The notes below the pieces were generated by a model. The model had not been told where the DNA came from. It was given only the letters and a program-made list of their open reading frames with translations, and searched no databases. Positions 1-39,847 of a stretch of 39,847 nucleotides of DNA are shown piece after piece. Source of the stretch: Patescibacteria group bacterium (GTDB lineage: Bacteria > Patescibacteriota > Minisyncoccia > Minisyncoccales > UBA10102); the NCBI GenBank assembly GCA_024239055.1, contig JANBVJ010000001.1, positions 257,277-297,123 of the forward strand, written 5' to 3'. How positions within the stretch are numbered: position 1 is the stretch's first letter; each line of letters opens with the position of its first letter. The position numbers and the translations under genes were made by a program.

Positions 1-397
1 GAAATCCCTGATTTTGAAATAATTTCTTGTTTTCTTCCGTCCGCTCCCACAAGGGGCTTATTCGAAGAAATGCAGCTTTCTCTTGCTCTCCAATTTCAGA
101 AAGTTTTCGCAAAAGAAGTTGGAGTGCTTCTTGCTTTTTATCCAATGACCGGAGTGCTGCGTCAGCTAAGACCGGGCCATGGGGCATAAGAAGAAATGTT
201 CCTCTCCTTGCTGAAATCTTTACGGCGAATGCAACTCCAACAAGCTCTGAGGCATCAAAGAATCCAAACCGCCAGATATGGTGATTTCTCTTTTGTTCAA
301 ACTCCCCCCAGTTCCATGAATGCAAAAAGGTCTTCTCAGAACATCCCAAGAGAAACCCCTCCCAAATCGTTTTGTCTGTTATTTCCTTAATCTGCAT
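1..397 (-). CDS. FemAB-like peptidoglycan-bridge aminoacyltransferase (partial)
   Basis: This gene has no stop inside the window; it runs off the left edge after about 132 codons. The minus-strand translation starts MQIKEITDKTIWEGFL and contains FLHSWNWGEFEQ, which resembles the FLQSWEWGEFQ-type opening of FemA/FemB/FemX-like GNAT-fold proteins. Those enzymes use aminoacyl-tRNA to add residues to the peptidoglycan or lipid II stem peptide. A later segment, FLLMPHGPVL, also fits the family. The ATG (395-397) overlaps the 3' end of the aminotransferase gene by 11 bases, so it is the last visible gene of the lysS operon. The C-terminal half is not visible, so family membership rests on the N-terminus only and the substrate cannot be given. 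Confidence 0.72.
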   Translation of the reverse strand, partial: MQIKEITDKTIWEGFLLGCSEKTFLHSWNWGEFEQKRNHHIWRFGFFDASELVGVAFAVKISARRGTFLLMPHGPVLADAALRSLDKKQEALQLLLRKLSEIGEQEKAAFLRISPLWERTEENKKLFQNQGF

Positions 398-1628
398 GCT
401 GCTTGATAAACTTTACCGTCCTCTTAGCCTCATTCTCTGTTATACGAATATGAGTAGGAAGGTTTAATGTTATTAAAGCCAATTCCTCTGCTTTCCTGCA
501 ACTCCCCTTCACATACCCCACAGCCTCCAACTTCGTATCAGCTGGGGCAACTGGACTAGTGTACCAGTCCCCCAGCAAAAGATTCGCGTCCCAAGCCTTT
601 CTAATAATCGCATACGCATTGGGATGGCGCACAGGTAAGCGCAAAAAGATATGCCCACTCGTCTCCTCTGATACCTCAAATGAAGTATCCAGCAAAGCTC
701 TCTTGTAATATCCAGCCATCTTTTTTCTGTGTTCATTGAACCTATCTACCTTTGATAACTGCAACAAGGCAAGCTTAGCTAACGTGTTGGGCATTGCTTT
801 TGGAAAGTAGCTTGGTTTTCTTCCACGCTTCTCTGAAAAATGCACGGCCTTTGAGAGAATATGCAGCAATTGGAAAAGCAGGAGCAGGTATTTGCCCAAT
901 ATACGGTAAGTAGGAAGCACAATCCAGTTCATTAAAACAGGGTGCAGGAGCTGTTGTAAACTCCAGTAGGATGAGGGAAAACCGGCTTTTGCCTGAAACT
1001 TTCTGAGTGCCTTTCCATATTCTGCATTATTAGTTGCTGCCATCCCACCATATACAGAAGAGATTACCTTATCTCTTGAGAAACTGAAAAAGGCAACATC
1101 TCCAAAAGTTCCTACTCCAACTCCCTTATACTCAGCCCCCAAGGCATGGGCGCAATCCTCAATTAATAGCAGATTGTTCTGTTGGCAAATAGTTTGAATC
1201 TTATCCATATCAGCGGGTTTGCCAAAGGTATGCTGTACAATGACAGCTCTGCTTTTTTTGGTTATCTTTCGTTCTAAATCCTGAGGCGAAATATTATAAT
1301 CTTCCTCGCAATCCACATATACTGGTTTTAAAGAAGACCAAAGCACCGGATTTGGCACAGCATTACAGGTAAAGGCTTGCAACAGAACCTCATCTCCTTT
1401 TTCTAACTTAAAAGCACTTAATATCGCCATTAAAGCTGATCTGCCAGAATTAAAGGAAACAGCATGACGAACTCCGATCTTATCTGAAAATTCCTTTTCC
1501 AATTCATTTATCTCTCTGCCTTGAGAACGTAAAAATCCAAAACTCACTATTTCCTTTAACGAAAGTACAATGTCATCTTTTTCGGTATTTGGAGAAAGTG
1601 ATATGGAAATGGGTTTAAATGCATTCAT
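387..1628 (-). CDS. DegT/DnrJ/EryC1-family PLP aminotransferase
   Basis: A 413-residue fold-type I aminotransferase of the DegT/DnrJ/EryC1/StrS family, which usually transaminates nucleotide-linked keto-sugars. Visible landmarks are SFNSGRSAL near residues 58-66 (phosphate binding), IEDCAHALGA near 156-165 (Asp158 pairs with the PLP nitrogen) and SFSRDKVISSVYGG near 182-195, where Lys187 should form the PLP aldimine. The length is slightly above the usual 370-400. It overlaps the Mur-ligase-like gene upstream by 4 bases (ATGA) and the FemAB-like gene downstream. The neighbours suggest a cell-envelope sugar or peptide modification, but the substrate is unknown. Confidence 0.9.
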   Translation of the reverse strand: MNAFKPISISLSPNTEKDDIVLSLKEIVSFGFLRSQGREINELEKEFSDKIGVRHAVSFNSGRSALMAILSAFKLEKGDEVLLQAFTCNAVPNPVLWSSLKPVYVDCEEDYNISPQDLERKITKKSRAVIVQHTFGKPADMDKIQTICQQNNLLLIEDCAHALGAEYKGVGVGTFGDVAFFSFSRDKVISSVYGGMAATNNAEYGKALRKFQAKAGFPSSYWSLQQLLHPVLMNWIVLPTYRILGKYLLLLFQLLHILSKAVHFSEKRGRKPSYFPKAMPNTLAKLALLQLSKVDRFNEHRKKMAGYYKRALLDTSFEVSEETSGHIFLRLPVRHPNAYAIIRKAWDANLLLGDWYTSPVAPADTKLEAVGYVKGSCRKAEELALITLNLPTHIRITENEAKRTVKFIKQHAD

Positions 1629-3196
1629 GCCAATAACTTTAATAGTCCTTGTGGTACCCTTCCTTCAAGCAGTACTACGTCCCCCTCTTTTACCATATCT
1701 TGTATTATTTTCAATATTACAGCTGGTTGCTCTTCAAGCACAATATTATCCTTTTTCATGCCTTGAGCAACAGCTTCTTCAGAAATCTCTTTAAATCTAT
1801 CTTTTGTCGTAATAATGGCGTAATCTGACATCTGACCTATCTTCTCTCCTATTCTTTTATGTACCTCTTTTGAAGAAGAACCTAATTCTATTAAAGACGG
1901 CATCACAACAACCTTCTTTCCCTGCCACAGGTTCATATAATCAATATCAGAAACAGCTCCTGTAGGATTCATTGAATAAGATGAATCAATAATATCAGCT
2001 CCGTTTATGCCTTTTTTCACCTTTAATCCTCCTGTAAAGGAACTAAGAGCATGAGCTGACTCTTTTAATCCTATTCCCACCTCCAAACTCGCAAGTTGAG
2101 CTAATAAGATGTTTTCTAGGAAAGGACCTCCAACACGAACTTGTACAGCGGCACTTTCACCTTCTTTATGTACGGCAGTAAAAGAAATCTCATGTTTTGT
2201 AATTATTAAATTTTCAGCCCATAGTTCACCTTCTTTTCCAATCTTTCGTTTCTTGCCCTGAGTTCTTTCATACATCTCTTTGCAATATGGATTAAAGCCG
2301 TTAAAGATACTCACTCCTTTATTATCCAAAGACTCAACTAATTCATACTTTCCCTCAATTATATTCTTTTGAGAGCCAAAAGTTGCCATGTGCTGTTCAT
2401 TAATGCCTGTAACTATTGCAATCTTTGGTTTTGCTATTGAAGCAAGTAAACGAATTCCTCCTTTGTTATACGCCCCCATCTCACATACAAAAACCTCATG
2501 TTCTTCTCTAAGGCCTCGTAAAATGGTCTGCGATATTCCAACTTCAGAGTTATTATTCTTTTGTGTCTTTAGAGTCTTATACTTTGCAGAAACTATATGA
2601 AAGAGAAGTTCTTTTACTGAACTCTTACCATATGAACCCGTAACACCAATAACTAAAAGACTGCTCATTTCAGCTCTCTTTTTTCTTGCTTGTTGAATCA
2701 TGCTATTTCGCTGATAGACCGCAATTGGCTGAAACAGCAAGACCACAACTGAAACCAATAAAGGAGAGGCGAGATCTAAAACAACAAGCGAGACTAAGAA
2801 CATATTTCCGCTTAAACCAACAACAAAGAATAAAATACCGACAATCACTAGCGCAATCACTATTGTCGCCACAGAGAGTATTAAAGTCTTTAAGGTAAAT
2901 ACCGGACGAGTAATAGATCTCCGTAATACATCAAAGAAAACCTTCCCCGCTTCCAAACCATAGAGAATAAAAACAAGAATATTAGCTTGAGAGAAAACAA
3001 ACAAAAAACGGATAAGCACAATCTTTACTGCAATCAAAGAATTAATGAAAAGATGACTTCCCCTATACGTTCTAAAGTGATCTGTAAACCTTCCAATATG
3101 GTATTCTTTTAACTGCCAGAGATATACCCAAAAGAGCACATTCTTTGCCATGCGAAAAAACCAGAGCACAATAACCACTGGAATAATAAAATTCAT
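1625..3196 (-). CDS. Membrane-anchored MurF-like Mur ligase
   Basis: 523 residues in two parts. Residues 1-165 are hydrophobic with several predicted membrane helices. From about 180 on there is a Mur ligase ATPase core. The P-loop GVTGSYGKSS (184-193, Lys191) and TQKNNNSEVGIS (211-222) resemble MurF, which adds D-Ala-D-Ala to UDP-MurNAc-tripeptide. SYSMNPTGAV further on corresponds to the MurF DAYNANP segment. The soluble N-terminal UDP-binding domain of ordinary MurF is missing and the membrane region takes its place. The enzyme may therefore act on a membrane-bound substrate, or the region may only be an anchor. One base separates it from the hydrolase upstream, and it overlaps the aminotransferase by 4 bases. 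Confidence 0.82.
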   Translation of the reverse strand: MNFIIPVVIVLWFFRMAKNVLFWVYLWQLKEYHIGRFTDHFRTYRGSHLFINSLIAVKIVLIRFLFVFSQANILVFILYGLEAGKVFFDVLRRSITRPVFTLKTLILSVATIVIALVIVGILFFVVGLSGNMFLVSLVVLDLASPLLVSVVVLLFQPIAVYQRNSMIQQARKKRAEMSSLLVIGVTGSYGKSSVKELLFHIVSAKYKTLKTQKNNNSEVGISQTILRGLREEHEVFVCEMGAYNKGGIRLLASIAKPKIAIVTGINEQHMATFGSQKNIIEGKYELVESLDNKGVSIFNGFNPYCKEMYERTQGKKRKIGKEGELWAENLIITKHEISFTAVHKEGESAAVQVRVGGPFLENILLAQLASLEVGIGLKESAHALSSFTGGLKVKKGINGADIIDSSYSMNPTGAVSDIDYMNLWQGKKVVVMPSLIELGSSSKEVHKRIGEKIGQMSDYAIITTKDRFKEISEEAVAQGMKKDNIVLEEQPAVILKIIQDMVKEGDVVLLEGRVPQGLLKLLA

Positions 3197-3197
3197 A

Positions 3198-3968
3198 TTA
3201 TTTAGTAAGAAATGTTTCTATCTCCCTTACCAATTCGTCTGGAATTTTCTTATGTGGAGTATGTCCAATGTCTGGAAATATAACAAGTTTTGCATTTTCA
3301 ATCTCCTGTTTCATAATATTCGCATCCTCAATAGGTACAAAGTCATCCTTCTCACCCCAGAGCACGAGAGTAGATGTCTTAATAGAAGAAAGTATTGGTC
3401 GAAGATTTTTTGATAGAACGCTTAAGAATATTTCTTTCATAACACCCTCAGCCTCCAAATAATCCGTTCTTTTGATGGCACGATAAAACAATCTCCTTAC
3501 GTGAGGACGCCATCTCCGTATAAAAGGAAGGGAACCAACAAGGTTTGCGGACTTTGCAATAATGAGGAGTACTTTGTGACGTAGACGCATATGACGTATG
3601 CCCGCAGCCGCGCATAGGATAAGATAAGAAAGCTCTTCTGGGTACTTTACTGCATATTGAATAGCGATCCTTCCGCCAAATGAGTGCCCAATAAGAATTA
3701 TGCCTTCAAGATTCAGTTCTTGAGAAAACTTCTCCACAAACTCCACATAGCGCTCCAAAGACCAACCAGCAGGGGGAGATGGAGTCTTTCCAAATCCAGG
3801 AAGATCGGGAACAACAACCAAATACTTCTTTGAGAGTAACTCTTGTACCTTTGTCCAGGATGCAGATGTTCCTCCCCAACCGTGAAGAATTAAAATCGGC
3901 TGACCTTTGCCAGCTATCTTGTAATTCACATCCAATCCATCTATTTTTATACTACGTTCTTCAATCAT
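3198..3968 (-). CDS. Alpha/beta-fold hydrolase
   Basis: A 256-residue alpha/beta hydrolase. The oxyanion-hole region is LHGWGGTSASW (28-38), the nucleophile elbow is GHSFGG with Ser96, the acid is in LWGEKDDFVP (Asp208 or Asp209), and the catalytic His is in FPDIGHTPHK (His236). The whole chain is accounted for and there is no signal peptide, so it is probably cytoplasmic. It overlaps the end of serS by 4 bases and precedes the Mur-ligase-like gene by one base, so it is cotranscribed with both. The family covers esterases, lipases and C-C hydrolases; the sequence does not fix a substrate. Confidence 0.88.
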   Translation of the reverse strand: MIEERSIKIDGLDVNYKIAGKGQPILILHGWGGTSASWTKVQELLSKKYLVVVPDLPGFGKTPSPPAGWSLERYVEFVEKFSQELNLEGIILIGHSFGGRIAIQYAVKYPEELSYLILCAAAGIRHMRLRHKVLLIIAKSANLVGSLPFIRRWRPHVRRLFYRAIKRTDYLEAEGVMKEIFLSVLSKNLRPILSSIKTSTLVLWGEKDDFVPIEDANIMKQEIENAKLVIFPDIGHTPHKKIPDELVREIETFLTK

Positions 3969-5284
3969 GTAGATTTCTTTATTTCCTTTACTCCAACATA
4001 TTTTTGCAAAACAGCAGGAATCTTCACCGATCCATCTTTTTTCTGATAATTCTCGAGTATGGCAATAAGCATTCTCCCAATGGCAAAAACAGTGGCATCG
4101 TTCATATGGACAAATTGCTTTGTCCCATCTTTAAATCGAACGCGAATATTAAGACGCCTTGCCTGATAATCAGTCATTAAATCTGAGCTATGGGTTTCCC
4201 TATATAAATCTTGCCCCGGCATCCATGTCTCAATATCAATCTGCCGTGCATCTGGCTTACCCATATCTCCAGTAGAAATAAGAACAACTTGATATGGAAG
4301 TTTTAAAGACTGCATGAGATATTCCTGAAGAGCTACAATAAATTCCTGTTCAAGTAGTGAATTCTCACCTGTTGTAAATGACTCAATCTCAACCTTATCA
4401 AACTGATGAACGCGAAGGATACCCTTTGTATCCTTACCATATGAACCGGCTTCTCGGCGAAATGATGTAGAGAACCCAACATATCTTTTTGGCAACTCTT
4501 TTTCCTCTAATGTTTCTTTCATGTGCAATGGTCCTAAGGTATGTTCTGCTGACCCAACTAAATATAAATCATCTTGTTTTAAATAATATCTTTCATCCTT
4601 GTCATCTCCAGAAAGACGGGCCATCTGAGAAAGAACCTCAGGGCGTATTATTACAGGAGGAACTACAGGTATAAAAGGAGTAGATGAATATCCTTTTTTT
4701 ACAGAGCTTGCTATCTTTTTTATAATCTTCTCAGAAGTTAAAATCTCAAAAGCATAATGAATTAAGGCAAATTCCAGCAATGCCGCCCCTCCCTTTAAAT
4801 ACGCAAATCGAGTACCTGAAACCTCAGATGCTTTTTTTGTATCTATAATATCCAACTCCTCTCCAATCTCCATATGATCTTTTGGTTTAAAATCAAAAGA
4901 TGTAGGTTTACCCCATTTTCTCAAAACTTTATTTGCAGACTCATCTTTTCCAATAGGAACATCTTTAAATGGAATATTTGGAACAGCATCCATTAACTCA
5001 AAAAATACCTCCTGAGTTCTTCTAAGCTCTGCCTCCCTTTTGCTTAACTGCTTTTTTAATTTTGCAGAATCTGCTATCTTTTTTTCCTTCTCCTTTCCAG
5101 ACAAAGAAGCAATAGAAACTGAAACCTTATTCTGCTCAGCTCGAAGCACATCAACTTCCTGAATCATTGTTCTTCGTTCTTCATCAATCTTTAAAAGATT
5201 ATCCACATCAAAAGTTAGACCCTTTGACTGAACTGCCTTCACTACCTTATCTGGATTCTCTCTAATAAACGCAATATCTAACAT
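3965..5284 (-). CDS. serS: Serine--tRNA ligase
   Basis: A 439-residue class II aminoacyl-tRNA synthetase that charges tRNA-Ser. It begins MLDIAFIRENPDKVVKAV, the typical start of the N-terminal coiled-coil arm that grips the long variable arm of tRNA-Ser (arm about 30-110). Motif 2 is FRREAGSYGKDTKGILRVHQ, followed by the usual F-D-K-V-E. Near the C-terminus GRMLIAILENYQ corresponds to motif 3, where GRT is more common than GRM. Length is normal. It starts one base after the lysS stop codon and overlaps the hydrolase start, so it depends on the lysS promoter. Confidence 0.97.
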   Translation of the reverse strand: MLDIAFIRENPDKVVKAVQSKGLTFDVDNLLKIDEERRTMIQEVDVLRAEQNKVSVSIASLSGKEKEKKIADSAKLKKQLSKREAELRRTQEVFFELMDAVPNIPFKDVPIGKDESANKVLRKWGKPTSFDFKPKDHMEIGEELDIIDTKKASEVSGTRFAYLKGGAALLEFALIHYAFEILTSEKIIKKIASSVKKGYSSTPFIPVVPPVIIRPEVLSQMARLSGDDKDERYYLKQDDLYLVGSAEHTLGPLHMKETLEEKELPKRYVGFSTSFRREAGSYGKDTKGILRVHQFDKVEIESFTTGENSLLEQEFIVALQEYLMQSLKLPYQVVLISTGDMGKPDARQIDIETWMPGQDLYRETHSSDLMTDYQARRLNIRVRFKDGTKQFVHMNDATVFAIGRMLIAILENYQKKDGSVKIPAVLQKYVGVKEIKKST

Positions 5285-5285
5285 A

Positions 5286-6752
5286 CTATTTTTTTTGTCT
5301 CATAAATGGAAACAGGATACTCTCGCGCAGGCTATTGGAATCTGTCAGAAGTGTAGTGAGGCGGTCAATGCCCATACCAAATCCAGCTGTTGGAGGCATA
5401 CCATACTCCAATGCTTCTATGAAGTTCTCATCCATACGTTGCGCTTCTTCATCCCCCTTCTTATACAACTTCTCTTGGTCTTTAAATACTCTTCTCTGCT
5501 CTATGGGGTCATTAAGCTCAGAGTATGCCTTTATTAATTCCCATCCTGCCGCCACTAGCTGAAATGCTCCCAACTTTGAGTCATCTTCATCAAGCTTTTT
5601 CGCTAAAGGAATGGAATCAGCAGGATAATGAATAATAAAAGTAGGCTCCCACAGCTTTGGAAAACAGTATTTCTTCATAATGGCGTCCGCCACCTTAGCT
5701 TTAGAATAGCTGGGTTCTACAGGCACATCCAACTCCTTTGCTTTCTTAATCAGAGCCGTTCTATTCAATTCTTCAATATCAACTTTCGCATACTGCTTAA
5801 TGAGTTTTGAATACTCAACTCGCTTCCATGGAGTTTTAAAATCAAGCTTTTTCCCATCATACTCAATTGTTGTCTTACCAAATACATCTTTTAATAAAGT
5901 AGTAAACATCTCCTCTGTAAACTTCATCATATCTTTATAGTCTGCATACGCCCAGTAAAACTCCAGCATGGTAAAGTCAGGATTATGGGACTTATCCACT
6001 CCTTCATTACGAAATACCCGCCCTATCTCATACACCTTTTCAAATCCTCCTACAATTAATCTCTTTAAATAGAGTTCAGGAGCAATCCTCAGGTATACAT
6101 TAGCATCAAAGGCCTTCATATGAGTTTTAAATGGAGTGGCATCAGCTCCTCCATACAAAGACTGAAGAATTGGTGTATCAACCTCCATAAATCCTTCTTT
6201 TTCCAAAAATCTTCGCAGAGATTGTATAATCTTAGTTCTCGTCTGAAACTTTTCTCTTACGTCTTTATTAAAGATTAAGTCTAAATATCGCTTTCTGTAT
6301 CGTTCTTCAACATCCTGCAAACCATGCCACTTTTCTGGCAAGGGAAGTAAAGACTTAGCTAAGATCTTGTAATCTGCAACCTCCACAGTCTTTTCTCCTT
6401 TCTTTGTTTTAAAAAGAGTACCTCTAATCTGCACAATATCTCCAATATCAAAGTTATCCAGAAAAAAAGCATATGCCTTCTCCCCTACTCCATCTCTTTT
6501 CAAATATGCCTGTATGCTTGCCGTAGCATCCTGCACATCAAAAAAGGTGGAGCCACCGTGCTCTCGAAACGAGCGCATTCTTCCCGCTATAGTAACTTCT
6601 TTTTTGCCTTTTGAGAGTTTCGTGAAATCAGAAAGAAGACCATCAATTAAATGAGTTCGTTGAGAAGTAACAGGATATGCCTTTTTTCCTGCTGACTCAA
6701 TACGTTTTAGCTTTGAAAGTCGCGCTTTTTTAATATCAGAAATACTTGCCAT
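5286..6752 (-). CDS. lysS: Lysine--tRNA ligase (class II)
   Basis: A 488-residue class II LysRS. The N-terminal OB-fold anticodon domain (about 50-150) includes VTIAGRMRSFREHGGSTFFD. The catalytic domain has motif 2 (RVFRNEGVDKSHNPDFTMLE) and motif 3 (GFGMGIDRLTTLLTDS). Length is usual for bacterial LysS. It is the first gene of a tight operon. A promoter with a TATAAT box only 8 nt before the ATG predicts a leaderless message, and there is no room for a Shine-Dalgarno site. Confidence 0.97.
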   Translation of the reverse strand: MASISDIKKARLSKLKRIESAGKKAYPVTSQRTHLIDGLLSDFTKLSKGKKEVTIAGRMRSFREHGGSTFFDVQDATASIQAYLKRDGVGEKAYAFFLDNFDIGDIVQIRGTLFKTKKGEKTVEVADYKILAKSLLPLPEKWHGLQDVEERYRKRYLDLIFNKDVREKFQTRTKIIQSLRRFLEKEGFMEVDTPILQSLYGGADATPFKTHMKAFDANVYLRIAPELYLKRLIVGGFEKVYEIGRVFRNEGVDKSHNPDFTMLEFYWAYADYKDMMKFTEEMFTTLLKDVFGKTTIEYDGKKLDFKTPWKRVEYSKLIKQYAKVDIEELNRTALIKKAKELDVPVEPSYSKAKVADAIMKKYCFPKLWEPTFIIHYPADSIPLAKKLDEDDSKLGAFQLVAAGWELIKAYSELNDPIEQRRVFKDQEKLYKKGDEEAQRMDENFIEALEYGMPPTAGFGMGIDRLTTLLTDSNSLRESILFPFMRQKK

Positions 6753-6760
6753 ATTTCAGA

Positions 6761-6789
6761 ATTATACCTAATTTTGAACCTTAGGTCAA
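6761..6789 (-). promoter_or_regulatory. lysS operon promoter (leaderless arrangement)
   Basis: On the minus strand, TTGACC (6784-6789), a 17-nt spacer and TATAAT (6761-6766). The ATG of lysS follows after 8 nt, so transcription should begin at or within a base or two of the start codon. Confidence 0.75.
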
Positions 6790-6791
6790 AA

Positions 6792-6815
6792 GAAAAATCC
6801 TGTAAAATTACAGGA
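6792..6815 (-). terminator. Terminator after greA
   Basis: TCCTGTA and TACAGGA form a 7-bp stem with a 4-nt loop, followed on the minus strand by five T. It closes the mreC-mreD-PBP2-greA unit and sits directly before the lysS promoter. Confidence 0.8.
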
Positions 6816-6824
6816 CTTCCCTCG

Positions 6825-7280
6825 CTATGAAATCTTAACAACTAAATAATCAATACTTCCATTTGGAGTCTCAATCTTCACCTTATCCCCTTTTTTCTTT
6901 AAAAGAAGGGCTGAACCTATTGGAGACTCAACTGAAATCTTGCCGGACATAGGATCAGCTTCCAAGGCCGTCACAATAGTATATGTTATATTTTCTGTTC
7001 CGTCTTTTAACTCTACATTAGAGCCAATCTGAACAGCTCCGTTTCCTGTGGACTTCCCAACTACCTCTGAAGTATGTATCTTTTCTCCAATCTCTATAAT
7101 CTTGCGTTCCAACATCTCCTGTTCTTCTTTCGCATTATGATAATCAAAGTTTTCAGATAAATCTCCAAAAGAAATTGCCTTTCTAAGACGAGCTGCTATC
7201 TCTTGACGCTTTGTAGTCTTGAGCTCTTTCAACTCCTCCTCAAGTTTTTTTAACCCTTCTTTGGTAATATATGTTGCCAT
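6825..7280 (-). CDS. greA: Transcription elongation factor GreA
   Basis: 151 residues, slightly short of the usual 158. The N-terminal coiled-coil finger (about 1-75) contains the acidic tip in SFGDLSENFDYHNAKEEQ, where the D-L-S-E-N-F-D-Y pattern is diagnostic. The finger enters the secondary channel of RNA polymerase and stimulates cleavage of backtracked RNA. The C-terminal domain ends PNGSIDYLVVKIS. It starts 3 nt after the PBP2 stop codon, so it is last in the mre operon. Confidence 0.96.
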   Translation of the reverse strand: MATYITKEGLKKLEEELKELKTTKRQEIAARLRKAISFGDLSENFDYHNAKEEQEMLERKIIEIGEKIHTSEVVGKSTGNGAVQIGSNVELKDGTENITYTIVTALEADPMSGKISVESPIGSALLLKKKGDKVKIETPNGSIDYLVVKIS

Positions 7281-7283
7281 AGC

Positions 7284-9224
7284 CTATTGGCTAAAATACC
7301 ATTCTAAAATCTCTTTTGCAATAGGCAAAGCCGCAATCTGCTCTCCTCTTACGTCTTCAATAAGAACTGTTAAAACAATCTCAGGATTTTCATATGGAGC
7401 AAATACAGTCACCCAGTTATGTAGAATATCGGGATCTGGAGTCTGAGCCGTTCCTGTCTTGGCCGCAACCTCTACAGGGAGACTATTTAAGAGCACTGAG
7501 GAACCTGAAGTTACAGCTTGACGCATACCTTCTCGAACAATTTGTAAAATCTCCTGCTCAATGATGTTCTCTCTTACTACAACGCTCTCAATTTTCTGCT
7601 GTCCCTCATCTCTAACAATTTCCTTTACAACCTGTAACTCAAATACCGTTCCATTATTTGCTATTGCAGAAAAGGCACGCACAACCTGGAGTGGTGTTGT
7701 AAGAAGATTACCCTGCCCAATTGAAAGTAAATAGGTATCACCATCCCACCATCCTTCACCTTTTACTTCTTGTTTCCATTCTGGAGTCGGAAGCAGACCC
7801 GATTTTTCACCCTGAATATCAATTCCGGTCTTCTCTCCCCATCCAAACAAAGAAAGATACTGGGTAATCCTTGAAGGACCCAATCCTTCTTGCTGACCAT
7901 ATCCTCCTCCAATAGTATAAAAGTATACGTTTGAAGAAACGGCAATGGCATCTCGCATATTAACCCAACCATGATTCTTCCAATCTAGATACTTATATAC
8001 AATCTCGGGGTCATAACGATTTGGTACCTCAATGTATCCCTGTGTGAACATTAGCTCGTCTGGATCAATAATATCTTCTGCCAGGGCTGCTGAGGCCACA
8101 AGGGGCTTTATAGTAGACCCTGTGGGATACAACCCTCCTACGGCACGATTAAAGAGTGGTTCTGCAGGATCTTCCAGCAATTGTGAATATTCTTTTTGGC
8201 TAATACCTCCAGAAAAAGCATTAATGTCAAAACCAGGCATACTTACAAGAGAAAGAATACCGCCTGATCTTGGATCCATGGCAATGACAACTCCTTTTTT
8301 CGAACCTATACGTTTAAGATTATCAGAAAGAGCCTGTGTAACCTTTTCTTGCAGGCCAAGATCCATCCACAAAACAAGTGACTCCCCGGGTTCAGAAGGA
8401 ATCTCGCCCTTATCTTTCACAATCTTCCCATAAGCATCGCGTTCAAAAAGCTGTGCTCCTGGTTTTCCCCGTAAAACTGACTCAAAAGACTGTTCAACTC
8501 CAACTTTTCCTATTTGGTCTGTCACGCCATATCCTGAAAACTCCTCTAATTCCTCAGGAGATACTTTAGCAGTATACCCAAGTAAATGAGAGAGTACAGA
8601 ACCTTGTACATATTCACGGATTGTATTCTCCTGTACCCAACATCCTTCAAGATTTTCTAGTCTAGTCTCCACCATTATCAACTCCTCATGACTTAGATTC
8701 TCTCCAATTAACATAGTAGATGATGATTGCCTATCAAATACATCCTTTAAATCTTCAAAAGAGAAATCAGATAAACCTGCAAGTTCCTTGAACATATCCT
8801 CTCTTACACCTCTTTTTTGAGATATCTCCAACTTATCACACACCAAATCAAAACTCGGTCTATTAAATACAAGCTGGATACCAGAGGAATCATACATAAC
8901 TCCGCGTTCTGCTGCAATGGCAATGGATCTTATGGCATTCATCTTAGCTCTTTCACTTAATTCTTCTCCTTGAACAATCTGTAAATAACCTGTCCTAATG
9001 AAAAATACCGTCAAGATAACAACAAATCCAAAATATAAAACACGCAGTACGAGTTGAGAAAGAGGAATCTCAATCTTTCGCTCAAATCCGCCTTCCCGCT
9101 CTTGTTGATTTGCGGCAAGTTTATCCAAAAAAACCTCCTGAAACTCTACTTCTTTGGAGAAACGTGTAACAAATGACCCTTTATCTTTGAAGAATGGGAG
9201 GCCGAACATATGATTTAATAACAA
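7284..9224 (-). CDS. mrdA: Penicillin-binding protein 2, elongasome transpeptidase
   Basis: A 646-residue class B PBP, the transpeptidase that crosslinks side-wall peptidoglycan. One membrane helix lies at about 58-80, the dimerization/pedestal domain follows, and the transpeptidase domain has all three active-site motifs: S370-T-I-K373, S430-S-N432 and K589-T-G591. YPTGSTIKP is typical of PBP2. The start used here overlaps mreD by 44 bases; a later start before the membrane helix is possible, as the first 45 residues look unstructured. Following mreC and mreD, it belongs to the rod-shape machinery. rodA and mreB are not in the window. Confidence 0.93.
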   Translation of the reverse strand: MLLNHMFGLPFFKDKGSFVTRFSKEVEFQEVFLDKLAANQQEREGGFERKIEIPLSQLVLRVLYFGFVVILTVFFIRTGYLQIVQGEELSERAKMNAIRSIAIAAERGVMYDSSGIQLVFNRPSFDLVCDKLEISQKRGVREDMFKELAGLSDFSFEDLKDVFDRQSSSTMLIGENLSHEELIMVETRLENLEGCWVQENTIREYVQGSVLSHLLGYTAKVSPEELEEFSGYGVTDQIGKVGVEQSFESVLRGKPGAQLFERDAYGKIVKDKGEIPSEPGESLVLWMDLGLQEKVTQALSDNLKRIGSKKGVVIAMDPRSGGILSLVSMPGFDINAFSGGISQKEYSQLLEDPAEPLFNRAVGGLYPTGSTIKPLVASAALAEDIIDPDELMFTQGYIEVPNRYDPEIVYKYLDWKNHGWVNMRDAIAVSSNVYFYTIGGGYGQQEGLGPSRITQYLSLFGWGEKTGIDIQGEKSGLLPTPEWKQEVKGEGWWDGDTYLLSIGQGNLLTTPLQVVRAFSAIANNGTVFELQVVKEIVRDEGQQKIESVVVRENIIEQEILQIVREGMRQAVTSGSSVLLNSLPVEVAAKTGTAQTPDPDILHNWVTVFAPYENPEIVLTVLIEDVRGEQIAALPIAKEILEWYFSQ

Positions 9225-9492
9225 ACTTCACAAGAAGAACAATTCCCAAAAGAAGTATTACCCAGAATCCAAAGAAATAACCTGAGAATATATCCAAGAG
9301 CACTCCACCTACAATTGCATACCAGAAGCTCTTTATATCCCCAGATGCCTCAAAAAAGGCATAAAGAAAAATAAATCCAAAGATAAGATTAGGCACTATT
9401 CCAAAAATAGAAATATGGACAAGAAATGTTGTCTGAAAAATAATCAGAATGAGAAAAAGAATAAATATGAGAAAATTCTTTAACATAATCAA
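9181..9492 (-). CDS. mreD: Rod shape-determining protein MreD (short)
   Basis: A 103-residue, almost wholly hydrophobic protein with about four membrane helices, placed between mreC (4-base overlap) and PBP2. MreD proteins are usually about 160 residues, so this is a short form. Sequence conservation in the family is weak and the call rests on hydrophobicity plus position. The start IMLKNFLIFILFLILIIF and PNLIFGFIFLYAFF resemble the N-terminal helices of MreD. Confidence 0.8.
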   Translation of the reverse strand: MIMLKNFLIFILFLILIIFQTTFLVHISIFGIVPNLIFGFIFLYAFFEASGDIKSFWYAIVGGVLLDIFSGYFFGFWVILLLGIVLLVKFVIKSYVRPPILQR

Positions 9493-10295
9493 AAAATAGA
9501 ACTTGGAACGTCATAATTTGTAATAACAAGCAGCACATTATACAAGCTGATATTAAAAGAAGGCTCTAGTACTGCTCGCTGAAATGGCTCAACATCTGAT
9601 GTAATAGCTTCAGTAACCTTACCTACAAGAAAATTCCTGGGAAATATACCTCCTAACTCATAGGTAGATACTATATCTCCCTGTTGAATAACCGCATCCT
9701 GCGGAAGAAGTTCTATTATAGCTTGAAACTTCCCTCTTCCTTTTAATACTCCCCCAATTCTATCTTCTCCTACCACTACATCAACTGAGCTTTGCGTATG
9801 AGAAAGAAGACGGACTCTTGAAAATTCACCAATAACCTCCTCAATTCTTCCAACGGCAATCTTCTCTGATGTAATAACGGGCATCCCCTCTTTTACCCCG
9901 GTACCCGAACGAATAACTAATACATCTTGAGTGGGGTCTTTGAAAAGAATCTCACCCTCTACAAACGTATAATCTTCCTCTAAACCAAATGCAAGAGCTT
10001 CCCTAAGTTTTTCATTTTCCTTTTGTATGCTTTCCAACTCACCAATCTTCTGTTCTAATTCTGCATTTTCAAGTAATAGACGCTCATTCTCTGTTTTTAG
10101 CCTTCCTGCATCAAATACCTCTTTACCTGCATCTGAAAAGGAATCTCCTATTTTCCATAAAGCAGACTGAGATGAAGCAAAAATATTCCATACTGTACCT
10201 CTGATTGGATTTTCAATCACATTGAGTGAGATGATTACCAAGAGCACAATAAAAAGGACTGTACGAGACCTTCTTGAAAATAGAACTTTTATCAT
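9489..10295 (-). CDS. mreC: Rod shape-determining protein MreC
   Basis: 268 residues. There is a short cytoplasmic start (MIKVLFSRRSRT), a membrane helix at about 13-28, a coiled coil (about 58-100, NERLLLENAELEQKIGELES) and a beta-barrel domain with GVKEGMPVITSEKIAVGRI and GILPQDAVIQQGDIVSTY-like segments typical of MreC. It scaffolds PBP2 on the periplasmic side. It is the first gene of the operon, and its TATAAT box lies 6 nt from the ATG, which predicts a leaderless mRNA. Confidence 0.94.
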   Translation of the reverse strand: MIKVLFSRRSRTVLFIVLLVIISLNVIENPIRGTVWNIFASSQSALWKIGDSFSDAGKEVFDAGRLKTENERLLLENAELEQKIGELESIQKENEKLREALAFGLEEDYTFVEGEILFKDPTQDVLVIRSGTGVKEGMPVITSEKIAVGRIEEVIGEFSRVRLLSHTQSSVDVVVGEDRIGGVLKGRGKFQAIIELLPQDAVIQQGDIVSTYELGGIFPRNFLVGKVTEAITSDVEPFQRAVLEPSFNISLYNVLLVITNYDVPSSIF

Positions 10296-10301
10296 TTATT
10301 C

Positions 10302-10330
10302 ATTATACGGCTCTACTTACCTCTTGACAA
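10302..10330 (-). promoter_or_regulatory. mreC operon promoter (leaderless; shares -35 with opposite promoter)
   Basis: Minus strand TTGTCA (10325-10330), a 17-nt spacer and TATAAT (10302-10307), then 6 nt to the ATG. The -35 overlaps almost completely with a plus-strand TTGACA (10324-10329), so two divergent promoters share one near-palindromic box, TTGACAA. Confidence 0.75.
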
Positions 10331-10352
10331 CAAATGCATAATAATATAACAT
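10324..10352 (+). promoter_or_regulatory. Promoter of structured RNA 1
   Basis: TTGACA (10324-10329), a 17-nt spacer, then TAACAT (10347-10352). A start near 10358 would place the first base at the GGGGCA that opens the structured RNA. Confidence 0.6.
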
Positions 10353-10356
10353 AAGG

Positions 10357-10693
10357 GGCATCTTGGACACTTAGAAACATGTGTCTGGGTGGTGCTCAGT
10401 CAGTGGGGGTATATCAGATGTGCTCTCAGAAAAAGACTAGTCAACGCGGAGGATTTGGTAATAACCTGGAATTAGCTACCGGGTTCAGAAGTACGCCCGT
10501 TTCCGGCAAAATGGTCCGGGATTAAGATTCTGGAGGGGTTCAATAAGACCCTAAAAGGTTCTAGGGCAACGGAATACCAGATCAATGCGCCACAGCCCGT
10601 ACTGGGTATTGGGGTTACAACTGAATAACCCACTTGGCTGACACCAAAAAGCTCTTTCCTCGACGGTACCCCTTCTGGATACCGTCTTTTTTT
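10357..10693 (+). ncRNA. Structured RNA 1, unidentified, about 335 nt
   Basis: No open reading frame here is convincing, but the stretch is bounded by a promoter and a strong terminator and folds well. A 5' hairpin pairs GGACAC with GTGTCT. A long-range helix pairs CAGTCAGTGGG (10397-10407) with CCCACTTGGCTG (10629-10640), with one bulge, extended by GGTG/CACC. Inside are GGGTTA/TAACCC, CCCTA/TAGGG, TTCCGG/CCGGGA and AATACC/GGTATT hairpins. The size fits RNase P RNA or tmRNA. However, I find no GAGGAAAGTCC/ACAGAA pair on this strand and no tRNA-like ends with TTCGA, so neither name is supported. Confidence 0.6.
10662..10693 (+). terminator. Terminator of structured RNA 1
   Basis: GACGGTA pairs with TACCGTC (7 bp, extended by a C-G after a mismatch) and is followed by seven T. 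The T-run is on the plus strand only, which fixes the direction of the RNA. Confidence 0.85.
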
Positions 10694-10701
10694 ATGAAAA
10701 G

Positions 10702-10727
10702 AAAAACCGATGGGTTTAATCATCGGT
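10702..10727 (-). terminator. Hairpin with minus-strand T-run
   Basis: ACCGATG/CATCGGT, 7 bp with an 8-nt loop, followed on the minus strand by five T. It may stop read-through from the rRNA side toward mreC, or act as an antisense stop. Confidence 0.45.
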
Positions 10728-10795
10728 CTTCAAAATAAGCATCTCTTTGCTAGCTACATGAATATATAGATATAGCTAAAAAGTCAATATATCTA

Positions 10796-10824
10796 TTGAC
10801 AAGTAAAGGAAATAATGATAGTCT
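10796..10824 (+). promoter_or_regulatory. Promoter of structured RNA 2
   Basis: TTGACA (10796-10801), a 17-nt spacer and TAGTCT (10819-10824) preceded by TGA, that is an extended -10. A start near 10831 matches the first base of the closing helix. Confidence 0.65.
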
Positions 10825-10830
10825 ATTTAT

Positions 10831-11022
10831 AGGGTGTTTGGGGGTAGGTCTTTGCTTACAATTGCTTGCGCTGCAAGTTCGGGCGGCGATATCCCCGGAC
10901 AGGATATCTCATTAGTGTGACCAAGTCATACGTGCAGCACTCCTGTAGATTAAGGTACAAACGCCTCCGTACCTATTCCGCTGGATAAGCTAAATACGTA
11001 GAGATCTCCCCCAAATACCCTT
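10831..11022 (+). ncRNA. Structured RNA 2, about 190 nt, 6S-like closing stem
   Basis: The ends pair strongly: GGGTGTTTGGGGG (10832-10844) with CCCCCAAATACCC (11008-11020), 13 bp with one G-U. The stem continues after a small internal loop with GGTCTT/GAGATC. Inside are GCTGCA/TGCAGC enclosing GATATCC/GGATATC and GTGTGAC/GTCATAC hairpins, and a separate GGTAC/GTACC hairpin on the 3' side. Length, strong closing stem and the small 3' hairpin recall 6S RNA (ssrS). The branched terminal domain is not the single rod expected, so the name is only a suggestion. It has its own promoter and terminator. Confidence 0.6.
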
Positions 11023-11023
11023 A

Positions 11024-11066
11024 AAAAACGCCGCAGTACAATAATTGTACCCTGGCGTATTTTTTT
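11024..11066 (+). terminator. Terminator of structured RNA 2
   Basis: ACGCC/GGCGT plus GTACAA/TTGTAC around a 3-nt internal loop on each side, with loop TAA, followed by seven T on the plus strand. Confidence 0.85.
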
Positions 11067-11074
11067 ACATAAAC

Positions 11075-11103
11075 AAAAAGCACCCAAATAAATGGGTGTT
11101 TTT
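11075..11103 (-). terminator. Bidirectional terminator at the end of the 23S-5S unit
   Basis: GCACCC/GGGTGT around AAATAAAT, with T-runs on both strands. On the minus strand it lies just past the 5S gene and should end the 23S-5S transcript. Confidence 0.7.
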
Positions 11104-11119
11104 GTTCATCATAGACACT

Positions 11120-11228
11120 GTAAGAGAGCTACCTACTTTCGCCCGTAAAGACTATCATCGGCCTTGAGAATTTTCACTTCCGAGTTCGGAATGGGATCGG
11201 GTGGAGCACTCTCAGCATAGCTCCCCTA
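11120..11228 (-). rRNA. rrf: 5S ribosomal RNA
   Basis: The minus strand contains the conserved 5S core: CCGATCCCATTCCGAACTCG and GAAGTGAAA, with helix I pairing GGGGAGCTA near the 5' end with TAGCTCTCT near the 3' end. Outside the mature ends, CATCATAGATAC (11231-11242) pairs with GTGTCTATGATG (11108-11119), a 12-bp processing stem. Ends are estimated to within a few bases. It follows the 23S gene at the usual short distance. Confidence 0.93.
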
Positions 11229-11552
11229 CGGTATCTATGATGAAATATCAAACGTCTGCTATAAATTGTTAGCTAATATATTGAAGGGAAGATCATTAGT
11301 ACTCCTCAGCTTAATGCGTTACCGCACTTACACTTAGAGCCTATCAACCTTGTAATCTTCAAGGGATCTAAAAGTTCTTATCTTGGAGTTGGCTTCGTGC
11401 TTAGATGCTTTCAGCACTTATCCATTCCCGACGTAGCTACTCAGCAATGCTCTTGGCAGAACAACTGATACACCAGAGGTCAGTTCATTCCGGTCCTCTC
11501 GTACTAGGAACAAATCTCCTCAAAACTCAACGCCTACGGTAGATAGGGACCA

Positions 11553-11596
<44 letters not shown>

Positions 11597-11657
11597 TTGG
11601 CGAACAGCCAAACCCTTGGAAGCTGCTTCACCTCCAGGATGTGATGAGCCGACATCG

Positions 11658-11955
11658 CTTTGTCGACATTTTGCCCTCGTTACCGAGGGGATCGGACTAT
11701 ATCTTCATCCTCTAAAATCTAAGAGGCGTCGGCGTATTAGCTCTACTTAATAAATAGAACTCCGATTCTTACGAATCAAGTCTCTACAGGGTTATAACTT
11801 AATATGCAACAAACTACATACGATTTTTCAATTAAGTTAAACTTCCCACGGTATTGTCCAGATGTATCTGGTAATACATTTCCTGGAGTTCACCGTTATA
11901 AGCCGAATTTTTCTTGATGACATTACTGTCATGGCGCCCCGATGTATATTACATA
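11658..11955 (-). other. Group I intron in 23S rRNA at E. coli position about 2500
   Basis: The 23S sequence reads GGCACCT, then 298 nt of foreign sequence, then CGATGTCGGCTCATCACATC, which is continuous in E. coli. The upstream exon ends in U and the insert ends in G, as group I splicing requires. Inside are AACGGTGAACTCC and ACCGTGGGAAGT (P4-P6 type), GAGACTTGA and the hallmark AAGATATAGTCC (P7/S element). There is no open reading frame for a homing endonuclease. The site is in the peptidyl-transferase centre next to A2503; 2500 is an insertion site known from other rRNA introns. Boundaries come from comparison with the conserved exons. Confidence 0.9.
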
Positions 11956-13872
11956 AGGTGCCGAACAGGGCCGTAGATATGGACTCGCGGGCCCTACCAG
12001 CCTGTTATCCCCGGGGTAGCTTTTATCTGATAATCTCCGCGTTTTCTACGAAAACACGTCGGTTCACTAAGTTCTGGTTTCCCAACTGCTCGACATATCC
12101 GTCTCGCAGTAAAGCTAGCTTGTGCCTTTACACTATCTCCACCATTTCCATCGGCGGATAGCTAACCTTTAAACGCCTCCGTTACCTTTTAGGAGGCAAG
12201 CGCCCCACTTAAACTGTCCACCTCCCACTGTCATTCGCTGAGCGAAATTAGTGCTATCTTCGTAAAAGATGGGTGTTTCATTGATGGCTCCACTAAGACC
12301 GAAATCTTAGCTTCAAAGCCTCCCCACTACGCTACGCATCTAAAAAAATAGAACAATGAGAAGCTACAGTAAAGCTCCCGGGGTCTTTCCGTCTAGCCGC
12401 AGGTAACCGGCATCTTCACCGGTATTGCATTTTCACCGAGCACCTCCTCGAGACAGTTCTCCAGTCGTTACGCCTTTCATGCAGGCCTGAACTTACCAGG
12501 CAAGAGATTACGCTACTTTAACACGGTTATAGTTACCGCGGACGTTCACTGGGGCTTCGACCGCTCAGCCTTCAGATAAATCCAAAGACCGGCAGTTTTA
12601 ACACTCCAGCACTGGTCAGGCGTCAGCCCCTATACATACTTTTACAAGTTGAGCAGGGACCTGTGTTTTTGATAAACAGTCGCCAGAGAAACAGTCGCTG
12701 CGGCCCTAATATTAATTAGGGCAGTCCTTATCCCGAAGTTACGGACACTGATTTGCCGAGTTCCTTAAGGAGGTTTCACTCGTTCACCTTAGCATATTTG
12801 CGCTAACCTACCTGTGTTGGTTTGCGGTACGGACTCTTTAAGTTATACGTAATAGAGATTTTCTTGGAAGCGTGCTCGTTCGGATTCCTTCTCCCGTGGG
12901 AAAAGATTTCCACCACACTTGGATTGCTCCTTATGCAGCCGACAGAAATCCAATAATCTGCCCGAAGTACTACACTCCGTCATCTACTACAACACTTAAC
13001 GAGGGGCAGGAATATTAACCTGCTGTCCATCGCTTCAGACCTTTCGGTTCAAAAGCTTAGGCCCGCCTAACCCTTGGATGATCACCATTGCCAAGGAAAC
13101 CTTAGGTTTTCGGTGTGCAGGGCTCTCACCTGCATTGCGGTTACTCATGCCAACATTCTCACTTCTCATCGCTCCACAAGAGGTCACCCTCCAGCTTCAA
13201 CGCAATAAGAACGCTCTCCTACCACTCCTGAGATAAATCTCAGAAATCCTTATCTTCGGTATTTAACTTAAGCCCCGATAAATCTTCGGCGCAAAACCTC
13301 TGAACTAGTAAGCTGTTACGCACTTTTTAAAGGGTAGCTGCTTCTAAGCTAACCTCCTAGCTATCTGAGAAGTTTCACCTCCTTTCTTAGCACTGAGTTA
13401 AAATTTAGGGACCTTAGATGAAGGTCTGGGCTGTTTCCCTTTTGAACATGGAGCTTAGCCCCCACATTCTGACTGACTATGCTAGTCACTCTAGTATTCG
13501 GAGTTTGGTAAGAATACCTAGCTTGCGCCACGAGAATCCTTTCCAGTGCTCTACCCCCAGAGTGTTGTTCATAATCGCTAGCCCTAAAGCTATTTCGGAG
13601 AGAACCAGCTATTACCAAGCTCGATTAGCTTTTCACTTCTTACCACAGCTCATCCCAAGACGTTGAACGGTCTACGGGTTCGGACCTCCCTTTGCCTTTC
13701 GGTAAAGTTCATCCTGGCCATGGCAAGCTCGCTTGGCTTCGGGTCTTCTCCCATCGATTTTAATTCGCCCTATTAAGACTTGGTTTCCCTATGCCTTCGC
13801 GCCGTAAGCGCTTTAGCAACCGATGAGAAAAACTCGTTGGCTCGTTCTGCAAAAAGCACGCCGTCACCCCGC

Positions 13873-14050
13873 ATCTTTTTACTCTTTAAGAAAATATAGT
13901 TGCTGAGAGGCATAGATGTTTCACTTCTAGGCCCAACTAGGATTTGACCAGATGAGCAAGCTCATCTCCCCTCAGCGTTTGGCTCCCCACGACTCAAATC
14001 AGGATCGTTTGGGGACCGCAACATAAACAAAACTTAAAGAACAAAAAGAT
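13873..14050 (-). other. Intervening sequence/expanded helix 25 in 23S rRNA
   Basis: Near E. coli position 545 (helix 25) the gene carries about 178 extra nt. The two ends form an uninterrupted 18-bp helix: ATCTTTTTACTCTTTAAG (13873-13890) faces CTTAAAGAACAAAAAGAT (14033-14050), with two G-U pairs in the RNA. Inside is a GATGAG/CTCATC hairpin. Helix 25 is a known site of RNase III-excised intervening sequences, for example in Salmonella. Excision would give a fragmented 23S; otherwise it is a permanent expansion. Confidence 0.75.
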
Positions 14051-14115
14051 ACGGAGCTCCGACTCCTTGTAGGCAAGATGGTTTCAGGTACTATTTCACC
14101 GCCCTCAACGGGCTA

Positions 14116-14154
<39 letters not shown>

Positions 14155-14757
14155 AATATTAAGTATTTAGCCTTTCCCGGTAGAACGGGATGATTCCCAC
14201 GAGGCTTTCGTTTCTCGAGGTACTCAAGAATAATAACAAGGAGCATGAAAGAATTTTCAAATACGGGGCTATTACCCTCTATGGCGCCACTTTCCAGAGG
14301 CTTCTCTTAATCAACAATCAACTTGTGCTCTCCCTCAGGGGCATTCTTGTGCGTAAACACAAGAGCACTCCCGACGTTATTACCTTACAACCCCCTATAT
14401 TCCTAAAGAAATGATAGGGTTTGGGCTCTTCCCTTTTCGCTCGCCGCTACTAAGGGAATAAACAATTCGTTCTCTTTTCCTCCGCTTACTGAGATGTTTC
14501 ACTTCAGCGGGTTCGCTTCTGAGCTAACGCTCAGACGATGCTGGTTTCCCAGCAACAGGTTTCCCCATTCGGACATCTCCGGATCAAAGGTTGCTAGCCA
14601 CCTCCCCGAAGCTTTTCGCAGACACGCCACGTCCTTCATCGCCTTAATATTCCGAGGCATCCCCCATCTGCCTGTAACCTACAATATACTAACTAACAAT
14701 CGATAACATTCGTTCGATATTCTATATTTATACCTCTTTTAAGGTTCTCACGAGCAA

Positions 14758-14781
14758 CCAAAAAACCGCGTCAGAGCGGTT
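14758..14781 (-). terminator. Terminator-like hairpin inside the 23S leader
   Basis: AACCGC/GCGGTT with a 6-nt loop, followed by TTTTTTGGT on the minus strand. It lies between the 23S promoter and the 23S 5' end. Its tail matches the GGTTTTTTGGT of the tRNA-Ala-derived repeats, so it may be a relic of the original tRNA-Ala-23S spacer. Confidence 0.6.
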
Positions 14782-14861
14782 TCATTTCTTTCACAAAAGA
14801 ATATCAGTCCTTAACCGCTTTGATTACTTTTTTATAATCATCTTGTTACTCATGTAAGTTT

Positions 14862-14890
14862 AGTATATATGAGACAAAGAATGATGTCAA
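14862..14890 (-). promoter_or_regulatory. 23S-5S promoter
   Basis: Minus strand TTGACA (14885-14890), a 17-nt spacer and TATACT (14862-14867), between the HD-domain gene and the 23S gene. It gives a leader of about 170 nt and lets the 23S-5S block be expressed independently of the 16S. Confidence 0.8.
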
Positions 14891-14906
14891 GGATTAATAT
14901 TTATAG

Positions 14907-15602
14907 CTAATTTGTTATTAAAAATTCACTATTAAAAAGTTCATTTAAGAAGTAACCCGACCATTCTTTATATACATCAGCTTTATGGTTATCTGCGATA
15001 ATATGAAGCAATAATTCAATACATAATGGATTAATTTTTTGAATAATCTTAATATCTTCACCTACATCTTTTTTAAGGTTATATAAACAAAAATCTTTTG
15101 AGAAAGTATCATGCAATTTTACTATATTTTGTACAAATTCAATCTCAGATGCAATTAAATCTGAGCTTTCAAGAAGCTTTGGAACCAATTTCGCTCCTGC
15201 TTGTTCATGTCCCGTAGATTCTGTATTATTTTCTTCATTAATAACATGAAGATATGTGATCCCCTTCTCCTTTTCAACTCCTTTGCCAATATCATGAATA
15301 GCGCTTGCAAGTAATAACAAATCTCCCTTGATATACTTTCCATTTTCATCAACTAACTTATTAAAATATTTCTTATACTTATCTTTTAATTCTAAAGATG
15401 TAATAAAATTAAAATTCAAAAGTTCTTGCATATTAAAAAATACATCTTCCATATGTGAAAGAACATTTTCTGAATCATGATATTCATTATTTTCAATTAA
15501 AGAAGAGAGTCGCTGCATCTCAGGTAATTTAACAACACCATCTATTACTTGAGATAAATCAGAATTAATATCTGAATTTACAATTTCAAAGTTTTTTTTC
15601 AT
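14907..15602 (-). CDS. HD-domain phosphohydrolase-like protein
   Basis: 231 residues from the start chosen here (MKKNFEIVNS). The frame is open 19 codons further upstream, but TATACT with a TGT extension lies exactly 7 nt before this ATG, as at many other genes here. The HD metal-binding pattern is visible: H in LSHMEDVF, HD in ASAIHDIGKG, H in TGHEQAGAKL and VKLHDTF, and a D further on in LHIIADNHKAD. HD proteins hydrolyse phosphate esters such as (p)ppGpp, dNTPs or cyclic nucleotides; the substrate is not evident. The gene is AT-rich and divergent from the secreted-protein gene. Confidence 0.72.
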   Translation of the reverse strand: MKKNFEIVNSDINSDLSQVIDGVVKLPEMQRLSSLIENNEYHDSENVLSHMEDVFFNMQELLNFNFITSLELKDKYKKYFNKLVDENGKYIKGDLLLLASAIHDIGKGVEKEKGITYLHVINEENNTESTGHEQAGAKLVPKLLESSDLIASEIEFVQNIVKLHDTFSKDFCLYNLKKDVGEDIKIIQKINPLCIELLLHIIADNHKADVYKEWSGYFLNELFNSEFLITN

Positions 15603-15609
15603 ATATTTA

Positions 15610-15618
15610 AGTATAACA
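15610..15618 (-). promoter_or_regulatory. Extended -10 of the HD-domain gene
   Basis: Minus strand TGT-TATACT, 7 nt before the chosen ATG. No clear -35 box is seen at 16-18 nt. It argues for the shorter gene start and a leaderless mRNA. Confidence 0.5.
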
Positions 15619-15645
15619 AAAAATCTAATAAACCATATAGACTTC

Positions 15646-15673
15646 TTGACAAAATACAAATAATATGTAATGA
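15646..15673 (+). promoter_or_regulatory. Promoter of the secreted-protein gene
   Basis: TTGACA (15646-15651) is perfect. The -10 is less clear: TAATGA at a 16-nt spacing is the best candidate. It leaves a leader of about 55 nt with GGAG 12 nt before the ATG. Confidence 0.5.
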
Positions 15674-15735
15674 TATGAATCAGATTGTACTTATTGCACC
15701 TAAAAAACTAGTATGCACACGGAGATGATGCATCA

Positions 15736-16239
15736 ATGAATAAGAAAAAAATGGTCCTGATGGCGATTGTAGCCATTGCAGCTATTACTATTGGCACAGG
15801 AATTGCCTTTGCCAGTACACTGGTGACCGACTCGGTAACTATCGACGCCAAAGTTCAAGAGCCGATTGAGATTCTGAACTTCAATCACGAAAATCTTTTC
15901 TCTCCAGGAAAAGATTTCTGGCCTGGAAAGCCAGTAGTGCGATGGACTATGCAACTAAAAAACATAGCCGATGTGCCTTTCAGCGTATTGCCTCGCGTTA
16001 TGAAAAAAGATTCCGAAGGAATCGACATCGTCACGGAGACTTACGCAAACGGTGAGCTTGTCTTAACTCCTTGGGTAGGTACAAGTATTGCCCCAGGAGC
16101 GACAATAACACTCGTTGTTGAAGTCCGCATCAGTCCAACAAGTTCTCCAGGAACAATTGGAGATCTCGTTCTCCAAATAGACCGCTACCTCTCGCCTCCT
16201 GAAGTAGAGGTCGAAGAGAACAAGGGACAGCTCGGCTAG
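15736..16239 (+). CDS. Secreted beta-rich protein with signal peptide (TasA/CalY-like)
   Basis: 167 residues. An N-terminal signal sequence (MNKKKMVLMAIVAIAAITIG, then TGIAFAS) has a likely cleavage site after about residue 26. The rest has alternating beta-strand character (VTIDAKVQEPIEIL, ATITLVVEVRI) and an acidic end, PPEVEVEENKGQLG. The layout resembles small exported proteins with SipW-type signal peptides, but similarity is too weak to name it. It is one of few genes here with an ordinary leader and Shine-Dalgarno-like GGAG, and its codon use is more GC-rich than its neighbours. It has its own promoter and terminator. Confidence 0.7.
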   Translation: MNKKKMVLMAIVAIAAITIGTGIAFASTLVTDSVTIDAKVQEPIEILNFNHENLFSPGKDFWPGKPVVRWTMQLKNIADVPFSVLPRVMKKDSEGIDIVTETYANGELVLTPWVGTSIAPGATITLVVEVRISPTSSPGTIGDLVLQIDRYLSPPEVEVEENKGQLG

Positions 16240-16260
16240 TCTGACCAAAAAAATCGAAAT

Positions 16261-16299
16261 CCCCAGAGTATCTACATAGGTATGTCTGGGGTGTTTTTT
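16261..16299 (+). terminator. Terminator of the secreted-protein gene
   Basis: CCCCAGA (16261-16267) pairs with TCTGGGG (16285-16291), followed by GTTTTTT. Confidence 0.85.
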
Positions 16300-16304
16300 A
16301 TATA

Positions 16305-16335
16305 ACAAAACTCTGTAGGCATATCACCTACAGAG
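16305..16335 (-). terminator. Terminator after the mechanosensitive-channel-like gene
   Basis: CTCTGTAGG/CCTACAGAG, a 9-bp stem with a 7-nt loop, then TTTT on the minus strand. It faces the plus-strand terminator of the convergent gene. Confidence 0.7.
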
Positions 16336-16361
16336 CATGTTTTAGAACAATATTTATTGCT

Positions 16362-17039
16362 CTACCCTCTGAGTTTTCTAATCATATCCTGCAAGAGCAT
16401 AGCTGCCGTATCTTTTCCTCCCAAGCCGAATGCTATTCCACCTGAGATTACAATTAAGGCAACAAGTCCGGTAAAGAGTGTTTGAAGTAATGCTGTAGCT
16501 ACTCCAAGTTGAGTTAACATTGCAATAATTGCAAATATCCAAATGGACCACTTTACCACAGCTCCAACTACTCCTCCGTGAGAAAACTGTGCTGATTCTA
16601 CTGTAGCTCTCATCACCTTCTCTACGATATCGGCAATGATTACTGCTACCGCAAAAATAAGAGCGGCAACAATCACGTTAGGCAAGTAAGCCAATACACT
16701 CTGAAGGAAGATTGCAAATTGGTCTAAACCGAGAATTTCTACTGAAGCAGCTAAGAATACAATAACTAAGACCCATTTTACAATAGATCCAATAAATCCT
16801 GCTGGATCTATTTTCAACTCAGCCTTGTCTAATGCTGACTTCCAGTTTCCCCGTTCAAATATTTGGTTAAAGCGTAGGCGTTTTAATATGTCGGCGATCA
16901 ACTTTCCGAATCCAGCGGAAATTAACCAACCGATAGTAAATACGAGTAGTGCTCCCACCAACTCAGGAATGAAGTTTAAGAAACTCCCCCAGAGATCAAA
17001 CAGGGCGTTCACGGTGACCGCGTACCAGTCAAGTAACAT
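16362..17039 (-). CDS. MscS-like/CmpX-type membrane channel protein
   Basis: 225 residues with about five hydrophobic helices. The repeated pattern of long helices followed by glycine-rich turns (FIPELVGALLVFTIGWLIS, YLPNVIVAALIFAVAVIIAD, GGIAFGLGGKDTAAMLLQD) matches the conserved-TM-helix repeats of CmpX/MscS-related proteins. The last segment resembles the MscS pore helix end GLALGLGxxD. The soluble beta and C-terminal domains of MscS are absent, so it is a minimal membrane form. A 15-codon open frame lies just upstream with the better promoter. A possible ion channel or osmotic valve. Confidence 0.78.
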   Translation of the reverse strand: MLLDWYAVTVNALFDLWGSFLNFIPELVGALLVFTIGWLISAGFGKLIADILKRLRFNQIFERGNWKSALDKAELKIDPAGFIGSIVKWVLVIVFLAASVEILGLDQFAIFLQSVLAYLPNVIVAALIFAVAVIIADIVEKVMRATVESAQFSHGGVVGAVVKWSIWIFAIIAMLTQLGVATALLQTLFTGLVALIVISGGIAFGLGGKDTAAMLLQDMIRKLRG

Positions 17040-17066
17040 ATGTGTTTTGATTATATTTCACTTGTA

Positions 17067-17114
17067 TTAAACCGACCTTTCTGCAAGAGTACCTTTAAAA
17101 TGGTCTCTCAGCAT
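17067..17114 (-). CDS. Possible leaderless 15-residue peptide upstream of the channel gene
   Basis: An extended -10 (TGG-TATAAT, 17121-17129) lies 6 nt before an ATG that opens a 15-codon frame, MLRDHFKGTLAERSV, ending at 17067. The channel gene starts 27 nt further on. The spacing matches the leaderless genes of this window, so the ribosome should begin here. Either it is a real small protein or leader peptide, or the promoter serves the channel gene and the frame is incidental. Confidence 0.35.
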   Translation of the reverse strand: MLRDHFKGTLAERSV

Positions 17115-17120
17115 TTCTTC

Positions 17121-17129
17121 ATTATACCA
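17121..17129 (-). promoter_or_regulatory. Extended -10 upstream of the channel gene
   Basis: Minus strand TGG-TATAAT, perfect. TTGACC lies upstream but only 13 nt away, so the extended element probably carries the activity. It serves the 15-codon frame at 17067-17114 and the channel gene. Confidence 0.6.
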
Positions 17130-17150
17130 GAATAAAGCAGGTCAAATACC

Positions 17151-17429
17151 TTACTTGTGGATAACTTTTGCGAGGCCCAAAACACTATCTTTGTTAACCC
17201 AACCAAATACTCTACTATCAAGACTTTCTTCCTTATTATCCCCTTTTAACCAATACTTCTTATCTATTTTTTTAATAACGCGCTTAAGTAAAAAACGAGA
17301 AGAAATGGGGTGTCTTATAACAGCAACATCTCCCTCTTTTAAACCAATAAACTTGTTCACGAATACAAAGTCCCCTTCTTTGCAGTAGGGCTCCATGCTT
17401 CGTCCTTGAACTCGAAAGAATAAAATCAT
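17151..17429 (-). CDS. sodX: S26-family processing peptidase, Ni-SOD maturation type
   Basis: A 92-residue, single-domain S26 (signal-peptidase-like) protease. VQGRSMEP contains the nucleophile Ser11 and RFLLKRVIKK holds the candidate general base Lys49. GDNKEESLDSRVFG is the conserved box after it. It begins at the last base of the Ni-superoxide dismutase gene. Such small peptidases accompany sodN and are thought to cut the propeptide so that the Ni-binding histidine becomes the N-terminus. The membrane anchor of true signal peptidases is missing. Confidence 0.85.
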   Translation of the reverse strand: MILFFRVQGRSMEPYCKEGDFVFVNKFIGLKEGDVAVIRHPISSRFLLKRVIKKIDKKYWLKGDNKEESLDSRVFGWVNKDSVLGLAKVIHK

Positions 17430-17875
17430 TACTTTGACGAAGCCTTCTCAAACATCTCAGCTATATTCTCTACAGCAGAAAGTAATCCCTTTGCCGTATC
17501 CATACTTACCTCCTGCTTTATTTTTGAACATAACTTAGTAGCTGACCAAAATGTATCATGCAAATCAGGAAATATTTCCAAATGTTCTTTATTAAAGAAA
17601 TCTGTCCAAAGAATAAGTAACTGTTCCTTACAAATCTGAGCATGCTCTTCTTTTGTAGCAACATAGCGAGACATGGAATTTTCATACTCCATCACCACTT
17701 TCTTATCTTTCCAGTCTGGAATCTCTAGTTCTTCAATTAACTCAACCATACGGACAACCGTACGGGCTGCTGTGTGAGCTGGTTCTGAGGTATAAATGCC
17801 ACACGGAATATCACAATGCGCATACACTGTATTAAATGGAATAAGCTTATGGATGAAAGAAATAAAACGATACAT
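17429..17875 (-). CDS. sodN: Nickel superoxide dismutase precursor
   Basis: 148 residues. After a 19-residue propeptide comes HCDIPCGIY, the nickel hook: His20, Cys21 and Cys25 become His1, Cys2 and Cys6 of the mature enzyme, which disproportionates superoxide. The helical rest contains a segment near YENSMSRYVATKEEHAQICK that fits the four-helix bundle. The downstream gene encodes the processing protease, with a one-base overlap, so the pair is a complete maturation unit. Mature length (about 129) is a little above the usual 117. Confidence 0.93.
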   Translation of the reverse strand: MYRFISFIHKLIPFNTVYAHCDIPCGIYTSEPAHTAARTVVRMVELIEELEIPDWKDKKVVMEYENSMSRYVATKEEHAQICKEQLLILWTDFFNKEHLEIFPDLHDTFWSATKLCSKIKQEVSMDTAKGLLSAVENIAEMFEKASSK

Positions 17876-17887
17876 ACTATTTATATA

Positions 17888-18448
17888 TTACTTATATGTT
17901 GGATGATGTTCCTCACTATGCTTTGTTTTTGCCGCATGACGAGCCATTGCATACAACAAAGAAGACAATCTATTTAAGTAAGCTAAGATTGAAGGCTCCA
18001 ACTTTTTCCTGTGTCGCCTATCTAACTTTACCATAACAACCTCAGCTCTACGAACTACAGAGCGAGCAAAGTCCAACCAAGAGGAAGCTTCATTTGAACC
18101 TGCAATAATAAATCCTTTCTCTGGCTTTACCTTCTTTTCAAATCCATCAATGAGTTTTTCAATTTCCTTAACCTTTTTTAAAGAAAATGGAGGAGCTGTA
18201 AACTTCCTTATCATTAACACTCCTACATGTGCCTGAATAATAAATAGATTCTCCTGTACCTGCTCTAAAATATCTTTATGTCCTTTAGGCAAACTCTGAG
18301 TCTTTACCAATCCCAATAGACTATTAACCTCATCCAAAAATCCAACAGCCTCAATCTCCAAAGAAGTTTTATGTATCTTCTTTCCTTCAATCTCAGAAAC
18401 ACCCTTATCCCCTTTTCCTGTATAAAATAGTCTCTTTAATAAGCTCAT
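17888..18448 (-). CDS. PduO-type cob(I)alamin adenosyltransferase
   Basis: 186 residues. The start contains YTGKGDKGVSEIEGKKIHK, matching the YTRTGDKG ATP-binding signature of PduO-type ATP:cob(I)alamin adenosyltransferases. AVGFLDEVNSLLGL and the GSNEASSWLDFARSVVRRAE segment (family pattern with R-R-A-E) follow. The enzyme attaches the adenosyl group to corrinoids. GGTGGAG 15 nt upstream of the ATG could serve as ribosome binding site. It lies 28 nt after the FKBP gene and 12 nt before sodN. Confidence 0.88.
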   Translation of the reverse strand: MSLLKRLFYTGKGDKGVSEIEGKKIHKTSLEIEAVGFLDEVNSLLGLVKTQSLPKGHKDILEQVQENLFIIQAHVGVLMIRKFTAPPFSLKKVKEIEKLIDGFEKKVKPEKGFIIAGSNEASSWLDFARSVVRRAEVVMVKLDRRHRKKLEPSILAYLNRLSSLLYAMARHAAKTKHSEEHHPTYK

Positions 18449-18476
18449 ATGATATTAACTTTCTCCACCAGTTTTT

Positions 18477-18962
18477 TTATTTCCCTTGAATTCCTATCAG
18501 TTCTACTTCAAAGTACAATGTTGAATTTGGTGGGATCGCTCCAGGTATTCCTCCAGCTCCATATGCAAGTTCAGGTGCAATAGTAAGATTTCTTACGCCT
18601 CCAATCTGCATTCCAGCTACCCCTTCATCCCAACCCTGAATCACTTGTCCTACTCCCAAAGTAAATGTAAATGGCGTATCCTTTGCTCTTGAAGAATCAA
18701 ATGTAGTTCCATTCTCAAACGTACCAACATAGTGTACCGTAACTTGGTCTCCTGCTTCTGCAGTTGCTCCCTCACCTACTTTTATATCTTCAATTTTAAG
18801 TTTTGTTTCTTGTTCCATATTTTCTTGTGGATTTTCTATAACGACTTGCTGATCTTCTTCTGACTGTTGAGAGGAAAAGAATATAAATCCTCCAACAATA
18901 ACAACAGCTACAATAACTAGTATTAAAACCATACTCAATCCCCTCTCTTTAATATGATGCAT
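18477..18962 (-). CDS. Membrane-anchored FKBP-type peptidyl-prolyl isomerase
   Basis: 161 residues. A single N-terminal membrane helix or signal anchor (about 10-29, MVLILVIVAVVIVGGFIFF) is followed by an acidic linker and one FKBP domain (about 55-161). Domain landmarks are DQVTVHYVGTFENGTTFDSS, GVGQVIQGWDEGV and PPNSTLYFEVELI. It should fold extracytoplasmic proteins by cis-trans isomerization of prolyl bonds. It is the first gene after the last tRNA-Ala-derived repeat (19000-19073), whose promoter motif lies about 37 nt upstream. Confidence 0.92.
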   Translation of the reverse strand: MHHIKERGLSMVLILVIVAVVIVGGFIFFSSQQSEEDQQVVIENPQENMEQETKLKIEDIKVGEGATAEAGDQVTVHYVGTFENGTTFDSSRAKDTPFTFTLGVGQVIQGWDEGVAGMQIGGVRNLTIAPELAYGAGGIPGAIPPNSTLYFEVELIGIQGK

Positions 18963-18999
18963 AGAATAATATGTAATTAATAATTCGTATCTATACTAT

Positions 19000-19073
19000 A
19001 TTCTACCAAAAAACCGCCTTAAAGGCGATCTTTTGCGAAATGTGGACTACATCGGATTCAATTGGAACCAAAT
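19000..19073 (-). repeat. tRNA-Ala-derived repeat F4 (T-arm, 3' end, terminator, -10)
   Basis: Minus strand: TTGGTTCCAATTGAATCC, then GATGTAGTCCACA resembling the tRNA-Ala 3' end, a short AT-rich spacer, the ATCGCC/GGCGGT hairpin with TTTTTTGG, and TAGAAT (19000-19005). It starts 10 nt after the stop codon of the hydrolase gene. A second TATAGT box follows. It is the oldest-looking boundary of the array. Confidence 0.8.
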
Positions 19074-19083
19074 AATTCAGGAA

Positions 19084-19650
19084 TTAGGAACCTGGCAGCA
19101 GCTCAGCTCCAATCTTCTCTAAAAGTAACGGAAAAGTCTGAAATCCTGACTGTGCCTGAAAATGTTCTCCTCCTTTTACTAAAGTTACGTTAACCCCTAG
19201 ATTCTTTGCAAGTTCTTCCGCTCTCCCTAAGGGGATATAAGGGTCGTTATCGGAATGAATTACGGAAAAATGCTTACAATTTTGTTTTATCTTTTTCCAA
19301 TCAAAATCTCTTTCAGCAAAATCATCAAGATTTGGCTCCCCTTCCGCTTTAAGATGTCCTGAAAATCCTGCAACCAAGAAAGTTGCCCGAGCACTTACCT
19401 CCCACTGATTCAAAACATTTAGTATAAATGGTACTCCAAGACTATGACCCACAATAATGGAATCTGATAGGTGTTCTTTCATTGGACGAAGAGTATCCAA
19501 CCAATTCTGAAGAGTCTGTTTATCTTCTTCAATAGGAAACTGTGGTAAGAAAACCTGCAATTCTTTTTCTTCCAGTTTTTCTTTCAACCACGGATACCAA
19601 TGAGTATCTTTACTTCCAGAAGAACCGTGAATAATAAATGCTGTTCTCAT
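19084..19650 (-). CDS. RBBP9/YdeN-family serine hydrolase
   Basis: 188 residues, a minimal alpha/beta hydrolase. FIIHGSSGSKDTHWYPWLKE at the start, DSIIVGHSLGVPFILNVL with the nucleophile Ser, HSDNDPYIPL with the Asp and KGGEHFQAQSG with the His give the full triad, in the pattern of RBBP9/YdeN-like proteins. It is homologous to the hydrolase at 20394-21017. It starts 12 nt after the CYTH gene and shares its promoter; together they form one unit between repeats F3 and F4. Substrate unknown. Confidence 0.85.
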   Translation of the reverse strand: MRTAFIIHGSSGSKDTHWYPWLKEKLEEKELQVFLPQFPIEEDKQTLQNWLDTLRPMKEHLSDSIIVGHSLGVPFILNVLNQWEVSARATFLVAGFSGHLKAEGEPNLDDFAERDFDWKKIKQNCKHFSVIHSDNDPYIPLGRAEELAKNLGVNVTLVKGGEHFQAQSGFQTFPLLLEKIGAELLPGS

Positions 19651-19662
19651 ACACTTTATGAT

Positions 19663-20238
19663 TCAGTACTCTTCATTTTCTACTTCTTTTGGAAATAATA
19701 ATTGAAATGGATAACCTACATAGTTCCTGTTTATTTTCCCGCAGCCAATATCTTTAAGAAATGCAACCATTTCTTCTGTAATCTTTTTAGGATCTACATT
19801 TTCATCCTTACCTTTGTACTCAATTTCTACAAAATCTCCAAGTCCTTTTATCGTATCTAATGCAATCTCATAATCTTCATGCATCCATGTTTTCCTTAAT
19901 TTATCAACTATAACGATTGATTTAAAATTAAGAACGTCTAGTATCTTCTTTAATTTACTTAAATCCCCTATCTCCGTCTCATATTCGTCAGCATAGTTGC
20001 TTTTTCCATCTTCTTCATAGTGCCAGTTCTTATAATTTATTGAGTATGTACCGCCTGAATCTCTTAGCCGTATCCACTCTTTTATTGGACGAACCTCAAT
20101 AAAATTACGATGAGCCGGAGAAAAATACTCATCTACTTGATGTTTTTCCGATTGAAAGTCAGCATTCTTTTCCAAAAACTCAATGAGTGGTTTACTGTTC
20201 TCAATCCTAACTTGTATTTCAATTTCAATATCAGACAT
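19663..20238 (-). CDS. CYTH-domain phosphohydrolase/class IV adenylate cyclase-like
   Basis: 191 residues with the CYTH beta-tunnel pattern. There is an N-terminal EIEIQVRI in place of the usual ExExK, WIRLRDSGG, INYKNWHYEEDG, YETEIGDL and a C-terminal IALDTIKGLGDFVEIEYKG. Homologues are CyaB-type adenylate cyclases or thiamine-triphosphatase/tripolyphosphatases; the last signature is strong in CyaB. The missing canonical lysine in the first motif (Arg there) leaves activity open. The ATG lies 7 nt after TATAGT of repeat F3, so the mRNA is probably leaderless. Confidence 0.83.
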   Translation of the reverse strand: MSDIEIEIQVRIENSKPLIEFLEKNADFQSEKHQVDEYFSPAHRNFIEVRPIKEWIRLRDSGGTYSINYKNWHYEEDGKSNYADEYETEIGDLSKLKKILDVLNFKSIVIVDKLRKTWMHEDYEIALDTIKGLGDFVEIEYKGKDENVDPKKITEEMVAFLKDIGCGKINRNYVGYPFQLLFPKEVENEEY

Positions 20239-20245
20239 ATATCTT

Positions 20246-20321
20246 ACTATACCAAAAAACCGCCCTTATGGCGATATTTTGTTTTTGTGGACTACATCGG
20301 ATTTAGTTGGAACCAGATTAT
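20246..20321 (-). repeat. tRNA-Ala-derived repeat F3
   Basis: Minus strand: AATCTGGTTCCAACTAAATC, then CGATGTAGTCCACA, a spacer, the ATCGCC/GGCGGT hairpin with TTTTTTGG, and TATAGT (20246-20251) preceded by TGG. The CYTH ATG follows after 7 nt. It begins 72 nt past the stop codon of the serine hydrolase upstream. Confidence 0.82.
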
Positions 20322-20393
20322 AGAGGAATTGTTGGCTTGGAAGGGTTACGCAGACTTAGAGAACAGGACCTAAATCTTAAACACATTACTGAC

Positions 20394-21017
20394 TCACAAA
20401 TTATCTAATACTGAGGGTAATTCAGATAACCCATCATCCCCACTAAAATGCCCTTTGCCAGTTTCAATTATAATTTTTGCATTGAGTTCCTTCTCAAATA
20501 ACTCTTTATTCTCTTCAAATGGAACAAGAGGATCGTCTTCCGAAAAGATACAAGTGAAGCTTTCTGCGGCGTTCTTTATTCTTCTAAAATCTATAGAAGT
20601 TTCTATCCAGGGTCTTGCAATAGATTTAGATTCTTCATCTGACATCGCTTCTAAAGTAAGAGTCATCCAAGGAGCAACAAGAACGACACTCCCTACTTTA
20701 CTATACGATAAAGATTTTTCTCTATATTTCTTCCCCACAGCCTCAAAATATGGGAGCTTCTGACTAATGGATTCTAAATATCGTAGCACAGTCTGACAAC
20801 CTACGCTGTGTCCAACAAAATGTGTATTTTCATCTGGGTACTTTATTTCATCTTTAAGTAACCCAACCCAGTCCACAATAGTTGGGTTCTCTGGATGGGG
20901 CATTGTAAAAATAGATACCTCAAAATCTCTACTCTCTAATTCCTGTTTTAGCCAAGGAAACCATCCCTCTTCTGGATAGCCATCCCACCCGTGAACAACA
21001 TAAACTCTTTGCTTCAT
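20394..21017 (-). CDS. RBBP9/YdeN-family serine hydrolase (second copy)
   Basis: 207 residues from MKQRVYVVHGWDGYP. The frame is open six codons upstream at a TTG, but that would overlap the promoter, and TACAGT lies 8 nt before this ATG. Family landmarks: VVHGWDGYPEEGWFPWLKQ, HFVGHSVGCQTVLRYL (nucleophile Ser), FSEDDPLVPFEEN (Asp) and ETGKGHFSGDDG (His). It resembles the hydrolase at 19084-19650 along its length. It stands alone between repeats F2 and F3. Confidence 0.85.
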   Translation of the reverse strand: MKQRVYVVHGWDGYPEEGWFPWLKQELESRDFEVSIFTMPHPENPTIVDWVGLLKDEIKYPDENTHFVGHSVGCQTVLRYLESISQKLPYFEAVGKKYREKSLSYSKVGSVVLVAPWMTLTLEAMSDEESKSIARPWIETSIDFRRIKNAAESFTCIFSEDDPLVPFEENKELFEKELNAKIIIETGKGHFSGDDGLSELPSVLDNL

Positions 21018-21025
21018 ATAATCAC

Positions 21026-21100
21026 ACTGTACCAAAAAATCGCCTGCTTGGCGATTCTCTGGTGTTTGTGACCAAATCGGAATCTGTTGGAACCAATTAG
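21026..21100 (-). repeat. tRNA-Ala-derived repeat F2
   Basis: The most diverged copy. Minus strand: AATTGGTTCCAACAGATTCC, GATTTGGTCACA, a spacer, an ATCGCC/GGCGAT hairpin with TTTTTTGG, and TACAGT (21026-21031) preceded by TGG. The hydrolase ATG follows after 8 nt. The hairpin has compensatory changes relative to the other copies (GGCGAT in place of GGCGGT keeps the pairing). Confidence 0.78.
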
Positions 21101-21133
21101 TAAAATCTCTTAAAGAATACGATGAACTAATGT

Positions 21134-21487
21134 CTATTTCTTCACAATGTTGTTCTCAGAATCCTTATGGTCATATTTCACAAGGATTTCATCCTTTACC
21201 ATATTGAATGCCTCCTCGACATCAACATCAAGTTGATTTGCGAGACGGCAGAGTCCAAAAAACAAATCTCCAATACCATCTACAAAAATATCTTTATTCT
21301 GTTTAACAAATTGAATCCTTTCCTCCTCTGATTTATATCTCAGGTGCTGTGACATTTCTATAAGTTCCTCGTGTAAATGATCGAACTTATCAACATTAGG
21401 AATATCTTTCCATGCGTTACGTTCAGCAAAAAACTGCACAAGAGCCTGTGATTCTTTCATTGTCTCTATTGTTTTCTTTACATCCAT
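21134..21487 (-). CDS. MazG-like nucleotide pyrophosphohydrolase
   Basis: A 117-residue all-alpha protein. FDHLHEELIEMSQHL carries the paired Glu residues and VDGIGDLFFGLCRLANQL the Asp pattern of the MazG/dUTPase-like fold, which binds Mg and hydrolyses (d)NTPs to monophosphates. Length fits single-domain MazG relatives. It follows the Nudix gene, also a nucleotide-cleaning enzyme. The ATG lies 6 nt after TAAGAT with a TGG extension and a TTTTTT run before it, that is, the tail of the repeat motif without the tRNA-like part. Confidence 0.72.
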   Translation of the reverse strand: MDVKKTIETMKESQALVQFFAERNAWKDIPNVDKFDHLHEELIEMSQHLRYKSEEERIQFVKQNKDIFVDGIGDLFFGLCRLANQLDVDVEEAFNMVKDEILVKYDHKDSENNIVKK

Positions 21488-21493
21488 AAAACT

Positions 21494-21508
21494 ATCTTAC
21501 CAAAAAAC
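21494..21508 (-). promoter_or_regulatory. Promoter-like remnant of the repeat before the MazG-like gene
   Basis: Minus strand TTTTTTGG-TAAGAT, identical in layout to the ends of repeats F1-F4. The hairpin and tRNA-like part are missing. It lies between the Nudix stop codon and the MazG-like ATG. Confidence 0.5.
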
Positions 21509-21509
21509 T

Positions 21510-21929
21510 TTACTCGCCAAGAAATCTTTTAAAAGCCTGATACTCTTCCATATCACAAAAGTCACTTCTCTTGAGTCGATCATCTACAGATGCCCAAAAG
21601 TAGCTGCTGTGCTCTGGAGAAAGTTTGATACTCCCTGATATGTACTTCCCCTCATATACAATAACAAACACTGGGACTTTACGATTAGCAGATTTACGAT
21701 AGTGAGCAGCAATGGGTTTCCCAATTTTATACTTCACTTTACTCCCCAATTCTTCTTTTACCTCCCGGATCAATATTTTCTCAAGCGGAATATCACCTTC
21801 AATGTTATCAATACGGCCACCCGGTAAATCCAAATGGTCGTCTTTTGTATTTCTCAAAAATAAAAACTTCTTATCTCTTTCCAAAAGTATTTTTAAGGAG
21901 ACCTGGTACTTTTCAAAATCACGGTTCAT
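21510..21929 (-). CDS. Nudix hydrolase
   Basis: 139 residues from MNRDFEKYQVSLKILLERD. The frame has another ATG three codons earlier, but that one falls too close to the -10 box (TAGAAT, 7 nt before the chosen ATG). The Nudix box is LPGGRIDNIEGDIPLEKILI followed by REVKEELGS; the Gly and the REVKEE Mg-binding core are intact, with a slightly longer loop before it. Nudix enzymes hydrolyse nucleoside diphosphates linked to another moiety, often in nucleotide sanitation. It is the first gene of the unit between F1 and F2. Confidence 0.9.
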   Translation of the reverse strand: MNRDFEKYQVSLKILLERDKKFLFLRNTKDDHLDLPGGRIDNIEGDIPLEKILIREVKEELGSKVKYKIGKPIAAHYRKSANRKVPVFVIVYEGKYISGSIKLSPEHSSYFWASVDDRLKRSDFCDMEEYQAFKRFLGE

Positions 21930-21936
21930 CTTTATC

Positions 21937-22011
21937 ATTCTACCAAAAAACCGCCATTATGGCGATATTTTGTTTTTGTGGACCAAATCGGATTCAGTTG
22001 GAACCAGATTA
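21937..22011 (-). repeat. tRNA-Ala-derived repeat F1
   Basis: The best preserved copy. Minus strand: AATCTGGTTCCAACTGAATC, CGATTTGGTCCACA, an A-rich spacer, the ATCGCC/GGCGGT hairpin with TTTTTTGG, and TAGAAT (21937-21942). Against the intact tRNA-Ala it keeps the T-arm (GGTTC and GAATCC) but has five extra bases, CAACT, in the T-loop. Its acceptor strand no longer pairs with the tRNA 5' end. Confidence 0.85.
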
Positions 22012-22117
22012 TTGCAGAGCTACAACTCTTCCAAGATCTTGGTTCTTTCACTTATACATAAATTACCTTATCAAAAAAGCAAAGGAATCTTTCTTTTCGC
22101 ATTGGAGTGATAGAATT

Positions 22118-22429
22118 TTAAAAAGAGTCAATCATACTTACTCCAAAAGAAACAGGAACAATATTCCTTGGTGGATCAGGAATACTTGGATTTTCTGGAG
22201 CTGTTTTTGGTGTTCGAGAAACTGGAGAAAGAGCAAATCTATCCCTTATTATAAATTTATTCATATCTTTATCATTAGCTATAACTCCTCGAAAATTTCC
22301 TTCGGAATCCCAAACTGTATTACCGTCAACCCAACCTAAATAAACGCCATCTCTTGAAAACACAAAACCACCCTCGATAAACCCCAAGTAATTTCCGTTT
22401 GTTTTGAATATAAATATTATATTACCCAT
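22118..22429 (-). CDS. Small 4-fold beta-flower-like repeat protein
   Basis: 103 residues. The first 60 show a repeated motif: N-G-x-Y-L-G-x-I, D-G-V-Y-L-G-W-V, then a G-N-T-V-W-D step and E-G-N-F-R-G-V-I. This is the pattern of short beta-flower domains. The C-terminal 35 residues are Pro/Ser-rich and low in structure. It overlaps the protease gene by 8 bases and is translated with it. Function unknown; such domains occur in accessory genes. Confidence 0.65.
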   Translation of the reverse strand: MGNIIFIFKTNGNYLGFIEGGFVFSRDGVYLGWVDGNTVWDSEGNFRGVIANDKDMNKFIIRDRFALSPVSRTPKTAPENPSIPDPPRNIVPVSFGVSMIDSF

Positions 22430-23105
22430 TCTTTTCTTCTTCTAAAGTTTTATGCTCAGGAATATAAGAAGCTGGTACTGCATATCCAACGCCAAGTTGC
22501 AGATTTCTTATCAGCGCGGTGTAAATTTCGACAACATCTACTCCGTGTAGGGATAATGCACCAAACTCCATATCTTCTACCTTTTTTAAAATTTTACCCC
22601 TCTCTCTTCCTGTCGCATTAACAACACCTATTACCTCGCCATCTGAATTCATTAAAGGACATCCACTGTTTCCAAGATTAACCGTGCCATCGATAAGATA
22701 TGTAACTACTCCTACTGCATCTTTAGTTATAGCAGAGAGTATGCCTTGATGAGTTATAGGAATTTTAGAATTTAGTGGATACCCAGAAAATACCACTGGC
22801 ATTCCTTCTTTAACTACCGAAACATCCGCAAGTATAAGTGGTTCTATTGTATCATCTTCAAATTTTAAAAGGGCAAGATCGTGCTCATCATCTCGAACTA
22901 CTACTTTTGCATTAATATATTCCCCTTCTGGAAACTTAATGAGAAGAGACTCAGCTCCTCTAACTACGTGATTACAAGTAACTAAAACTCCTTTTTTAGA
23001 AAATACAAAACCTGTACCAGTTCCAGAACTTTTTCCTTTTTTGTTTATAGTAACAACGAGTGCAATACTTGACCTTGTCTTATTTACGGCATTGGAGCAA
23101 TCCAT
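22422..23105 (-). CDS. Trypsin-like serine protease, cytoplasmic
   Basis: 227 residues with a chymotrypsin/HtrA fold: TCNHVV (His46), HDLALLKF (Asp76) and GNSGCPL (Ser147) give a complete triad, with GTGFVFSKKG before the His as in DegP/HtrA. There is no signal peptide and no PDZ domain. The C-terminal portion ends in a charged tail and overlaps the beta-flower gene. It is the first gene downstream of the intact tRNA-Ala, in the unit between it and repeat F1. Confidence 0.85.
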   Translation of the reverse strand: MDCSNAVNKTRSSIALVVTINKKGKSSGTGTGFVFSKKGVLVTCNHVVRGAESLLIKFPEGEYINAKVVVRDDEHDLALLKFEDDTIEPLILADVSVVKEGMPVVFSGYPLNSKIPITHQGILSAITKDAVGVVTYLIDGTVNLGNSGCPLMNSDGEVIGVVNATGRERGKILKKVEDMEFGALSLHGVDVVEIYTALIRNLQLGVGYAVPASYIPEHKTLEEEKNG

Positions 23106-23166
23106 ATTTTATACTAACTCATAGTATAATATTATTCAACAATTTCCTCTGTCTATTATAAAAGAG

Positions 23167-23208
23167 ATCATACCAAAAAACCGCCCTAATGGCGATCTTT
23201 TGTATTTG
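23167..23208 (-). terminator. Terminator and -10 motif downstream of tRNA-Ala
   Basis: ATCGCC/GGCGGT hairpin (5-nt loop, one U-G) followed by TTTTTTGG and TATGAT (23167-23172). It ends the 16S-tRNA transcript and supplies the master version of the sequence found in repeats F1-F4. It means that the genes downstream are not simply read from the rRNA promoter. Confidence 0.75.
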
Positions 23209-23282
23209 TGGACCTGATCGGATTCGAACCGATGACCCCTTCATTGCAAATGAAGTGCTCTAGCCAGCTGAGCTACAGGCCC
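23209..23282 (-). tRNA. tRNA-Ala (anticodon TGC)
   Basis: A full cloverleaf on the minus strand: acceptor GGGCCTG/CAGGTCC, D-arm GCTC/GAGC, anticodon arm CTTCA-TTTGCAA-TGAAG, T-arm ATCGG-TTCGAAT-CCGAT. CCA is not encoded (CAA follows the discriminator). It follows tRNA-Ile in the usual 16S-Ile-Ala order. Confidence 0.97.
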
Positions 23283-23340
23283 CTTCTCTCACATCGTGCG
23301 CACTTTGTGAGACGTGGCCGTACTTTTCACACCAGTACGG

Positions 23341-23417
23341 TGGTGGGCGTGGAAGGACTCGAACCTTCGACCTCATTCTTATCAGGAATGCGCTCTAACC
23401 AGCTGAGCTACACGCCC
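23341..23417 (-). tRNA. tRNA-Ile (anticodon GAT)
   Basis: Minus strand cloverleaf: acceptor GGGCGTG/CACGCCC, D-arm GCTC/GAGC, anticodon arm CATTC-CTGATAA-GAATG, T-arm GAAGG-TTCGAGT-CCTTC. The 3' end reads ACCA, so CCA is encoded, unlike the Ala gene next to it. Confidence 0.97.
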
Positions 23418-23509
23418 CAAAAAAGAACTATAAGGGATTATACAAGAAAACAAACCCTTCGTAAAGGGTTGGTTTCCGTTGATTCCTAAAAGTTGTTTCA
23501 ATTCTAGCT

Positions 23510-23606
23510 CCATAAAATGGAGGGTCAAGACATTTAGGCACTTGACCATGCCATCTGAATCAGTTTAAGAATTCTCATAAACCGATTCGGGTCGACAATC
23601 CAAAAA

Positions 23607-23613
<7 letters not shown>
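23510..23613 (-). other. Segment between 16S GGATCA and the processing stalk
   Basis: About 100 nt that fold into a 12-bp hairpin (CCGAATCGGTTTA with TAAACTGATTCAG, one mismatch), a GTCAAG/CTTGAC hairpin and a CTCCAT/ATGGAG hairpin that contains the only nearby CCTCC. ACATTT near the start can pair with AAATGT near the end. It could be an insertion before the anti-Shine-Dalgarno or simply a long 3' spacer. Confidence 0.55.
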
Positions 23614-25096
<1,483 letters not shown>

Positions 25097-25185
25097 ATAG
25101 AATTGAAACAACTCTTAAAAATCAACACTAGTGTGTATATTAAGTTTTCAAATAACTATCTCATCTGATTCTATCTCTCAAAACA

Positions 25186-25219
25186 ACTCTCCAAGACATT
25201 CAAATAAACACCTTGGAGA
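25186..25219 (-). other. 16S leader hairpin
   Basis: CTCTCCAAG and CTTGGAGAG pair over 9 bp around a 16-nt loop in the 16S leader, between promoter and processing stalk. Function unknown; a processing or antitermination role is possible. Confidence 0.5.
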
Positions 25220-25297
25220 GTGGTCTTCTAAAGAAGATTGAATATCGTTTTTTTTACATAGGTTTGTTAAATAAGCTTAATTATCCATGTATTAATC

Positions 25298-25325
25298 ATT
25301 ATATACATCACAGCACCCTTGTCAA
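25298..25325 (-). promoter_or_regulatory. 16S rRNA promoter
   Basis: Minus strand TTGACA (25320-25325), a 16-nt spacer and TATAAT (25298-25303), both perfect. It lies between tRNA-Thr and the 16S gene and gives a leader of about 190 nt. Confidence 0.85.
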
Positions 25326-25333
25326 GAAATATA

Positions 25334-25408
25334 TGGAGCCAGCGGACGGATTTGAACCGACGACCTACTGTTTACAAAACAGTTGCTCTGCCACTGAGCT
25401 ACGCTGGC
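25334..25408 (-). tRNA. tRNA-Thr (anticodon TGT)
   Basis: Minus strand cloverleaf: acceptor GCCAGCG/CGCTGGC, D-arm GCTC/GAGC, anticodon arm ACTGT-TTTGTAA-ACAGT, T-arm GTCGG-TTCAAAT-CCGTC. CCA is encoded. It starts directly at the base after the stop codon of the preceding gene, so it must be cut out of the rpsB-tsf mRNA. Confidence 0.97.
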
Positions 25409-25768
25409 CTACTTTTCTTCCTTTTGAGACTTCTTTCCCTCACGAAGTTGACTCCAATAAGCATCTTTGAATCTACCTTCTTTCTCTTTTGAACGCTCAC
25501 GCAGATTCTCCAACCACGCTGATGTTTTGTTATCTGTCTTGAGAGCCAATACTCTGGTCTTGCTCAAGGCCTTCTGGAGCAACTTCTCTGGCTTTAATGG
25601 CTGCAGCTTCTCTGAATTTGCAAGAGTATCTGTTGCATCAGATATTACTTCTCTTAATCCCCAGTCATCTTTGGGAAGTTCGCGGAGCCGGGAAAGTTTT
25701 GGAAGAACAATACCAAGAATACCTATAAAGCTTACTGCAAGTATAAAAGATGAAACAGGAATAACCAT
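25409..25768 (-). CDS. Unknown membrane-anchored protein
   Basis: 119 residues, not recognised. There is one N-terminal membrane helix (about 4-24, VSSFILAVSFIGILGIVLP) followed by a charged, helical region (RLRELPKDDW, ENLRERSKEKEG, KKSQKEEK). Its start codon shares a base with the tsf stop codon region, so it is translated with tsf. The stop codon (25409-25411) abuts the tRNA-Thr gene. Confidence 0.7.
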   Translation of the reverse strand: MVIPVSSFILAVSFIGILGIVLPKLSRLRELPKDDWGLREVISDATDTLANSEKLQPLKPEKLLQKALSKTRVLALKTDNKTSAWLENLRERSKEKEGRFKDAYWSQLREGKKSQKEEK

Positions 25769-26217
25769 TAGATTTCAAAGCGTGTAAACTGCTGAACTAC
25801 AATGTTCTCACCTAACTTTGCCACCGCTTCATCAACCAAATCTTTCATCTTCTTTGAGGTGTCTTTAATGTAGTCTTGCGCCATTAACTCTTTTACATCC
25901 TCCGGATCCATAGAAGCTATCTGCATGGCAATCTCGTGAGCCAGATATTTAAAGTCTTTTGCGCGGGCCACAAAGTCGGTTTCTGACCTTAGTTCTAAAA
26001 GTACTCCGACCTTGCCAGTAGAATGAATGTATGCTTCCACAATCCCATCTCCTGCTACGCGAGAGCTTTTCTTTCTTGCAACTTTCTTTCCAAGCTTACG
26101 AAGAACCTCTTTTGCCTTCTCTATATCGCCTCCAGCCTCTTTTAAGGCTTTTGCGCATTCAGCATACGAGATACTCGTAGCTTCTCTTAACTCTTTTACT
26201 TTATCTAAATCTGCCAT
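25768..26217 (-). CDS. tsf: Elongation factor Ts (short form)
   Basis: 149 residues against about 280 in E. coli. The N-terminal UBA-like domain (VKELREATSISYAECAKALK, then GGDIEKAKEVLRKLG) and the core RSETDFVARAKDFKYLAHEI with the TDFVA motif that contacts EF-Tu are intact. The second core subdomain and coiled coil are missing, and the chain ends cleanly at FTRFEI. Nothing suggests a frameshift. It exchanges nucleotide on EF-Tu. It follows rpsB by one base, the usual pair. Confidence 0.95.
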   Translation of the reverse strand: MADLDKVKELREATSISYAECAKALKEAGGDIEKAKEVLRKLGKKVARKKSSRVAGDGIVEAYIHSTGKVGVLLELRSETDFVARAKDFKYLAHEIAMQIASMDPEDVKELMAQDYIKDTSKKMKDLVDEAVAKLGENIVVQQFTRFEI

Positions 26218-26218
26218 G

Positions 26219-26962
26219 CTATTCTTTTTCTTCTTTTTTTTCTTCTTTTGGTTTTATACTTCCCAACTTTTCTTTGATTTGGTCAGCAACATACTTAAGA
26301 GCCAAAATTGCGTCATCATTTGCAGGAATTGCCTCATCCACAATATTGGGATCTATGTTTGTATCAACCAAGCCAAAGGTAGGAATTCCTTTTCTCTTTG
26401 CCTCGCTGGCAGCTAACGCATTCCAATCTACGTCAAAGATGAATACAGCATCTGGAAGCTTTTCCAAACTCTTAATCCCACCAAACTTGGTATCTAATTT
26501 TGATAATTCCTTATCAAAACGGGCTCTGTCTTTCTTTGTAAGCTCCTTGTATTTTTCTCCCGTTTTTTTCTCTTCAAGTTCTTTCAATCTTTCTACGCGC
26601 TTTGTAATGATATCAAAATTCGTGAGCATTCCTCCAATCCATCTTTCTGAAACATAAGGAAAGTTTAACTCTTCAGCCAGTGCTTTTACAATATCCTTTA
26701 CCTGCACCTTTGTACCAACTAAAAGAATTACCTTCCCCTCTTCTCTCAATGTAACAAGTGCCTCTAAAACCTCATTAAGCCTTGCTTTACTTTTTTCCAG
26801 GTCAATAATGTGGATAGTGTTTCTAACTCCCTCAATAAACGGGAGCATATTTGGGTGTGTTTTTGAGGTCTTATGCCCAAAATGCAAACCCACCTCCATC
26901 ATCTCTTTAATCTGAGGGTCTAGGGAAAGTTCTGTAGTTTTTGGTTTAGTATCTACTGCCAT
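26219..26962 (-). CDS. rpsB: 30S ribosomal protein S2
   Basis: 247 residues from MAVDTKPKTTELSL. Six in-frame codons upstream are open, but a TAGAGT box with a TGG extension lies 8 nt before this ATG and would fall inside a longer gene. S2 landmarks: MMEVGLHFGHKTSKTHPNM, FIEGVRNTIHIIDL, VSERWIGGMLTNF and PDAVFIFDVDWNALAASEAK. The C-terminal tail is Lys/Glu-rich (KPKEEKKEEKE). It is first in the rpsB-tsf-unknown-tRNA-Thr unit. Confidence 0.96.
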   Translation of the reverse strand: MAVDTKPKTTELSLDPQIKEMMEVGLHFGHKTSKTHPNMLPFIEGVRNTIHIIDLEKSKARLNEVLEALVTLREEGKVILLVGTKVQVKDIVKALAEELNFPYVSERWIGGMLTNFDIITKRVERLKELEEKKTGEKYKELTKKDRARFDKELSKLDTKFGGIKSLEKLPDAVFIFDVDWNALAASEAKRKGIPTFGLVDTNIDPNIVDEAIPANDDAILALKYVADQIKEKLGSIKPKEEKKEEKE

Positions 26963-26970
26963 ACAAAAAT

Positions 26971-26999
26971 ACTCTACCACTAAATAGATGAGGAATCAA
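26971..26999 (-). promoter_or_regulatory. rpsB promoter (leaderless arrangement)
   Basis: Minus strand TTGATT (26994-26999), a 17-nt spacer, TGG and TAGAGT (26971-26976), then 8 nt to the ATG. Confidence 0.75.
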
Positions 27000-27028
27000 G
27001 AACTAAACAATTATTAGAAACAAATCTA

Positions 27029-27070
27029 TAAAAAATGCCCCCAGCTTGCAATTCTGCGAAGCCAGGGACA
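27029..27070 (-). terminator. Terminator after the unknown gene 27092-27736
   Basis: A long stem of about 13 bp including G-U pairs (GTCCCTGGCTT faces AAGCTGGGGGC) with a bulged C, followed by six T on the minus strand. It also separates this gene from the rpsB promoter. Confidence 0.8.
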
Positions 27071-27091
27071 AAGATTCCCAGAGACAAAGCT

Positions 27092-27736
27092 CTAGGAAAT
27101 AAGGGAGAACACACGGCAGCCTTTTTCATGCAAGGTTCGCTTTATGCTTAGTTGTGCATTCACGATCCAGCCGTCCCAATTCCAGTGGACAAGCACCTCA
27201 TAAAGCCTCCAATATTGATTCTGGATATAGAAGATATTACGCCGATTGTCGTCGTAAGTGAGGAGAATACCTTCTTCGCCATTCTTCTGGAGCTCCATGA
27301 GCGCGAATACCATGCCGAGTGTAGTCTCAGCATTTTTATCAAGCTTTTCCAAAATTGAATCGTTAGACCAAGCTGACTCCGTAAGTTCTGAGTAACGAAT
27401 CGTAGTCTCTGGCATTGGATCCTCAATCTTGTCAAGGAAGAATTCTGAGAAGTCGCTCATTATCCGAGGAATCATTACCGGGGTACTTCCTGGTACGAAT
27501 TTTTCTCGTACTATAAATGGCTCTATAGCCGCTGGGAGTGTGGCGATGCCGATGTGATCAAAAACCAGCGGGATGAGTCCAAGAAGCTTCCGGAAATCAT
27601 CTCGATTAACCACCTCAGTGTTTCCATCACGAAGATCGGCCAAGAGTCCAGATTTAACCAATGCCTGAATTTGCTCCCGAGGTGTATCTTTAAGTAACTC
27701 CAGAATCTTTCCTGCCTGCTTAAGGGTTGCATCCAT
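27092..27736 (-). CDS. Unknown conserved-looking protein, Shine-Dalgarno-led
   Basis: 214 residues, function not recognised. It starts MDATLKQAGKILELLKDTPR, a helical N-terminus, then has a mixed domain with FDHIGIATLPAAIEPF, YSELTESAWSND and the aromatic stretch QNQYWRLYEVLVHWNWDG. There is no signal peptide or membrane helix. A perfect GGAGG (27744-27748) lies 7 nt before the ATG, and the base and codon use is more GC-rich than the neighbours. It has its own terminator and a 5' leader of more than 100 nt. Independent transcription and composition suggest transfer. Confidence 0.8.
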   Translation of the reverse strand: MDATLKQAGKILELLKDTPREQIQALVKSGLLADLRDGNTEVVNRDDFRKLLGLIPLVFDHIGIATLPAAIEPFIVREKFVPGSTPVMIPRIMSDFSEFFLDKIEDPMPETTIRYSELTESAWSNDSILEKLDKNAETTLGMVFALMELQKNGEEGILLTYDDNRRNIFYIQNQYWRLYEVLVHWNWDGWIVNAQLSIKRTLHEKGCRVFSLIS

Positions 27737-27840
27737 TGCAAGTCCTCCTTTTTTTTGGGTGTCGCCTTTCAGCGGACCCTTATTAAGTGCTCACGCAGCC
27801 CAATTTAGACCTGCTGCGTTCATACTACCTTTATCAAAAT
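27737..27840 (-). promoter_or_regulatory. Leader of the unknown gene with GGAGG site
   Basis: The leader contains GCAGC/GCTGC complementary segments about 18 nt apart, a run of eight A, and GGAGG at 27744-27748. Promoter boxes are weak: TTGACG lies near 27850-27856 with only TAAAGG at the right distance. Because most genes here look leaderless, this long leader is notable. Confidence 0.4.
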
Positions 27841-27860
27841 TTCTTCATTCCGTCAAATAG

Positions 27861-27889
27861 TTGATTACCATTAAAGAACATGGTAAGGT
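27861..27889 (+). promoter_or_regulatory. rpmE promoter (leaderless arrangement)
   Basis: TTGATT (27861-27866), a 17-nt spacer ending in TGG, TAAGGT (27884-27889), then 7 nt to the ATG at 27897. Confidence 0.65.
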
Positions 27890-27896
27890 ATTTCAT

Positions 27897-28124
27897 ATGA
27901 AAAAGGATATTCATCCAACATATTTTCCCAAGGCAAAAGTGAAGTGTGCATGCGGAAACACTTTTGAGATGGGAGCTACAAAAGAACTTATTGAGATTGA
28001 GGTATGTTCCACATGCCATCCTTTCTATTCTGGAGGAGCAAGAAACTTAGATAAGGTAGGCCAGGTACAGAAGTTCCAAAAACGAATGGAGCAAGCGCAA
28101 AAATCAAAGAAAAAGAAGTCATAA
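27897..28124 (+). CDS. rpmE: 50S ribosomal protein L31
   Basis: 75 residues from [20 protein letters not shown]. An earlier in-frame ATG at 27861 would place the promoter inside the gene, and L31 proteins start with M-K-x-x-I-H-P. Four cysteines (17, 19, 37, 40) form the zinc-binding type of L31. The C-terminal tail is Lys-rich ([14 protein letters not shown]). The gene is one base from prfA, forming the common rpmE-prfA pair. Confidence 0.95.
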
Positions 28125-28125
28125 A

Positions 28126-29154
28126 ATGGAATTAAAAGAAGCCAGAAAAGAATTTAATACTCTCACAGAACAGCTCGGAGACCCCGAGCTGCTTTCAAAC
28201 TGGAAAAAGTTTCAAGATATATCAAAACGGCGTGGATATTTAGAAAAGATAGTAAAGAAAGCAGAAGAACTGGAAGAGTTGAACCAGAAACTTGAGGAAT
28301 CAAAGCAGATTATTTCGGCAAACGAAGACGCAGAACTACTTTCTATGGCAGAGCAAGAGTTAACCTCATTAACGGATAAACAAAAACAGGCAGAAAAAGA
28401 ATTAGAGATATTGCTAAAAGGAGAAAATGAATCCCCTTCTTCCTTAATTATGGAAATACGTCCTGGAACTGGAGGTGAAGAAGCAGCTCTCTTTGCCTCA
28501 AACCTCTATACTATGTATCTCAGATATTCGGAAAATCAGGGATGGAAGACAACCATATTAAACCTTTCCAACACCGAATTAGGAGGAATAAAAGAAGTTT
28601 CCTTTGAGATTAAGGGAAAAGAGGCTTTCGCAAAACTCCATAATGAAGCTGGAGTACACAGAGTACAAAGAATACCAGAAACAGAAAAACAGGGACGAAT
28701 TCATACGTCTACCGCTTCCGTAGCCGTGCTTCCTGTGGCTCAAAAAAAGCAGATAGAAATAAAGACAGACGATATTGAAATTGATACATACCGGGCTTCT
28801 GGAAAAGGAGGGCAGAACGTAAACAAAAGAGAGACTGCAATTAGAATAACCCACAAACCATCAGGCATTGTGGTGACCTGCCAAACAGAGAGAAATCAAC
28901 TAAAGAATAAGGAAAATGCTTTAAATATTCTATCTGCAAGACTTTTAGAACAACAGGAGTCAGATACATCTTCTCAAGTTGCATCACAAAGAAAATCCCA
29001 AATTGGAAGTGCTGAAAGATCTGAGAAAATAAGAACATATAATTACCCTCAAGATCGCATCACCGACCACAGAATAAAGAAATCATGGCACGGTATGGAA
29101 CAGATACTTGGAGGAGGCTTAGACGACATCGTAAAAGAACTTGCGAAAGTATAA
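28126..29154 (+). CDS. prfA: Peptide chain release factor 1
   Basis: 342 residues, a little short of the usual 355-360. Domain order is normal: the N-terminal coiled coil (1-100), the decoding domain with [20 protein letters not shown], where P-E-T (184-186) stands at the P-x-T codon-recognition site of RF1, and the catalytic domain with [20 protein letters not shown] (GGQ 228-230). It reads UAA and UAG. It lies one base after rpmE. Confidence 0.96.
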
Positions 29155-29181
29155 AGAACCAGGTAAGTTAAACAAACTCAT

Positions 29182-29209
29182 TTGATTTTTTGAAAAACCT
29201 TGGTACAAT
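29182..29209 (+). promoter_or_regulatory. Promoter of the zinc-ribbon gene
   Basis: TTGATT (29182-29187), a 16-nt spacer ending in TTGG and TACAAT (29204-29209). Transcription would start near 29216 and leave a leader of about 32 nt with AAGGAAA before the ATG. Confidence 0.6.
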
Positions 29210-29247
29210 AATTTTGCTCTTTTCAAACTGAAGTTAAGGAAAGATAC

Positions 29248-29853
29248 ATGGAAGGTAAAATCCGCTGTATTGTGTGTAGTTCTCCTGAAATCAAATTCTA
29301 TACAAAAATAGAAGATGATGCGATAGAGGACATCATACTCTCCTGCAAAAATGAACATGAACGTAGTATTAAGGACTACATAGAAAAAGGTGCTATATCT
29401 AAAAAAGATGCAGGCATCTTAGCAGGGCAAGCTCAAGAAGGCATAGAACTGATTCGCGAGGCGCGCAATAGACCATTTCGCGCATCCGATTTAACAGCAA
29501 ACTCTGAAGTAATAGCGCAAGGATGGCCATGTGTTCGCTGTAACAATCTAGCTGAATGGGCACCACCAGGAAACACTAAAAAACAAAATAGGGCTTTGTG
29601 TCTTCCGTGTCGTGCTAATTGGATGTCATGGGGACGGAAGAAAGAAATCTCTGCCCCAGGTAGAACTCACGGTAGGCCAGCAGATTTATTCGGAGAAATA
29701 CAGTTCCAGCGCTTTCTAAACAACACAGACCCTATTGTGGACGAAGCTACAGAACTTCTCTTGGAAGACTGCCGGGATCAAGCCAAGCGTTCAAAAAACT
29801 CCGACGAGGAGTTTGTAAAGAAAGCCTCAAAAGACCCTAGATATACATCCTAA
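29248..29853 (+). CDS. Unknown protein with two Cys clusters (zinc ribbon-like)
   Basis: 201 residues, not recognised. Cysteine pairs occur near the start (CIVCSS and a later C in LSCKNEHER, about 7-43) and again in CVRCNNLAEWAPPGNTKKQN followed by CLPCRANW (about 95-125), each a likely zinc site. Both clusters are separated by a charged helical region. It begins after an AAGGAAA Shine-Dalgarno-like site, which is unusual here. The 3' end is part of its terminator. A nucleic acid or protein-binding role is possible but not shown. Confidence 0.78.
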   Translation: MEGKIRCIVCSSPEIKFYTKIEDDAIEDIILSCKNEHERSIKDYIEKGAISKKDAGILAGQAQEGIELIREARNRPFRASDLTANSEVIAQGWPCVRCNNLAEWAPPGNTKKQNRALCLPCRANWMSWGRKKEISAPGRTHGRPADLFGEIQFQRFLNNTDPIVDEATELLLEDCRDQAKRSKNSDEEFVKKASKDPRYTS

Positions 29854-29864
29854 GGTCTTTTTTT
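29829..29864 (+). terminator. Terminator of the zinc-ribbon gene
   Basis: AAGACC (29831-29836) pairs with GGTCTT (29854-29859), with a T-run to 29864. The stem's left arm is within the coding sequence and the loop includes the stop codon. Confidence 0.65.
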
Positions 29865-31212
29865 ATTCCTCAAGTGTCTTGATATCCTCCTCGTACCTAT
29901 TGGCAATTGCTCTCACGCTATCTCCGTAGAACTCATACGCTATCTGGTTCTTACGAGAACAGTTTCCAGAAAAGTAGGATACCGCAGCACACCATTCAGC
30001 TCCATATAAATCTCTGTTTGCACCCAAATCCACAAGGTATACAGCAGAAGCTAAAAATGAATCACTTACATTCCAAGGATCGGCTGGTTTACCTAAAATA
30101 TCCTTGAATTCATCTCTATAAGCCATCCATGTGGAAGGAATGAACTGTGCTGGACCCATAGCTCCGCCATATCCATAACTTAATGGACAGGAAACCGCAG
30201 TGTTTAATGGGTCGCGTCCCAGCTCTCCGGTAATCTCCAAAAATGGCTGAATATCACGGCTTGGTTTCATGACACGTGATCTGGCAATACCCGTTGCAAC
30301 AACTACACCGCTTCCGTTAGAGGTATTCTTTAAATAGCACCTCCCAACGTTTTTCCCTAGATTAGATTCCTGTGTTAAGACAGCCAAGAGAAAGGCAGGA
30401 CGAATACCTGTTTGAGATGAAACAACATTTGCTATATCTAAAGCTTCTCCAAAAGTAGGAGCTTCTGGAACTCCAATCAATTCAAAGATACGTGAGCGAA
30501 TCTCAGCTGCCTGCTTTTTTTTATCAAGCAATAGCTTTTGATATTCCGACTCCTGGCCTTTTGTAACCTCAAGAAGATTTTCTGACTGGCTCTGTGCTGA
30601 TTTGGATTCTTCTTTCTGCAATAGGCTAATCTTTACCAAATACTCCTCATCTACTTTTTCTGACTCTAAAGCCTGTTTCTGACCTCCCAAATACTCATAC
30701 AGGGCCTCAATATCAAAAAGAAGATCTTTATTCTTTTCATTGATGGCTTGCAAAGCCATTAAGTTATCAAAAAAGTCAGAAAGCTGATCCCCCACTAGTA
30801 GAACTTCCAGCTTTGTCTTTCTATCTTCCTCGTAAATACGCTGTAGAATCTTCCCCAACTGCAGACGTATATCCGCTATATCTTCTTGTGTCTTTATAAT
30901 AGATTCTGCGGTATCGTCAATCTGAACCCTGAGGTCATTAATTAACCTATTTGACCGATAAATCTGCAAGTCCAACTTTCTAATCTTATTTTGCAAGATA
31001 TAAATCTCATTCTGTAAGGACTTTTTTTGCTGTTTAGTAATTTCAATATTATCCTCATACTCCTGAATCTCTCTTTCCAAACGCTCTAGCTCCTCTTCTA
31101 AAGATTGGCGCTCTTGTTGTTGAGTTTGAGCTGAAACAAAAGCATCTGGAATAAAAAATCCAGATACAATCAAGAGTAGAATGATAATCTTGAATACGTT
31201 CCTCCGTACCAT
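29863..31212 (-). CDS. Secreted coiled-coil lytic transglycosylase (MltB-like)
   Basis: 449 residues. A signal peptide (about 1-28, IIILLLIVSGFFIPDAFVSA) is followed by a long coiled coil (about 30-240) like those of EnvC/CwlO-type regulators, and a C-terminal transglycosylase domain (about 250-430). Domain landmarks are LLAVLTQESNLGKNVG (catalytic Glu282) and GGAMGPAQFIPSTW, close to MltB-type GAMGLPQFMPSS. It would cleave the glycan strand with formation of 1,6-anhydroMurNAc, with the coiled coil likely controlling it. It starts 14 nt after rplY. Confidence 0.86.
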   Translation of the reverse strand: MVRRNVFKIIILLLIVSGFFIPDAFVSAQTQQQERQSLEEELERLEREIQEYEDNIEITKQQKKSLQNEIYILQNKIRKLDLQIYRSNRLINDLRVQIDDTAESIIKTQEDIADIRLQLGKILQRIYEEDRKTKLEVLLVGDQLSDFFDNLMALQAINEKNKDLLFDIEALYEYLGGQKQALESEKVDEEYLVKISLLQKEESKSAQSQSENLLEVTKGQESEYQKLLLDKKKQAAEIRSRIFELIGVPEAPTFGEALDIANVVSSQTGIRPAFLLAVLTQESNLGKNVGRCYLKNTSNGSGVVVATGIARSRVMKPSRDIQPFLEITGELGRDPLNTAVSCPLSYGYGGAMGPAQFIPSTWMAYRDEFKDILGKPADPWNVSDSFLASAVYLVDLGANRDLYGAEWCAAVSYFSGNCSRKNQIAYEFYGDSVRAIANRYEEDIKTLEE

Positions 31213-31226
31213 AAGAACTTAAAAAA

Positions 31227-31934
31227 TTACTTTTCTTTTTTCTCCTCTTTCTCGCTCTCCTCTTTCTCCCCAGAATCACCCTCTTCTTTTGCCTCCTCTT
31301 CGCTCTCAGTCTCCTCTTCCTTTTTCTCAGCTCCTTCAACTGAAGCTACATCTTCCTCAATTGGAACCTCAAGTTCTGCCTCTACATCTTCTGCGGGAAT
31401 AACCTGAGCTACTAGATCTTCAGGATCTCTTGAAATAGTAATATCATTTGAAACAACAATATCCTTAACCAGAATTCTATCCTCAAAGGTTTTCAATCCC
31501 TGCACAAGAACTACAATCTCATGGGGAAGATTCTGGGGGAGAGCAGTAACTGCAATCTCCTGAATATTTCTGAGTAGTGTTCCACCCAGTTCCTTAACTC
31601 CCGGGGCTTCACCCTCAAATACCAAGGGAACAGTAACCTCTATCTCCTTAGTAAGGTCTGGCTGATAAAAGTCAACATGCACAGGAATGCCTGACAAAGG
31701 ATCTTTCTGAACCTCATGAATCAGACTAGGAAACTCAGTTCCATCTAACTCAACACTTATCAAAGAGGACGCTCCGGCTTGCGCATAAACTTTATCAAAC
31801 TGCTTTTGCTCAACTGACAAAACCATAGGTTCAAGTTTTGGACCATATAATATGGCTGGTATAAAACCCTGCTTTCTTAAAACATTCAGCTTCTTTTTTA
31901 CTATATCCCGTTTTTGTACAGAAAGTGTTTCCAT
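31227..31934 (-). CDS. rplY: 50S ribosomal protein L25 (CTC family)
   Basis: 235 residues. The L25 domain (about 1-90) has LNVLRKQGFIPAILYGPKLE and LIHEVQKDPLSGIPVHVDFY, and the TL5/CTC beta-domain follows (about 90-185, including PLVFEGEAPGVKELGGTL). The last 50 residues are a very acidic Glu/Lys tail. It binds 5S rRNA. A TATTAT box 8 nt before the ATG, with TTGATT 16 nt upstream, predicts a leaderless mRNA. AAGGAG is also present but only 2 nt from the ATG. Confidence 0.94.
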   Translation of the reverse strand: METLSVQKRDIVKKKLNVLRKQGFIPAILYGPKLEPMVLSVEQKQFDKVYAQAGASSLISVELDGTEFPSLIHEVQKDPLSGIPVHVDFYQPDLTKEIEVTVPLVFEGEAPGVKELGGTLLRNIQEIAVTALPQNLPHEIVVLVQGLKTFEDRILVKDIVVSNDITISRDPEDLVAQVIPAEDVEAELEVPIEEDVASVEGAEKKEEETESEEEAKEEGDSGEKEESEKEEKKEK

Positions 31935-31942
31935 GACTCCTT

Positions 31943-31970
31943 ATAATACTCAAATAAAAGAGAAAATCAA
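31943..31970 (-). promoter_or_regulatory. rplY promoter (leaderless arrangement)
   Basis: Minus strand TTGATT (31965-31970), a 16-nt spacer and TATTAT (31943-31948), then 8 nt to the ATG. It is squeezed between the fba stop codon and rplY. Confidence 0.65.
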
Positions 31971-31971
31971 G

Positions 31972-32826
31972 TCAGAGAACGTTTGAGGCTGAAAATAGCT
32001 TCATTTTATCCCGCACTAAGTCTCCAACCGCTTCCCTTGGAGCTTTTAGATACTTATAAGGAGCTACTTCTTCTGGCATATTCTTGAGCGTACTTCGCAG
32101 TTTCTCGCCATAGGCTATTCTAAGTTCCGTAGAAATATGAATATTATTAAAACCAGATGCAATAACTCTTTTCATATCATCATCTGAAACTCCAGAACCT
32201 CCATGCAATACTAAAGAAACATTTAAAGCCTCAGCAAGTTGTTCTGCCAAATTAAGACGAAGGCGAGGAGTGTTTGCTGCAATTCCATGAATGGTCCCGA
32301 TTGCAGGAGAAAATCTATCAACTCCGGTCTCCTTCACAAATCGCACAGCTTCGGGTACTTTTGTATAACTCTCTTCTGGAATTGCGACCTCCTCACTGTA
32401 AATCTTAGATGAATCGGTAACAAGATACCCTAACTCGCCTTCCACCTGAACCTTTTTCTTTTTTGCATACTTTACTACCTCCTTTGTTCCAACAAGATTC
32501 TTTTCAAAAGACTCCTTGGAAAGATCAATATTTACAGAATCGTATCCAGCATCAATAGCTTCTTTTGCTAACTCAACTGAACGAAAATGATCTGCATTTA
32601 AGAATACCGCAATCCCCTGCTCTCTGTAGCTTTTTACTAAGGCTACAGCTTGCTGCATTCCCACAAATTTACTTTCGTTTTCAGAGGTCCCAACCAAAAC
32701 AGGACCCTTTACACTGTGAGCTGCCTCAACAATAGCGTTCAACTGCTCAAGAGTAGAAAAGTTAAAATGAGGAACCGCCCACTTTTCCTTTTGCGCCTTT
32801 GTAAAATAATCTTTTAGTGTTTCCAT
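31972..32826 (-). CDS. fba: Class II fructose-bisphosphate aldolase-like protein
   Basis: 284 residues. AVPHFNFSTLEQLNAIVEAA at the start, FLNADHFRSVELAKEAID (zinc His and neighbours), YDSVNIDLSKES and LVLHGGSGVSDDDMKRV fit the class II, zinc-dependent FBA/KbaY/GatY family. FNNIHISTELRIAY near the C-terminus is also typical. It splits fructose-1,6-bisphosphate in glycolysis; a tagatose-bisphosphate role is possible by sequence. It overlaps the hppA start by one base and follows gapA and hppA in one operon. Confidence 0.9.
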   Translation of the reverse strand: METLKDYFTKAQKEKWAVPHFNFSTLEQLNAIVEAAHSVKGPVLVGTSENESKFVGMQQAVALVKSYREQGIAVFLNADHFRSVELAKEAIDAGYDSVNIDLSKESFEKNLVGTKEVVKYAKKKKVQVEGELGYLVTDSSKIYSEEVAIPEESYTKVPEAVRFVKETGVDRFSPAIGTIHGIAANTPRLRLNLAEQLAEALNVSLVLHGGSGVSDDDMKRVIASGFNNIHISTELRIAYGEKLRSTLKNMPEEVAPYKYLKAPREAVGDLVRDKMKLFSASNVL

Positions 32827-34817
32827 TAAATAATAAAGGCAATAATAAGTAAGGCTACAATATTAAGAACCTTAATCATAGGGTTAATAGCGGGTCCTGC
32901 TGTATCTTTAAAAGGGTCGCCAATAGTATCTCCGGTTACCGCTGCCATATGTGCGTCACTTCCCTTGCCTCCGTGCTCTCCATCCTCAATCAACTTCTTT
33001 GCATTATCCCATGCTCCCCCGCCTGAAGTCATAGAAAGCGCAAGGAAAATACCAACAATAATTCCACCAACCAGCAATCCTCCCAAGGCTTCAGGTCCCA
33101 AGATAAAGCCTACTGCAATGGGAAAGACAATCGGAAGTAAAGCAGGAAGTACCATCTCACGCAGAGAGGCCTTGGTAACAATATCCACTGCTTTTTCGTA
33201 ATCCGGCTTTGCCTTACCCTCACGAAGCCCTGGAATCTCACGGAACTGACGCCTTACTTCTTCAACAACGGCTTGTGCTGTCTTGCCCACAGAAGCCATT
33301 AAAAGAGAAACAAACAGATAACTCACTACTCCTCCTAAAAATAGTCCAATAATAACATTCGGGTCATCCAAGGCAAAGATAATTTCTCTGCCCGCTAACA
33401 CAGAAAGCTCTTCTTTAAATGCAGCAAAGAGTACCAGTGCCGCCAGGCCAGCTGAAGCTATGGCATATCCCTTGGTAACGGCTTTCGTGGTGTTTCCAGC
33501 TGAGTCCAGAGAATCTGTCACCTCTCTTGTCTTTTCAGGAAGCCCTGCCATCTCAGCAATTCCACCTGCATTATCAGCCACAGGGCCGAATGCGTCCACC
33601 GCAACCACGACACCAGCTAGAGATAACATGCCAACTACAGCTAAAGCAATGCCATAGATACCAGCTAACCAAAAGCTCAAGAAAATACCAGCTGCAATAA
33701 GAATAACGGGAGCCGCAGTTGCCTCAAATCCAACTCCAAGCCCTGCTATTACGTTTGTTGCGTGTCCGCCCAAAGAAGCCTTGGCAATCCGCTTTACAGG
33801 CCTAAACTCCTTTGATGTGTAATAATCGGTAATAGCAAACATACCAATCACCAAGACAAATCCAATTAAAACAGCTCCATACAGTTGAAAGAAAGAATAC
33901 TCCATACTATCTGAAAAAACCGTGTAGATTATGGGAAATAGCATAATAATAGCCAGAATCACTGAGATTATAACAGCGGCATATAAGCTCTTCATGACCT
34001 TGGTATACGGTACAAGACGGGAAAGGAATACGCCTAACATGGTAGCAATAATACCTACTCCTCCAGCAGCCAACGGAAAGAGTATGGCCGCCTCTACTCC
34101 GCGAAATAGCAGAGAGCCCAAAAGCATGGCTGAGAGGAAAGAGATAATATAGGTCTCAAAGAGGTCAGCTGCCATACCAGCGCAATCCCCTACATTATCT
34201 CCAACGTTATCTGCAATAACAGCGGGATTTCTTGGATCATCTTCTGGAATACCAGCCTCAACTTTACCTACTAGGTCAGCTCCCACATCAGCTGCTTTCG
34301 TAAAAATACCTCCTCCAATTCTTGCGAATATTGATACTAAACTTCCTCCAAATCCCAAACCTATAAGAGCCATAAAATCTCCTATAAAATAGTAAAAAAG
34401 GCTTAGCACCAAGAGAGCCAGTCCCGCAACCATAAAACCGGTTACGGCTCCCGAACGAAGCGCAACTCTAAAGGCTGAAACCTCAGAAGTTCCCGCAGCT
34501 TCCGCTGCAGCTCCATTGGCGTGTACTGAAACAATCATGCCAATATAACCCGCTGCGGCTGAGGCTATGGCCCCTACTAAAAATCCTGCGGCTACCTTCC
34601 AGGAGAACAAAAAAAATAAGGCAACGAATATGACTGCCGCCACAACAGCAATAGCACGATACTCACGAGCAAGATACGCCTTTGCTGAGGAACGAATAAA
34701 ACCCGTAATCTCACGGACCTTTTTATTTTTTACAGAACCCCTCTTAAATTCCAAAGCCCAGATAGAAGCTATAACAAGAGCTGAAAGAGCGGAGAGCGAA
34801 GAAAAAAGGATAATCAT
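32826..34817 (-). CDS. hppA: Membrane-bound proton-translocating pyrophosphatase
   Basis: 663 residues with about 16 membrane helices. The acidic active-site loops are intact: [20 protein letters not shown] and [18 protein letters not shown], then [27 protein letters not shown] carries Lys where K+-dependent enzymes have Ala, so it should be the K+-independent, proton-pumping type. It uses PPi to energize the membrane, fitting a glycolytic organism. It starts on the last base of the gapA stop codon and overlaps fba by one base. Confidence 0.96.
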
Positions 34818-35833
34818 TATAATGTCTTAGCCACAGCTTCCAGGTGCGAAACAAGTGTTGCAACATACCCAGCCTCGTTATCATACCAAGAAAGTACTTT
34901 TACCAAATCTCCATCCACCACCCTTGTGAGATTCAAATCCACGATAGCCGCATAAGGCTCCCCAATAATATCTGCTGAGACTATGGGATCTTCTGTGACC
35001 TTGAGAATACCCTTCCATCTCTTTGAACTGGCGGCCTTACTTAAAATACTGTTTATTTCTTTCACTGATGTCTTTCTCTTTGAAATAAAGGTAACGTCTG
35101 CAATGGAACCCGACAACACAGGAACTCTCAGGGCAATACCGTCAAATTTACCTTCAAGTTCTGGAATAGCTCGGGCAACGGCTATGGCAGCTCCCGTGGA
35201 TGAAGGAACAATATTTTGAGCAGCTGCCCTTCCCCGCCTTACATCCTCTCCTTTAGACGAACCATCCACCAAATTCTGAGAGGCTGTATACCCATGAGAG
35301 GAATTCAGAATTGCCTTTAGCATGCCAGGATTCTTTCTCAAAATCTCAATAACCGGGGCTGCGGCATTTGTAGTACAGGAACCGTTTGAGGTAATAGTGG
35401 CCGAGTCAATCTCATTATCATTAACCCCAACGAGTATGGTCTTTGAATCCTTTGTATCTTCGTCTTTGGAGGGAGCCGTAATGACTACTCGTTTTGCTCC
35501 AGATGCCAGATGCACTTTTGCTGAACCATAGGAACGGAATGCGCCAGTTGCCTCAACAACCACATCCACCTTAAGTTTTCCCCATGGAAGCTTCACCGGA
35601 TCCTTTTCTGAAAATACCTTAATAGACTTTCCTCCAACGACAATGCTATCCTTTTTTATCTCAACCTTTTCAGAAAATCTGCCATAAACCGTATCATACT
35701 TTAAAAGGTACGCTAGTTGTTCAATATCCCCCAAGTCATTTATTGCTACAATTTCAAATCCGCCTTTCTCAACTACCTGCCGAAAGAAAAGACGTCCTAT
35801 TCTTCCAAAACCGTTAATTGCAATGCGTGTCAT
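34817..35833 (-). CDS. gapA: Glyceraldehyde-3-phosphate dehydrogenase
   Basis: 338 residues. The N-terminal NAD-binding domain starts [20 protein letters not shown]. The catalytic Cys153 is in [12 protein letters not shown] (SNASCTTN in most enzymes) and His180 in [10 protein letters not shown]. The C-terminal [17 protein letters not shown] is typical. It is first in gapA-hppA-fba, an operon that joins lower glycolysis and a PPi-driven pump. TATAAT lies 7 nt before the ATG. Confidence 0.97.
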
Positions 35834-35840
35834 AGTATTT

Positions 35841-35868
35841 ATTATACATTAAATAATTTACTTGCCAA
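35841..35868 (-). promoter_or_regulatory. gapA operon promoter (leaderless arrangement)
   Basis: Minus strand TTGGCA (35863-35868), a 16-nt spacer and TATAAT (35841-35846), then 7 nt to the ATG. Confidence 0.7.
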
Positions 35869-35869
35869 A

Positions 35870-36580
35870 TCATACTTTTTTCACATATGAAGGTAATTTT
35901 GTCTGCGTAAATACTGTAATAACAACCAACAGACCAAAGACAATGGCAAAGGCATAGTCAGAAGAGCGAGGACCCAGAGCGAGCATCTGCTCTAATACAA
36001 AATCAGAGAAACTTCCTGCAAAGGCAAGAAACATAATAAATCCAAGTCCCAGTGCGCGAATCTTAATATGAGGCTCTAAAGCTGTTGATGACTGCTGAAA
36101 AAATATGTAGCCCATAGGCAAAAAGGTTAGGAAAAAGGCAACTGCCCTGGGAATTGAGACACCTAAAGGAATAGCCCACTGAACGGCCGAAGCAACCTCG
36201 TCAAAAATAGGTTCATAGGGTAGAAAAACTGCAAGCACAGTTGAAAGAATGGTAATGGCAAAGATTATCCCAAATCCAATCTTTGGAGAAATACTTTTTA
36301 TCTTTAAAAAAACAATCATATACCCCAAAAAAGACATGCCTAATCCTTGAAAAAAGGCAGCTGTAATTACAGCAAACTTAAGGGCGGAACTGCTCTCATA
36401 TAAAAACAGAGTAACAAAAGCAGTAATGGCCAAAAACACTGTGAAACAAGCACTGAAATAAAAGAACATACGTGAGGTCACGGTATTCTCAGCTTTAGCG
36501 TAAGAAAAGAACCTCCATGTTAATAGAATAAAAGAGATCAGTCCGGCAAGATATGCAATAGCGGTAATGGAAACTGGCAT
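35870..36580 (-). CDS. Unknown seven-helix membrane protein
   Basis: 236 residues, not recognised. About seven hydrophobic segments alternate with short loops, beginning ITAIAYLAGLISFILLTW and ending AFAIVFGLLVVITVFT. There is no signal peptide and no catalytic motif. It starts 9 nt after galU stops and is probably cotranscribed with ftsZ and galU. It could be a sensor or polymer-transport helper; the sequence does not say. Confidence 0.75.
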   Translation of the reverse strand: MPVSITAIAYLAGLISFILLTWRFFSYAKAENTVTSRMFFYFSACFTVFLAITAFVTLFLYESSSALKFAVITAAFFQGLGMSFLGYMIVFLKIKSISPKIGFGIIFAITILSTVLAVFLPYEPIFDEVASAVQWAIPLGVSIPRAVAFFLTFLPMGYIFFQQSSTALEPHIKIRALGLGFIMFLAFAGSFSDFVLEQMLALGPRSSDYAFAIVFGLLVVITVFTQTKLPSYVKKV

Positions 36581-36589
36581 CTAGTTTTT

Positions 36590-37441
36590 TTATAGAGAAT
36601 TACCTTCACTATACTTTGGATCTTTCTGTAAAAGATACAAGGTAGACCTAAGCCAATTTTCCTTATCCCCGCACTCAAGCCACTCTCCGTCCACCTCATA
36701 TCCATAGACAACTTTACCGTGATTCACCATATCAGAATATACTTCTGTAAGATTAACCTCCCCCTTCTGATCAGGCTTGGCCTTCTTTAAATAATCAAAG
36801 ACTTCTGCAGTAATAATCCTGCGTCCGACAATAGCAAGATTAGAGGGAGCTGAACCTGACTGGGGTTTTTCTACTATTCCTCTTATCTTTCCAAGGCGTC
36901 TGGCAATGGGTTCCTGGGAAACCACGCCATAAGAAGAAAGTTTCTCGTCTGGCAGACGGAATAGACCAAGCACGGGCTTTTCTGAGGTCTTAAAGACGTT
37001 TGCCAGCTGTTGAACGCATGGAATCTTGGAAATAACAACATCATCTGGATATACGACAAAACAAGGATCATCTTTAACAATCTTTCTTGCCTGAAGTACT
37101 GCGTGACCATCTCCCAAGGGCTTGTCATTTATATACGTAAAAGTAAGCCCCCGCATCAAGTCATCTATCTTCTTTAGTTCTTTTAAGGGTTCCGCCTGTT
37201 TTCTATCTTGTAGTAGTTTTTCTAAAGCAGGAGACTTTTTAAAGTACTCCAGAATATACTTTTTATTGGTGTTTACAATAAAAATGACGTCTGTAACTCC
37301 TGCTGCCTTAAGCTCCTCAATTGCATATTGTATGAGAGGTTTGTCTAGAAGAGGTACAAGCTCTTTTGGAAATGCCTTGGTTATAGGATAAAATCTCGCT
37401 CCTAAACCAGCTATTGGAATAATTGCCTTTGTAATAAGCAT
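36590..37441 (-). CDS. galU: UTP--glucose-1-phosphate uridylyltransferase
   Basis: 283 residues. The nucleotidyltransferase signature at the N-terminus reads KAIIPIAGLGARFYPITKAF then PKELVPLLDKPLIQYAIEEL. The sugar-phosphate loop has KPLGDGHAVLQARKIV and PCFVVYPDDVVI with the metal-binding Asp. VIEKP-type PxxG follows as GIVEKPQSG. It makes UDP-glucose for envelope glycans. It starts 2 nt after ftsZ ends. Confidence 0.95.
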   Translation of the reverse strand: MLITKAIIPIAGLGARFYPITKAFPKELVPLLDKPLIQYAIEELKAAGVTDVIFIVNTNKKYILEYFKKSPALEKLLQDRKQAEPLKELKKIDDLMRGLTFTYINDKPLGDGHAVLQARKIVKDDPCFVVYPDDVVISKIPCVQQLANVFKTSEKPVLGLFRLPDEKLSSYGVVSQEPIARRLGKIRGIVEKPQSGSAPSNLAIVGRRIITAEVFDYLKKAKPDQKGEVNLTEVYSDMVNHGKVVYGYEVDGEWLECGDKENWLRSTLYLLQKDPKYSEGNSL

Positions 37442-37443
37442 AC

Positions 37444-38778
37444 CTATCCTTGAGAGCGATTACGAAGAAATGAAGGGATATCCCACTTCTTCTCCTCCTC
37501 TTCTATATTCTTTAATTCCTCATCCACCTCTTTTTTTAAATCCAAAGCATTCTTTCTCACCATAACAGGAGATTGTTGAGGAGATGGCGCAGGTTTTGAT
37601 TTACGCGGCACCTTTTTCTTTAACTTTGCCGTTTTTTTTACTACCTTTTTTTTCTTTGGTTTTAAAGCAGGCTCGGGCTTTTCCTCCTTCTTCTCTTCTG
37701 GCTCCTTAATAATTTTCTTTCTTTTTGGTTTCTTCTTCTTTAAAGCTTCTTTTTCCTCTTTTTTATCATTACAACCTATAGCTAAAAGAGTTATACGGAG
37801 CTTATTCTTAAAGTCAGATCTAAATGAGATACCAAAGATAATACGCGCCCTGGGATTACTGTCTGAAATAGTTTTTGAAATCTCAGCAACCTCCTGCATT
37901 CGCAGACTTTTATCAGATGTAATATTAAAGAGAATGCGATCAGCTCCAGAAATACCATATTCTCCAAGACGTGAATTAAGAACATCTTCTGAACCCTCCT
38001 GCGCCTTATTCTCTCCAGATGCCTGAATACTATTAAGATATCCCAGACGACCTCTTCCATCCAGAACTGATCTCAAATCTGCAAAGTCCACATTAATCAA
38101 CCCCGGCAGATATATAGTCTCAATTAAACCCTCAAGGGAATCAGCCAGACGCTTGTTCACTACAGAAAGGGCTGCTGGTAATGGAGTGCTCTTGTCTATA
38201 ACATTAAATATCTTCTCATTTGGAATTACAACATATGAATTTAATAATGGCTTTAAGCGCTCAAGAGCAGATTCTGCAATCTGACGTCTTTTTTCTCCCT
38301 CAAAGCTAAATGGAAGGGTAAAGATACCAATAGTTATACACTTTGACTCTCTGGCGGCTTCTGCAAATATGGGAGTAGCTCCAGAACCCGTTCCTCCGCC
38401 CAATGAAGCTACGATGACACAAAAATCCTGCCCCTCAAAAAGTTTCTTTATTCTCTCCTTTTCAGCTTTTGCTGCGGCCTCCCCAACTCTTGCATCCATA
38501 CCGGCTCCTAATCCATGCGTAAACTCTTGCCCAAAGGCAAAAGACCTAACTTTCTTTGAGATGCCCTTTAATGCCTGAGTATCTGTATTGGCGGCAACAA
38601 AATCAACCTTTGAAACTCCAAAAGACACCTCTGATATAATGTTACCCGCTCCCCCGCCAACTCCAAGTATGCGCATCTTAATGCGGCGTGCTGAGTCCAG
38701 GTCACTCTTTTTTGGAGAGCGCCTCTTTACAACTGTCTTCTTTTTCTTAAGTGGAGCCTTTTTAACTGCCTTTGGCAT
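37444..38778 (-). CDS. ftsZ: Cell division protein FtsZ with basic extensions
   Basis: 444 residues. A Lys/Arg-rich N-terminal extension of about 32 residues precedes the GTPase domain (MRILGVGGGAGNIISE). The tubulin signature is SLGGGTGSGATP (126-137) and the T7 loop NVDFADLRSVLDGRG. After the core comes a Lys/Pro-rich linker of about 90 residues and a typical C-terminal peptide (WDIPSFLRNRSQG) that would bind FtsA/ZipA-like partners. It assembles the division ring. TACACT 8 nt and a perfect TTGACA upstream predict leaderless transcription. Confidence 0.96.
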   Translation of the reverse strand: MPKAVKKAPLKKKKTVVKRRSPKKSDLDSARRIKMRILGVGGGAGNIISEVSFGVSKVDFVAANTDTQALKGISKKVRSFAFGQEFTHGLGAGMDARVGEAAAKAEKERIKKLFEGQDFCVIVASLGGGTGSGATPIFAEAARESKCITIGIFTLPFSFEGEKRRQIAESALERLKPLLNSYVVIPNEKIFNVIDKSTPLPAALSVVNKRLADSLEGLIETIYLPGLINVDFADLRSVLDGRGRLGYLNSIQASGENKAQEGSEDVLNSRLGEYGISGADRILFNITSDKSLRMQEVAEISKTISDSNPRARIIFGISFRSDFKNKLRITLLAIGCNDKKEEKEALKKKKPKRKKIIKEPEEKKEEKPEPALKPKKKKVVKKTAKLKKKVPRKSKPAPSPQQSPVMVRKNALDLKKEVDEELKNIEEEEKKWDIPSFLRNRSQG

Positions 38779-38786
38779 AATACTCT

Positions 38787-38815
38787 AGTGTAAAGACGTA
38801 GAGCTATTTTGTCAA
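38787..38815 (-). promoter_or_regulatory. ftsZ promoter (leaderless arrangement)
   Basis: Minus strand TTGACA (38810-38815), a 17-nt spacer and TACACT (38787-38792), then 8 nt to the ATG. Confidence 0.78.
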
Positions 38816-38816
38816 T

Positions 38817-39833
38817 TTACTTTGAAACAACATTAATGGGTTTATCCTTCATAAACCCAACAATATTCTCAATAGTTCCATCTAAAATCCTCTGTAAAGC
38901 CTCTTTTGTGTTAAAAGCATTATGTGGAGTTACAATAACATTAGGAAGATCAATGAATATGTGATTGGCAAGGAGTGTTGATAGAGTTTCTCTTTTTCCA
39001 TCACCCTTTAAAAGAAACCCCAGCTCATCCTGTAGAGCTCCTTCTTCTTCTAAAACATCTAATGCTGCTCCCGCAATGACCTTGTTTTTAAGGCCCTTAA
39101 CTAAGGCATTGGTATCTACACATCCACCTCTTGCGGTATTAATAAGATAAGCGGTAGGCTTCATTAACTTTAATGTTTTCTCATTAATTAAGTGCTTTGT
39201 TTCTTTTGTAAGAGGAACATGCAGGGTAACTATATCTGAAACAGAAAGGAGTTTTTTTAAAGATACATACTCAAATCCTAACTTTTTTGCGTAAGCCTTA
39301 TCAGCATATAGGTCGTAAGCTGCAACATTCATCTCAAAACCCTTTGCAATACGAATAACATTCTTTCCAATTCTTCCTGTTCCAATAACCCCCAACGTCT
39401 TCCCATTGAGTTCAAAACCATCCAAACCCTCAATACTAAACTTTCCCTGATCTCGCAATCGGTCATATGCATCTGCAATCTTACGTGCCAAAACAAGTAT
39501 AAGTCCAAACGTATACTCGGCCACGGTTTCATCCCCATATGAAGGAACATTTGAGACCGTAATGCCGAGCTTCTTTACCGCCTTAAAATTAATATGGTCA
39601 TACCCCGTAGAACGAGTTGCAATAAACTTTAAGTTTGGGAAGTATGAGAGGGTCTTTGCAGTTACTTTAGTTCTAAAGGTAGATAGTATCTCAACGTCTG
39701 CATCTTTTTTAAAAGATGCCTTATCAATTGCTTCATCAATAAATAAAAACTCACATCCGAGCTTTTTTAACTCCTTGTTTGCCTCAATATATTTTCTCTC
39801 TGATGGCTTTAACTTAAAAAAAGCAATCTTCAT
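38817..39833 (-). CDS. D-2-hydroxyacid dehydrogenase, D-lactate type
   Basis: 338 residues of the D-isomer-specific 2-hydroxyacid dehydrogenase family. The catalytic domain ends enclose a Rossmann domain with GVIGTGRIGKNVIRIAKGF; LINTARGG carries the catalytic Arg, and VTPHNAFNT the His. VSNVPSYGDETVAEYTFGLI and the C-terminal layout fit fermentative D-lactate dehydrogenases, which regenerate NAD from pyruvate. TATAAT (39842-39847) lies 8 nt before the ATG at the window edge; its -35 is outside. Confidence 0.9.
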   Translation of the reverse strand: MKIAFFKLKPSERKYIEANKELKKLGCEFLFIDEAIDKASFKKDADVEILSTFRTKVTAKTLSYFPNLKFIATRSTGYDHINFKAVKKLGITVSNVPSYGDETVAEYTFGLILVLARKIADAYDRLRDQGKFSIEGLDGFELNGKTLGVIGTGRIGKNVIRIAKGFEMNVAAYDLYADKAYAKKLGFEYVSLKKLLSVSDIVTLHVPLTKETKHLINEKTLKLMKPTAYLINTARGGCVDTNALVKGLKNKVIAGAALDVLEEEGALQDELGFLLKGDGKRETLSTLLANHIFIDLPNVIVTPHNAFNTKEALQRILDGTIENIVGFMKDKPINVVSK

Positions 39834-39841
39834 ATTATTCT

Positions 39842-39847
39842 ATTATA
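39842..39847 (-). promoter_or_regulatory. -10 box of the D-lactate-type dehydrogenase gene
   Basis: Minus strand TATAAT, 8 nt from the ATG; the -35 region lies beyond the window. Confidence 0.55.

Follow-up and report, generated by a model that had tools for sequence, protein, structure and literature searches.

Which kind of RNA occupies the spacer between mreC and the 5S rRNA gene in this genome, and is it a form of 6S RNA? The stretch of DNA analyzed, here called the window, comprises 39,847 nucleotides (G000:C1:257277-297123) of a 1.08 Mb genome in 47 contigs, whose close relatives, as judged by PBP2, are Patescibacteria. An earlier note had placed two RNA genes in tandem in this spacer and read the second, at window positions 10796-11066 on the plus strand and here named RNA2, as either a diverged 6S RNA or a different RNA. 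Both plus-strand structured RNA genes and both flanks were found:

9489-10295, minus strand: mreC, flanking the RNA genes (PF04085, E 6e-26)
about 10354-10693, plus strand: RNA1, the neighboring structured RNA gene (z -3.2)
11120-11228, minus strand: 5S rRNA gene, the end of the rRNA operon, convergent with RNA2 (RF00001, 70 bits)

RNA1, just upstream of RNA2, is ~340 nt long, with a TTGACA promoter at 10324 and a terminator-like 3' end. No Rfam model matches it, even with E values as high as 10, and blastn gave no relative beyond chance in 247 genomes of the order. Within the 23S rRNA gene, a group I intron match occupies window positions 11673-11976 on the minus strand (70.8 bits), and one relative (L019) has such a match too.

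Gene Organization and Predicted Fold

RNA2 has the elements of a complete gene, all on the plus strand:

10796-10824, plus strand: promoter-like TTGACA-N17-TAGTCT, by sequence reading, 7 nt before the body
10831-11023, plus strand: RNA2 body, 193 nt (minimum free energy -79.8 kcal/mol, z -5.8)
10831-10844, plus strand: 5' strand of closing helix P1a, 14 nt, pairing with 11008-11021 (probability 0.75-1.0)
10845, plus strand: one-nucleotide U bulge between P1a and P1b
10846-10855, plus strand: 5' strand of closing helix P1b, 10 nt, pairing with 10998-11007
10864-10875, plus strand: core GCUUGC-GCUGCA, with competing local and long-range pairings; present in the probable relative L079 as GCUUGC-UGCA
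10915-10931, plus strand: distal hairpin GUGUGAC/GUCAUAC (pair probability 0.98-1.0), absent from L079
10933-10938, plus strand: UGCAGC, a possible partner of GCUGCA at 10870-10875 (probability about 0.67), its sequence kept in L079
10952-10973, plus strand: 3'-side hairpin AGGUAC/GUACCU (inner pairs about 1.0, outermost 0.68)
10998-11021, plus strand: 3' strands of P1b and P1a
11028-11066, plus strand: terminator-like hairpin with U7 tail (z -4.2)

The promoter was not listed by a consensus scan because its -10 element is weak. The predicted fold of the body is far more stable than that of dinucleotide-shuffled sequences (-79.8 versus -53.4 +/- 4.5 kcal/mol, 0/200 as low), and the plus strand folds better than the minus strand (z -5.8 versus -3.7). 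The terminal duplex alone reaches -40.8 kcal/mol, compared with -26.4 for the best of 1000 shuffles.

Several features described in the earlier note are borne out, among them a length near 190 nt and a small 3' hairpin. The closing stem is also present, but the 13 + 6 bp assigned to it fall short of the predicted 24 bp (14 + 10, with the U bulge between). The distal part is predicted to be branched rather than rod-like, as had been described; its proposed enclosure by GCTGCA/TGCAGC is less certain, since rival folds whose cores differ are only 0.1-1.4 kcal/mol away, which leaves GCUGCA/UGCAGC as one candidate pairing among several. The terminator and the convergent 5S rRNA gene argue against a leader RNA of a neighboring gene. 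Taken as a whole, the sequence strongly supports RNA2 as a real small structured RNA gene forming a stand-alone transcription unit.

Relationship to 6S RNA

6S RNA is a rod with a central bubble between two helical arms (PMC8876501). RNA2 resembles 6S/SsrS (RF00013) in its length, in the helix joining its ends and in being a stand-alone gene with its own terminator. However, long closing stems are common to many RNAs and do not discriminate for 6S, and the search with the Rfam 6S model that the earlier note had proposed gave no match in 10280-11120 with E as high as 10, nor any match elsewhere in the host genome. None of the 4227 models of Rfam 15 matched RNA2 at the gathering threshold. The RF00013 result is weak on its own, as this model also misses the true 6S gene of the host. 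Across the order, RF00013 reaches E <= 0.1 in 4 of 196 genomes and passes its cut-off in none, so that the 6S RNAs of this order stay unannotated.

The three best of these four matches have a strict signature in common, GGGAG...CACCCAC. A pattern search with this signature gave matches in 33 of 60 relatives, the host genome included, several of the listed matches being clearly due to chance; in the host genome there is a single match, at C1:88013-88061. A covariance model (R2) was built from 16 good aligned Patescibacteria 6S RNAs of the order, with the host genome left out. It identified one strong match in that genome, at C1:87962-88115 (86.3 bits, E = 3.6e-16; L126:9962-10115, also L108), a locus with TTGACA, the closing stem GCCCTAC/GTAGGGC and a terminator-like end. 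With filters off, R2 found nothing above 11 bits in the RNA2 region, and that match lay on terminators, not on the RNA2 body. By reading, RNA2 lacks the GGGAG...CACCCAC central bubble, and in its predicted minimum-energy fold, as in the alternative ones, the region enclosed by the closing stem is multibranched, with no rod. RNA2 is therefore rejected as the 6S RNA of the host: a proper 6S gene lies elsewhere in the genome, and the chance-level R2 score, the missing bubble motif and the missing rod agree with this. Of the two readings offered earlier, the diverged 6S does not hold, and the different RNA is the one supported.

A further reading is that RNA2 would be a second, divergent RNA of the 6S or Ms1 type that binds RNA polymerase by mimicking an open promoter. 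Its length near 190 nt and long closing stem fit this, and such RNAs can depart from the canonical form: B. subtilis 6S-1 remains functional in vitro when trimmed to its central bubble plus two short arms (PMC8876501), and Ms1 is an example of a 6S-related RNA with a different appearance (PMC9130861). Ms1 has a length of about 300 nt, contains a central bubble and associates with core RNA polymerase (PMC9130861); in Actinobacteria, sequence searches had difficulty detecting it, and it was traced to new genera through synteny (PMC4191392, PMC9130861). RNA2 is stand-alone like Ms1, but its host has a true 6S, whereas Actinobacteria are reported to be without one. The canonical host 6S, the chance-level scores of RNA2 with both R2 and RF00013, its lack of the bubble and its branched interior make this reading improbable. 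The length of the probable relative, 125 nt, also weighs against it, given that RNAs <150 nt were left out as 6S/Ms1 candidates in PMC9130861.

A Probable Relative in Another Family

Searching with the protein PBP2, encoded nearby, led to locus L079, which is 54% identical in PBP2 and, over 2.8 kb, identical to genome G107 of another family. Between mreC and 5S, this locus has an RNA in the same orientation as RNA2, preceded by TTGACAAG as in the RNA2 promoter and at a similar offset. The L079 RNA is 125 nt long, with a 17-bp closing helix AAUGAUGUUUGGGGCGG/UCGCCCCAGGCAUCGUU and three hairpins; its fold scores z -5.1, and a comparison of the strands gave z -5.3 on the RNA strand and -3.2 on the other. 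The RNA is followed by a terminator-like hairpin and a T-run. Five elements are common to the two RNAs in the same order, namely UGUUUGGGG, GCUUGC-UGCAAG, GCGG, UGCAGC and CCCCA, of which the first and last form the common closing helix UGUUUGGGG/CCCCA.

Aligned by sequence alone, the two RNAs reach p = 0.05 when taken whole and p = 0.025 when only the 5' part is compared. Since plain MAFFT fails to join the closing helices, the alignment was fitted to the structure by hand. In it, 98% of cells are paired and both partners differ in 12 of 29 pairs, as against 40-54% of cells and 0-2 doubly changed pairs when the partners are slid; this covariation comes from two sequences, in an alignment from which stretches were left out. 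The earlier note had named absence of covariation in the stem as grounds for refutation, and the 12 compensated pairs seen with this one probable relative, in a comparison of only two sequences, give no sign of such an absence. In the same two-sequence comparison, P1a is kept with compensatory changes, and in the hand-fitted alignment the 3'-side hairpin AGGUAC/GUACCU matches an L079 hairpin. RNA2 and the L079 RNA are likely homologous, the chief grounds being the joint agreement of position, orientation, promoter offset, helix and motif.

This one comparison supports two further suggestions. The closing helix and the GCUUGC-UGCAAG...UGCAGC core appear to be conserved across two families, and the distal arm appears to be expendable, the RNA being 193 nt in one case and 125 nt in the other.

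Just upstream of the L079 RNA, at L079:6575-6640 on the minus strand, lies a terminator-like hairpin with a T-run, before which no gene was seen. Its similarity to the RNA1 end is weak (p = 0.07 versus shuffles), and it is possibly a remnant of a lost RNA1.

Distribution Among Other Genomes

Blastn searches of 40, 25 and 247 genomes returned only the locus of RNA2 itself, the rest being chance-like matches of ~18-42 nt, many of them in AT-rich spacer. A plasmid collection gave no blastn match to RNA2, and motif patterns in viral contigs gave 21 stretches without an R1 score, then 0. R1, a model built from the two sequences (RNA2 and L079), found G107 strongly, the RNA2 locus weakly and a fragment in G148 at a sub-significant level (E = 0.42) over the 247 genomes of the order, and the RNA2 locus only over 384 genomes of the class; the model is too weak for relatives separated by the distance seen between RNA2 and L079. 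With filters off, it also responds to 5S genes in relatives, on either strand, since every long stem spanning about 120 nt receives a score. Owing to this lack of specificity, R1 scores are not used as proof of homology.

In most other relatives the gap between mreC and 5S is short and the RNAs are absent from it. The mreC-5S spacers of L026, L029, L036, L010 and L007 were folded and read, and no RNA2-like anatomy was recognized. Likewise, no RNA2-like RNA occupies this place in L082, which was taken as G085 (of the family of G107) from matching 5S coordinates, or in L083.

Such patchiness raises the possibility that RNA2 is a MITE-like mobile element or its remnant, the closing stem representing terminal inverted repeats. 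By reading, AGGGTGTTTGGGGG and AGGGTATTTGGGGG are indeed inverted repeats at the DNA level (13/14 identical). Yet RNA2 is single-copy over almost the whole genome (blastn and R1), its stem contains G-U pairs, folding is strand-asymmetric (in L079, z -5.3 versus -3.2), and it has its own promoter and terminator. A mobile origin is thus very unlikely.

Proposed Function and Alternative Explanations

The reading preferred here, held with roughly even confidence, is that RNA2 is a stand-alone structured RNA gene outside Rfam, with a closing helix and core apparently kept in one relative and a presumed protein-binding role in trans. Its own promoter would drive transcription toward the 3' end of the rRNA operon, and an intrinsic terminator would end the transcript. 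The 193-nt body would be sealed end to end by the 24-bp bulged helix, which would make the RNA stable and long-lived. In the core, GCUGCAAG could pair locally with GCUUGC or distantly with UGCAGC, in a mutually exclusive manner, and might form a pseudoknot. We infer that this core is the working part and would bind a protein in trans, so that RNA2 would serve as a scaffold or decoy and not as a riboswitch or base-pairing sRNA. As regards one possible partner, a crude motif scan of long open reading frames for Ro/Rsr (the partner of Y RNA) gave no convincing candidate.

A stand-alone promoter and terminator are the usual design of trans-acting sRNAs. RNA2 shares this anatomy and might instead be a base-pairing sRNA that contacts mRNAs through its single-stranded loops. 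The sealed 24-bp closing helix and compact core are nonetheless unusual for such sRNAs, phmmer searches with E. coli queries gave no Hfq or CsrA homologue, and RNA1 pairs with RNA2 no better than with shuffled RNA2. A base-pairing role is accordingly considered unlikely.

RNA2 could also be a badly diverged housekeeping RNA (SRP RNA, part of tmRNA or RNase P RNA) missed by the models. ARAGORN found no tmRNA on the contigs taken as bacterial, though smpB is present, and no SRP RNA turned up in a strict motif scan. Against this, a lax cmscan (E up to 10) gave no SRP, tmRNA or RNase P match in the region, a proper RNase P RNA (126 bits) lies elsewhere in the genome, and RNA2, by reading, has neither a tRNA-like 3' end nor the SRP hairpin motif. 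This reading is hardly credible.

A structured RNA, presumably protein-binding, remains the preferred reading. RNA2 is like the candidate structured RNAs that comparative genomics has yielded (e.g., PMC2864571) in being stand-alone, intergenic and structured, with no function assigned; it differs from them in matching none of the 4227 Rfam 15 models and in being found in two genomes only. The most fitting label is that of a new and rare structured sRNA absent from the catalogues, though not one of a categorically new kind.

Other RNA Genes in the Host Genome

Contigs C1-C3 and C5-C40 include a SmpB gene (L142), while among contigs C1-C40 ARAGORN places a tmRNA only on C4 (L041, L159, L160). 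This 53.6 kb contig looks like a large phage, with a terminase, a T4-type RNA ligase and a polynucleotide kinase; within 9.4 kb, a single strand carries 26 tRNA genes and the tmRNA. The gap between two of these tRNA genes is filled by a match resembling RNase P RNA (81.8 bits, cut-off 100, not reached); an RNase P RNA on a phage, if true, would be unusual.

Conclusions

Patescibacteria have very reduced genomes. The literature search on Patescibacteria with 6S RNA found no study of such RNAs. The order-wide 6S RNAs described here, with a strict sequence signature and scores below the Rfam cut-off, are directly usable for annotation. It is conceivable, though quite unlikely, that RNA2 and its relative represent a new Patescibacteria RNA family at the 3' end of the rRNA operon that would bind the transcription or translation machinery and serve as a second global regulator beside 6S. 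A rare yet structured RNA retained at a single site in two families would give a tractable entry to the RNA biology of Patescibacteria.
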